Source: Sodiomyces alkalinus F11 (lineage: Eukaryota > Ascomycota > Sordariomycetes > Glomerellales > Plectosphaerellaceae). From it: a stretch of 64,000 nt of DNA. The notes under the pieces are model-generated. The model was not told where the DNA came from and ran no database searches. It was given only the letters and a program-made list of their open reading frames with translations. The stretch covers positions 2,355,619 to 2,419,618 of the forward strand of contig NW_021167083.1 in NCBI RefSeq assembly GCF_003711515.1. The letters are read 5' to 3'. The position numbers were made by a program, and so were the translations under genes. This document shows, one piece after another, positions 1 to 64,000 of this stretch; positions within the stretch are counted from its first letter, which is position 1; each line of letters opens with the position of its first letter.

Positions 1-698
1 CTTGTTTAGTTAACTTTGACTTATAGCTCTGGTAGGACCCTAAATCACAGAAAAAACACCTCGTGGACCGCCTAGAACGTCTATAATACGGCGCTCTAGT
101 TAGGGCCCTAGGTGCTTCTAGGAGGGCTTCTTTCTAGCGTCTAGAACTCGAAATGGTAGTACCCTTAGCGGCGGTTCGGTTAACTAGGTCTAATAGGCTT
201 TATGCCTTTAGGACTTTATAATTCCTACCGAACCACCCTATTAAACTCTAGCTTCTAGAAAGGGAAAACCACCTCGCCCTGCTTTAGAACCTATAGCCTA
301 CTATATAGCTATATAGGCTAGGGCTAGAAATAGTGGCTTTAGTAGGTTAATCTTAGGATATCGAAGGTCCTTTGGCTAGGTGGGAGGCCCCCTTGGCTTC
401 GGAACCTATAGCGGACCTAAGACCCCTTTTCCCCCTTAAAGACCGATATAAAGGAGATACCGACCCTGACCCTGGCCCTGGCCCTAGCCCCGAAAACCTC
501 GATTAGAAAACAGCCTACCTCGAAGCCCTCGCTAAAATATAATATAACCTAGGCGAATAGGCTACTGTTTTCTATACCGATGGCTCCCTAGGTCACCCTA
601 CTAGGCCCCCTATAGGACCCTTGTAGGCTATAGCCGCTATAATATAGTGGACTAATACCGGAAGGCCCTATAAAGCTATAGGTTTTAACTTTAGGGCC
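1..698 (+). pseudogene. LINE-D, Tad1-type ORF2 fragment (post-RT region into RNase H)
   Basis: This is the upstream half of a non-LTR retrotransposon ORF2; its 5' part lies outside the window. Read through RIP stops, the frame matches the other LINE copies here, for example the reverse-strand copy at 51828-52043. An RNase H start motif FYTDGS is readable at 570-587. In an active element RNase H would remove the RNA template after target-primed reverse transcription. The frame is cut at 698 by gypsy-1 and resumes at 7930. Gln and Trp codons are stops throughout, so it is dead. The Tad1 affiliation is inferred from motif style and order. Confidence 0.8.
694..698 (+). repeat. Target-site duplication of gypsy-1, left copy
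   Basis: GGGCC lies directly before the 5' LTR and is repeated at 7925-7929 directly after the 3' LTR. A 5-bp duplication is the usual size for Ty3/gypsy integrases. Confidence 0.9.
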
Positions 699-912
699 TG
701 TTACGGGTTAACCCCGATATAGAGGATCCGGCTATACTCCGGATCTTCCTGACTACGCGCGTAGTTAACGGACCTATATCGCTAAGTTATCGCTACCTTA
801 TAGCTAGCCTAGCGCTATAGACTTTTCTCCTTTTTTTTCTTCCTTCCTTAATTCTAGATAATCTATTATTACGACCTTACTTAGTACCACAACCTATAAC
901 CAGTCGTTTATA
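699..912 (+). repeat. Gypsy-1 5' LTR
   Basis: It starts TGTTACGGG and ends TTTATA, where the final TA is a RIP-altered CA. It pairs with 7711-7924 over the full 214 bp. It holds a pyrimidine-rich stretch near 823-850. Confidence 0.92.
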
Positions 913-2260
913 TATCTAGAACTTAGCGATACCTACGCGCTACGCTAGCGATAGATTAGCGTCCTAACGCTACCGCCTAATAACCTATTAGAATTAAATA
1001 GGTTATAGAGTGGACGAACTAATAGTTCGAAGAAAATAACCGAGCCCTAAATATAAGGCTAGGCCCTCTCTATAAATAATATACTGATATTAACTTAAGG
1101 CTCGCTCCGATATAAGAATACTACTCGGATATACGCTAGTTTATAGACCGATAACGCGTAAGAGAAAAAGCCGATAAGCGATAACGCTAGTTAGTCGAAT
1201 AGCTTATAGCCCGGCTCCTAGGATCGCCCGCCCTATAGAACCTAACGCCGCTTAATCTAAATATTCCGGCTCCCTTATAGACCCCGATAATCCTTACACT
1301 AGTAGAGTTTACTCTATTACCGGTTCTATCGCCTACGCTATAGCCGATAATAATAATAATCGCCCCGACCTTAACGGCGATACCCCGTAAGACTATCGAT
1401 AGCCCGGTAAAGTTCTTAGGGAAGCGAGTATACTATAGCGTATAGGCCTACGCGATACGGTAAAAGCTTATAATCGATAATACCTTATTCTAGAATAATA
1501 TATAAGCTTAGTATATAATCTATAATTACCTAAGCCACGAAGCATAATAAGTCGTATTAGCCTTTTGTAAAAGCGATAGACCGGGTAAGCTTATAGACCC
1601 TAACGACTTTATAGCGTATCTTAATCGTACCTACCTTAACTTTATAGAATAATCATAGGCCGCCTAAGCCTTATATATAATTCGTTAATAAACCGATAAG
1701 TCGTTTACCGCTTTCCTACCCTATTTTAAAAGATAGATCGCCCTTATAAGTAGTACCGAATAGGAAGCCACTATATAGATCTTATTCCTCGAAGGAGCGA
1801 TTATTTCGCGACTCAAGGATAAACTTATCTCTGCCCGAATCCCTATTAACCACTATACCACGTAGGTTAATAGTATATAAGAGATTACTAGGAAACTTAA
1901 AGGCTATTAGTTCGAACGAAACTGCGATAAACGAGCTTAAGACTATATAACCGCGAAGAAGGATACGGACGGCGATACGAAGATAGGCAGAGTAAACCGT
2001 ATTAGTAATAGGAAGGCGAAGTAAAAGACTCGGATATATTATAACTATAATAAAAAGGGGTATATCGCGCGGAACTATAAAAAGCTAAAAAAAACTAAGA
2101 CACGGTCCGGAAGGTTAAGGAGACTTATATAAAAGATCGCGATAAAAGCGGAGATAAGTTAACTAATAAGGATAACTCGGAAAAAGAGTAGCTCTAATAT
2201 AAAAACGGGCGTTAAAGCCGATGGCCGTAATACGGCGGGAGTAAAAGGAATTTAAAGTAC
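913..2260 (+). pseudogene. Gypsy-1 gag relic
   Basis: This is the capsid and nucleocapsid region. From about 1590 a continuous frame with RIP stops resembles the helical Ty3/gypsy capsid domain. At 2037-2084 a CCHC zinc knuckle is recognisable with the expected spacing, but all three Cys and the His are now Tyr (TGY and CAY to TAY). The part between the LTR and about 1270 is leader or gag N-terminus that cannot be divided with confidence. The knuckle would have bound the genomic RNA. Confidence 0.75.
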
Positions 2261-5200
2261 GTGCTAGTAATAACCCGGTATTTATAGTAGCTAGAGTAAA
2301 TAAATAGCGTATCCTCGCCCTTATTAATACTGGTTATAACTATTATACTGCTATAAGTGAATAGTTTGCCTAAAGACTCTAATTACTATTAGTTAATAAG
2401 ACGAATTAACTACTAAATAGCTTCTTAGAAGCTACTAGGACTATTAATAGCGCGGGGATCACTATCTATAAGCTTAAGGTTACCGGTTACCCGTCAGGGA
2501 TATTCGTATATATAGTGCCCGGGCTTAATTAAAACGTGTTCCTCGGGAAGCCCTAAATAGAATATAACGATATAACGTACTACGCTAAAGATAAACTGCT
2601 TTACTATAGAGTAGCCGGATTAAATATATAACTTGATTCTAAAAAGGAACCTACTAGAGTATAAGCTATCCGTGACGCCTATTTAGTTATAGGATCTATA
2701 TTCGCGGGTATTATTCGATAAGTACGATAGAAGAATAAAGAAGTCTTAATCTAAGGAGTAAGCCTAAAGGATATTAAAAAAGCGTTATATAAGAAATAAC
2801 TAATAGACCCGAAGGACTTTATACCCGAAGAGTTACGATAAGAATTCGGTGACCTATTCGCGCCCGATAAGGCTAATTAATTACCGCTACACCGATTAAG
2901 AGTCGACTATAAGGTAAACCTTATACCTAGAAGCGATAGTAAGGAATTATCGCTTCTTTAGGGGCCGCTCTATAATATATTAAGAGAAGAACTCTTAGTA
3001 TTACGGAAAATACTTACTAACCTAATAGATAAGGGATTTATCTATACTAGTAGTTCGGAAGCCGCGGCTCTTATCCTTTTTACAAGAAAGCTAGGCGGAG
3101 GACTTCGATTTTATTACGACTATTAAGCGTTAAACACGATTACTAAGTAAGACTATTATCTATTTCCCCTAATCGCTAAGATACTATAAAACCTAAGCTA
3201 AGTAAAATAATTTACGAAGCTTAATATAGTCGCCGCCTTCTATAAGATTAGGATAGCCTTAAGATATAAATATAAAACCGTGTTCCGAACTCGGTTTAGG
3301 CTCTTTAAATAGCTTATCTACTTATTCGGCCTAAATAAGGCTCCCGTGACTTTTTAGCGATATATTAATAAGATACTATAGTGCTTCCTAGATACATTTA
3401 TTACTATTTACGTCGATAATATCCTAGTTTACTTTAGTAGGAGTTAGGCCGATTATAAGGCGAAGGTAAAATAAGTACTCCGTGTACTCGCGGACGCTAG
3501 CCTAAACCTAGATCCGTTAAAGTACGAGTTTAGCGTAAAGACCGTAAAGTACCTAGGATTTATAAGTACCGCGGGGAAAGGCGTGTTTTACGACGTAGAG
3601 AAGTTATAAGCTATTCGCGAGTAGGAAACGCCTATAATAATTAAGGGCGTGCGAAGCTTTTTAGGGTTTACGAATTATTACTAAATCTTTATTAAGGATT
3701 TTTCGGGGATCTTAGCCCTGTTAATAGTATTAACTAAAAAACACTATACCTTTTAATAGGGTCCTAAGGAATAAACGGCCTTTTACGAGCTAAAGACGAG
3801 GTTCTAAAAAGGACTAATACTATAATAGTAAGACTTAGTGAATAAGATATTTATTAAGACGGACTACTCGGGGTTTACCCTTAGGGGTAGCCTAATATAA
3901 GAAAACGCGGACGGAAATCGCTATATAGTTATATACTACTCTCGTAAACTTAATAGAGCGGAATATAACTACTTAATCCACGATAAGGAAATATTAGCGA
4001 TTATAAGTTATTTAATAATATAGCAGGCTAAGCTTATTAGTTATAGGTAGTTTATAATCCTCCCTAACTATAAAGCCTTTAAATACTTTATAATAAAGCG
4101 AACGCTTACTAAGCTATAAAGCCGATAGGCCGGTAAGCTTATATAGTTCGACTTTATACTTAAGTATTAGAAAGGAAAGGATAACACGATAACGGACGCC
4201 CTCTTATATCGATAGTAAGGTAAGCCCTAACATATAATAGATAAATAGGAGTAATCTTATTATACTTAATTAATTCCCGATACCGCGATTCTACCTAGTA
4301 TTCGCTATATTAATAACGGTTAATTAAACTTTAAGACTGACTAAGAGTTATAGCGATTATAGGATAAGACGCTTATAACCGACGAATAATATTAAGGAGC
4401 CTTATCTACAGTTACCGAAGAAAAATACTAATTCCTACTATTATTAGAATTAAAGCTATAAATAGCCGAGTACTTACTCTTTACGATTAGGTTATTACTA
4501 TTCCGCGACCGAATTTAGGTGCCCGGGTCTATTAAAGGGTCGATATTATAAAGGAGGATCGTTTAGTTAATTTACGATTTAGTAATTGGAGGATACCCCG
4601 GACATAAAACACTATTATCTTAGTAGCGCGTCGCTTCTTTTAGCCGAGGATAAATAAGGATATCCGACGATTTATCCGGAACCACGATATCTACGGAAAG
4701 GCGTATATATAGAGAAATACGAAATAAGGCCTTTTACGCCCCCTCCTAGTACTAAAACGAATATAGAGCGACCTATTAGTAGATTTTATAATAGACTTAC
4801 TACTAGCCGGCGAGAAGAAGGAGCGCTACCTTTAGGTTATTATAGACTATCTAACTAAGGCGGTAATATTAAAAGCAATAAAGATAATTAAAGCCGAAGC
4901 TTACGCGGAATAATTCTTATACTATTATTTCCGATTCTATAGAATATTTAGATTAATTATTAGTAACTAAGGCTCGAATTACATAAGTAGGTTTTAGAAG
5001 TATTTTTATAAGCTCGCACGGATATCGCGTAAGATTAGTATAGTATATTACCCCTAAACCGATAAAGTAATAAAGCGCATAAACTAAAAAGTATAAGCTT
5101 ATTTATAAGCCTTTATTTATTACGCTTAGGATAATTTGGATCGCCTATTACCTATAGTATAACTAGCCCTAAATAACCGCGAGAGCTCTGCGATAGGGTT

Positions 5201-5830
5201 TAGTCCTTTCTTCTTAGAGTATAGCTATTACGTTAATCCGATTTAGATAACCGAGGAGCCCTTTTCGGAACCTAGAGTATTAGCGGCCTACGACCTACTA
5301 TACCGCTTATAGGAAACGACCGAGTTCGCCTAGGCTATAATTATATCGATATAGCTCAGAAATAAGGAGTCTACTAACTAATATCGTATACCGGCTTAGC
5401 GTTTTAAGGTTAACGATTTAGTCTAGCTATTATTAGCTAATTATTCGACTCTACGATTATTATAAAAGCTCGACTAGCTTTATCGTAAATACCAAGTTAT
5501 AAAGGTAATTAGCCTATACGTAGTTAAGCTCGCTATACTATCGTAGATTTACCCTTCATTCTACGTAGACTTAATATATCGCGCGGGCGATAATCCCTTT
5601 CCGGGATAGATAGTAGATAACCCTTAACTACTGCCTATTCGAGAAATAACCGATAACAAAGACTAGGAAGTCGAGGAAACCCTTTACGCGAGGACGAAGA
5701 GGTAAGGTAAGGGATTAAGACGTGAAGTACTAGTATAATAGGTAGGATACTATAAGCCTATATAGGAACCTTTAGAACTATTAGCGTAAATACAGGTATT
5801 TAATAAGTTTAAAGGGAAATTCGGTTTAGT
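2261..5830 (+). pseudogene. Gypsy-1 pol relic (protease, RT, RNase H, integrase, chromodomain)
   Basis: Domains in order: an aspartic protease with the D-T-G core changed to N-T-G near 2318; RT around 2890-3620 with the catalytic box read as YVDN at 3409-3420 (Asp to Asn); RNase H around 3850-4110; integrase from about 4500. At about 5650-5815 the frame has the length and aromatic pattern of a chromodomain, which in chromoviruses directs insertion to histone-marked chromatin. Several Gln and Trp codons are stops, so nothing functional can be made. The domain calls are by motif only. Confidence 0.82.
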
Positions 5831-5959
5831 AGTAATAAATAATAGCCTATTAAATACCTTTACGCTAATATACTATAGGAACCGATATATAAGCGATTAT
5901 ATCGCGATAATTAGAAAGGAGTAAGAGTTAGATTTAGTTTAGGCCGGATAAGCCCCGCG

Positions 5960-7560
5960 CCTTAGCCACGCTTAATATAAGCCTAGATTAATATCCTTAG
6001 CCTCGAAATCGTTATCCTTAGGATTATCGATTTCCGTAAAAGTCTTACCCTTATCGCCCTGTTATAGGTCGGAGTCTATCTCCTTAACCTTATTATTATC
6101 TTTATTATCGCTATTATCGGGGATTATAATTATACTAGCGACGGTTATACCCGTAGCCGTAAAAGCCCGCTTACGCTTCGCGTATTATTAGAATTCAGAG
6201 ATTATAATATTAACGCGACCGAGTATAAGTATCTCCCTAAATAGCCGAGTATACTCCCTTAGCTCTATAAGACTAAGGCGTCTAAAGTCTTTATCCGATA
6301 ATATTAACCCCGATAAGGGAGTAGGAGTAGTAGGATAGGCGTTCTTTTCTATTACGATATTAGGAGGGACTAAGCCTAAAACTACTACCTTACCTATAAC
6401 CTTATAAGGAGGAGATAAGGCTAGCTATTTCGCCCTAATAACGACCTCCTTTGAAAGCGATACGTTTAGTCCCGATACTACCTTTTCTATAACCTTTCAG
6501 GGAGGAGAAAAGATTAGTATAATTACTTTATTAGCGACCTCCGTTACCGGAGGAAGTAAGGCCAGTTTAGCCACCTTATTAACGATCTTAGGAAGAGGTA
6601 ATAAGGCTAACTACGGTGCTACCGCTTCTTAGACCTTCTAAGGAGGAGAAGGGGCTAGCGTGATTATTGTGCTAGGAGCCTCCGCGGGATATATAGCTAT
6701 AGGTGATATCGCCGTTATTATTTCTTTAGCTATAAGGGTATCCTAGAACGCCGCGTAAGTATTAAGATACGGTTCTTACTCCTAAAAGAAGAGTTAGCGA
6801 TACTATCACGACCTTTTAAGGGGGAGGAAGTCTTATAAGGGTATTCTTATTATTATCGCTAATAAGGGTAGCCGTCTCGAATAACCTTTACGCGTGGCCT
6901 CTAAGAAATATTAGGAGAGGAGTATACCGGTATATTTTCGTAGAGTATATATAGTATTTCTTCCCCCGATTAGTCTAGCTATAATAGAGGCGCTTATACT
7001 TCCTATTAGTGATATCGCGCGTGTAAGGGAGGTATAGCTTAGTATAAATACTACTAGGAGGGTGCTTAGGAGGCCGATTACCCGCCGATTTCTTCTTTTT
7101 AGGCGGCGGTAAGGGCGATAACGCGAATTATTATACGGTTAGTATCGCCTTAAAACGTAAGAGTATTATATCTATATCGTCGTCGGCGGTATATTTACTA
7201 CTATTATTACCCTTATTATCGCCGGGGGGTAACGCTATCTATAAAAATAATATAAATTAGCGAAGAGTTCTTAACGAAAAGATCGCGAGTAAGAGACGGC
7301 TTACCTTAAATAGGGAACTCTTAAACTAACAGAGTATTACTATTATTATCTAAGGATAAGCGACGTTAAAGGAATTATCGCTATAAGGAAGAACGAGTAT
7401 ATACGTAACCGCTATTACTATTATTATTATTATTATTAAAGGTAGGGAAGGGAATAAAGGAAGAGAGGGCCTATAAGGAAACCGGGGCCGATATATCTAC
7501 GGATAGTATCTACGCGAGGGTGGCCTATATTACTATTTCGGGTATATAAATAAAGGTTAG
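5960..7560 (-). pseudogene. Antisense ORF between pol and 3' LTR of gypsy-1, with Pro-rich repeats
   Basis: On the plus strand this stretch does not read as protein, but on the minus strand a frame runs for long distances. About 68 codons without a stop lie between roughly 6424 and 6211, in a sequence where stops are normally dense. It has a repeating unit of the type LALxPPxxVxxKV (about 6380-6680), an upstream part with an acidic run and a PPPKKKK stretch (about 7085-7200), and a charged C-terminal part near 6010-6130. I do not recognise a family. The remaining stops sit at expected Gln positions, so it was a real ORF before RIP. Whether it belonged to the element or was captured cannot be told from one copy. 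Confidence 0.55.
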
Positions 7561-7689
7561 TAGGCTACCTAAGATTTCTTTAATATCGAGGTAGGAGCGA
7601 GGTAAGATAAAGGGACGCGACTATTCCTTTATTACCGTGATATATGGGGGAGCCGAACCACAATGGTAACGCGCGGTTATATAACCCCC

Positions 7690-7710
7690 GGAGTGAGAGG
7701 GGGGGGATAG
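7690..7710 (+). other. Polypurine tract of gypsy-1
   Basis: A run of purines (GGAGTGAGAG followed by GGGGGGATAG) ends exactly where the 3' LTR begins, as expected for the plus-strand primer of an LTR retrotransposon. Confidence 0.85.
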
Positions 7711-7924
7711 TATTACGGGTTAACCCCGATATAGAGGATCCGGCTATACTCCGGATCTTCCTAACTATGCGCTTAGTCAACGGACCTATATCGCTAAGTC
7801 TTCGCTACCTTATAGCTAGCCTAGCGCTATAGACTTTTCTTATTTTTCTTCTTCCTTCCTTAGTTCTAGATAATCTATTATTACGACCTCACTTAGTGCC
7901 ACGACCTATAACCAGTCATTTATA
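7711..7924 (+). repeat. Gypsy-1 3' LTR
   Basis: 214 bp, matching 699-912. Its TG start is mutated to TA. Short open frames inside it on both strands have no coding support. The target duplication GGGCC follows at 7925-7929. Confidence 0.92.
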
Positions 7925-7929
7925 GGGCC

Positions 7930-8928
7930 GCTGCCGAAGTCGCGGACGCTAAATTATACGCTATTCTTTGAGCACTCTACGCTGCCCTAGAGTAGACGCC
8001 TAGGCCCCTAGAGTGCTATATTTTTAGCGACTTATAGGCGGCTATTTAGAAGCTTTAGCGCACCTTATAGTGGGCTATAGAAGCTAAAGACCTTATCTCA
8101 CGCCTTAAATAACTAGGCACTTTGGTTTCTGTGTTATAGTGCCCCTCGTATATAGGGATAGAAGGGAACGAACTAGCGGATACAGTGGCTAAAGGGGCGT
8201 TAAACCCCGAAAAAGCTACTAAATCCATTAGCTTAGTTATGCTTAGCTATCTAAAACGCCGGGTAAATAAAGCCCTTATTTAAGACTAGAAGACCCTGTG
8301 GAATAACGAAGAGGAGGCGGAAAAAACAGGTAAATCGGTTCGGTTAGGCCGCCTATATAGGCGTCTAGTCCGCGATAACCTCTAGTTTCTCCTGAAAACC
8401 ACTACTAATATAAGGCCCTAGGTGGGTAAAATTGGCTTTTATATCGTTAAAAAACGGCTTCGGTGACCTAAAAAGCCACTAAAAAAGTGCCTAAAACTGC
8501 GCTGACGACCGCTATTCCTGTCCCGGCTCCCCTATATAGGATACAGCATACCTTATCCTTTCCTGCCCTTTTTATAAAAACGAACGAAGAGCCCTGCGGG
8601 AAGCCTTAGCAGGCCTACCGCTATCTCTGCCGCTATTATACGGTACTAAAAGAGGAATACAGGCTTTATAGGCTTATCTTTTAGCTACTAAAATAGCCTC
8701 GGCAGAGTAGTATAGGGCGTAAACCATAATGCCTGCGGACTAGTTATTTTGGTTTGGGTTTTACCTATTAGGTTTATTAGGCAGATTGTTATGAAGGATT
8801 TCCTTTATTTAGTACGCTTTATTTTACTATACCTAGCTTCTAATAGCTTTTAGCCCTTAGGGCAATAGGCACCGCGTTATAGGTTTAGGGCTATATACGC
8901 GTAATAAATCAAAGAAAAAAGAAAAAAG
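7930..8928 (+). pseudogene. LINE-D 3' part: rest of RNase H, ORF2 C-terminus, 3' UTR and A-rich tail
   Basis: It continues the frame interrupted at 698. The RNase H signature GIEGNELAD is readable at 8155-8184 and is almost intact. Downstream is the C-terminal region shared with LINE-B and LINE-E. The 3' UTR includes the conserved tail block around TAGGGCTATATACGCG and ends in an A-rich stretch near 8905-8928. Copia sequence begins immediately after, so LINE-D inserted into a copia element. Confidence 0.85.
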
Positions 8929-9356
8929 GTTATATACGTTAATATAAAGGATATAATCGGGGACAGTTTAACGAAGGTATTACTAGAGGCGGGAATTAAA
9001 AGACTATAATAATCGCTTAATTTAACGGATTAAAAGGATTATATCGAGTAGTTAAAGTACCTGTATATAGAGATTAAACGCGCTAAAGCCGCGGGCGTAG
9101 CGATAATAAAAACCCCTAAGGGCGTAGCAGATCCGATAGATATAGATCCGATTAAGTAGATCCGGCTACTTAGGATTAAGGAACTAATTCAGATAGAATT
9201 AAATTAAATAGTTAAATAGGGCGGATTTAGATCCCTTTTATGAGGGCGTGTTCCCTTAACTATTAATTTTACGATAGAAAGGTTAAGAGCTTTTAGGTTA
9301 AACCGAAGCCTCTGATTAGTTAGTTAACCTAGGAAGACCTACCTTAACTAAGGGGG
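8929..9356 (+). pseudogene. Copia-1: pol 3' end and polypurine tract
   Basis: This block aligns, in reverse complement, with 31017-31440 of copia-2, including the repeated ATCCG/AGATC motifs of the pol tail. It ends in AAGGGGGTA, a polypurine tract next to the LTR. The rest of the element would lie left of LINE-D, outside the window. It holds many stops. Confidence 0.75.
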
Positions 9357-9633
9357 TATATCGTATAGGCACACGGACCACGATATAGTCCCTAGGGGAT
9401 CTATGCCTAACTAAGGGCTTCGGACCTGAGGGACCTCGGGTATCAGGATGTAACGAGGGAGCATACCGGAAAAGACCAGATAGGATCTAAATAATATAGT
9501 ACCTATAATAGAGTCTTTACCAACTACATTAAGGGCATAAAAGACTTACACAGATATAACTAAAGATAATATATCTACACGAGACTTCTACTCTATTAAG
9601 GTAATTATATAAGTGCTACTTTAACGTGCGATA
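9357..9633 (+). repeat. Copia-1 3' LTR
   Basis: About 275 bp, matching 12074-12335 and, in reverse, 23152-23404, 30740-31010 and 52939-53213. LTR ends of the family read TGTCGCA and TGCGACA, so the termini are inverted repeats; here they are partly RIP-altered. The boundary on the pol side is uncertain by about 3 bp. Confidence 0.82.
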
Positions 9634-10182
9634 ACTAAGGCTTAAAAGGTAGAGATTAAGGAGGGGATAAAAGTCTCCTTTTCGAGGACCCTAATGGGTA
9701 TAGCTATATATAAAGCTATAAACTAAGTACTAGAAATAACTTCGAACTTAATACTATATATATGTATTATCGATCTAATACTATATACTCTAGTTTATAT
9801 AATATAACTAAAAGTAGAATTCCCCTACTAAATCTCTATATAGACTTACACGTATTACTTAATAACTTCTAGAATACTAAATACTTTTTTATATCGGTTA
9901 TACGGTAGTATCTATGAATTTAAGGCTATTTTCTAATACATACCTTATAATTTTCACAAGTAACACTGATCTATTATAAATATTCTTACTTATATTCTAG
10001 TTTAATAAAAAAACACATACTAAAATAAATAAAGAAATAAGTCCTAACTTCTAAGTTACATTATAGCTCCTATACTAGCCGGATATAAAAGCTATGAATA
10101 GAATATTAGTACTTGAATTTTCATCTATATAGGGGTTTATTTATATAAAATTTACTATTTCATTACATAAAACAGCAGGGGT
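9634..10182. other. AT-rich gene-flanking sequence, no gene seen
   Basis: This stretch is clearly more AT-rich than the neighbouring transposons and has no readable frame. It keeps some CA and TG dinucleotides, so RIP is weaker here than in the adjacent elements. I see no repeat partner in the window. Confidence 0.6.
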
Positions 10183-10201
10183 CCAAAACGCAGTGTTTTG
10201 G
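10183..10201. repeat. Perfect 7-bp inverted repeat (possible transposon terminus)
   Basis: CCAAAAC, spacer GCAGT, GTTTTGG. It follows CAGCAGGGGT, which gives the block the look of a DNA-transposon or MITE end, but no matching opposite end was found nearby. Confidence 0.4.
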
Positions 10202-10328
10202 TGTAAAGTCGTGTCCCAAAAGGGGGTATGTCCTATATAATGGGGCGGGGACTTACTACGTGGTTAAGTTATTGATTGGCCTGGAGCCATAGGAAGGTAG
10301 TGGGTAGTAAGCCAAATGCTAGCTTCTG

Positions 10329-10398
10329 ATTGGTTATAAATGCGGGTCAATGACGGCACTACAGTCGGAATAACCGGTTGCGGTAGTCGGAATAACGG
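10329..10398 (+). promoter_or_regulatory. Putative promoter of the GH16 gene: CCAAT box, TATA-like element, paired CGG motifs
   Basis: ATTGG (reverse CCAAT) at 10329-10333 and TATAAA at 10335-10340 lie about 340 bp upstream of the chosen start codon. Then AGTCGGAATAAC occurs twice, at 10363-10374 and 10385-10396, 22 bp apart. The first copy reads CGG-N5-CCG, the second CGG-N5-CGG, both plausible half-site pairs for Zn2Cys6 regulators. A pyrimidine-rich tract at 10505-10610 upstream of the ATG is common in fungal promoters and 5' UTRs. Function is inferred. Confidence 0.45.
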
Positions 10399-10682
10399 CT
10401 CTTATTAAGTAATGCTCTCCATCTTGCGGTTCGTGTGAGCCGCATTCCAAGAACGGCAGGGCAGGATGGGTGTGGCTAGACCACACCTCCTCGAGAGACT
10501 CGGGGTAGAGATGAGAGCTGGGTTTTTCTCAGTTGTTTCTTCGCCCATCTTGCTCTTCTCCCGTTATCCCACGAGTTCCTCGTCCTCTTCTCTTCCGATT
10601 CAATAACCCTGCCACCCCCCCCCCCCAAATTCTTTTTGCAGATTTTGCGACCTGGCCCCGGGCTCGACATTTTGATCTTACT

Positions 10683-11928
10683 ATGAACTTCTTCTGGGCT
10701 TTGTGCCTGACCGGTATTCTTCGCCGCGTGTCTGCAAGCGAAGACTGTGACTGCGGATACGCAGCGAAGGTGGGTAATTCTCGACATGTCTTCACAGACC
10801 TCATCGAGACGGACTTTGGCAAAGTAGCAAGCCTATCAAGAAATGCCGACTGGTTCAGCCCTGAGTTCAATAGAACCGGTGATCGCGTGAGGGGCCCGCT
10901 CGGCGAACAATTCAGCCGCAACAACGTCGACACGGTGGTGGAAGGGTCTGGGTCTGACCAAGCCCCAGGGCTCCGAATGTTTGTAAGAAACTCTACAGTT
11001 GACGGCATGGTCCCTGTTGCCGAAGTCGACTCAACCCGTCAGGAGATACAATGGGGTTCCTTCCGCGTGAGTATGCAGGTGCCGGATGTAGCTGGTACAT
11101 GTGCTGCTTTCTTTTGGGTGAGTTCCCCTCCGTTCTTCCACCCCGCCCTCTGCCCTTTGCCCCCTGCTTTGCTTCTTCTTCGAGGTCAACTCCACGGATA
11201 TTCTCCGTCAATATCTACAAATTGAAAGGTTTCAATTGTTGCGCTTCCTAGTCTTGCGACGGGTTGGAAACTAATCGGTACGCCTGGGCGCGCTCCAGTA
11301 TCACAACGACACCCAGGAGATTGACCTAGAATTCCTCACCAAAGAGTTCGATCCCGGAAACAACACGTTCCCTCTCAACCTCGTGGTTCACTCCCTAGAG
11401 TCTCAAGCAGATGACTATGACCCTGTCGAGGCGGGCAGTTTTGTCAAAGTCCAACTCCCGTTCAATCCGACAACAGCATTCCACGAGTACCGATTTGACT
11501 ACCTGCCCGGCAGAATCATCTTTTACGCAGATGGCGACACGATCGCTGAAATGGATGGGCCTGGCGTTCCCACAGCCGGAGGTCACTTAATTCTGCAGCA
11601 CTGGAGTAGCGGAAACCCGCTCTGGTCAGGAGGGCCTCCGACTGAAGATGCGGTCCTCAACATTCGTTATGTCAAGGCCTACTTCAATTCGTCGTCCGTG
11701 GAGCGGAGGGAGGAACTCGCACGAGGCTGCACGGATTCCGCGACCCAAAACGTATGCGACATTCCCAACGATGAGGACTTCTTCTTCAACGACCAGGATA
11801 GTGATGACCAGGGCGGTCAGAATGGCGGAGACGACGGCGGGCCGGAAGATAGCACCAACCATCTATATCCATTATCGACGTGGGGCATATTGGCTGCCAG
11901 TCTGGCAGCAACATTTTGCTACGTGTGA
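10683..11928 (+). CDS. GH16-family (concanavalin A-like) secreted glucanase-like protein, one intron, probable GPI anchor
   Basis: The only intact protein gene here. Exons 10683-11117 and 11299-11928 give about 354 residues. The start MNFF is chosen because it is followed by a short hydrophobic signal peptide ending near Ala18; an in-frame upstream ATG at 10533 would bury it. A Cys-rich CDCGY N-terminus precedes a GH16 fold. The catalytic motif EIDLEF begins seven codons into exon 2, with Glu as nucleophile, Asp assisting and Glu as acid/base. N-glycosylation sequons include NRT, NST, NDT, NNT and NSS. The C-terminus has an Asp/Gly-rich linker and then a hydrophobic tail (LSTWGILAASLAATFCYV), as in GPI-anchored cell-wall enzymes. 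It probably acts on beta-1,3(4)-glucans at the cell surface; the substrate cannot be read. Codon use is normal and RIP is absent, unlike all neighbours. Confidence 0.88.
11118..11298 (+). other. Intron of the GH16 gene
   Basis: The donor GTGAGT follows the codons for AAFFW, the acceptor is CCAG at 11295-11298, and a fungal-type branch site CTAAT lies at 11271-11275. Removing 181 nt joins AAFFW to YHNDTQEIDLEF in phase 0, which restores the conserved GH16 block. At 181 nt it is long for an ascomycete intron. Confidence 0.85.
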
Positions 11929-12073
11929 ATGACTGTCGTCACAGCAGGGATGTCATTGAAATGGCGCAATGGAGAGATAATAGGCAATGTCGGGGTGGAT
12001 TGTCGTGATGCACGTGGGACTTGGGCGTCTTGGATGGTGTCCGTACGTACGTAAACGACTAAGGTGGCTGAGG
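11929..12073. other. 3' flank of the GH16 gene
   Basis: Unique unmutated sequence between the stop codon and a copia LTR. No canonical AATAAA is seen. The transcript must end here or inside the LTR. Confidence 0.6.
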
Positions 12074-12246
12074 TGTCGCATGGGCACAGGAGCATGCCTG
12101 ACTAAGGGCTTCAGACCTCCGGGTATCAGGATATGATAAGGGTGGATATCGGGAAGGACCGGATGGGATCCAATTGATATAGTACCTATAACAGAGTCTG
12201 CAACACCTAAATTAAGGGCATAACAGACTTACACAGATATAACTTA

Positions 12247-12285
<39 letters not shown>

Positions 12286-12410
12286 GATTTCTACTTAATT
12301 AAGATTATTATATAAGTACTATTTAACGTATAATAGAGATCAGCCCGGTTTATGACGCTAAAAAAACCAAAGATGTTAATAGCTACCCTATACTTCTACT
12401 ATAAAAGTAA
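12074..12410 (+). mobile_element. Copia LTR (12074-12335) plus leader, partly RIP-free
   Basis: The LTR starts TGTCGCATGGGCACAGG and matches the other copia LTRs here. It lacks a block of roughly 22 bp present in the 9357 and 52939 copies, as does the 23152 copy. The first ~130 bp, next to the gene, keep TG and CA; the distal part is heavily mutated and includes a (TA)n run near 12250-12280. After the LTR comes AGATCAGCCCGGTTTATGA, resembling a tRNA primer-binding site and leader, shared with 23062-23151 and 52840-52938 in reverse. At about 12410 the match ends and LINE-A begins. Confidence 0.72.
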
Positions 12411-12419
12411 TTAATTCTT

Positions 12420-14400
12420 CCTATAACTTATATTAGCCGCCCTACTATTATTAGTATAGGCCACGGCGTACTATAAAAAGCCTTAATAGCCGACCTACTT
12501 CTAGGTATTACCCTAGCCTTTAGGCTTAGCGTAACGCCGCGCGACGCGACTAAAAACAGTATAACGGGTATTATTAGATAGCTAACTCCCGGATCTACTA
12601 AGCGGCACTAGGTATAGCGAAGCGGAAGGGAGATACGACCCTATAATAGTCTTAGAAGGCTACTATATTACTACCTACTATTATAGGTTAACCCCCTAAG
12701 AAAAGTTTTCGACGCTATAACTAGGAGAAAGAGGGCCTAAGCAGCCCCCCGCTATAAGGGGCGCCCTAGCCTTACTAGCCTAGGTATAGTAGTAACGGAA
12801 GGCCTCCTAGTAAACCCTAGACTCTAATAATAGTACTAACGTACCCGTTAATAATATGCCCGCTTATAACGCTAATAGAAAGAATAAAAGCTTTACTAAT
12901 AGAGCCCGGATATAAGTATAATAGATAATAGAAGAAGCTATAGCCGCCTTTAAACGCAAGGAGAATACCGTTAATATCCTAATATAGGCTATTAAATAGG
13001 GTATAAACCGGGTAAAGGAGTTACCCGAAGTCGATCTAGACTTTATAGGATAACTCGGGAATAAGTTTATAAATTTAATTAAGATAAGGGGCCCGGCCTA
13101 TATAGCCGGCGATACCGCCCTACTTATCCGGGCTACTAAGTAGCCTAATAGTATATAACCCCTAGCCGGGTAGAAAAAGCCTATTAAGTCTACTCGAACC
13201 CCCTCCGGCGTTACCCCGCCCGGGGGAGCGATATAAGCCCCTCCGAAAAAGGACCTATTACCCCTTACCCTTTTGACCCGGGAGTAGACTATTATTACGA
13301 AGAAAGTGGGGAGGAAGACTATAAGCCCGGAAGCTAAGTTGTATAAGGCTAAAACGAAGAACGACCCTAAGGTCTTCCTCTGCTACCCCGATAATATACT
13401 ACTAAAGCTCGAAGTATAAGAAGCCTTAATAGTTATCTATAAAGCTATTACCGAGACGAAATAGGTTAACGATTAGGATATTACCCTGATTAAGCGAATC
13501 TATACCGGAGTAATAATAGTCCTTAAAAATACGAAAGCGCGCTAGAAGATCCTTAATACCGGAGATACTATTATTAACGCTACCTTGGCACTACGCTTCT
13601 AGGAAGCTAAGACCTAGTATATCTACTATATCCACGAAGTTATTTATCAGATTAGCTATAATAAGGTTATAAAGGAGACGGTTACGGATAAGGCCTAATA
13701 AAGTACTAGCCTAAAACTAATATATATATAAAGGCGTACCTAATAGAGTAGAGATAGTCTTTTAAGCTAGGTAATCTTATTCTAGACTCTGCTAAGTAAT
13801 CGGTTCTATGTATTTAAAACCTTTATACTCTCTAGGCACTATAAGAATAACCGCCCTCTTATATAATACGATAAATACTAGGGATATTACTCTTAATACG
13901 CCTATAATAGTAAGCCGCGATATATTTATTAAAGATCCGCTAGGGGAGAAGACCACGAATACAGTAAGGTACGGTATATTAACTATTACGGACCTTACTA
14001 AGCGAATAGCCCGAACTACCCGGTCTGTCTAAGACGCGTTAACGGCGAGGTTATGACCCTATTAAAGACCGAACTTAGTAAGATACGGGTGAAAGGGAAC
14101 GCTAGCTATATAAAACTATAGGCTACTAAGAAAACCGCCTCTAACGCCGTGGATATTATAGTTATAGCGGCTACCGCGAATACTAGTAATAGTAATAAAA
14201 CCTAGAATAGTGTCTTGGAGAGGGAGGGAATAAAAGTAGATAAGCCTACCGATAACCCTAATAAGACTAATACCCCTAATAAACCTAGGACCCTAGCCGA
14301 GGAGGGAACCTAGGAACCGATATAATTATAGACCCTAGCTAAGAAGAAGACGGATAATAAAGATAATTAAACACCCTTAATTACTATAAATAAGAAGACT
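12420..14400 (+). pseudogene. LINE-A ORF1 relic (gag-like, CCHC knuckles)
   Basis: A read-through frame covers most of this stretch. A basic Pro-rich middle part lies near 13160-13290, followed by a conserved segment at about 13350-13700. At 13867-14030 two or three zinc-knuckle patterns are visible in which Cys is now Tyr (for example the pattern YxNY near 13985). This is the nucleic-acid-binding ORF1 of a Tad1-type LINE, expected to coat the LINE RNA. The short open frame at 13808-14032 is in another frame and is not the protein. The exact ORF1 start is not resolved. Confidence 0.65.
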
Positions 14401-14509
14401 GGTTATATAGAGCCATAGCTACGGAGAGGCGAAATGCCGGTATAAGAACCCTTATAAAAGCCCGTACCAGCGTTAATAACTACTAACCTAAAAACGAACA
14501 AACCGGAGA

Positions 14510-14970
14510 TATAACCGGTAAGAAGGCGACCGGGGTGTTATAACTCCCTGGACGGGTTTATTATATCTTTAATAGAACGTAGATAAGAACCGTTACCTGT
14601 TAAAGGCCGTATAGAGAATAGCAGATAAAGCGAAACTCGGTATACTAATACAATAAAAGCTACTAAAAGCAAACGCCCGGGTTAGGACCTTATTAAACCT
14701 GCTAGGCTATATGCAATTCCCGCCGATAAGGTTATAGCCTAGCCCTAGGGATAAGTTAAGGCTAGTATCTATATATAAGCGGGACTAAACACGTAATAGA
14801 TAGAATCTCCCTTACTAGGGTTAAGGGACCTGCTACTAGTAAAGGTAAACGGGATACACTTCCTAAATATCTATAGAGGACTATCTAGAGATCCAGATAC
14901 CTTGAGCTTATTAGTGGATTAGATTCCCACGACGAATATTATAATCGGAGGGGACTTTAATATAAGATAC
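14510..14970 (+). pseudogene. LINE-A ORF2, endonuclease N-terminal part
   Basis: This is the start of an apurinic-type (EEP) endonuclease domain. The signature GGDFN is intact at 14947-14961. The frame is cut just after it by an LTR element with a CAGGA duplication and continues at 20079. The endonuclease would nick genomic DNA to prime reverse transcription. Confidence 0.8.
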
Positions 14971-14975
14971 CAGGA
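14971..14975 (+). repeat. Target-site duplication of LTR element 3, left copy
   Basis: CAGGA here and at 20074-20078, exactly flanking the element. Joining the flanks restores the LINE-A endonuclease frame. Confidence 0.9.
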
Positions 14976-15315
14976 TATTAAAGATATCCTTATATAGAAT
15001 GGCATAATAGTGAGTAACCGAAACGTTCTAAGTGAATAGTGGTTTGTCTATAGGTAATAGGTCTTAAAGTCTTAGATTATTCGTTACCCGCCTTTAGAAA
15101 GACGTCCCTGGAGCGCTCCTTTTATAGCTATCCGAGGTCTAACTGGAATCCTCCTATCTATCCCGCCTAACTCCCTTAATATAAGACTATTATACCTAAT
15201 ATCTGAATCCTTAACCTCCTATTAACTCCTAGTAGTTCTATATCTAACGTCCTATAGCCTAATATCTAGGAATCTGGATATAGCCTCGGCCCTTTTAGGT
15301 CATGGCGATATCCCT

Positions 15316-15722
15316 TAATACTCCCTAGATTCTACCGGGAATACCAGGGCGTACCACGGACGTACCACGGGCGTACTATAGCTTATGCCATAGCACCTAT
15401 AGGGTATACTATAGGTACCTTTAGGGTATACTATAGGTACCTTTAGGGTATACTATAGATACCTTTAGGGTATACTATAGCTTCCCTAGGATATAATTAG
15501 TGAATACCGGGGAATCCCCCGTGTTCCTATACGTAGAAGCCGAGGATTCTACGGGGAAACCCCGTGGATACATAAGTCCCGGGGGCGTGCGCCCCCTTAG
15601 CTTAGAGAAGATATCTTTATTACACCCTATTTTCTATACCTAAAGGTCGTTATTTCGAACCCTAGAAGCCCTAGGTCCGATAGTACTGGCTGGCCAGAGA
15701 TATACCTGGATAGGGTATATTA
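15316..15722 (+). mobile_element. Solo LTR-like S element inside the 5' LTR of element 3
   Basis: A 407-bp insertion flanked by TCCCT at 15311-15315 and 15723-15727. The empty site is visible in the 3' LTR near 19720. S-family copies also occur at 53226-53618 and 58258-58650, with ends of the type TRATA and TATYA. The size, ends and 5-bp duplication fit a solo LTR; no internal S region was identified. Confidence 0.82.
15401..15480 (+). repeat. 22-bp tandem repeat in the S element
   Basis: About 3.6 copies of a unit beginning AGGGTATACTATAGGTACC. Other S copies carry a single or diverged unit here, so the array expanded in this copy. Confidence 0.88.
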
Positions 15723-16077
15723 TCCCTCGTGGTTAGTATCCCTTAGCTATATAATAGCGATACTATAGCGATAACCTATTAATTCTTGGTATATCTGCTA
15801 TTAGATAGGCCTTTCTAGGCTATAGATATACGTCTTATAGATACTATCCCTTAGCTATATAATAGCGATAGTCTAGCGACGATCTATTAATTCTAAGTCT
15901 GTCTGCTACTAGATAGGCCTTTTTAGGTCGTGAATATAAGTCTCGTGGATACTATCCCTTAGCTATACTATCGAGATAGTACTATATTAATAACCGGTTA
16001 GTCTGTGATATATCTGCTATTATTAACCCGATAAGCTAAGTATATCTTATTATCCCTTTCTTACTATATCCGTGATA

Positions 16078-16859
16078 TAATACCCCTCCGTAAAGCGTCT
16101 ATCCATAGGCGGCTATTGGATAAAGTGGTAGGCTGGTGACTATAATAGGTGTAATAATCTATTATAGGCTATATAGTATTTAGTTAACGAATAGTTTATT
16201 CACGAATAATAGTATTCCTTTAGAGATATGAACCTATCGTGGGTTAGTAGTTATCCCGTTATAAAGTAACTAAAAGGTATTTAGTTTAATATCTTTTATT
16301 AATTTATTCTCTTAACTAAGACTATTACTTATATTTTCAATAATTATAGGGCTTTATTAGTTAGATAGTCTATAGATAATAGCCTGTTAGTAACTATCGT
16401 ATAGGTAGTTAATACCTTAGCCCCTATTATTCTATGAATATAGTAACTCGGTCAGGTAAGTGCTCGTACCTATTACTTAATAAGATAAAATAGAAGCCAC
16501 GGCGGCCTTATAGGCCGTAGATATTATTCTATGCCTTTTAAAGTCTTATAATCCTCTTCCTATTCTTCTTAGACTATTATAATAGCCTTAGTTTTTAGGT
16601 TATAGCAGGTAAGTTAAATCCCGGCTATAACGCTATTAATCTTCCGTTACTCTAAGCGTTAACGAAGATTAATATCTTTACGTTCCTCGGTTATAAACTC
16701 CACGTTATATACGTTATTAATAGTTAGATATAGGCTAACACCTATTAGGGATAGCCCTAGTTAATTAATTCTCTTTTCCTAATAATAAAATTCCTTCTAT
16801 AAGGCTTCCTTACCTTCCCTATGCTTTTACCTTTATTAGGAGACTAACAATCTAATAGC
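16078..16859. other. Element 3 leader region, no gene recognised
   Basis: This lies between the 5' LTR and the long ORF. It is RIP-mutated and no convincing frame is visible. A primer-binding site next to 16078 could not be identified because of the mutation load. Confidence 0.5.
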
Positions 16860-19350
16860 TCGCTATTCATTCGTTGATATATATTCTAAAGCGGCTCCGG
16901 AGAATACTACCGCTATTAGCGCTAGTAGTAGTGCCCCGGCTACGCCGGGTAGTAAGCGAAAGGCTAGGGGTACCGCTAAGAGGGCCCCGAAGTGCGCGAA
17001 GACTACCGGTAATAGGGGTGTTACTGTTAGCGGTAGTAGTAGTGGTATAACTCCGTTACCGGCCGCTTCTTCAGGGACTAATAATAATTCTACTACCTCT
17101 ATTACTAGTACGCCTAAGACTATACTAATGCTAGCTCCGACTATAGCTCCCCTAACCGCGCCTTTAACCGCCCTACCCACTATTCTAATAACGCCTAGTA
17201 GTCCCGTAACTACTCCTTAGTCCGTTATTCGTGGGGATATAAAGGATATAGGCTATAGCGGTTCTTTACGGGAACTATACGATCGTTACGCCCGGTACTA
17301 GTATTCTATATAACCTAAATATAACGTCGACCTTTTATAAGGCTTATCGGTGGTTAGTATTAAAATAGCAATTAACTCCCGTACGGTCTTCTTTAATTAC
17401 TTCCTTAAATGAACTAAAGCTAATTGGTATTATTTAATTCGATATACTTAGCTACTATCTTATTAGTTAATAGTTAGATTAACTACGGAAAGCTATAGTC
17501 GGCCGAGGATAATTCGCGGCCCCTTAGGGTTAAGGTCTAAGACGTGGAATTCGGTCCGGCGTATCTTAATCCGCCCCTAACCATCAGTTAACCCTAGAAG
17601 GCTAGGTATTATTCTATACGTTAATAAAGTCCTATCCTTTACTAATCAGAAAACCTAGTATAAAGGTCTATCTAATCCCTATCCTTCCTATAAGGTAAAT
17701 CGATCCACGATATCTATATCCGCTCCTTTATGAAAGATAGCCGTGGTATAAACCTACCGCCCGCCTTACCTTAACGCTAGAGGAGCTTTAATTAGCCTAT
17801 AACCCGAGGGCTTAGTATAAGGCGGGGCGTTTTCCTATTACTAAGACTAGTTATTAGATTCGGTATAACTAATATTCGACCGTGTACCGGCTATAGGTTA
17901 TCGGTTTAGGTTCGAGCTAAAGGTATTTAAACCGCTATTACTATCTTTTAGTTCCGGGTAATTATTACGAAGATATCCCTTTTAGTAATAGTAGTAGCAC
18001 GCTATATCCGCTAAATAGCGCCTTTTCGGCTAGTTTGGGGTCGTCTTTTATCTAGCGGAGGTCTCCGGATCTTCCGGGGAAGGGCTTCTCTTTAAACTAT
18101 TACCGGCTTAGTTTATAGCTACCGAATAGTTAGACCGCCGCGATTATAAAGCCGATACCTTATCCTTATCTTCCACTATATCTTTATTTCGAAGTAGATT
18201 AGCCTTATACAGTATTAAGTGAAGTTCGGTATAAGTTTTAGGTAATCCCTTAGCGATTTTATAATCGCGAATAGGCCGCTATAGCTTAATACTTATAAGC
18301 TATATACGCTAGTTATCTTTAATAGGTATAGGGATCTTATTAAAGAATCGATTAATCCGCTTAAGAAAGTATTTATATTTCTCCTTATCTCTCTGCTTAG
18401 TGGAGTTACTACATAGTTAGTCTGCGGCGGTTAATATACGGGTATTATCGTCGGCGATCTACCCTAAGAGGAAGTTCTTTATTTCCTACTAAGTCGCTAT
18501 AGTAGCTTTAGGCGTAGTAATTAACCGTTATTAGACACGCCACCGCGACCTAATAGTCTAAGGGAGAGCGTTACTAGCGAAATAGACTTTCGTCTTATCA
18601 CTCTGGAAATTACTAGAATTAAGGTAAAAACGTTCCTCTAAATCTTTAATAAACGTCTTATATTAATCCTAGGATTAGCTATCCCTATTTAGGGATAGGG
18701 TAGTCTATCTTAGCCTAGTTATTACGGGTTAGCTATTAATTACCCGGGGCTTATAGTATATCCGCGGCGTTATTACTATCCCGTAAAGCTTAGAGTTATC
18801 CGGCTAGGTAGTATCGCTCTTAGTCTAACTTAAAAGCCTCGACCTATTTTTATACCTATTCTACTATTAAAAGGCTAACGCCTATAGCAGTATTAGGGGG
18901 GTGACCTCTAGTATCCGATACCGGTCGGGCGGGTCTATTTACCAATAATCCTTAATAAGGCGGAACCTATAGCTATACTGTTTATAGCTAGTCGGTAGTT
19001 ATTTCCGCGGTAGAGGTCTATAAGGTTAGCTTGAAAGAGATAGGTATTATAGATAGTGTCCATTCTATAGTGCTTAGGGTCCTAGTTCCTAGAGCTATAC
19101 CGATAAGTGCCTTAGTACTATTACCTATAGTAAGGTAAGGGTTAGCTACTTACTATTAAGGTACGTTACCTTACTCGGCGCATAGCTTATTCTGCTTTTG
19201 CCGCTACGGCTAAGGATTAACCTTATTATTACGGCTAGACTCGGTATCTTTTATCTTAAACTCGGGGAGTAATTAGTACGGTGACGATATACCGAGAATA
19301 ACTAATTAGTTCTCCGCTTAGGTAGCTAGGACAGAAAGTTTATACCGGTT
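16860..19350 (+). pseudogene. Unidentified ~830-codon ORF of LTR element 3
   Basis: One plus-strand frame runs through the whole stretch, interrupted almost only by TAA and TAG at plausible Gln positions. The N-terminal ~110 residues are rich in Ser, Thr, Ala and Pro with a basic nuclear-localisation-like patch (KRKARGTAKRAPK, near 16970-17010). The rest is a mixed-composition globular-looking protein. I see no zinc knuckle, protease, RT or integrase motif. It may be a highly diverged Gag or a captured host gene. The antisense open frame at 16863-17180 is its low-complexity shadow. Confidence 0.5.
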
Positions 19351-19383
19351 TATATACCTAGATAAAGTAAAGAACGAATAAAA

Positions 19384-20073
19384 TATTAATGGTATCCTTA
19401 TATAGAGTAGTATAATAGTAAGTAACCCCAATATTCTAAGTAAATAGTAGTTTATTTATAGGTAATAGGTCTTAAAGTCTTAGATTATTTATTACCCGCC
19501 TTTAGAAAGAGGTCCCTGGGTCGCTCCTTTTATAGCTATCCGGCGTTTAACTAGATTCCTCCTATCTATCCCCGCCTAACTCCCTTAATATAAGACTATT
19601 ATACCTGATATCTTAATCCTTAATCTCCTATTAACTATAAGTGGTTCTATATCTAACCTCCTATAGCCTGATATCTAGGAATCTAGATATAGCCTTAGCC
19701 CTTTTAGACCGTGGCGATATTCCTTATAGTTACTATCTCTTAGATATATAATAGCGATACTATAGCGATAACCTATTAATTCTAGGTGTATCTACTATTA
19801 GATACGCCCTTCTAGATCGTGGATATACGGCTTATAGATACTATCCCTGAGCTATATAATAGCGATACTCTAGCGACGACTTATTAATTCTAGGTATACC
19901 TATTACTAGATAGGCCCGTCTAAGTCGTGGGATAAGTCTTATAGATACTATTCCTTAGCTATGCTATTAAGATAGTGCCGTATTAATAACCGGTTAGTCC
20001 GTGATATGTCTGCTATTATTGACCCGATAAGCTGAGTATATCTTATCGTCCCTTTCTTAGTATGTCCGTGACA
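19384..20073 (+). repeat. LTR element 3, 3' LTR
   Basis: 690 bp without the S insertion, preceded by a purine-rich tract at 19360-19383 and followed by CAGGA at 20074-20078. Confidence 0.9.
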
Positions 20074-20078
20074 CAGGA

Positions 20079-21028
20079 CTAGGAGCCGAGAGCCCTTTAG
20101 ACTATAGGTAGGAGAGAGGAGATCGCTAACTAGATAGAAGGGCACGGGCTCTACGTATAGAATATACCCGGGAAAACGCCTTATAGCCGAGGAGGATACT
20201 AGATAGTTATAAACCTAAATATTCTCTACGGCCTCGTATACTAATATTAAGGTAACGGATAAGGCTAGCGTACCAGCCTATTATTACCCTCTTTTAAGAT
20301 AGGTTCGTACTATATACATTAATATAAAGAATAACCCGATTGAACCTACTCGTTTTGGTATCGTAGAAGACACGGATAAGTAAGTAGCGATTAAGAGAGA
20401 AGTCTAGGAGAACTTATAACTTCTTACTCTACTAGCGGGATATAAGGCATCGGACCCCGTATACCTAGACTAATAGGCCTAGCACGTAACCGAGGTTATT
20501 ATAAGCCTGTTATACTGCCTAGGTATATTATCCTATAGCCTAGTAAGGAAGGGATAATTATTGTGGAATAATAAGTATAAGGACGCTTACTAAGAAGCGA
20601 TATATTATAGACATTATAGCCTGAGTAATACCGAGGTAAAGGCTACCTTCTAGAAGATAGTATAACGGGTTAGTACGGAATACTAGAATAAACGGACTAA
20701 CGGGGAAAAGAATACCGAAGAACTTTATAAGGTAATCGGATAGTATAAGCTAAGGGAGGGGCTAACCCCTCCTCTAATCGTTCAAGATAATGTAGGATAT
20801 TTCGATGATATATAAAAGATAGCCCTTCTATATAGAACTAAACTAGCTTAGAAGCCAGATATCGATAATCTAAAAGACCTATAGAACTACCCGGTAGCTT
20901 AGTTATAATCTATCTCGGAGGATAGCCTAGTCCTAAGAGATAAGGTATGTTATACAGTAAAGGTCTTTATAACCGCCCCTGGCGGGGATACCGTTTTTAT
21001 CCCTTTTTTACGGCTAGTATAGCCGGAA
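20079..21028 (+). pseudogene. LINE-A ORF2, rest of endonuclease and linker to RT
   Basis: It continues GGDFN from 14961 after removal of element 3. The frame shows an NIPGK segment near 20165 and later a pre-RT segment with APGGD near 20985 leading to LRLVWPE (Tad1-type spacing). It is interrupted at 21028 by LINE-B, and the next codons are at 22334. Confidence 0.75.
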
Positions 21029-22325
21029 TGTGTTTTTTTTTTATTCATTTCGCGCATACAGCCCTAAAGCTATGGCGCGGCGCCTTTTGCCCTATAGGCT
21101 CGAGGCTAGAATAAACTATAGTAAGGAGTGGAGTAGTAATAAATAAAGGAAATCCTCCGTAATAGTCTGCCTAATATACCGAAAAACAGGTAAAAAACCA
21201 AAACAGAAAACTAGACCGTAGGATCCGAGGTTTACGCCCTATACCACTCCGCCGAGGCTACTTTAGTAGCTAAAAGATAGGCCTCTAAGGCCTGTATACC
21301 TCTTTTAGTACCGAATAATAGTGGTAGGGATAGCGGTAGGCCAGCTAGGGCTTCCCGCAGGGCTTTTCGTTCGTTTTTATAAAAAGGGTAAGAAAGGATA
21401 GGTGGGCTATATCCTGTATAGAGGAGCCGGGACAGGAATAGTAGTCGGTAGCGCTATTTCGGGCCCTTTTCTAGTGGGATTTTAGGTATCCGAAGCCGGT
21501 TTTTAACTAAGTAAAAGCCGACTTTACCTACGTAGGGCCCTGTATCGGCAGTGATAGTGGTTTTCGGGAAAAGCGGAGGTTATCTCGGACTAGGCGGCTA
21601 TAAAGGCGGCCTAAACACACCGATTTACCCCTTTTCTCCGCCTCTTCCTCTTCATTCTATAAAGCCTTCTAGTCTCGAACTAGGGCCTTATTAACCCGAC
21701 GCTTTAAGTGACTAAGGGTAACTAAGCTAACAGATTTAGCAGCTTTTTTAGGGTGTAACGCCTATTTAGCTGCCTTATCCGCTAGTCCGTTCCCGTTTAT
21801 CCCTATATACGAAGGGCACCACCACACCGAGATAGAAGTGCCCTGTTATTTTTGCTGTAGGATAAGGGTCTTAGCCTTTATAGCCCACTAAGTGGAGCGC
21901 TAAAGCTTCTAAATGGCCGCCTGTGAATCGCTAAAAATATAGCACTCTAGGGGCCTAGGCGACTACTCTAGGGTAATCTGAAGGGCCTGAAGAATAGCGT
22001 ATAATTCGGCGTCGGCGACCTCGGCAGAGTTCCCTAGGTTATAGCCTATAGCTCTACAGGGTCTGCCGGTATTAGCTAACTGTATCATAGCAGCTATAGC
22101 CTGCGTAGGCCCTGTAGGAGGCCTTATAGGGTGGCCTAGGGAGCCGTCGGTATAGAAAACAGAGGCCCACTTGCCTAAGGATTGTTGTATATCGTTAAGG
22201 GCTTCGAGGTGGGCTGTTTTTGGGTATTAGGTGCCGGAGTCGGTGTTTTTCGCGGTTATAGGCTATTCTTTTAAGGGAAAAAAGGGTCTAAGGTCTGCTA
22301 TAGGTTCGGAGGCCCAGGGGGCCTT
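21029..22325 (-). mobile_element. LINE-B: 5'-truncated Tad1-type LINE
   Basis: A 1.3-kb reverse-strand copy with the LINE tail at the left end. A poly-T run at 21033-21042 is the complement of the poly-A tail. It covers the 3' UTR, ORF2 C-terminus and RNase H; FYTDGS is readable in reverse at 22144-22161. It is flanked by a 9-bp duplication TAGCCGGAA at 21020-21028 and 22325-22333, so it is a bona fide truncated insertion by target-primed reverse transcription. Confidence 0.85.
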
Positions 22326-22333
22326 AGCCGGAA

Positions 22334-22620
22334 ATCAAAAGAACCATTATAAGGCTTTTTAGAGCCTATAGATCAGCCGGATACGACCCCCGACCTTTCT
22401 CAAAAGGGGGTACTATAATAATCGATAACCCTAGAAAGGACTCCTTAACTATTACTAGGTACCGTCCAATCTAGCTACTTAGCGTCCTAGGAAAAGGCCT
22501 AGAGCGCTTAATAGCTAAACGGACCGTATACAGAGTAATAGCAGTAGGAATCTTAAACCGCTAGTATATTAGCGCCCTCTCGGGGCGGTCGATAATCGAC
22601 CTCGCCATAATACTTCTTCG
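22334..22620 (+). pseudogene. LINE-A ORF2, start of reverse transcriptase
   Basis: Directly after the LINE-B target duplication the LINE-A frame resumes with the Tad1-type pre-RT segment and then RT motifs. These include YRPI followed by a block like LGKGLERLIAKR (about 22480-22525) and a block like ALSGRS (about 22570). It stops abruptly near 22620, where inverted copia sequence begins, so most of the RT, RNase H and the tail of LINE-A are missing. Confidence 0.78.
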
Positions 22621-23151
22621 TGCCAGCGGCCGTGGTAGTAGTAGTAGTAGTAGCGGTAGTAGCGGCCGCGATAGCGGCCGCTATAAGGTCTTAGCCTAAG
22701 GGATTGGTAGCGTTATCGCCCTTTACATTGATAGCAGAAGACAAAGTAGCCTCCTTAGCCACCTTAAGCTTAATAATAAGAGCTTCGTATTTACGAATAT
22801 CAGATTGCGTAGGCTTAAGTAATAGGTAGGCATCGGCCTCCTTATGGCTTATCTTTGGATTAAGATAGTTATCCTAGTAGGTAGCAGATTTACCGCGTAT
22901 CGCGCGCTCCCACAGTGTCTAGTGCCGCCAGTTAATCAGGGCAGTGGCCTTTGATTCGGCGTTGGATATATTAGAAGATATCTCTACTTATTTATAGATC
23001 GATTAATTGATATAGGTAGGTTAATAACTTAATTACTCTAATCAGGTTAATAGTAGTTACTTCATAGTGCTTGAAAACGTGATCACTTTTATAGTAGAAT
23101 GGGGTAGACTCTTTAATATATCGTTTTGGCGTTATCAACCGGGCTTATAAC
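22621..23151 (-). pseudogene. Copia-3 gag N-terminus and leader (reverse)
   Basis: It matches 52345-52938, including the segment that reads GKSATYWDNYL and then KYEALI on the minus strand. The first ~60 bp after the LTR contain AAGCCCGGTT, the leader shared with 12336-12360. A Ser/Thr/Ala-rich stretch coded by a GTA/GTC microsatellite lies at 22633-22675. The rest of this copia copy is absent. Confidence 0.65.
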
Positions 23152-23404
23152 TATCGCCTGTTAAATAGCACTTATATAATAATTATCGTGCTAATTTTGA
23201 TAGAGTAGAAATCTCGTATATGTGTATTATGTTAACTTATATCTATATAAGTGTCTTATGTCCTTAATTTAGGTGGTAAACACTCTGTTATAGGTACTAT
23301 ATTATTTAGATCCTATCCAGCTTTTTCCGATATCCACGCTTGTTATATCCTGATGCCCTAGGTCCGAAGCCCTTAGTCAGGCATAGCCCTGTGCCTATAG
23401 GATA
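23152..23404 (-). repeat. Copia-3 LTR (5' LTR, reverse)
   Basis: 253 bp matching the other copia LTRs. It belongs to the shorter subtype, like the copy at 12074, and lacks the ~22-bp block near the 5' end. Confidence 0.8.
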
Positions 23405-23770
23405 CTTAGCGGTCCCGGGACGGCTAATCGCCGGTTCCCGAGAATATAAACGTCGAATTATAGGAGTCGGATAAGTATAAGATCGAAGATATCCTCGCTT
23501 ATCCTTATAATGGTAGTCGTTAGTAGTAGCTTGTTAAGTAGGCGGACTACGGCCACGAAGAAAATACGCAAGAAGCTAAGAGGAATTTACCAAATAGTCT
23601 TCTAGATCGCTATTATAATAGAATTCGTAACGAGTTCGGGATTAGTCGCTAGCAAGAGTATAATTAATTTCGGTAAAAAGAAGGTATTTGTTCTACTACT
23701 TAACGGGCCTCTCTTTCTTACTATCCTAAAAGTAATAAGATAGCGCTATGCGGTAACTACTTAGTAACCG
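23405..23770 (+). pseudogene. Unidentified coding-like remnant next to T1
   Basis: A plus-strand frame with few stops can be read at about 23480-23770. No family is recognised. It sits on the inner side of repeat T1 and is cut by the copia LTR on its left, so it may be a remnant of the body of the T-flanked element. Confidence 0.3.
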
Positions 23771-25390
23771 TGGGCGGCGATTGTATTTATAATAGAAAGA
23801 AAATAGGAAAGGAAAGGGGTAAAGTAAACTATTAGGTAACGAGAAGAAGCGAATAATAAGCGCTAAGGGTAAATAATAGAAAGGGAGAGAAGGAAAGAAG
23901 TAGTACGTAAAACGACGGAGATCTATAAAGGGGAGATAGTGAACCACGATAGTCTATCGCGTCGCCGGTTCTTCTGCTCGATAAGCCGTTTAGCTGTCTA
24001 AGGATATTACGTTATAAAGAATCCGAGAATAGTACTACGGTCTTCCACGGCGTTATCCGGAAGTCTAAGAGAAACTTAGGGTCCTGCTCGGAAATATCGA
24101 GCACGGTGATATATATACTATAGCCTGTAGATAGATAGGGGGGCCTTAGTAAACTTATCGGCGGTTAAAAGCGAGTAGACTAAGGGGAGCCCTCCCTTTA
24201 ATAGGAAGGATAAGCTAAAGGACCTTGGATAAATCCGATAAAGGGAGCTATAAGAATAGCAGGCTCTTTTAGTAAACTTATCCGTTAAAGGCGAGTCGAA
24301 TAAGGGGAAGCTCTGCTTTTACTAGGGAGAATTAGCTAAAGGGGCCTTAGGTAATTAGATAATAAAGTCCATGGCTCGCGCAGAGGCATAGAGATACTTC
24401 CTAAGCCTTAGGATACGTGGCCTTTCGCACGGATACTAGTTCTACGCTTTTCCTCTTAGGGTTATTACGCCGCTAGCCTCGGAGATTCTCGGTATATTAA
24501 TAGCCGGTTTAGTTAGCGAGACGCGTTAAGGGGAAAACGTTCTCCGCGAAGTACGGGTAAAGGGAAACTTACGGTAAGGGGAGGTTAGCTCCACTTATAC
24601 TCCGCGGGAAAAAGAGGGGGAGGAATTATCGAGTAGCTCGGTACTATAGTAAAAAGGGGGGGAATTATCTACTAGCTTAATACCACGGTACAACTAATAT
24701 ATAGGATAGGATAATAGCTATCCTATGCCTTTCAGCGATTATTAGGAAGATTAGTATTATATCGGAGCTAGGGATCTACAGTAGATACTAGTATAGATTA
24801 GTATAGGCGTTATTCCTATGCTTAACTAGCGAGTATAGATTCTTTAGTATACTCCACGCCTAGACCTAGTAAAGGGGAGGCGATTAGGGGGTTAATGCCC
24901 TTTGGTTTTCTAGTAGGACTCGGGTTCTACGGAGGACGCTAGTATATAAGATAGTATAATCGTTATCCTATACTCTTAGCGATTATTAAGAAGGTTAGCG
25001 TTAGTGTAGGTTAGTACGGTCGCCTATACCGACTAGGGATTATTAGGAAGGTTAGTAAGATATTAGACCTTAGATTCCACAGCTAGTAGTCGTTATAAAG
25101 GCAGGTAATATTTAATAATATACGACTAGAGAATAGTGGTTCCCTTTATTACACTACGCGTAGACCTATTAAAGGAGAGCTGCCTTTGCCTAGCGCGCTA
25201 GCGGTTATAATCGTTCCGCCGGTATACTATATATCTATCTAGTCTTAGTATACGTAGTTTATACCGGGCGGCGTCTCTGCCTAGCGCGCTATCGGTCGCT
25301 AGTAAACTACGTGTTTGTTTAGTCTTAGTGTATAGAGTCCGTGCTAGGCGGCGGCAGGCGAACCTTACCTAAAAGCTTAGTTACTACTAT
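23771..25390 (+). repeat. T1: copy of the long T repeat
   Basis: It aligns with 61570-62960 (same direction) and 53619-55500 (reverse). Shared landmarks are a purine-rich AAAGGAAAGG tract, a block starting TTCTCCGCGAAGTACGGGT (24540-24558), GAATTATCGAGTAGCTCGG and several repeated subunits containing GCGATTATTAGGAAGG. The right end GTTACTACTAT abuts an S element, as in T2. No frame is visible. The role is probably terminal repeat of a large element. Confidence 0.72.
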
Positions 25391-25835
25391 TCAATATGCC
25401 CTAGCCAGGTAAATCCCTGGTTGGCCAGTACTATAGAACCTTGAGGATATAGGATTTAATATACCCTAGCCGGGCACGACTCTAGCCAGCTAGCACTATT
25501 AGACCTAAGAAACCTAGGATTTAGAGGGTGACCTTTACTATAGTAAATAGGGTGTAATAAAGATATCTTCGTCTAAACTAAGGGGCGAAGCCCCGAACTA
25601 ATATATCTACGGAGAAACCCTGGGGATACTCTAGCTTCTTTATTATAGCCCGGAAATACCTAGGTCCTACTAGGTACCTCCGTGGTATATCGGTTCTACG
25701 GTATACCTCCGTGAAACGCGGTTCTCACGGTATACCCCTATAGAATACAGTTCCTATGGTATACCCCCGTAGAACACGGTTCCTATAGTATACCCCCGTA
25801 AAGGGCGGTTTCTATAATACGCTATAGGCGTATTA
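25391..25835 (-). repeat. S-related repeat with a 29-bp minisatellite
   Basis: The left half matches the 3' half of S in reverse. The right half (about 25685-25812) is an array of about 28-29-bp units of the type CGGTTCTCACGGTATACCCC. A similar array lies at 30555-30739. Confidence 0.7.
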
Positions 25836-28216
25836 TAGACTATAATTAGGGTTAGCCTAGGCTAATTGCTAGTAAAGGTGTAAGGGCCGTATAGGTGCCG
25901 CGGTATCTCCGCTATATAGGGGCCACGGCACTCTATACTCGGTCTCCCTATACCCCTAGAGATTATTACTATTATCTCTTCCGTTTAATTAATAAAGACA
26001 GTAAGTAAGGCAGGCTCTCCTACCTCCCTTAGGAGTAGGTGCCTACTATATCCGGCGGTAGGCAGGTAAGGTAAGGCTCCGCCGATAACCGTAAAATAAT
26101 AGATGGTTAATAAACGATAAGGTCTTGTTCGTTTTTCCTCTCTTCTTCTTATAATGCTATAAAGCTTATTATAGGTTTTCCGTATATTATATTCCAGTTT
26201 ACGGTCCTATATACTTACCGTGGCGGTGTTATACTAATTTGTAGCGTGTCCTAGTTTTCTATTCTTATTTTCTTTTTATAATTCTAGTATATAGTTTATA
26301 GGTAGTACTATAGTAGCACGTGGCTAACCGGGTAATATAGTAGTATTAAGCAATATAAACAGTAAAAAATAAAAGATCAAACTAAAGGTTTAAGTGGTAT
26401 TTATTTAATCTTAAATATAAAATAATAATTATTCTTATTAATTTATTAGATTCTTTAACTTAATCGTTATCGCTATAAGGGCACCACGTTAATACAAATC
26501 CTAGTACTCTTACCTTGGCTAAGAAGGCTTATGAACCTAATCTTTTAGATTAGATCTAGGTAAGTGCAGAGCTTTATAGCTTAAGGAGTCCTCTATATTT
26601 CCGGAGGAAGTATCGTATTAGGGGGTGGCTTAGTGCCGTTACGGCGTAGGTATAGGGCCGCCGTATCTCCGTCCAGGTTCTACCCTATTCCTTTATAAGG
26701 GCCTTCTTCGGGGGGTGGTTCCCGACTAGGTTATTAGGGCGGTAAGTTAGGCGGTCTATATAAGGGCGGTATAAGTCCTATAATATCGATTCTGTACTAT
26801 TAGAGCTATTATAGTAGTGTATACCCCCGGCTAATATCTTATCCTTAGTATCATTTTCCTATATCCGGAGGACTTTCTAGGCACCAAGGCTTAAAAGGTA
26901 CATGTTAAGCGGGGGAGTAAAAGTGTTTTCTTAAGGGCTCTAACCGGTATAGCTCTATAAGCTCCTACTATTAACCGGAGGTACTGGTTTTATACCACTA
27001 TAAATACCGTTAGAGGGCCATGCCGGGGGCCGGCCCCTATCTTATAAACGGCTAAGACGTAATAGACTACGACTAGTCTTATTACTATAAGGAATAGCCG
27101 CCTTATATCTATAAAGCTATACCCCTACGCTATTATACTTAGCCTTAAAAGAGCGCAGGTTTAGGTAACGAGGCGACTCTTTACCTCCTTAGCGTGTTAT
27201 TAGAAGTCGAGTTTCCTATTAAGCTAAACGCCTAGGAGATATACCGCCTTTACTGCCGGTACTAAAGTAATACTAAGGGGGGGCGGGGTGGGTAAGGGTG
27301 AACGGGACTTCGTGAAGGGGATATAGGTATACTTAGCTCGCTTATACTATAATCTGCAAACTATCTCCTAGTCTAGGTAAGTACGCTATACGGCGGTAAG
27401 GCGGTACCGTGTCTATACCTCTATCCTATTAAAGGCGATAATATCTACATTATTAATAAAACCTATTACTATTACTTTTAGGATCTTTTTGAGTTCGTTA
27501 TAAAGGGTAAAGATACAAAGGATAAAGAGGATAAAGGAGATCGAGGAGCCTTATAAGACACCCCTACGGATACTGTAAGCGGGCCGTTTTACTATTAAGT
27601 AATAGCTAGGCTATATAGTCCTAGAGAAAACTACTAACTAGGGTAGTTATCTATAAAGGGAACCCTTTCCTATTAAGCACTTTAAGGAGCCAGGAGTAAA
27701 GGACTATATTAAAGGCGCCTTTAATATCTAGTTAGAGTATTAAAGCGGTGCCGCCGTAGGCCTTGCTCGCTCTTACTACCTCTATAACCCTTTATACTAC
27801 TATCTTAGCACTTTGCCTAGTTCGGTTATCTGTTTGTTTCCCCGGGAGTAGCTAATGCTCCTCTATTACGGTAATAATACGGGGAGGTAGTATCCCTTTA
27901 AGGATATTACTTATAGTACTAAGGAGTAATATTAGTCGTTACTCCTTTATTATCCTATAATCGGCCGGTAGCCGGCCTCCCTTCCTAAGGACTACTATAA
28001 TAGCGTAATAGCACCTCTTCGGGTAGTAACTAGTTTTAAGGTATACTATAAAGATAGCACTTAGTCGTGAATATAGGAGGGGTCTATAGGCTTTTAGGAG
28101 CGCTATTAAGAGTCTATTAGGCCCTAGCACTGCCTAGGGCTTCGTCTTCTTAAGGCGCCCCTATATATTCGCTTTGGTAATATTATAGCGGATATCGTAT
28201 CCGGGGGGAAATACGA
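25836..28216 (-). pseudogene. LINE-F ORF2 relic: RT to 3' end
   Basis: A second LINE lineage on the minus strand. A pre-RT segment resembling that of Tad1 elements (VVLRKGGRLPADYR) is open at 27939-28130. RT motif A reads LDIKGAFN at 27708-27731, and the catalytic FVDD box is now FINN at 27449-27460 (both Asp to Asn). The C-terminal and 3' UTR part extends to about 25836. It resembles the sequence from 63820 to the window end. A normal copy would reverse-transcribe its own RNA at a nicked target. Confidence 0.72.
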
Positions 28217-28228
28217 CGCCTAAAGGCC
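28217..28228 (-). repeat. SINE target-site duplication, left copy
   Basis: CGCCTAAAGGCC here and CGCCTAAAGACC at 28754-28765. The single difference is a G to A transition, in keeping with RIP. Confidence 0.85.
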
Positions 28229-28753
28229 TTTTCCTTATTTTATATTTTATTTAATACGCGTATATAGCCCTAGAGCTATTACGCGAGTCTATTAAGATAA
28301 CTAATCCTATAACGAGTTAACTAGTCTATTTATATAAACCTGTTAATAGTAAAGTGAAAATCCTTATACTAGCTCTTTTCGTATTAAGCTGTGGCGGAAC
28401 CAGTATCCTTATCCCGGGAAGTGTCTTATTAATTACGCGCTCCTTGAAGTGCCCTAGCTTCGAAGGCCCGATCGTAGTAGTTAGTGTGTATATACGCTTA
28501 ATTACGCGTACTAGGTACATACCCTCCCCCCCTAAGGAGGGTACGTACCGGAGGCAGTATAGTTCTACTTATTAGCGCGTATCCTAATAAATATCTCCCT
28601 GACGTGCGGGAACCCCTGTGACGTGCAGGGGCTCCGGGTAGGTCGCGCGCGAAGTTGTCTTTTGATAAAGTTCGCGCACGATTAAGGGGAGTGGGATTCG
28701 AACCCATGGCCTTGCGCGGCCACTAGGGATGTCTAGCACCTACGCTATCCCCC
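28229..28753 (-). mobile_element. tRNA-derived SINE with a LINE-type 3' tail
   Basis: A 525-bp insertion in LINE-F flanked by 12-bp duplications. On the minus strand it begins with a tRNA-like head (28684-28753) carrying a pol III A box (TAGCGTAGGTG) and a perfect B box (GGTTCGAATCC). The body has two GCACGTCA motifs. It ends with a block containing TAGGGCTATATACGCG and an A/T-rich tail; the same block ends LINE-D, LINE-B and LINE-E. SINEs commonly borrow the 3' end of a partner LINE, so the Tad1-type LINEs are the likely mobilisers. The 5' two thirds keep many CA and TG, so RIP is weaker than in LINE-F. Confidence 0.78.
28684..28753 (-). ncRNA. tRNA-like head of the SINE (A and B boxes)
   Basis: The acceptor-like, D-arm-like and T-arm-like parts can be drawn, with a 5-bp hairpin TGGCC/GGCCA in the anticodon-arm position. 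Its loop has six bases, the spacing is abnormal and a variable loop is missing. It is therefore a tRNA relic acting as pol III promoter, not a working tRNA gene, and I do not assign an anticodon. Confidence 0.65.
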
Positions 28754-28765
28754 CGCCTAAAGACC

Positions 28766-30262
28766 TAAAGGCGGTAGGGTAAGGGGGGGGAGAATTTTCG
28801 GCTAAGGATCTTGGCTTTCTCTATATATATTATGGCTAGGTCGTTATCGCTATTACTATTATCTCTATATAATAGCGATACCGATAAGAGGTATAGTATT
28901 ACCCCGCTCTTAGTTTATATATATTTTTAACTCGCTAAAAGAGGTTAGTATTCTTCCCGGTTAAGTAAAGTAAATAATATTAGTACTAGCGCTTCGCCGT
29001 TACCACAGCCTTATCTCGGCACCTCTCTACCTCCTAGAATATAGCCTATCGATTCCGGAACTTCCTAGCTATATCTCTATAGGAAAGGCGCCTAGTTTCC
29101 TAGGTAAGAATAGTTAGCTCCGCGTTCTACTAAGGGGTAGGTAAGAGTCCGGGGGTATAAATATAGCGTTATAGTATTACCTTATTAGCTGGGTCCGTAA
29201 AGTCCTCGATTAGGGTATTAAGTGGTATATCGATATCTTTTACTATTGTAAGGAGACCGGCCTTGTATAGCTATACGGCGACGAGTTAAGGGACCTATAA
29301 AGGGTCGAAGTCCTTCTAGACCTATCTAGGCCGGTCCGGGTCCCGGGGTAGCGGTATCACGGTATCTATTAAGGTATAGATATAGGCTATCTATAAGTAG
29401 TAGTCCAATCCGATAACGGCCTTATTAGGGCCGTTATAATCGTAGCCGAGACCCTATATGACTTATATAAGGTTAATATTACTTACTCGCCGGTCCGGGC
29501 AGTATTATATTAGAGTTCTAGGTAGGGTAATAAAGTCTGGGTTCTAGCGGGTTATAAGATTAAGCAGAGTATGGGCTTTAGGGTAATACCGTGGTAGCTA
29601 TAACTAAAAGGGGTAAGATAGGTTAAGGTCCCCGGCGAAGATATATCGGCCCTGTAGTAATACTATGTTAAGTATATCTTCTAAGGGTATATTCTAGGGT
29701 ATTCTAGCTAATTAATAATTCTCGGAGTAGATTTACTAGATTATAAGGGCGTTATCTCTAGTCCTGAATATAACCGCGTAGGCAATATAGTAGGCCCGCT
29801 ATATACGCTTATATAACGGGTATCTATTATATACGTAAAGGAGGGTATAGCCCTCTCCCTAGACTAATCGATAGACCCTTTAAGAGGGGTAGGCTAGGCT
29901 TTTTCTAAAGGGATTAAGGCCAGGTTCCTAAATTGCTATTATATTATACTCGACGCGGTACTAGAGCAAAAGCTCCCTCTGCGTCCAACTCCTCCTTATA
30001 TTCCAGGAAAGGACGTAGATACTTATTAGTTAAAAAGTAGAGGGAGTTAAGTTAATATACCCGGTATAACAGGGGCCTAGCTTTAGGTCTACTCCTACGG
30101 CACCTTACTAATCTCGCGGGAGACTATATAGGAGCTTATTAGACCCGGTATTAGAGAGCCCTTTTAGCTCTTAGTCCTTTTCAGGGTGCCTCCTTTACCC
30201 CTTAAAAGGGGTAGGTCTTAGCTTAGCGGCTAGGAGAAACTAATCTAGGGGAGGCTTTAATA
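28766..30262 (-). pseudogene. LINE-F upstream part (5' region of ORF2 and before)
   Basis: It continues LINE-F beyond the SINE. Minus-strand read-through frames are visible, for example near 29100-29330, with Gln-type stops. The position before RT implies an endonuclease, but I cannot point to a clean catalytic motif. The boundary with the S repeat at about 30262 is approximate. Confidence 0.5.
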
Positions 30263-30739
30263 AGCCCATACTAGATAAATCCCTGGCCAGCTAGTACTAT
30301 AGGACCTAGAAGAATCTAGGATTTAATATACCCTATCCGGGCACGACTCTAGCTAGCTGGCACTATCGGACCTCGAGAACCTAGGATTTAGAGGGTAACC
30401 TTTACTATAGTAAATAATATATAATAAAGATATCTTAGTCTAAACTAAGAGGCGAAGCCCTAAACTAATATATATACGGGGAAACCCCGGGGATACTCCG
30501 GCTTCCTTACTATAGCCCGGTAGTACCTGGTTCCTACTAGGTACCTCTGTGGTATATCGGTTCTATAGTATACCCCCGTGCAATACGGTTCTTATAGTAT
30601 ACCCCGGTAATACCTAGTATCCACGGTATACCTCTATAGAACACGGTTCTCACTGTATACCCTTATAGAATACGGTTCTTAAGGTATACTCCTATAGAAC
30701 GCGGTTCTTACGGTATACCCCCGTGGAATACGGTTCTCG
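30263..30739 (-). repeat. S-related repeat and minisatellite, left flank of copia-2
   Basis: It matches 25391-25835. Six or so 28-29-bp units of the type CGGTTCTTACGGTATACC fill 30555-30739. The array is broken by copia-2 and appears to continue at 53219 (CGGTATA), just before an S copy. Confidence 0.7.
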
Positions 30740-31010
30740 TGTCGCACGTCAAAATAGCACTCAGATAGTTAACTTAATAGAGCAGAAGTCTCGTATATAT
30801 ATATTATATTAAGTTATATCTGTGTAAGTCTCTTATACGCTGAACCTAGGTAGTGAAGACTCTGTTATAGGTACTATCTTATTTAGATCCTAACCGGTCT
30901 TTTCCGGTATCCGCCCTTATTATATCCTGATACCTAAGGTCCCCGAGATCTAAAGCCTTAGTTAGGCATAGATCCCCTAAGGACCGCGTCGTGGTCCGTG
31001 TATCTATACA
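30740..31010 (-). repeat. Copia-2 3' LTR
   Basis: It begins (plus strand) TGTCGCACGTC and ends near TATACA. The next bases, ACACCCCCTTAG, are the complement of the polypurine tract. The inner edge is uncertain by a few bases. Confidence 0.82.
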
Positions 31011-34000
31011 TTACACCCCCTTAGTTAAGGTAGGTCTTCCCTAGGTTAACTAACTAGTCAGAGGCTTCGGTTTAAACTAAAAGGTCTTAACTTTTTTATC
31101 CTAAAATTAATAGTTATGGGAAAAAACGCCCTTATAAAAAGGATCTACATCTGCCCTATTTAATCGTTTAATTTAATTCTATCTTAATTAGCTCCTTAAT
31201 CCTAATTAGCCGGATCTGCTTAATTAGATCTATATCTATTGGATCTACTACGCCCTCGGGGGCCTTTATCGTCCCTAGGGCTTTAGCGTGTTCGATCTCT
31301 TCGTGCAGTTATTTTAACTACTAGATACGATTCTTTTAATTAGTTATATTAAGCTACTACTACAGTCTTTAAATTCCTACCTCTAGCAGTGTCTTTGTTA
31401 AGCCGTCCACGATTATATTCTTCGTGTTAATGTACATAACCTTAAAAAGACCTTATTATACTAACTAGCGCGCTTACTAGTTATAAATATTAACCTGCCG
31501 TAGTCTTATTCGCAGGGGTTACGCCTTCTTATTAGTAAGGTTAATAGTCTACTAATTATCGTAGTATAGCTATAGTTAGTATTAATCTAACCGAAACTTT
31601 AGGTCCCTTAATATCCGACTAATAAATAACGTCCCCTTAGCGGTCTTTATAAGGGCGAGTAGTTCCGACTCTATTAACGATATCGTAACTATGGGTTACT
31701 TACCCGCCTTCTGGTTAATAGTGCCGCCGAAAAGCTTTATCGTGTATCCTTAGGAGCTTTTACGGTCTGGATTATCCCCGAAGGACGCGCCGTTTACGGT
31801 TAATAAGAGTCTATCCCTACCGAATTACTAGTAGTAGTGCCTTATATAATATAGGAATAGTAGGACTTATTAAGCCCTCTTAAGGTGGTTAGAGGAGGGG
31901 TTAATATTATATTAGGAAAGCTTCGAATAGGCGAACACGATATCGGGTCTAGTCACGATAGCGGTATATAGGATTAAATCTATAATACGCTAATACTAGC
32001 AGACCTCGGGAATCGATACGCGTATACTATCGCGTAGTATTAACGGCTTTATAATTAATAATAAGACTTTTAGTAGTTTTCGGTAGAGGATATCTACGTA
32101 GTATTTAACCGCGATCTTCTTTATATAAAAGGATTATAATAGCTATAACCTATATATAGCTTTATCTCTTGGAACCTTAATTCCTAGGAAATAACGTATT
32201 TTATCGCCTCCCGATAACCTATAGCTTTACTTTAGGGTAGCCTTAAGGTTATTAGCGTTAGTCTTATAATCCCTATAATAGATAAGTCCGATATCGTTAA
32301 TATAGAAGAATAGGATTAAGCTATCACGGATTGTAACATAGGGGTTACTAGGGATAGCTATGAATGCTATCTTTTATAGCGTAATGCTAAACTCTTCTTA
32401 CTATAGCAGTAGCGATACCCTTGAACCGAAGAGGGCTTTCCGTAGTAGTAGGACCTTACCTAGCACTTTATAGCCTGACGGTATCTTTATAAACACTTCC
32501 TCTTTAAGGCTAGTATTAACGAACACGTTAACAGCTTCGAACTACCTTATCTCTAGGTTAAATGGGCCGCGGTTACTATTAGTATATAGAAGGACCGCAA
32601 GGCTAATATAGCGGCGTAGTTATCTTTAGTTTCTCACCGTTTTTACTAATCCCCTTATACTATAAGGTGTGCCTTATACTTAAAAAGGGTGCCCTCCTTA
32701 TTAAACTTATATATATATACCTATCTATAGGCGAGGACTTATTACTTAGCCTAATTACTACTTACCTCCTACTAATAGTCTATCTATTAATAGCCCTTAA
32801 GGTATTCCTACTTAGCCTACAACTACCGCTCCTATAATAGGTAAAAGCGTATATCGTGGTAGTGGTTTAGTGGAGGCGGGAGATCCTCGCGGGTTAAGCG
32901 CGATAGCGGATAGGAGGTATTAGATAGATCTATAATGCTAGCGCTAATATCACCGTCGTTAATAGTTTACTTCCTCGTGCGTATAGGGTTATAAGTCCTT
33001 TTACCGTTAAAGAACGCCTTTTAAGTATTATCGTTCTATACTTTCTTAATCGTGTGAAGGCTTACGACAGTTCTTGTACTAGATAGGCGCGCGGGTAATA
33101 GGCGTATAGTCGATAAGTATCCCCTAGGGGTATCTACGACTACCCGTTTGTGGCTATCGTCTTCTTCCACCTTTACGCCCCGGAACACCGCTAACGCTAT
33201 AAGCAACGCGCGCGCAGGATCTTCGGGGGATATGAAAGGCGTAGTAAACGGTCTAAGTCTCGTAGTAGTAAGCCGTGGAGTATCCGTAGTAATAGCGGTA
33301 TCCTTTTCCGTAGTAATAGCGGTGCCTATAGCGATACTAGTACCCGTAGTAATAATAGTAGCCTCTTTCGTAGTAATAGCGATAGCCTGGTCTTTATCTA
33401 TAGTAATAACGGTAGCATCGCCTTTACCCGTAATAATAGCGGTAGCGTAGTCTTCTCCTATAATAATAGTAGTATCCGTAGTAATAACGGTAGCCTCTCT
33501 CGTAGTAATAATAATAGCCTCGCCTTCGTCCGTAGTAATAACGGTAACGTTAGAGTCTTCCGACTTAAGATCTAATACGTTTATGGCTATACTCCTTAAT
33601 AGTAGTGTATTCGCAGTCGCTATATCGCTAGATTAGGTCATACGGATAGATTATAGACGTTCCCTAATTTCCTCGGCGTAAGCTATAGCTTATAGCGTTT
33701 TAATCTTACCGTTAAAGGTCTTATCTTCGTTAAAGATTACGTCTTTTATAGTGATAATATCCGTTAGGTATAGCAGTTATACGCGGAACCTATTGTAGGA
33801 ATAGTATCTAATATAATAACCGATCTATACCTTTAGTTCTAGGCTTTATAAGCGGTTCCTTTTAGCCTAGACATCGCGCGTTTTTATAAAGACTTTATAG
33901 CCGTATACTCGCAGGTACGTAAGGTTAGGTTAACGGCCGTGCGCGTCTTCGCATAGCGTCTTCTAATCGTTAATATATTATAGGGTTTTATTATATAGAT

Positions 34001-36108
34001 ATTTAGTAGTCTTAAAGATCTTAGGCTACATAGATATAAGCAGATTAACTCGAGTCCTTATAGCCCTCGGCCTTCTTTTAATAATACCTCTGATCCGTTC
34101 TATAACATCATTTTAATCCTATAAATATAATACCGATAGCTAGCCTTCTACCCCCTTCGTAGCGAGGAAAGTAACGACTTCTAGGTGCTAAAATATCTTA
34201 GAATCGGCCTGTAGGATATATAGCCTAATATCGAATTACGTCTTAAGTAAGGCAAAAACGTCTTTTAACGTATAAATGATAAACCCTTAGTCTCTCTTCT
34301 ATAAGTAGTAATCTCACGTATAATCTATATACACGTCTATAACGACTATAATAGACTTATATAGGCCGCCAAGCAATTCCCACTCTTCTAGATCGTGAAA
34401 TTTAATAGCTAGGGCCTCTCCGGGCTTTAATAGATAAAGGGATAGTACACGCCTAATCTACGTAAGCACTTACGATAATCCGCACGCGTTATAGTTAGTA
34501 TTACGCGGTCCCTTTATTTTCACCCCCTAAGTAGCGTCGATAATCTTTATAAGGGTATCGGTGCCGTAATAGCCGAGGCGTTTATACTACCTTTACGCGG
34601 TAATCTTTACGGTTACCGCGGTTATTATAATCTCCTATACGGGTTATCGCGGGGGTGCCGAGCTAAAACCGTAAATACGGTAGCGGTCGCTTCCGCGCGT
34701 TCGATTCTATACTAGCCGTGGATATCAAGTAGCTTATAAATAGACCGGTTATCGGTAGACTTAACGATAGTATTATTTATAGTATTAGAGCGGTAGCCTT
34801 ATAGGCGTAGTCAGCGTTCCGAGACAATATTAGTAATAAACTCCTTATAGTATACTGCGTCGCGTAGGCGTAGCAGTCTCTTTATACCAGATAGGGATTA
34901 TACAAGCCGCTTAATATCTCTGTACCCGAGGATAAGTACCTCGTGGGTGCCTACTTGTAGGGATAAAGATAAAGTATTAGTGGATACTCTAACGGCCGTG
35001 AAATAGCCTTGATTATTAAAAACGTGGATCGATAATCCTAGCTCTAGGATCGCGTAGTATAATACTGCTTTAGTTTAGTTAATAGATAAGGATACTCCTT
35101 ATTTTTATAATCTTAATCGTGGTATCGTGCGAGGGCGCGCTACCCCCTTTTCTTAGGAGGGGTGGACGCCTAGTTACCCCGTTACGGTAACGGATAGGTC
35201 TTTTAAAACTATAGTTATGGCCGGCTTAGTAACCCGCTGATTTTATAGTATAGTAGTTATAATAAGCGTAGTATTATAGAGTTAATCTTCCTAGACTTCC
35301 TCTATCTTACTAGCGGTATCCCCTACGGCTTCCCGCCTCTGCTATAGCGCGATATCCACGCGGCTTTTAAAATTATAGTTACGTATCTTCTTTTCTATAA
35401 TCTTCGTAATATCTTTACGGCCATGCTAGCTATAAGGCCGTATATCCGGCCTTATATACTAATAGGCGGCGGTAGTATAGGTATTCTCGTATATCTCGTA
35501 GGGCCTCCTCGTTATGGGAGGGATAGCCTTTACGGATATATCGCTACGAGGACGCTTCTTATTATCTTTCTTTTAGCCGTAATAGTATCCTTAGTATCTA
35601 CGAGGTTCCCGAGGGTGTTAAAGGTGTCTCTCCTAACTCTAGGCTTTATAGCGGCGGATTATAGACTCTTTATAGTACTAAGAACCGCCCTTAAAGCCTT
35701 TACGAAGTCGTTAATTATTAGCTTATTTTCCGTAATCTTATTATAGTTATTTACTAGGTAATTATTATTCTATTCCTAGACTATAAGTCTAATAGCTTTT
35801 AACACGTCTTCCGCCTAATAGTCCGCGCTTAATAGCTCTAAAACGCCTATATATTTATAGTGTATTATCGCTATGTTCTAGCTTATAACCTACCCGTCTA
35901 TATTCTTAAGTATCGTCTTTATAGGCGTAGTATATCGTCAATATAGGACTAGGGCTTCTTTACGGAGGTTTATAAGGGCTAGTCCTATATACGCGTGGAA
36001 GAGAGTAATCTAGCCTTATAGGTTTTTTATGGTATTATCCTATAGCTAGGTAAGGAGGTTACGTAAGGTGGTATAGATAATCCCTTCGATATATAAGCGT
36101 GCCTTAAA
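31011..36108 (-). pseudogene. Copia-2 gag-pol relic
   Basis: On the minus strand, from right to left: Gag (about 36108-34900), integrase region (about 34800-33700), a repetitive linker (33260-33560), RT, RNase H and the pol tail. The copia RT box YVDD reads YIND at 32293-32304. It is followed by the copia-typical segment like YFLGIKVPRDK (about 32165-32200), intact apart from expected changes. The plus-strand open frames at 33148-33450, 35423-35746 and similar are shadows. Gln codons are stops throughout. Confidence 0.8.
33260..33560 (-). repeat. Degenerate tandem repeat coding a Thr/Ile-rich linker in copia-2 pol
   Basis: Repeats of 15 to 24 bp built on GTAGTAATAGCGGTA. On the coding strand they read as units like ATVITTDT and AIAITTKE. 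They lie between integrase and RT, where copia proteins normally have a flexible linker, so the array has lengthened the linker. Confidence 0.65.
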
Positions 36109-36919
36109 TTTGGGGGGGTTTTTTTTATTACGCGTATACAGCCCTAAAGCTATGGCGCGGCGCCAATCGCCCTAAGGGCTAAAGGCTATCAGAAGCTAGG
36201 TACGGTAATCTAAAGCGTAGTAATAGTAATAAATAAAGGAAATCCTCCGTAATAATCTGCCTAATAGACTTAATAGGTAATAAAACAAAGCAAAACAACT
36301 AGACCGCAGGAATCGTGGTTTGCGCCCTGTACTACTCCGCTGAAGCTATTTTAGTAACTAAAAGATAGGCCTATAGGGCCTGTATTCCTTTTTTAGTACC
36401 GAACAATAGCGGCAGAGATAGCGGTAGGCCAGCTAGGGCTTCCCGCAGGGCTTTTCGTTCGTCTTTATAAAAAGGGCAGGAAAGATTAAGGTGCACTGTA
36501 TCCTGTATAGGGGAGCCGGGACAGGAATAGCGGTCGTTAGCGTAGTTTTAGGCCCTTTTTTTGTGAGTTTTCAGGTATCCGAAGCCGGTTTTTAACTACG
36601 TAAAAGCCGATTTTACCCACCTAGGGCCTTATATTAGTAGTGGTTTTCGGGAGAAACAGAGGTTATCGCGGACTAGTCGCCTATATAGGCGGCCTAATAG
36701 AACTAATTTACCTCTTTTCCACTCCTCCTCTTTGTAATTCTATAGAGTTTCCTAGTCTTAAATAAGGGCTTTATTTACCCGGCGTCTTAGGTGGCTAAGA
36801 GTAACTAAGCTAACGGATTGAGTAGCTTTTTCGGGGTTTAACGCCCTTTTAGCTACCTTATCCGATAGTTCGTTCCCTTTTATCCCCACGTGCAAGGGGC
36901 ACCACTACATAGAAACCGA
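36109..36919 (-). pseudogene. LINE-E 3' part (tail, 3' UTR, ORF2 C-terminus)
   Basis: Reverse-strand Tad1-type LINE whose tail starts at the poly-T run 36120-36128 and carries the shared CGTATACAGCCCTAAAGCTA block. It aligns with 21041-21830 of LINE-B. The frame is broken at 36919 by gypsy-2 and resumes at 51174. Confidence 0.85.
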
Positions 36920-37283
36920 TATTATAACCGCGTAGATGCGGCGTTGGAGTGGTTCGGCAGACGGTCATATAACCCCCCCTTTTAAGGCCGCTGGATCCGC
37001 TGTCTATATGTATATTCAGGACAGGCTCGGGACGTTCCTATCGAGGGATTAACATATAATTATTATCCTCTTTTATAATTACTTATTCTATGTTTAAGGT
37101 ATCTTTTTAGTTTAACTTACGTTACCCTGATCAGAATAGTGACTACCGATCTACTTTTTTGCTAAAGATTATAGCGGTGTTGGTTATATTTTAGTTATAT
37201 ATCGTGGTCTTACTAGACTAACCTCTTTATCTGATCTTTATCTTAACGATCTGGTGCCACTACGTCTTTATCCAGTTATAATA
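36920..37283 (+). repeat. Gypsy-2 5' LTR
   Basis: It pairs with 50811-51173 base for base apart from RIP-type transitions. It contains the motif CCCTGATCAG at 37125-37134, which recurs across the element. It is followed by a G-rich leader with another such motif at 37329. Confidence 0.9.
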
Positions 37284-37539
37284 TAGTGCTCGGAGGCGGA
37301 TTTATTCGGCGTCCCTAAAGTGTTCTGACCCTGATCAGAGTAATAAAGGCGCTCGAGGGAGCTTCCGGCCCTCCTAAACGGACTATCAGTTAATAACCCC
37401 AAAGAAGAATACAAAGATAACGACTAAGGAAGGATTCAACGCTTTAAGACCGAGGGGAGATTAGCCCCAATAAGATTAGGAAAAGAAATAACTGCTTAGG
37501 TGAGAGTTAAAAAACTATTAACATTTTTAATTGTAAGAC

Positions 37540-40500
37540 CCGCCGCTACGGAGGTGGTAATTATAGAAATAGAAGAAACCGATTAGATCGCGATAGAGTT
37601 AGATTTTGGATATAGAATAGACTCGATAAGGGGCTTATACCCCCTACTAGGAATTAAAATAGATTCTCGTATAACGGCGAAGAAAAGACGAGACCGCTTA
37701 GAGCAGCTTACCCGGATTAGGGTAACTAACCCCTAATAGACCTAATAAAAAGCTAATACCGAGCGTGGAAGCGAAATAATAATACCTTATAAGAGGACCC
37801 GATAGTCTAGTAAGGACCTTTATAGACCCTATAAGTATATCGTGATACTTCTTTACGAGGCTTAGCGGGTAGTGCTTTTAATATTAATGTCCGTGAGTAT
37901 AGCCCTTTTACTAGTAGGTAATCTCCTAATCGTGGGGGGCCTTTTCCTTCGAGGTAAGTTAGAAAATCTAGACCCCGAAGATAAGTATTAAGGAGTATAA
38001 CCTAGGACCGCCCTCTCGTTAAAGACCTTATTACTCTTATTAAGACGAGATAATATATATAATAACCTGGCTAGTATCTAGAATACCTATAGGATTTTCT
38101 CGCTGGACGATTAGTTCGAAGAACCTTTCCCTAAATACCCTAAGCGCCCTAACCCTATTATTATTATTCGCCTACCCCTTTATACTTACACCTAAAATCC
38201 TATGGATACTTAGACTTAGTATCGCGAGCCTACCTCTATTATCGTTATTAGCGACTCCGACGATAAGGCTCCCTCGCCGGCTATTCCCCCTATTCTTACG
38301 CCTGCTACTTCTGCTACCCCTAATTAGGGGAACCACGATATCGGGGCTACGGCCTTACCTCCGCCCGCTTCTAGGCCGACTACTACGTCTGCCGCAGCTC
38401 CGGCTACTATTTCGATAACTGCTCCTAATACTGCCCCTATTACTACCCCTGCCTAGCCCGCTTCGAACGCTTCCCCTACCACCGCTAAAGACATGATTAA
38501 GCTACTATAAGCCCTAATAAGCCGTGACCGAGAGAGCACTATTACCGAGGTCGTTAGAGCCCTACCCCTTACTACTACCACGTTAAGAGCACCCCTAAAT
38601 CCCCTCGTTACTAGAGCTCCCCGCTTTAGTGGTAAATCCCTCTCTATATTCCTTTAGTAGTATAATAACTATACTAAGCTTAACCGCCTTAGTAAAGCCG
38701 ATAAGATTACCTATATTAACCTATACACGGATACGGCTATTCGTCCCGCTATTAAGCGCTTAGTCAGAGAGGTTTAAGCCGATAAGGGCGGTTAGTCTAA
38801 TCTAGTTAAGACGCTCGTTAAAGAGTTCTCTTATCTAGATCCTAACTACTAACTTAACTTCTCTTATAAGGTTTATTAGCTTCGAATAAAGTATAAGACG
38901 TATAAGATTAATAGCGTTCGTTAGGTTAGGGACTTACTATAGTAAATCACTATCTAGAAGGCTAAGGCAGAGCGGGTATAAGGCACTTTTATCGAGGACT
39001 CCGAGCTCTACGGTATCGTCTTTACTATTCTATATAGGGATATCTATATATTTATCGCTAATAAGCTTAAGATTCGAGGCACCGACTTAAGAAAGATAGT
39101 TAAGAGCTATAAGCTACTTTTAGACCTACTACGTGAGTAGTCTACGGATATCTAGGATATAGAGGGTAAGCCTTTGGATAGAGACGCTATACTGGGTATA
39201 ACTAAGTTTAATTAGCCTAATAGTACCGCTTTCCAGCCCATGATCTTAAGGCGGCCTATTATAGTCTAGGAGTCTATAGCCTCTTAATCGGATATAGATA
39301 AGCTCGCCGACCTCCTCGAGAAATATACTATTTCCCTTATCTATAATAGAGCTAAAGGTGTTAGGGGCACTGCCGCCTAAGTACTCGCCCTATCTAAGAG
39401 GATAGGCACGGAGAAGGTCTAAGCCCTCCTCGCTATAAAGTCTAACCTGAAGAATGCCTTCTAAAATGTCCTGAAGCACGCCCCTTAGCCTACGATAACT
39501 GCTTTAGTGCACTTCGCCCCCCCTAATCAGGCTAACTATACCGCTTCCTAGCCTAATAACGCCTAGTACACCGAGGAGATCTATTACAGAGGACCCCGCC
39601 CTAGATATAATAACCGGCGTAACGATAGCCGCCCGACCTAGTAACACGATAGCCGCCTAGGATAGCAGAGAGGTGCCTAGAGTAATAGCCAGCCCCTATA
39701 AGCTCGCTGCTACTACTACGGCTAAGAAGGGTATCGGAGAGATAATTACCCTATCCTAATCCACGATAACGCCTATAACCTGGTTAAGTAGGAGTTCCCC
39801 GCGTATTTAGTTATAGATTAGACCGGTACCTGGGCAGCCTGCCTAAAGAGCGAGCTACGAGTTAATAAGTACTGGCTATACCGACGCCTTATACTATATT
39901 AGCTGGCTACTAAGCGTTATAGCCGATTTAAGGAGCTCGTAGACCTTTATATTAAGACCTTTTAGCCCGCCACCCTCCCCTATAAGACTAATAAGACTAA
40001 TAGGCTTATAATTAAGTGTATAGTTAAGCAGGTATAGAAGTAGTAGACCGGTGAGAGTGGTTAGGCCACCTAAGCCACTTAAGCCTTAAGGGTTACTAAG
40101 ATTACGGGATCTATTAACTTTATTACTACTAGAGTGTATACTACGTCTATATCTCGATACACTTCGACCGACCCTTAGAACCCTCTTCGTATTACTAGGA
40201 GCGGTAGAATTAGTAAACCCACGCTAAAAGTAGCTGGTTCCCCTGATTAGGCCGTTTAATAGACCCTAACGCCTCCGGAAAGCTCCTAAAGGGTTATAGA
40301 GATAGTTAACGACACCGATATAGACGATAGTCTAACCCCTGATTCGATAGCCCCTATATCTAGACCTACTACTACCTCGAATATTACCCGGCCTGCCTTA
40401 CAAGCCTCGGCTTAGAAGGATACCCTTGATTTATTTAACTAGGAGGCTATTATATAGAAGGTCCGAGAAAAGAGCCTAAAGCACCTTTTAGAGATAGAGG

Positions 40501-40800
40501 TTAAGGTTCCTATAGTTTACCTCCTCTCCACTAATAAAGCTATACTCGCGGACTATAAGGAGACGCTAAGGTCAATCGGTAGCTAGGTAAAGCCTCGTAA
40601 AGTTATCCGCTTAACCCTTAAGGAGGCCTTTTTTATAGACTCCTTACCCCTTAGACCCGAACGCCCTATATGGTTTACGAATACCACGACTATAGCCCCT
40701 ACGCCTAATAGTGCCCTGTTTATTACGCCCGCCCCGATAATTAATAAACTAAAGCCTCCTACTATTTACGCTAAGTATATAACGATACGGGTTAGCCTAA
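37540..40800 (+). pseudogene. Gypsy-2 gag relic with SUMO-interacting-like motifs and zinc knuckle
   Basis: One frame runs from about 37860 to 40330 through Gln and Trp stops. Near 37865-37955 it codes a strongly hydrophobic, membrane-helix-like stretch. At 38238-38264 is IIVISDSDD, a textbook hydrophobic-plus-acidic SUMO-interacting pattern. A Pro/Ala/Thr-rich linker (38275-38480) leads to a Ty3/gypsy capsid domain (38480-39150). A CCHC knuckle lies at 39709-39755 with one Cys kept and the other two Cys and the His changed to Tyr. A second such motif, VIEIVNDTDIDD, lies at 40293-40328 in the same frame. Gag normally forms the particle; the motifs suggest, but do not show, SUMO binding. Confidence 0.7.
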
Positions 40801-43800
40801 CTAAGCGAATAGCTAAGGCCTACCCTGCGGAGGACCGTTTTTACGTAGTTATTAATATAGAAGCTATCTTTAATACTATCCGGCTAGACCTCGTGGAGAA
40901 GCTAGGACTACGGGGCTATATCGGTAAAAGTAATATCGCGATTAAGGGGATTAACGACGTGGATAGGGTAAACTACGTAGGATATCTAGAAGAGCACCTT
41001 TAGGTCGGGGACTAGTATAAGAAGGTTTATTTCGTCGTGATTAAGGGAATAGGGCCTAGGATACTTCTTAGCCTGCTGTTCTTACTTAATAGTCACGCCT
41101 CTTTCACCTATAGGGACGGATAGATCGATATGAACTTCGCTTATAGGGACGCTCGTATTATCGTCCTTGTCGTTAATAGAGAATAGGTCGATGACCGCCC
41201 TTATAGATAAAGCTAGCCTGAGTTTAAAGAGGAGGAGAAGCGTTAAGAAGAGGAGGATTTAATCGATTAGAGTATCGGATAATAGGGGGAGGACGGCGTC
41301 CCTTATAGCTAGTCCGGGGCCGCTGCCTTAATATCGAGTAACGATAGGACTAGCGGTTCGCCCGACTAGGGGGCGAAAGAGGAGGAGGAGGCGAGGGAGG
41401 AGAAGGAGGAGACGAAGAAGAAGAAGAGCGACGACGATGTTTTCTTTTATTTAGATAATAAGGACGCTATTGCTTTAGTAGCCTTCCTGTTTACGGAGGG
41501 GGTAAAGTCCCTAATAAAGAGAATTTGTATAGCCTTAAGGGCGATACCACGAAATTAGGGCCGAGGATATGAGAGGTATATAGCGGAGGCTCTCTATATA
41601 ATAACTACGACTATATAATAATAACTAATTTATACTAACCACTTATCTTTTTCGACTTTTCTATACTACTATTAGCCTAATCACCCTAATAGCCTCTTAG
41701 TCTTGTATTTTCGAAAGGACCGGATAATATAGGATAATTTCCAGATAAGAGCGCTCGAGGCTTTAAAGAAAGAGGAGGATAGTATTACTAGTATAGCCGC
41801 GGTTACGACAACGAGGCTATAGTAGCCGAAGAGGAGGAAGTCCTAGGATCTTATTAAAGAAGTATACTATCCCCCTAATCCCGAAGGCGTCTTTACTATA
41901 TAGAAGCCTAAGGCTCTTAAGGTTTACCCTTTCAACGACGTCCTGTCCGATAGAAGTATCCCTGATAAAGACCCCTACTAGAAGAAGAATATCCTCGTAG
42001 AAATTAAAGAGGAAGACCAGGAGCTAGAAGACGAGCGGTTTATTAGCCTAATCACACTAAAGTGTTCTAAAATTATACCCTATTCGCGCCTTATACCCGA
42101 AAGACTTAACGCTATCCTAGAGACCGTTAACTACTTAACCCCTAAGGAAAAGGAGCTCCTAACGAAGGTCCTCCTACACCGAGAGGCAGCTATTACGTGG
42201 GATTAGACTAAGTGCGGCCGCCTTAACGAACGGGTAGCCCCTTTATAGAAGATTCGAGCGGTTCCTTATAAGGCGTGGTAGGCAAAGGGGATCCCTATCC
42301 CTAAGGCTCTAGAGTCTATAGTTATATAGATAATAAAGGACCGCCTTAAGAAAGGTATGATCGAGGAGAGCCATATAGCCTATCATAACCCCTGGCTCCT
42401 AGTTAAGAAGAAGGACGGTAATATACGGCTTATTAACTCGGCTACTAAGATTAATATAATAACCCTTCAAGATACCTTTATACCGTTTAGGGCCGATAAG
42501 TTCTCCGAGGATTTCGCTATATATAAGCTTATATCCCTCTTAGACCTTTGTTCCGGCTATAATCAGGTCACCCTTAACGAGGAGTCTTAAGATCTAACCA
42601 TCTTTACGACTATCGTTAGACTCTTTAGGATATATACCCTTCCTTAGAGGGCTACTAATTTAGTAGCCTAGTTTATATATATTATAACCCGTATCCTTTA
42701 CGACCTTATCCCCTAGTGCTATAGACCCTTTATTAACGATAGTATAGTAAAAGGACCGATAACCACCTATAAGGATACCCTGATTAGACTAGGAATTCGC
42801 CGTTTTATAGCTAAGTATATCGCTAATATCGATAAAGTACTTCTTAACGTGGAGCTAGCTAAAGGCATTATCGTAGGTGTTAAAAGCTAGTAGTATTAGA
42901 AAGCAGCCACTATCGTGGGCTACGTCTATAGTATTAATAGTCGTTCCCCTAAGCAGGTTAAGATCGCGAAGGTCTAAGAGTAGGAAAGGTATAGTACGGT
43001 TTCTAACGTTCGTTTATTCCTCGGTCTCGCTACCTTTTACCGAGTCTAGATTTATAAGTTCGCTATTATCGCTAGACCCCTAACTAACCTGCTACGGAAG
43101 AATACTGCCTTTAGGTGGGAGGAGCCTTAATAATACGCTATAGACGCCCTTAAGAAAGCCCTTACTATAGCCCCTATCCTAATCACTATTTAGTACGGCG
43201 AAGGCGTAGGAGTTATCTACGTTATCGTCAACGCTAGCACGGATAGATAGGGTGGAATCCTCGGATAGTACGTTAAGGATAAAAGAGCCGTGGCACCGTA
43301 CGAAAGCGGACGCTAGTCTCCTACGGAGAGGGTCTATAATACTAGTAAGCTAGAGCTAAGGGGAGTCCTAAAAACCCTTTAGCGCCTATACAACTACCTT
43401 TATAGGGTTTACTTTATCCTTAAGACCGATACTTAAGCCCTCCTATCCTAGTTAAAAGGATCTGCTATTAACCTCCCTAGTGCCCTAATTACCCGATAGC
43501 TCGCCTAGATCCGACTCTTCGACTTCGACGTTAAGTATATTAAAGGATCTAAGAATACTATAGCCGATAGACTCTCCCGGATACCCGGAATACCCTCTAA
43601 TTAGACTAGCGACGATACCTAAACGACTTTATAGATAATAGAATCTTCCTTACGGAAGCCGAGAAGTAGTTCGACGACCCTGCCCTAGCCGATAATATCC
43701 TCGATAAGGACCTTACCTAGAGTTAGTTTTCCTGATAAGTAGCCCCCTTCTTAACGACCTTTCACGTGTCTAGGGGAATAAATCCTAAGGAAGCCCGTAG

Positions 43801-45480
43801 AGTTAAAGATAGAGCTACCCGTGTATTGCTTAAGGACGGACTACTATAGACCCGAGTAACTAAAGCCGATTTAACCCCTAAACGCTAGATTAACGATAAG
43901 AATACCCAGGTTAACCTGATTAGGAGAGCCTATAATAAATCCGGACACCGAGGAACGTAAGGCACCTATTATCGCCTCGCCGCTAACTACTTCTAGGATA
44001 GTATCTATAAGAGCGTTTAGAGGCTTATCGAGTCCTATTCTAAATACTAGGCCCGCCGTAGCCGTTCTTAGGAGGACCCCCTAATCGTAATAAGCCTGCC
44101 CGAGGCCGCCCTCCCTTTTACCTAGGTCTGCCTAAACGTTTAATATCTTTAAGGATAGTATCACGTGGAGGCCCGCTATATATTTATAGGTTAGGTTAAG
44201 GCCCGACTACTAAAGAAGAACACGTCTAAGGCTATAGCCTTATTCTTATAGAAAGATATAATCTATAGGTATAGGCTCTATATAATCCTCCTTATAAATA
44301 GAGGTCTAGAGAATAAGGGTTATATAATCGAGCTAAACCGTCGCTATAGGATTACTCGGAGGCTCGCCTCGGCCTATTACCCCCGCGCTAATAGCCTTAA
44401 CGAGGTTAGGTATAAGGCTATTATCCACGCTTCATCTATTTAGTTAAAGCTTTACCCTAAAGCCTTTTATAAGATCCTCCTAATAGTCCTCTTCGCTAAC
44501 CGTATAACGGTAAGAGCTTCTACTAGCCGTACCCCTTTCTTCCTTCTGCATGGCTATAAGGCTATTACCCCGAATAAGACGACCTGCCTAACCTAGAGAG
44601 TACTGGACTAAGGCCGCGTTAAAACCCCTAAGGATAAGATAATGCTTCGGTTAAGGGCTTTTACCTAGCCTAATACCGACCGGTAAACTACTATTACTAT
44701 AATCACTAAATAATAAGGGCGACGGATAGCCTATATTAACGCTAGCCGTGTCCGGGTACTCTATAAGTAAAGGTTATAAATTAAGGATCTTATACTAGTT
44801 CACGATACTAAGAAAGCTATCGATATAAGCCGTAAGGCTAAGCTCGATTACCGCTAGAACGGCGTATATTATATCCGAAAGGCTAATCACGATAATAAGT
44901 CCTTTAGTATTAAGACTCTTACTAGGGAAAAACTAAAAGGGATTATTTTTACTACTAACCGCCTAAAGAAGTTTATTAAAAACGATAATACGCACTAGGA
45001 GCCTAAGGACTAGACTATACTTAAACGGGACTATAGCGAAGAGCTTAAGATTATATACCCTGCCTAAGGAGCGCCTATTACCGAAGAAGTCACTAAAGCA
45101 CCCCTTCTGCCTAGCGAGGACCCTAAGGAAGATACTAGGGCCGAGCATAATATTAGTTCCCCTGATTATACTATTAACGATATTTTACGCCGCTCCGAGA
45201 GACTAAGAGAGTTATTAGGGGAGTATTATAAGAAGCTAGAAGAAGAGTTAAAAAAGGTAAGGGAGTCTGGTACCGTCGAGGTATAGATTCTATAGCGCCT
45301 AGATTTTAACCCGAGTAAGTACGAGGATTATACTATCGAGCTATATTTTATTCCTTATTATTATTTTCCCGGATTTCCTTTATTTTTAAAGCCTATACTC
45401 GTTAGGAGGCTAGCGTATAGTCTTAGGGCTGAGGGTATATAAAGCTAAGTCTTTTATCCACCTAGAGTCGCGATATACGC
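40800..45480 (+). pseudogene. Gypsy-2 pol relic (protease, RT, RNase H, integrase)
   Basis: The aspartic protease core DTGA is now NIEA near 40853. A Glu/Lys/Asp-rich low-complexity stretch lies at 41380-41460. RT runs from about 42290 to 43060; its first part is open as a 77-codon frame (42357-42590) with the segments WLLVKKKDG and LLDLCSGYNQV. RNase H follows at about 43220-43600 and integrase at about 43920-44700 with the HHCC finger altered. Protease is in a different frame from gag, so either a programmed shift or an indel separates them. No chromodomain was recognised. Confidence 0.8.
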
Positions 45481-46099
45481 TAGTATAAAGGGCGTAAACC
45501 TATAAATAATCTTCCTAACCACTACCCTAGTCCGTTTCTTTTTTAAACTTTTACCTTCATTACCCTAATTAGAGACACTATAAACCTGTCTGGACTTATT
45601 TCCCCAATTAGAAGACTTTTCCTTATATTTATTATTTATTATGTTTATAAGTAAGCCTAACTGCATAGACGTTATAGAGATATACCACTATATACTCTCT
45701 TTTCTGTAATAAGTATAGGTTTCTTTTATTATAATCTTAAATTCTTTACTTCTATTCCCCTGATTACCGTATAATTTATCGGACCTAAGCTAAATTACAC
45801 CTGGTTTAATATAAGCTACCTATTCTGCGGAAAGGAGTTATAGTCAGGAATAACTAGTATAGGGACGGTTACTAAGGGTATAATATAATCGAGAGAAATA
45901 CCGTTAAAGGCTATAAGCCGTAAACCGTAAATCCCTCCTTTACTAACCCTAGTACTAATAACTTATTAGGTTATAACGTTAATCTTAAAGGCCGATTTCA
46001 AAAGTATAAGAGCTACCCCCTTCCAACTACTTAAAGCCCCCTTTTCCTAATCTCTATTACTAATCGCTCTCCCTATAACTAATATTATACCCCTATTCC

Positions 46100-46510
46100 C
46101 CTGACTATACCTATATATACTACCCTTAAGCCTACTATACGTAAGTTCCTCGTCCCGAAAGAAAAGACTAACACTATACCTATTACTAGAAGAGTAAGTT
46201 TAAGACACTAAGTTAACGGCGTTAAGAGCCCCGCTAGAAAAACCCCTAATAAAGAAAAACGTAATATCACGATAATAACGGCGGTAATAATAATAAAAAC
46301 CGGAAAACCCGGGGATTTCCTAGTTTTATTAGCCTAATTAAGCGACTACCGACCGCTGCCTATAAGTCTTATTCTTCTTATAAGGGCTTCGTCGGTAGAT
46401 AGGCCCGTGGAGTCCACTTATATAGAGTAGAAAACGGATTATTATAAAGAGAAGGAAGAAAGAGAAGAAGATAAGCCACGAAGAAGACCTCCTTTTATAC
46501 CTTATTTCCC
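46100..46510 (+). pseudogene. Gypsy-2 short charged ORF downstream of pol
   Basis: A plus-strand frame with few stops. It starts with KFLVPKEK-like sequence, has a hydrophobic middle, and ends in an extremely charged run (about 46440-46490, Glu/Lys/Arg-rich) before Pro-rich residues. No family is recognised. It could be an accessory ORF or the 3' exon of pol. Confidence 0.4.
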
Positions 46511-46729
46511 CTAACCTTACTACCTATTCCCCTAATTAGACCTATTATAAAGTTCTCGCGAAAAGAGTAATACCCTAAGTACTAGGGAACGTTACTTTAT
46601 AGAAATCCCGTTTATCTATAAGAGTTATATTATTTAGATAATTAACTATCTAATTCCCTTCCCTATAAGCCACCCTATAAACCGCGCACCTATTCTTACT
46701 ACCTATTCCCCTAATTATAAAGCACCCTA

Positions 46730-48050
46730 TTAAGTAAATAACTTAGTTTCTGGGTTAGGATCGCTTTTATAGTTACCTTCCTTAGGCCCGTACTTCTTAA
46801 AGACCCGGGGCTAGACCTAAGCCCCCATAGGAAGCAGAATAGTCTAGTAGATAACTATTTCCTCCCGGTTAGGCACCTCCTTAGCCTTACGGATAATATT
46901 ATAATACCTATCCACCTCTTTCCTATACCGAGCTAAGAGTATTAGGATAAGACTAAGTAAGCTATCGTAAGCCCTAGAGGTCTTACCGCTATAGGCCTAG
47001 CCTATTTAGCAAGTAATCTTATAGCCTATAGCGATTATATTAACTAGGAAAACGCTAGTCCGAGGGGAGTGGATTAGGTATCATTTAATATTATAGAAAG
47101 ACTACGGTAGCACTAAGTTATCCGTAGGGAGGGGATTATAGTGTTTAAAGCCGGGGTAATTATTATCGGGCTAGCTAATCTTATACTTAGCCTACTAGAA
47201 CTCCTTACGGAGGCCCTTATCTCGGAACGTATAAGTAGACTTATAGAATAGATAGTTAGCGTAGTCGGGGAAGCGTGGATTCTGCGGCAGGGAGACGTAC
47301 TTATAGAATAGGTACGTGATCTTATTATTAACCCGATCTATTATAGCTATCCAGCGTTATTCGTAGTATTAGCAGGGCACCTTATTAACTACGCTATATA
47401 CCTGCACGATAAGTGCCCTAGCGGCGTAAAGCCTCGTTATAATCTTTATAATATACTCTCTTTAGGGGCCCGCGAGATCCTTAGCTATAAAGATACGACG
47501 GCGGAATAAAGGCGTCTTAAAGAAGTCACGTATTTCCCTGAATAAAGCCTATTCCACGTCCCGGTTAGTAATATTTAATAAAGTATCCTAAAACCGGTTC
47601 GTAATAGTAAGCCGGGTATCTAAATCGACGATAGAAGATAGAAGGTCGAGCTCGACGTACGAAACGCCGCCCTTACTAGCCACCTCGAACTAACCGATAT
47701 AAGTATTAACCTTAGTACTAAAGTTAGCACGCCCTGATTAGGGTAACCACGAGAAATAAGGAAGGAAAACTTATAGTTATATCTATAGCCGTTACCTAAA
47801 CGTTATACTCGTTAGGAGTGCCCCTTATTAGACACGTCTTAGACTAAAACCACGGAATAGGCTTAACAGACTCCTATCTACTAACGGCCTTATTACGTTT
47901 ATACGGTTCCGCTTTATTTAATACCCTGATTATATACTTAGAAGCTATAGGATACGTTCGAGAAGTTAGGAAGTTATTATAGTGATAGTGCTATCGGTAA
48001 AGATAACTATAGAAGTGGTGATATTACTTAGAAGAAGAGGAACGAAGAGC
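46730..48050 (-). pseudogene. Gypsy-2 antisense ORF, unidentified
   Basis: A minus-strand frame can be followed for about 400 codons, with stops almost only at Gln and Trp positions. Readable pieces include FEVASKGGVSYVELDLL (about 47690-47640), FPDYANYLFYKSTYTFRD (about 47270-47210) and ARYRKEVDRYYNIIRKAKEV (about 46945-46880). The upstream part near 47750 seems to change frame, so there may be an intron or indel. It is divergently arranged to the Ulp1-like ORF, with 48050-48690 between them. No known domain is recognised. Confidence 0.55.
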
Positions 48051-48722
48051 CGGGGATCCTGTGTCTTTTATATTTAAGAGATAGATAAGCAGAGACGTTA
48101 ACTAAGCGGCTTATAGCTTCTATAAGTTAAGGGAGGCGTCTTTAACGAAGTAATCACGACTATTTAACCTGCCTTTATAGCTATTTATAGCTACCTCCTT
48201 TTATTTTCCTTTATTATAGAATCACGACTCCGCCTACTACCTAATAATAAACGAAAAGCCTTATTAAATATTTACTAGCTAATTATAGTAAGCGCCGAAG
48301 CCAGTTAGCTAATTATAGTTAGCGTTTCTAATATCGATTTCCTAATTTAGCACCTTCTTTCCGATTTTATAAAGGCTATCTTTATCACGACTTAGGAAAT
48401 AACCTCCTTTAATAACTAAAAGACCGTTCAAGCTATAGTTATAAGCTAAGGACTCCTACTTAAAGGGAAAAGCCTTTAGAAGAGGTCCTCGGAGGATAAA
48501 TAGAACCCTCCTCGGCCTTAATCCTAATCTCCCCCCCTTCGATATTTCCTTATAGACTCAGGCTTAACTATTCTTCCCTATTATATTTTACTCCTTTTCC
48601 GCTATTTCGATCTCCCCGTTTCCCCCCCGAACGTCCTTTCTTCCCTTTTTCTCTCTTTTTTTTTCGTAAGGAATTATTACTAAAGACCCTGATTAGGGTA
48701 ACGTAAGTAACCGTAGATACTA
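48051..48722. promoter_or_regulatory. Intergenic region between divergent gypsy-2 accessory ORFs
   Basis: No frame is visible. It holds a direct repeat of AGCTAATTATAGTAAGCG type (48281-48326), a long pyrimidine tract at 48590-48665 and the motif CCCTGATTAGGGTAAC at 48687-48702. The divergent layout suggests a bidirectional promoter independent of the LTR, but this is inference. Confidence 0.4.
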
Positions 48723-50790
48723 GATCCTACAAATATCGACGCTATAGCCGCTAATAACTCTATAGACTATTAGGCCACCGCCCCTAAAGGCTTAGACCTA
48801 AATAAGGGTATTTAGCTTAAAGGACTGACCGCTATCGAGTCGAGTACTAGGCCCTGTAAGGAGTATAACCCTAAGAAGAGTAGGTGGGCGTTCCTAGTAA
48901 GTAGTTTACCGTACCGCCTCTTTAAGGCCGTAGATAACGATACCCCTTATACTGGGTTTAGAGCTATCTCGAAGGATAGCTAGTAGATAATTTAGGGACT
49001 CCTGGATAAGAATAAGAATAACGCGTTAGACGTAGAGGCCGTAGGGCTCGCCGTATTATAATCGCCTCTAATAATCTTATATAGCGAAGGATATCTTAAG
49101 GTCCGTTCTATCTTAATATTAGCCTACCGGCTACGTAAAGATATAAAGGCCGATAGGTGGTAAGAGAAGAGCATTATAGAAGAAGTGATAAGTGCGGTGG
49201 TTAGCCGTAGGTAAGGGGATTTAAGGCCTACGGTATTCCTTAATAATATTCCGTGCTAGGGAATAGATACTAAGGGTAAGGCGGAGTTTATAACTCTCTC
49301 CGATAAGGCGCGGTAACGTGCTAAAACCAGCCGCTTTATTCCTATAATCTACGATATCGACGGTAACTATTTCGTTAGTCTAATTATCGACTAGGAGACT
49401 TAGATTATATATAGGTATAATAGTATATAGTCTAACGGTAAAAGTAAATAACGCCTCCTCAAAGTCGCCCATCTTACAATATAGTGGATAATTTATATCA
49501 GAGCTCCTAAAGAAGCCGTTAATAGTATAGCTAAAAAGTTCTATATTATCCCTAGCCCTATATAGCTAGACGGTTACTTATATAGTCCTTTTATTATAGA
49601 ATAGATTAGAGCTTCAGTCTAAGAGGAATACCTATTCCCTTAGAGCTCTAAGATTTATAGGTTTACTTAAGGTCGCTGTTACGGGAATAATATAGGGGAA
49701 TATACTCGGTATATTAAAGAAGGCTAGGTGATTTATATTAGTAAACTCTTTAGTTTTAGTTACTATATAGAATTAGCTATAAAGCCTATAACGCCGCCTC
49801 CTAAGGCCCCTAAGACGACTGGATTCTAGCCTATTAATAAGACTAAGACATGGATACCGGTTAACCCGCTTAAGGGTCCTAAGACTCCTAAGATACCTAA
49901 AGTTAAGGAAGAGTCTATTAACCTTACTGGTTCCCCTGATCCCGAGATTATAGACCTTACTAACTCGTCCGGCTAGAGTTTCTAGGACCCCCTAGTGTTA
50001 TCCGATAATAGTAGTAACGTCGACGACGTAGGTCTTAGTGGTCTCGAGCTCTAGACACCTAAGGGTAAGAAAGCAGTGAAGTAGACGCCGCCGGCTATTA
50101 AGAAAACGCCGCCCCTAAAGATACCGAAGATACCTAAAACGCCTAAGACTTTAAAGGCCTCTAAACCCTTTACCGCTTTAAAGAAGAGGAGTTACGATAT
50201 CTAAGATAAATAGGAAGAGGAGGCGAAGTACTAGGCTAAGGGCACGGAGATATCTTATTACCTGCTTTACTATAGACTCGTAGATATACGGCCTTTAGCT
50301 AAGCGCGTTAGTCCTATTAGGCCGAGCCTATACACTAAGGAAGAATAGGTTAAGTCCTTTAATAACCTATACCGAGTAGGCCTCCGTGAGGTAGTGGCTA
50401 ATAGCGCGCTATATCTACCGCCGCCTCGGGCTATACCTTAGGAAGGATAGCTTCGTTATAACGCGGGGATTAAATAGGAGGCAGATAAGGCTACCACTAA
50501 TTAAGAGGCTAGGAAGGCTAACAAGCCTAACTATATAGTTGGAGGAAGAACCTTACGAAAGCGTAAGTAGAGGCATATATAGAGGGTTAGATAAGAGATA
50601 TCTCGAGGAAATAATCGGTGGAGATAGTAAGTGAATAGTATATACGGAGGAACTAGAACTAAGAGGATCCCTAATCAGGTATACGTGGAGGACGGGGTGA
50701 TTAGAAGAATAAGGGTATACGATAGCTTTTTGCTTAGTTTATTTACTTATATCTGCTTGTTTTTAGGAGTTATCTACGCTACGAGGGCGT
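48723..50790 (+). pseudogene. Gypsy-2 Ulp1-like (C48) cysteine protease ORF
   Basis: A single ~690-codon frame with RIP stops reaches almost to the 3' LTR. The catalytic layout of Ulp1/SENP proteases is visible. A His position now Tyr (49368-49370) lies in a strand like IPIIYDIDGNYFVSLII. The Asp, now Asn, is 17 codons later (49419-49421, YNSI). Gln, now TAG, is at 49563-49565, and six codons later is the nucleophile Cys, now Tyr (49581-49583), in LDGYLYSPF where LDGYLCGPF is expected. These 17- and 6-residue spacings match yeast Ulp1 as I know it. Next come EIIDLT (49944-49961), a canonical SUMO-interacting pattern, and a Lys/Pro/Thr-rich tail (50050-50170). It would cleave SUMO or SUMO-like conjugates or process element proteins. 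It is now dead. Confidence 0.72.
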
Positions 50791-50810
50791 AATCGAGATA
50801 ACTAGGGCCG

Positions 50811-51173
50811 TATTATAACCGCGTAGATACGGCGTTAGAGTGGTTCGGTAGACGGTCATATAACCCCCCCTTTTAAGGCCGCTAGATCCGCTGCCTATAT
50901 ATATATTAAGGACAGGCTCGGGACGTCCCTATCGAGGGATTAACATATAATTATTATCCTCTTTTATAATTACTTATTCTACGTTTAAGGTATCTTTCTA
51001 GTTTAACTTACGTTACTCTAATCAGAATAGTGACTACCGATCTACTTCTTCGCTAAAGGTTATAGCGGTGTTAGTTATGTTTTGGTATGTATCGTGGTCT
51101 TACTAGACTGACCTCTTTATCTGATCTTTGTCTTGACGATCTGGTGCCACTACGTCTTCATCCAGTTATAATA
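50811..51173 (+). repeat. Gypsy-2 3' LTR
   Basis: It matches 36920-37283. The stretch before it is only moderately purine-rich, so a polypurine tract is not obvious. Confidence 0.9.
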
Positions 51174-52314
51174 TACCTAGTTATTTAAGGCGTGAAATAA
51201 GGTCTTTAGCATCTATAGCCTACTATAAGGTATACTAAAGCTTCTGAATAGCCGCCTGGGAATTACTAAAAATATAGCACTCTAGGGGCCTCGGCGTCTG
51301 CTCTAGGGTAGCGTAAAGGGCCTAGAGAATAGCGTATAATTAGCGTCCGCGACTTCGGTAGCGGCCCCTAGATTAAAGCCTATAGCTTTACAGGGCCTTC
51401 CGGTATTAGTCCACTATATCACAGCGGCTATAGCCTGCGAGGGTCCTCTAGGGCGGCTAGTAGGGTGGCCTAGGGAGCCGTCGGTATAGAAAACAGCAGC
51501 CTATTCCCCTAGGCCTTGTTGTATTTCAGCGAGGGCTTTAAGGTAGGCTGTTTTCTAATCGAGGGTATCGGGGCCAGGGCCAGGGCCAGGGTTAGTGGCT
51601 ATAATACGCCGGTCTTTAGGAAAAAAGGGCCTTAGATCCGCTAAGGGTTCCGAAGTCTAGGGGGCCTCCTACCTAGCCGAAGGGCCCTCGATATCCTAAG
51701 ACTAACCTATTAAAGCCGCTATTTCTAGGCCTAGCCTAAATAGCTATGTACTAGGCAGAAGGTTCTATAGCCGGTTAAGGCCTTCGTGGTTTTCGCTTAG
51801 TAGGAGCTAGCGTCTAATAGGGTGGTTCTATAGGAATTTTAAGATTCTAAAGGCATAAAGCCTATTAGACCTAGTTAACCGAACCGCCGCTGGGGGGATT
51901 GCTGCTTCGAGTTCTAGAGGCCGTAAAGGGGCTCCCCTAAAAGCACCTAAGGCCCTGACTAGGGCCCCGTACTGTAATCGTTCTAGGCGATCCATAAGGT
52001 GTTTTTTTCGGTGATTTAGGGTCCTACCAGAGCTGCGAGCCAAAATCAGCTAGGGAGGCTATACAGGCTATATATAGCTGTCGTAAAGCCTTAAAGGAAA
52101 GGCCCCTTTACGAGCTAGCTAGTCTATATAGCCTGTTTAGGGCCCCTAAGGCCGAAGTTAGTCGTTTTTCGACATGGGGTTTCAAGGATAGCTTAGGATC
52201 AAACCAGACCCCTGCGTGCCTTATTAAACTCCTTCTACTACGCTTTATAGTCAGCCCTTTCTTCGCGGTATACGCGTTAATCTTATAGATAGCGTATACG
52301 CCCCTTTTTAGAAA
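51174..52314 (-). pseudogene. LINE-E 5'-truncated part (RNase H and RT C-terminus)
   Basis: It resumes the LINE frame lost at 36919. FYTDGS is readable in reverse at 51479-51496. A 71-codon stretch at 51828-52043 is still open and includes LNHRKKHLMDRLERLQYGAL, the same region that begins LINE-D at position 20. The RT C-terminal segment HAGVWFDPKLSLKPHVEKRL lies near 52165-52225. The copy is truncated at about 52314, where copia-2 gag resumes. Confidence 0.82.
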
Positions 52315-52938
52315 GGTTATCGATAGATATAGGCGTCCTTATCAGTGGTTCTTTCTTTACGGCTATAGCCTTCTAGCGAGCAGCTGTGTTTTTCTTACTA
52401 GCGGCTAGAGTAGCCGTGGCCGGTATAGTAGCGGCTATAGAAGCGGCGGCGTCCGCGGTATAGGTAGCCTTATTAGTCTCTAGTATATCGGTAGAAGATA
52501 TAGTAGCCGTAGTCTCCTCCGTCGCGTCTAGGTCCACGATAAGTGCTTCGTATTTACGAACGTTAGGTAATATAGGCTTAAGAAGCAGGTAGGTATTAGC
52601 CTCCTTATCGCTTAGCTTTAGATTAAGATAGTTATCCTAGTAGGAGGCAGATTTACCGCGTACCGCTTGCTCCTATATCGCCAAATCCCTTTAGTTAGTA
52701 AGGGTAGTAGCGGCTACCTTCTATTCGGTATTATATATATTAGAAGATATCGTTACTTACTTTCGGTTAATTAATTAATTAATAGGTCGGTAAGTAGGTT
52801 TATTAATCCCTTAATTACTCTAATTAGGTCGATAGTAATTATTTAAAAGTGCTTATAAAACGTGACTACTTTTTATAGTAGAATAGGGGTAGCCTTATTA
52901 ATATCTATCGTTTTAGCGGTATAAACCGGGCTTATAAC
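52315..52938 (-). pseudogene. Copia-2 gag N-terminus and leader
   Basis: It matches copia-3 at 22621-23151 and joins, after removal of LINE-E, to the gag frame that ends at 36108. The same KYEALI and GKSASY segments are readable. The leader next to the LTR has AAGCCCGGTTTATA. It contains an Ala/Thr-rich stretch near 52400-52500. Confidence 0.68.
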
Positions 52939-53213
52939 TATCGTATATTAAAATAGCATATATATAGTTACCTTAATAAAGCAGAAGTCTTATATATATA
53001 TATTATATTAAATTATATCTATATAAGTCTCTTATACCCTTAATTTTAGTAGTAAAGACTCTATTATAGGTACTATATTATTTAGATCACATCCAGTCTT
53101 TTCCGGTATCCGCCCGTATTATATCCTAGTACTCGAGGTCCCTAAGATCCAAAGCCCTTAGTCAGGCATAGATCCCCTAGAGACCGCGTGGTGGTCTGTG
53201 TGCCTATATACTA
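52939..53213 (-). repeat. Copia-2 5' LTR
   Basis: 275 bp, longer subtype with the ~22-bp block, the same subtype as its partner at 30740-31010 and the copy at 9357-9633. Confidence 0.8.
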
Positions 53214-53225
53214 TCCCGCGGTATA

Positions 53226-53618
53226 TAATACGCCCTAGATTCCACCGGGAACGCTAGGGCGTACCACGGGCATACTATAGTATAAGCTGTAGCACGCACA
53301 GGGTATAGTATAGGTACCTTTAGCGTATACTATAGCTTCCCTGGGTTATACCCGGGTTCCTATACGTAGAAGCCGAGGATTCCACGGGGTTTACCCGTGG
53401 AATACTTAAGTCCTGGGGGCGCGCCCCCTTAGCTTATGGAAGGTATCTTTATTATACCTTATTTACTATAGTAAAGGTTACCCATTAAATCCTAGGTTCC
53501 CTAGGTCTAATAGTGCTAGCTAGCTAGAATTATGCCCGGATAGGGTATATTAAATCCTAGATCCTTCTAGGTCCTATAGTACTAGCTAGCTAGGGATTTA
53601 CCTAGTTAGGGCTTATTA
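53226..53618 (+). mobile_element. S element copy, abutting T2
   Basis: 393 bp with TAATACGCCC at the left end and GGGCTTATTA at the right end. It is joined to the outer end of T2 at the same point where the S-related copy at 25391 is joined to T1. The left neighbour (CGGTATA at 53219-53225) seems to be the far side of the minisatellite split by copia-2. Confidence 0.75.
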
Positions 53619-55560
53619 GATAGTAGTAACTAAGCTTTTAGGTAAGGTTTATATACTACCGCCCGGCGCGAACTATATATACTAAGACTAAATAGATATA
53701 TAATATACTAGTATTCGCCGTTTTGGACTATATATACTAGTACTAAACAGGCATATAGTTTACTAGGGTATACTACGGGGTACCCTAGCGAACGCTAGCG
53801 TATTAGGCATAGCCGCCCTTAAAGGCGCGAACTATATATACTAAGACTAAATAAATATAAAGCGCGCTAGCCGAAAACGCCTCCCCTTTAATAAGTCTAG
53901 GCGTAAAGCGATAAAGGGAACCACTATCCTCTAGTCGTACACTATTAAATATCACCTACCTTTATAATAACTACTAGCTATAAAACCTAAGCTTCGATAC
54001 TGCGATAACCTTCCTCATAATCACTAGTTAGTGTAGGCAACTATAATAACCTACAGCGACGCTAACTATTCTCAACGATCGCTAAAGGGCGCAGAATAAT
54101 AACTATACTATCCTATACACTAGTATCCTCCGTAGAACCCGAGTCCCGATAGAAAACGACGGGGCACTAACCCCTAATGGCCTCCCCTTTACTAAGTCTA
54201 GGCATAAAGCACTAAGAATCCACGGTCGCTAGCTAAGGTATAGGATAATAACTATACTAAACTATATATTAGTATCTACTATAGATCGATCCCGAGCTCT
54301 AATACCTCTCGATAATTTGCCCCCCTCCTCCTCTTCTCTATAAAGTATACCAGGGAATCTATAATCGCTAGTTAAGCGTAGGAATAGCGCCTATACTAAC
54401 CTATACTGGCACCTACTATAAATTCCTCGCTCTAATATAAGGCTAATCTTCCTAACGGTTATAGCGACAACCTTTCTAATAATCGCTAAAGGGCGTAGGA
54501 TAATAATTTTACTATCCTATATACTAGTACCCTCCGTGGAACCCGAGCTCCGGCAAAAAAACCATAAGGCGTACTAACCTCCCCCTTCTTTACTATAGCA
54601 CTAAGCCACTCGATATCCCCCCCCTTTCTTTCACCGTAGCACTAAACTACTCGATAATCCCCCTCCCCTTTTTTCTCCCCTTTTCCCGCGGAGTATAAAG
54701 GGAGCTAGCCTCCCCTTACCGTAAGATTCCCTTTACCCGTATTTCGCGGGGAACGTTTTCCTCCTAGCGCGGCTCGCCTTTATCCGACCGGCTTAACGTA
54801 TTACGAATATCCGAGGCTAGCGGTGTAATAACCCTAATACGAAAAGCGTAGAACTAGTATCTATATAAGAGGCTACCTAACGCTTGGGAAGCGTACTAAA
54901 GCCTCCGCCATATACCCGAGAAATAGCCTAATCGCGAGCCATAGACTTAGAACGCCCTTATCGGATTTATCCGTGGTCTTTTAGCTAATCCTCCCTAATA
55001 AAGGGAGGGCTTCCCCTTATTCTGCTAGCCTTTATCGGATTTACCCGAGGTTCCCTTAGCCTATTCTCCTTAATAGGGGGAGGGCTTCCCTATAGCAGAC
55101 TCGTCTTTAACTATAACCGATAAATAGCTTATCTCGGATATCCAGATACCGCTATAGATCCTCACACGGACCCGTTCCCCGGACGGAACGCTAAGGCAGG
55201 CCTAGGTAATACTAATAATTAGGATAATAACTTATAGCGTAACCTATAAAAGTATCGCGGTTTACTATTAGTTCCTTATAACCGCCTATAGTATACCGCC
55301 ATGTTATCGCTTTATTCTATCTCCCCTTAACGTATATCTATCGTTTTATAACGTATACTCATTTCCTTTCTCTTGTTTTGCCTTTGCCTTCTTTCCTTTC
55401 CCTTTTTTCCTTTCCCTTCTTTACTTTCCCTTCTTTACTTTCCCTTCTTTACTTTCCCTTCTTTACTTTCCCTTCTTTCCTTTTTATCATAAATACTATT
55501 ACCGCCTATAGTCATTAAGTAATCACTATTCGGCGCTACCGGTTACTATTTCCCGCTAAA
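53619..55560 (-). repeat. T2: reverse copy of the long T repeat
   Basis: It aligns in reverse with T1 and T3. Matching landmarks include CCGTATTTCGCGGGGAACG (54739-54757) and the GATAATCCCCC/ACTCGATA blocks near 54615-54660. The outer end is at S (53619). The inner end, near 55560, contains GCCCGCAGGATATAAG, similar to 58229-58245. No frame is visible. Confidence 0.72.
55417..55472 (+). repeat. 14-bp pyrimidine tandem repeat in T2
   Basis: Four tandem copies of TTCTTTACTTTCCC within a longer C/T-only tract (about 55380-55485). T1 and T3 have the complementary purine tract at the same place without the regular array. Confidence 0.88.
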
Positions 55561-56259
55561 GGACGCCCGCAGGATATAAGCCTTATATCGCCCGGGGTAG
55601 ATACTTAGGGGCGTTAGTTTATTAGTAAGCGGATACCCGAAAAAGCTATAAAGGCGTAGGAACTAACCGATATCTTTAAGGAGGGATAAAGACCTTAGTT
55701 AATCTAAGGATAGCCTTAAAGAAAACAGAGGTTCTAAAGGCGTTATAGCCGGGTAATATTAAAGAACCGCGAGTGTTAAAGGACTATAAGGTACGCGGCG
55801 GAGCCAGAAGACTAAGGGTTGTAAGGTATACCAGCGACACGATATAAGACGAATATTACCGCCGCTATAGGTAATAACCGTAAGCCCCAGGGAACTAGAA
55901 GGAATAGAAGGAATAAAAAGTCCTAAACCTATATATACCTTCTATCGGCCGCCGTAATCACGGTTACTATAACGCTCTACGCGGCGCTAGGAAAAATAAT
56001 ATCGCTCCTATAGCGTTTACGTTTTATTCTCCTTTCTTTCCTACTTACTACTACCACGATTATTTATATCGCTAATATAGTTTACTATTATTCCTATAGT
56101 ACCCTATTTATTATTTTATCGTTTTTATAACGTATACCCGTTCCTTTTTCTATTTATATAAGCGCGAACTATCTAATCTCCCCGCCTCCTATAATAAGCC
56201 GATATAAACAGTGTTTCTCCTTATACTGCTTTAGGGATTTAGAACCGCCTTACCGCCTA
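55561..56259. other. Inner flank of T2, no gene recognised
   Basis: RIP-mutated sequence without a convincing frame. It may hold the promoter and 5' part of the ORF that follows. Confidence 0.4.
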
Positions 56260-57945
56260 CCTATTGAATAGTCCGGTCGCCGAGTTTCTATTAGCTATCT
56301 AAAGACTAGGATTACTATAACCTCTTCGAACACGCCTTTAGAAACCCTAAAAAGCCAAGTGCCGGCTTTACTAAAGCCGGATATTACCGCGCCGTTACCT
56401 TTTACCGTATAGAAAAGCGTTTAGAATATAAGCTAAACGCCCTTAGCGAGCGGTTCGCAGAGTAAAAGTAGTTCTATAAGCGTATAATCCGCGAGTTCCG
56501 AGTATACGCCGAAGCCTAGGCCTACCTTAACCTAAAGGCATACGACCTAGACCGCACTATCTTTATACCCGCGGAGCACCCTAAGGAAAACACTAAGATC
56601 ACGTAGTAAAAAGCTAACAAGCTTATTTAGTAGTTTCCCTAGCCCGATTACTTACTAAACGCGAACGCAGAGCTTATATCTTAGGAATACCCTAATATCT
56701 CCTATAAAGACTACTTAGAGATAGGCCAAAACCCTAATATATCCCGTAACTATATAAGGAAGTTCACGAAAGCTCTCTAAAAGCCTATACGTCTTACACT
56801 AACACACCCGCTATCACGCCCGGCCCCCGCTCTAGTATATACGTTAACCTCGTAAATAACGCGGAAGCTAGTAATAATCCCGTCGCCGCCTTAGGTTCTT
56901 AGGGTATATCTTATTCTATACTAGTTCCTAGATTTATACTCGACTACTAATAGGAGTAGACCTTTCTATTATAGGTTATATATAACCTTATTAGTATAAA
57001 GGGTAAGACTATCACGGAAAAGGAGTTCCGCCGTAAGTTATAGAAATACGCTAAGGAGACTAAGAAATATAATAAACTATCGCGTAAATACCTTAAGGGA
57101 CTAACTATGGGCTTTAACTAGCTAGAGGAATAGCCTATTAATATCCTATTAGCTATAGAGCTTCTAGGTTAGCTACGCCTAGGTAGCGTACCGAGTCTTA
57201 CTACGCCGGCTAAAATAATAAAACGGCCCGCGCTAGGCCCGGCTAGTCCTAATCCTACCCCCGCTAAGCGAGTAGCTATAAGAGGGTTTAAGGAAAAGAT
57301 ACTCCTAGATATAGTTAATAACTATAGTACTAAATTACGGGATAATAAAGAGCTACCCTCCTCTAATTCGATAAGCACCGGTACGTAGACTCTAGTAATT
57401 ATACGCTAGCGCGGCTATAGAATAATACTTCTCGTCCTAATAGAATATTAGCTTTACGGCTTTATTAAGGACGTTATAGCCCCGAGTACTAGCTAAAACG
57501 CTATAGAATTCACCTAAGTCATATGCTACCTTCGCTTAGGAAGGGCGGTTCCCCTAACTCCCCTAAGAGTTAATCGGTAACTATCGCTAGCTTACTTTAA
57601 TTAGCTTACTAAGCGCGTTACCGCTAACTATAAGCTCTCCCTCTATACTATACTCGCGTGCGCGGCTCTTAATGCTAGTATACTAAGTATAGCGTTTCCA
57701 GACTAATAGTATTCGCTAATCTTAACCCTGGACGCCTTAATAGGCTAACGAATAAGATAACGGTATAAGACACAGCTACTATTCTAAAGGCTAATCTTAA
57801 CCAGTAGGGTTTCCCCGATAAAATTAAGCTCGCTACCCAGGATAATAATAACTACAAGGTCACTATTCTAGAGTAACTTTATAGCTATATATAATAGCTT
57901 ACTAGGCTAGATTACGTTTACTAGGGGTGATATAGATAGGATAGC
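56260..57945 (+). pseudogene. Unidentified ~550-codon ORF inside the T-flanked region
   Basis: A plus-strand frame stays readable from about 56290 to 57945 with Gln/Trp stops only. N-terminal part: basic and aromatic, with NLFEHAFRNPKKPSAGFTKA near 56330. Middle: a Lys-rich helical-looking segment (about 57000-57110). C-terminal part: a Pro-rich patch (about 57235-57280) and a hydrophobic region (about 57650-57720). It converges on the reverse-strand ORF at 58985-60770. I do not recognise the family; a transposase or capsid-like role is possible but unsupported. Confidence 0.5.
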
Positions 57946-58257
57946 ATAGGTCTTTTTTCCGGTCCGTTATTAGCTTTCGTTAGGCGTACTAGGATTTTAC
58001 TAGGGTATACGGTAAGAAAGGACGCTACGGCGTTAGTATATTTTATTTTATTTTTTTCTCTTTTCTTCGCTTAGCTAAGTAGTAAGTAATAACGGCGGCG
58101 GTCGTTATTAGGGCACCGCCGTGTAAGAATATTTTTTCTTTCCATCCTCCCTAACTATACCACGGTTTACTAGTATAACCATAACACGCCTTAAGTAAGG
58201 CTATTATAGTTACCGGGGAAAGCCCGCGGGATATAGGGCTTTATCGCCCGGGGTATT
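57946..58257. other. Spacer resembling the inner end of T
   Basis: It has a T-rich and pyrimidine-rich stretch (58035-58070) followed by GCGGCGGTCGTTATT and then GCCCGCGGGATATAGG (58229-58244), echoing 55380-55600. It may be a degenerate partial T copy. Confidence 0.4.
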
Positions 58258-58650
58258 TAATACGCCTTAGATTCTACCGGGAATACTAGGGCGTACCACG
58301 GGCGTATTATAGTATAAGCTATAGCACGCACGGGGTATACTATAGGTACTTTTAGCCTATAATATAGCTTCTCTGGGTTATACCTGGGTTCTTATACGTA
58401 GGAGCCGAGGATTCCATAGGGCTTACCCATGGAATACTTAAGTCCTAAGGGCTCGCCCCCTTAGCTTAGAGAAGCTATCTTTATTACACCTTATTTACTA
58501 TAGTAAAGGTTATGCTCTAACTCCTGGGTTCCCTAGGTCCGACAATGCTAGCTAACTAGAATCGTGCCCGGATAGGGCATATTAAATCCTAGATCCTTCT
58601 AGGTCCTATAGTACTGGCTAGCCAGAGATTTACCTGGTTAGGGCTTATCA
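58258..58650 (+). mobile_element. S element copy between the two convergent ORFs
   Basis: 393 bp, same direction as 53226-53618. It is flanked by GTATT and GTATA, a likely imperfect 5-bp target duplication. It is followed by a block (58651-58690) matching the minisatellite edge seen at 25790-25835. Confidence 0.75.
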
Positions 58651-58984
58651 GTATACCTCGGTAAGGGGCGTTTCCTATAGTATACTATAGGCGTATTATA
58701 TACCCGGGGTAGAAAAGCCGTATATTCTATAGGCTTTACCCTGGCAGGGTATATTACGCTTAGACAATAGACTTATAATAGGTATCCTATTAGGGCCGCG
58801 TAAAAGGGAGAGAATAAAAGAAAATTACCTCGCGCTAGTAAGACGCGGTGCTCTAGTAGTGACCGCTATTAATACTATAGGATAGCGCTAAGTATAAACG
58901 AACGGGAAAAGATAAGAAAGAAGTAAAACCGACCGTGTATCCTAAGATTAACTAATTCCCTGGCTATTCTCTCCGTGTTTCGCT
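58651..58984. other. Spacer downstream of the S element, no gene recognised
   Basis: RIP-mutated sequence with a partial minisatellite-like unit at its left edge. No coding frame is visible. Confidence 0.4.
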
Positions 58985-60770
58985 ATTAGTCTATTATATC
59001 CACCGTGTCGGAGTCGTTATCGAGGTCTATTAGCGTTATATAGGGTAGCCTAAGCGCTCCTACGTTAACGCCGTAAATACCGGCGGCGATCTTTAGCGAT
59101 ATCGTGTTATACTATTCGGTAAGCTTAGTAACGGTAATATTATAGGATATACGTAATCCGTGTTTCGTATCTTACTCGTAGTAGCGGTACAGGATAGCAT
59201 AATACATTACGATATTCTCCGCTAATTCCCGATTATCTGTTAATCGGTTTATTAGCCTCTTATAATACGTAAGGGTAAGGTCGTTACTGCTAGCCTTTAT
59301 TAAAGCTAGCTAGATAAACGCGCGGAGGCACTATAACTTAATAAGTAGTAACTAATCCGCCGCGCTTTATATAGGGTTATTAAAGATATAATTCTTAATT
59401 TAGTCTTTAGCAAATTTAGCCGTTACCGTTAGTATTCTGATAGCATAGCCCCGTTATCCTAGGAGCGTAATACTCTATTCGCCTTACGGCGTGATACTAT
59501 AGCACTAAACGCCCGCGTTACTATTAGAGACTTCAGGGGCGATATTACAGGCTAGGTCCTAATATACCTTAGTTCTACTGGAGGATATTACTATTCTCTT
59601 TAGAACTAATACTCCGCTATCGGTTTCTGCTCGGCCCTTAGCGCGAGCGGAATCGGCGCTACTATTATTAACGACGTCCACGAGTTCCTATATAGTTAAG
59701 GGGTTGGCCTTATTATTATAGCGTATCTATATAAGAAATAGATAGATATCTCCGGCGTGCTTACTAGTATTATAAGCAAATACGGCGGTAAGGCGGAGGA
59801 ATTCACGGCTATTTATATTACCTTAGTTAAAAGCCGTGATATTATTAAAGATTATTAGGTATTCTAGTGTATACTCCTTTAGCCTATCCAGAAGTTCCTA
59901 ATTAAGCGTTACGGTAGTATACACGGGGAAGACCGGTATATCCGCGCCGATAACGTTAACCGTTTTGGCTATATTATTAGCGGGCTAAGGCGGGCTAAGG
60001 CGGGCTAATAGTCGTGATTTCGCTAGTATTAGCCCGGGCGCTATTACTTATACCGGTGTTTCCCGCCGTGTTAGCGAAGATAACACGAGTTTAAGTGCTT
60101 AGGGGTATAGGCGAGCTATTCGCGGTAATATAGGCGGATTAGTGGTAAGCTAGCGTATAAGGGGCGGTATTAGTAAACTGCCTAGCAGCGTTACGGTTAG
60201 GAGTAGGCAGAATAAGGTGCTTATCGAAAGTCTACTCCGGCCGCGTTTAACCGGCGACTTTAGTACTCACGGCGAGTAGCTAGCGTGGCTAGGGGTACTA
60301 GCGTACTAGAGCGCGCGCTGTTTTTTTAGTCACGGGCCGGGATATATAGGTGTACTTAGGGGGTATATAAATTATCCTTTCTAAACCTCGGGTACACGGG
60401 CTATTATACCTATATTATATAACTTTACCCCGTATTGACTTAATCTGTATAAGGTTACGCTAACACTATTCGTCGAATTTACCGCTAATGGCCGGGAGCT
60501 GATCGATAATACGTTCTTCTCCGCTATAAAGCTAGAGGGCGCGGAAGTACCCGTTAACGTCTAAGGTAATACCACGGCGGTGGCCGCGGAACGTGTTCTT
60601 AAAGGTATCCTTATAGATATCGTCCTTCGACTTCTAGTTACTAGACAGCTTTAGCGCCGCGAACTATAGTATACCTAGCATAAAAGATATATCGTTTATT
60701 AGAAGTTTATATACGGTTAGCTATATAAGTGCTATCGAGGCTAGTATATATACTACACTAAGGATATACT
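58985..60770 (-). pseudogene. Unidentified ORF inside the T-flanked region, acidic C-terminus
   Basis: On the minus strand a readable segment (60665-60470) includes ITLDVNGYFRALQLYSGEER. A low-complexity part follows, then a long clear frame from about 59985 to 58985. The clear part includes ELLDRLKEYTLEYLIIFNNI (59915-59856) and ELAENIVMYYAILYRYYE (about 59225-59170), and ends in LIDLDNDSDTVDIID. The ending resembles a SUMO-interacting motif followed by acidic residues. Stops are at Gln positions. The segments may be exons. No family is recognised. Confidence 0.5.
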
Positions 60771-61569
60771 AGGAGTCTAAGACAGATAAAGAAGGAAATA
60801 GAAGAGGCGGTGGTTTACGGTGGAATAAATAAATTAACGGGAATAGCGGGCAAACTTACTACGATATAGGTGACTATGGGAGAACTACTAAGGGCGATGA
60901 CGAGAGTGTTTATTTTAATACGGTATATTAAGGGGAAAACTTATTATAACGAAGAAACTTAGGAGGTTGTAAAACACGGTAATTATAGAAATCTTACGAG
61001 CGTTGTTAGTTATTATTTGTTACGTTTATATAAAGCGCTGTGGTAACTACAGTGGAGAGATTAGATAGTTTCGGTTATAAGTATAGTATTCCTAGTCCTT
61101 CCTCCTCTATGCTCCGGATAACGCGGCTTATTTTATACCCTCTAACCGCTTTACGGGTTACCGTAGTATTCTTTAGATACCGACCACTATTTAGGGTAAT
61201 CTAAGCGTCGCCTAGAATAATAGTCTTTAGCGCCTCTATCTTCTTTAACGTATACCCACTACTATTCGGGGTTATGTAGGCGTCGCCTAGAATAGCGGCC
61301 TTTAGCGACTCCGTTTTCTTTAATACTTCGCGGCGGTTATTTAATTAACTTCCACACCTTTATAGCTTCTTATAGTATCTATGTATTTTGTTAATCTAGC
61401 CACTCTTCTACCGGACTGAGTACTCTCTCCGCGGTTATCCACGCCCTTATACGACTCTCCTATAATGACGCGACGCTATAATGCCCGTCCGTATTCTATA
61501 GATAGTCTATAAACTAATGTCCTTAAGTATCTGCCCTAGGCAACGAGAGCCCTATGTCCCGCGGGCGTT
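60771..61569. other. Inner flank of T3, no gene recognised
   Basis: Contains degenerate sequence with a duplicated block: GGGTTACCGTAGTATTC and GGGGTTATGTAGGCGTC lie in related ~110-bp units at about 61150-61320. No reliable frame. Confidence 0.4.
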
Positions 61570-62960
61570 TTTTAGCGGCGATGCTGTTTATAATAGAAAG
61601 GAAAGAGGGGAAAGAAAAGAAGTAAAGTAAAGAAAGGAAAGGAAATAAGGGAAGCAAAAGAGTATAAGTTATAAAACGACGGGGATACGCTAAGGAGGGA
61701 TAGTGAACTATAATATCCCGCCCGGGGAACGGGTCTGTATTCGGATCCTTGGCCGGTGGTGAGGTAAGGAATACACGGGTAAATATCTCTACCGTCTAGT
61801 TCTTCCGCTATAATAGGCTATTTAGTTATTTAGGGTGCTATAGCCTTCCACGGTGTTATCCCGAAGTCCGAGATAGGGTCTTAGTCGGGAATAATAGGCA
61901 CGGCAGTGTATATACTATAGCCTGCCTAAGTAAGAGTGGCCTTAGTAAACTTATCCGTCACGGTTAAAGGCGAGTCTCCTATAGGGAAGCCCTCCCTCTA
62001 CTAGGGAGGATCAGCCGAGGGTCCTTAGGCGAATCCGATAAAGGCTAGTAGAATAAAGGGAAGCCCTTCCTCTAATAGGGAGGATAAGCCGAGGAGCCTC
62101 GGGTACTTCGATAATAAAGTCTATAGCTCGCGATTAAGCCACTTCTTTTACGGCGGAGGCTAGGATATACCCCCTAGGCTTTAGGATATATAGTCTCTTA
62201 CATAGATACTAGTTCTACCGTTTTCCTATTAAGGTTATTACGCTACTAGCCTCGGATATTATCGGTATATTAAGCCGGTCGGATAAAGGCGAGCCGCGCT
62301 AGGAGGAAAACGTTCTCCGCGAAGTACGGGTGAAGGGAAACTTACGGTAAGGGGAGGTTAGCTCCCCTTATAATCCGCGGGAAAAGGAGGGGGGAATTAT
62401 CGAGTAGCTCGGTGCTACGGTGGAAAAAGAAAGGGGGGGAGAATTATCGAGTAGCTTAGTGCCACGGTAGAAAGCCGGGGGGGGGGGGAGGGTTAATACT
62501 CCCTGTGGTTCTTTTATCGGAGCCCGGGTTCTATAGAGGATGCTAGTATACAGGATACTATAGTCGCTATTCTACGCCCTTCGCGATTATTAGGACGGTT
62601 AGTATTCTATTAGAGCTGGGGATTTATAATAGGTGCTAGTATAGGTTAGTATAGGGGCTATTCCTACGCTTAACTAGCGACCGTAGATTCCTTAGTATAC
62701 TTTACGTCTAGACCTAGTAAGGGGTACGCGATTAGAGGGTTAGTGCCCTATAGTTCTTTATCGGGACTCGGGTTCCACGGAGAATACTAGTATATAGGAT
62801 ATTATAGTCGTTACCCTACGTCCTTAGCGATTGTTAGAACGGTTAGCCTCGGTGTATGTTAGTATAATCGCTATTCAATCCCCGATTAGCGATTATTAGG
62901 AAGGTTATCGCGGTGTCGGAGCTTAGGTTCCACGGCTAGTAGTCGTTATAAGCGTAGTAG
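61570..62960 (+). repeat. T3: copy of the long T repeat, truncated at its outer end
   Basis: It is collinear with T1 (23771-25060). Shared blocks include TTCTCCGCGAAGTACGGGT at 62310-62328 and GAATTATCGAGTAGCTCGG at 62394-62412. The match ends at CTAGTAGTCGTTATA (62954), so the last ~330 bp present in T1 are missing. Together with T2 it forms an inverted pair around 55561-61569. Confidence 0.72.
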
Positions 62961-63639
62961 CTTGCCCTACGCGCAAGGCCGCTACGCTCGCCCCTACGGG
63001 GGTTATATATATAAGCCGATTATCTAACTGCATTATATCAATATATATACTAATATAGACAAGTATTATTATTTATAGATAGAGGCTATTTACTTCCAAT
63101 AATTTTTAAAATGTTTTAAATGTATAAAACTATAAGGATATACTATAAGGTTAAACTTATAGATATATATCGATATATTTATACTTCCTTAACTATACTA
63201 AGAAACTATACCTAAAGTATAGTATAAAAAAGCGTTATATAATAGAAGTAAAACTATATAATATTATATTTATATACTTTTTATACTTTTTATACTTTTT
63301 ATACTAATACTAATATACCATAATAATACTAAAATATCTTTTAAGTTTAGTTCTATTTAGATTAAGTTCTTTTTATAATCCATTCCCCTTAAGCTCTATA
63401 TACATCTAAATCCTTCTTAGTCTTTTACTTTTATTAGAGTATATTATCTATAACCACCTTCTACTAATATATATACCTTTAACCTTCTTGTATATTTATC
63501 TGTACTTTACTTTGTCTAATATATTATACTTATCTTATTTATTTTCTCCATTTACTTTTATATTACTTAGTATTATTATTCTTCTTACTCCGCTATCCTA
63601 TTTAATCTATAGGAGCATAGTTTAGACTATACGGTCCTT
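62961..63639. other. AT-rich block, no gene
   Basis: After a short GC-rich edge the sequence becomes very AT-rich, with a triple TATACTTTT repeat at about 63276-63303. No frame and no repeat partner in the window. It resembles 9634-10182 in composition and could be an older, more decayed relic. Confidence 0.55.
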
Positions 63640-64000
63640 CTCGGGTAGATATAAAGGGGAAAACCCGGGATTACGGGGAAAACCTTTATACTCGTCCTTA
63701 GTTAGAGTGGTGCCCTTACGGTGCCGATATAGCCCCGGTTTGTCCCTTATGTATATCTGGATTATACCTTTAGGCTAGTGGCTAACGGGAAGGGTAGTAG
63801 GCTATAGTTCGGGTTAGCCTAGGCCGGTTATTAGTAAGGGGGCGGGGGCTAAAAGGGTGCTATAGCGTCTCCACCGTGTAGCGGCCGCGGTATACTATCT
63901 CCGGCCTCCCTGCGTCCCCGGGGATTATACCGATTATTCCTTCTATTTAATTGATAAAGAGCAATGGTGGGTAGGCGTTCCTGTCTCCTTTAGATAGGAG
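63640..64000 (-). mobile_element. Probable LINE-F-type 3' end entering from the right
   Basis: 63815-64000 aligns with 25850-26045: GGGTTAGCCTAGGC, CGCGGTAT, a GAGATTAT/GGGATTAT block, TTTAATTRATAAAGA and TAGGAG occur in the same order. The rest of the element lies outside the window. Confidence 0.6.

What the first reader, a model, noticed from the sequence alone, without database searches (positions are those of the whole stretch)
48723..50790. A Ulp1/SENP-type SUMO protease ORF inside a Ty3/gypsy retrotransposon
The frame upstream of the 3' LTR of gypsy-2 shows the C48 catalytic quartet with the right spacings. His(now Tyr) to Asp(now Asn) is 17 codons, and Gln(now TAG) to Cys(now Tyr) is 6 codons, in the context LDGYxCGPF. 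All four changes are what RIP does to those codons. Ulp1-like domains are known in some plant Mutator-like transposons; I know of no well described Ty3/gypsy element carrying one. The ORF is long, collinear with the element and ends just before the LTR.
Basis: partly seen in the sequence, partly recalled or inferred. Interest (0 to 1): 0.88.

Follow-up and report, generated by a model that had tools for sequence, protein, structure and literature searches.

The report
Ulp1-like protease in fungal gypsy retrotransposon
A large, mutation-riddled fungal retrotransposon carries, next to its right-hand end, a gene that looks like a SUMO-type protein-cutting enzyme, and this gene comes in two very different versions on the same element backbone.

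Summary
Observation confirmed. The window holds a 14,254-bp Ty3/gypsy element (36920-51173). Downstream of integrase it has an antisense ORF, then a ~700-codon sense ORF ending 18 nt before the 3' LTR. The Ulp1-type quartet is there with spacings 17 and 6, in RIP-mutated form.

The ORF is part of the element. Of 20 pol-anchored copies, 16 carry it whole or in part; in all 12 whose 3' LTR was reached it lies before that LTR. A second cassette (type B) sits on the same gag-pol backbone, yet its ORF is only about 41% identical. In type B, His, Asp and Cys are read directly (4, 5 and 4 of 7 copies).

Activity and substrate are inferred.

The parts
36920..37283 (+). 5' LTR of the gypsy element (364 nt, TATTATAAC...GTTATAATA)
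   Evidence: Aligned with the 3' LTR: 340 of 364 columns identical, 21 of 23 substitutions are transitions
42402..42611 (+). reverse transcriptase region matched by RVT_1
   Evidence: PF00078 E 0.11, 12.7 bits, below its cut-off of 29.6
43116..43415 (+). RNase H domain
   Evidence: PF17919 E 3.7e-9, above cut-off
43895..44050 (+). integrase zinc-binding domain; the frame goes on to about 45.4 kb
   Evidence: PF17921 E 7.8e-5, 23.2 bits, just below its cut-off of 25.5
46524..46525 (.). point where DNA similarity between type A and type B copies breaks off; start of the exchanged 3' cassette
   Evidence: blastn of 20 pol-anchored loci; it falls inside a 29-nt direct repeat, 46510-46538 / 46689-46717
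46757..47923 (-). antisense ORF, function unknown
   Evidence: 40-42% identity to six type B copies on the minus strand; best of six frames; transversions .191/.147/.288 at codon positions 1/2/3; no Pfam match
48765..50792 (+). sense ORF with C48 (Ulp1-like) protease domain, RIP-mutated; start codon not determined
   Evidence: about 41% identity to type B, 733 and 742 aligned residues for L038 and L042; best of six frames; 33 near-full-length type A places
49302..49640 (+). catalytic core of the C48-like domain
49368..49370 (+). catalytic His place (TAT here; His in 0 of 32 type A and 4 of 7 type B copies)
49419..49421 (+). catalytic Asp place (AAT here; Asp in 8 of 32 type A and 5 of 7 type B copies)
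49563..49565 (+). oxyanion Gln place (TAG here; stop in all 39 copies read)
49581..49583 (+). catalytic Cys place (TAT here; Cys in 0 of 31 type A and 4 of 7 type B copies)
49790..50440 (+). Pro/Lys/Thr-rich linker, poorly conserved between types
   Evidence: alignment A1; no type B match on its own
50727..50783 (+). hydrophobic C-terminal stretch of the ORF, possible membrane anchor
   Evidence: 19-residue hydropathy 2.09; 36 copies median 2.0, lowest 1.0; 3.2% of 2844 all-frame chunks of the window reach 2.0
50811..51173 (+). 3' LTR (363 nt)

Best explanation
The feature is an accessory gene of a large Ty3/gypsy LTR retrotransposon family in a RIP-active fungus. Shown: it lies in sense orientation between an antisense ORF and the 3' LTR, is present in 16 of 20 pol-anchored copies, and exists in two versions with about 41% amino-acid identity on one gag-pol backbone. 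Well supported: its core is a C48/Ulp1-like cysteine protease domain with His-Asp-(Gln)-Cys in the right order and spacing. Inferred: before RIP killed these copies the protein was made during the element's life cycle and removed SUMO or a SUMO-like tag from host silencing factors or from the element's own Gag/integrase, and so helped the element escape control or finish integration. The 3' cassette (antisense ORF plus protease) was exchanged between elements by recombination, probably template switching, which kept gag-pol uniform and let the cassette diverge. Every copy whose catalytic core was read here carries a stop codon in it.
Against: No Pfam match reaches its cut-off: 0 of 14 whole rows show C48 and 1 of 6 cores does, L042 at 12.6 of 20.7 bits; window, L041, L055, L038 and L004 cores give none. 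RIP alone may not excuse this: the pol of another, equally RIPed gypsy element in L032 scores E 5.7e-23 for RT. The type A profile alone is not significant (21 of 150 shuffles reach it), nor is the RIP-aware score of the window copy. Full-length profile comparison with Ulp2-like proteins failed, and pairwise SENP2 and the host Ulp2-like L052 do not match. PDB profile search: nothing. Two protein-database searches found no relative. The single-sequence fold is useless, pLDDT 30. Gln is never seen. The N-terminal half of a C48 domain was not recognised. No evidence bears on the substrate.
Confidence: 0.78

Rival explanations
1. The ORF is a separate DNA transposon (for instance a Ulp1-carrying MULE or Crypton) that nested in an ancestral gypsy element and has hitch-hiked since.
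For: Ulp1 domains are known in MULEs, Ginger1 and Cryptons; the cassette has its own break point at 46524.
Against: 38 of 45 ORF matches run into the LTR; both cassette types end at the same LTR; none of the 12 LTR-reaching copies lacks the ORF; no Pfam transposase was found in the antisense ORF, a weak test under RIP. An ancient capture from such an element is not excluded and may be the origin.
Confidence: 0.08
2. The ORF is an envelope-like gene: right place for env, sense strand, hydrophobic C-terminus; the C48 quartet is accidental.
For: Position before the 3' LTR, C-terminal hydrophobic stretch, divergence of the cassette against a uniform gag-pol.
Against: H, D, C, G read directly at C48 spacing in type B; profile, hhalign and L051 matches. 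The hydrophobic stretch lies in the part conserved as DNA next to the LTR, and 3.2% of all-frame chunks are as hydrophobic.
Confidence: 0.06
3. A different CE-clan cysteine protease (adenovirus-type maturation protease or another viral maturation enzyme) that processes the element's own Gag instead of SUMO.
For: The same clan shares the His-Asp-Gln-Cys order (recalled); no aspartic protease was recognised by Pfam in the pol pieces searched; similarity is to the catalytic half only.
Against: Best matches are C48: the L042 core itself and L051.
Confidence: 0.12
4. Chance: RIP fills every frame with Tyr, Asn and TAG, so a RIP-shaped quartet can be found anywhere.
For: 47 His-like, 31 Asp-like, 19 Gln-like and 25 Cys-like columns exist in 740, and 64 quartets with loose spacing; window copy alone not significant against a C48 profile.
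Against: One quartet at the exact spacing; unmutated residues in type B; 10 control profiles give 0 or 1 in-core hit among their top 20, against 16 for the real one.
Confidence: 0.05

Closest known systems
Ginger1 DNA transposons (Ulp1 or OTU domain C-terminal to a Gypsy-like integrase; PMC2836005, abstract and passages read)
   Same: Ulp1 domain in an element whose integrase is Gypsy-like
   Different: Ginger1 is a cut-and-paste DNA transposon with terminal inverted repeats; there the domain is part of the transposase, here it is a separate 3' ORF of an LTR element
Kaonashi/VANC Ulp1 domains in plant Mutator-like elements (PMC13317346, passages read)
   Same: mobile element carrying a Ulp1 domain; the family is linked to escape from silencing
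   Different: DNA transposon of plants; the role of the Ulp1 part is given there as unknown
CryptonF/CryptonS with C48 peptidase (PMC3212892, passages read)
   Same: C48 peptidase encoded by a mobile element, in oomycetes, related to fungal elements
   Different: tyrosine-recombinase element, no LTRs, no reverse transcription
Retand Gypsy elements of plants (PMC11963269, passages read)
   Same: very long pol-to-3'LTR region with antisense ORFs, 2.9-6.6 kb against about 5.4 kb here
   Different: antisense ORFs there mostly encode TRP28; that paper reports no known domain in sense ORFs of that region and does not contain the word Ulp1
C48 proteases Ulp1, SENP1, SENP8 and fungal 6dg4
   Same: order and spacing of His, Asp, (Gln), Cys, with DS and CG motifs
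   Different: host proteins; the gypsy ORF has long flanks, a Pro/Lys linker and a hydrophobic end
L051, C48-coding stretch on contig C11 of the same genome
   Same: closest match to the core, shared RGNHF...IY.YDS
   Different: not RIPed (CpA 1.13 of expectation); frame changes, so a pseudogene or a gene with introns; no sign of this element in the 411 bases seen

Membership tests
Ty3/gypsy LTR retrotransposon | pair of direct LTRs bounding the element | tested here: met
   364/363 nt, 340 of 364 columns identical, element 14,254 bp
Ty3/gypsy LTR retrotransposon | order RT - RNase H - integrase | tested here: met
   RVT_1 (12.7 bits, below cut-off), RNase H E 3.7e-9, H2C2 E 7.8e-5 in this order
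Ty3/gypsy LTR retrotransposon | TG...CA ends and target-site duplication | tested here: inconclusive
   ends read TA...TA, as RIP would make them; no clear duplication beside the element
Peptidase C48 (Ulp1) | catalytic His, Asp, Cys in order with Ulp1 spacing | tested here: met
   His 4, Asp 5, Cys 4 of 7 type B copies; mainly RIP products in type A; spacings 17 and 6
Peptidase C48 (Ulp1) | oxyanion-hole Gln six before Cys | tested here: inconclusive
   stop codon in 32 of 32 type A and 7 of 7 type B copies, as expected of a Gln codon under saturated RIP
Peptidase C48 (Ulp1) | score above the PF02902 gathering cut-off | tested here: not met
   best 12.6 bits against 20.7, 1 of 6 cores. The element's own RT also fails its cut-off, 12.7 against 29.6, but the RT of another RIPed gypsy element passes easily
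Peptidase C48 (Ulp1) | CE-clan fold | tested here: inconclusive
   single-sequence model pLDDT 30.5
Peptidase C48 (Ulp1) | cleavage of a ubiquitin-like modifier | not testable with these tools
   needs a bench assay
Ulp1-carrying MULE / Crypton | transposase or recombinase in the cassette | tested here: inconclusive
   no Pfam family in antisense-strand translations of either type, but RIP limits the test
retroviral/gypsy envelope | signal peptide, ectodomain, TM | tested here: inconclusive
   only hydropathy was tested: a C-terminal hydrophobic stretch

The most novel reading that the evidence does not exclude
A Ty3/gypsy lineage that encodes its own deSUMOylating (or deNEDDylating) enzyme as a retroviral-style accessory gene, carried with an antisense gene in an exchangeable 3' cassette. 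Two cassette types, far apart in sequence, circulate on one gag-pol backbone, as in an arms race with a host silencing or restriction pathway that depends on SUMO.
Probability: 0.4. Interest if true: 0.85.

Novelty: new variant of a known kind. Interest (0 to 1): 0.68.

Why it matters
If right, this shows the same tool in a copy-and-paste element, where Gag, integrase and silencing machinery are the likely targets. The shared backbone with two diverged cassettes gives a natural experiment on which part of a retroelement is under changing selection. It also shows how such genes can hide: a plain domain search of this copy finds no protease.

Tried and rejected
Pfam on the whole read-through ORF: no C48. 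PDB profile search and two protein-database searches with the ORF: nothing. hhalign of the whole alignment against Ulp2-like proteins: only a linker match. RIP-aware scoring of the window copy: a first version was badly scaled; the second put the site at 13.2 against a best shuffled score of 12.7 at that place, but below the best scores elsewhere in the window (17.3) and below the maximum of every shuffled scan, so not significant. Single-sequence fold: pLDDT 30, not searched further. L032 and L046, which leave the element's sequence before the ORF, looked like a third cassette type; L032 runs into another chromodomain gypsy element in the opposite direction and L046 into a relative of it, so they are interrupted copies. 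Empty site: two relatives of the flanking repeat lack the element, but the junction shows no clear target duplication. Rejected: nested insert of this one copy (geometry shared by many copies); chance motif.

Full report
WHAT IS THERE. The window lies in a 43.4-Mb, 22-contig assembly (G000:C5:2355619-2419618). Its DNA is strongly RIP-mutated: in 48600-50800 CpA is 0.15, TpG 0.24 and TpA 1.75 of expectation, while a stretch at 10-12 kb reads 0.99, 0.98 and 0.82. The gypsy element runs from 36920 to 51173 (14,254 bp). Its LTRs are 364 and 363 nt, 340 of 364 aligned columns identical, 21 of 23 substitutions transitions. It sits inside another repeat: 36282-36909 and 51180-51554 match parts of the uninterrupted stretch 21194-22220.

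WHAT IS IN THE ELEMENT. RT, RNase H and the integrase zinc domain occur in Ty3 order. Gag and aspartic protease were not recognised by Pfam in the pieces searched. After integrase (frame open in the RIP sense to about 45.4 kb) come about 5.4 kb with two ORFs: an antisense one (46757-47923, minus) and the sense one of the finding.

THE OBSERVATION. Residues in the copies (distinct rows; one type A row without letters at the core, L031/L050, is left out): type A, His 0 of 32 (31 Tyr, 1 stop), Asp 8 of 32 (22 Asn, 1 Lys, 1 Thr), Gln 0 of 32 (all stop), Cys 0 of 31 (all Tyr), following Gly 3 of 31 (28 Ser). Type B, six rows plus L055: His 4 of 7, Asp 5 of 7, Gln 0 of 7 (all stop), Cys 4 of 7, Gly 2 of 7. 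So three catalytic residues are seen, not only inferred; Gln is inferred. L055 has a frameshift between the His and Cys parts.

IS IT CODING? Across types the frame gives about 41% identity (733 aligned residues for L038, 742 for L042; pieces of the other four rows 33-46%). It scores best of six frames in the N-terminal and core part: 186-198 bits, others 105 or less. Transversions, which RIP does not make, are commonest at codon position 3 (.201/.180/.310); the rows are related, so this is descriptive. Near the LTR (50440-50792) position 3 is not enriched (.034/.042/.013), so that part is held at the DNA level or homogenised. For the antisense ORF the minus strand wins likewise (196-213 bits, others 137 or less).

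IS IT PART OF THE ELEMENT? DNA search with the ORF gave 45 matches, 33 nearly full length, 38 running to within 2 bases of the query end inside the LTR (the tool scored 40 of 111 candidates, so these are lower bounds). The ORF is present whole or in part in 16 of 20. Similarity stops before it in L032, L039, L046 and L048; L032 and L046 run into another gypsy element, the other two were not followed. In 12 of 20 the 3' LTR was reached, and all 12 carry the ORF before it; L050 lacks its core.

TWO CASSETTES. Gag of the 39 other long matches is 84-92% identical to the window; five of them lie at the expected distance from pol copies of type B elements and read 90-91% (L042, L041, L038 and two known only; my reading of the coordinates). 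Pol ends are 90.5-93.7% identical all against all among eight representatives, with no A/B split. Similarity breaks at 46524, inside a 29-nt direct repeat, and returns at about 50440. Protein search with one type B ORF gave 81 matches, 27 of them (L042 itself included) at least 62% identical over 683 or more of 720 residues (62 of 155 candidates scored). The LTR of L043 (type A cassette) is closest to that of L041 (type B), 94.4%, against 86.0-91.0% to the other six representatives. Template switching between co-packaged RNAs is the simplest account; this is inference.

HOW IT MAY WORK (inferred). C48 enzymes remove SUMO or NEDD8 (established knowledge). In yeast, mutations of Ulp1 or of SUMO ligases lead to over-amplification of the 2-micron plasmid (PMC7652418, passages read), so SUMO does govern selfish DNA in a fungus. 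In plants, Ulp1-carrying MULEs induce hypomethylation of related elements, though the role of the Ulp1 part is unknown (PMC13317346, passages read). I favour removal of SUMO from silencing factors or from Gag/integrase. A Gag maturation role is the main alternative.

KNOWN OR NEW. Ulp1/C48 in mobile elements is known for Ginger1 (PMC2836005), MULEs (PMC13317346) and Cryptons (PMC3212892). Long pol-3'LTR regions with antisense ORFs are known in Retand (PMC11963269). A review of extra ORFs in plant LTR elements (PMC7264820) and a rotifer study (PMC5408684) have 0 occurrences of 'Ulp1'. My searches of open-access papers list no LTR retrotransposon with a Ulp1 domain by title or abstract; I opened nine papers, by passages only (and the outline of one). 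One search listed 25 of 31 papers. Subscription literature and Repbase entries were not searched, so priority is not certain.

Noticed in passing
window 46524; repeats 46510-46538 and 46689-46717: Two cassette types, about 41% identical in protein, on the same gag-pol backbone; the break point lies in a short direct repeat.
   Followed up: partly
window 46757-47923 (-): Antisense ORF conserved between types A and B, no Pfam family.
   Followed up: partly
window 48689-48717 and 50997-51025 (also 37115-37134): A 20-29 nt piece of the LTR occurs inverted just upstream of the protease ORF; possible regulatory or splice signal.
   Followed up: no
L051 (G000:C11:294900-295310): C48-coding stretch with frame changes and no RIP signature, the closest match to the gypsy protease core; its surroundings were not seen.
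   Followed up: partly
L032 2148-7101 and L046: A chromodomain gypsy element in the opposite direction interrupts two copies (L032 shown by Pfam, L046 by similarity to it).
   Followed up: partly
window 36282-36909 and 51180-51554; 21194-22220; 7931-8397: The element is inserted in another repeat, with uninterrupted relatives in the same window.
   Followed up: partly
window 10000-12000: Stretch without RIP signature with open frames; from recall it looks like a family-16 glycosidase gene.
   Followed up: no
window 50727-50783: Hydrophobic end of the protease ORF, possible tail anchor.
   Followed up: partly
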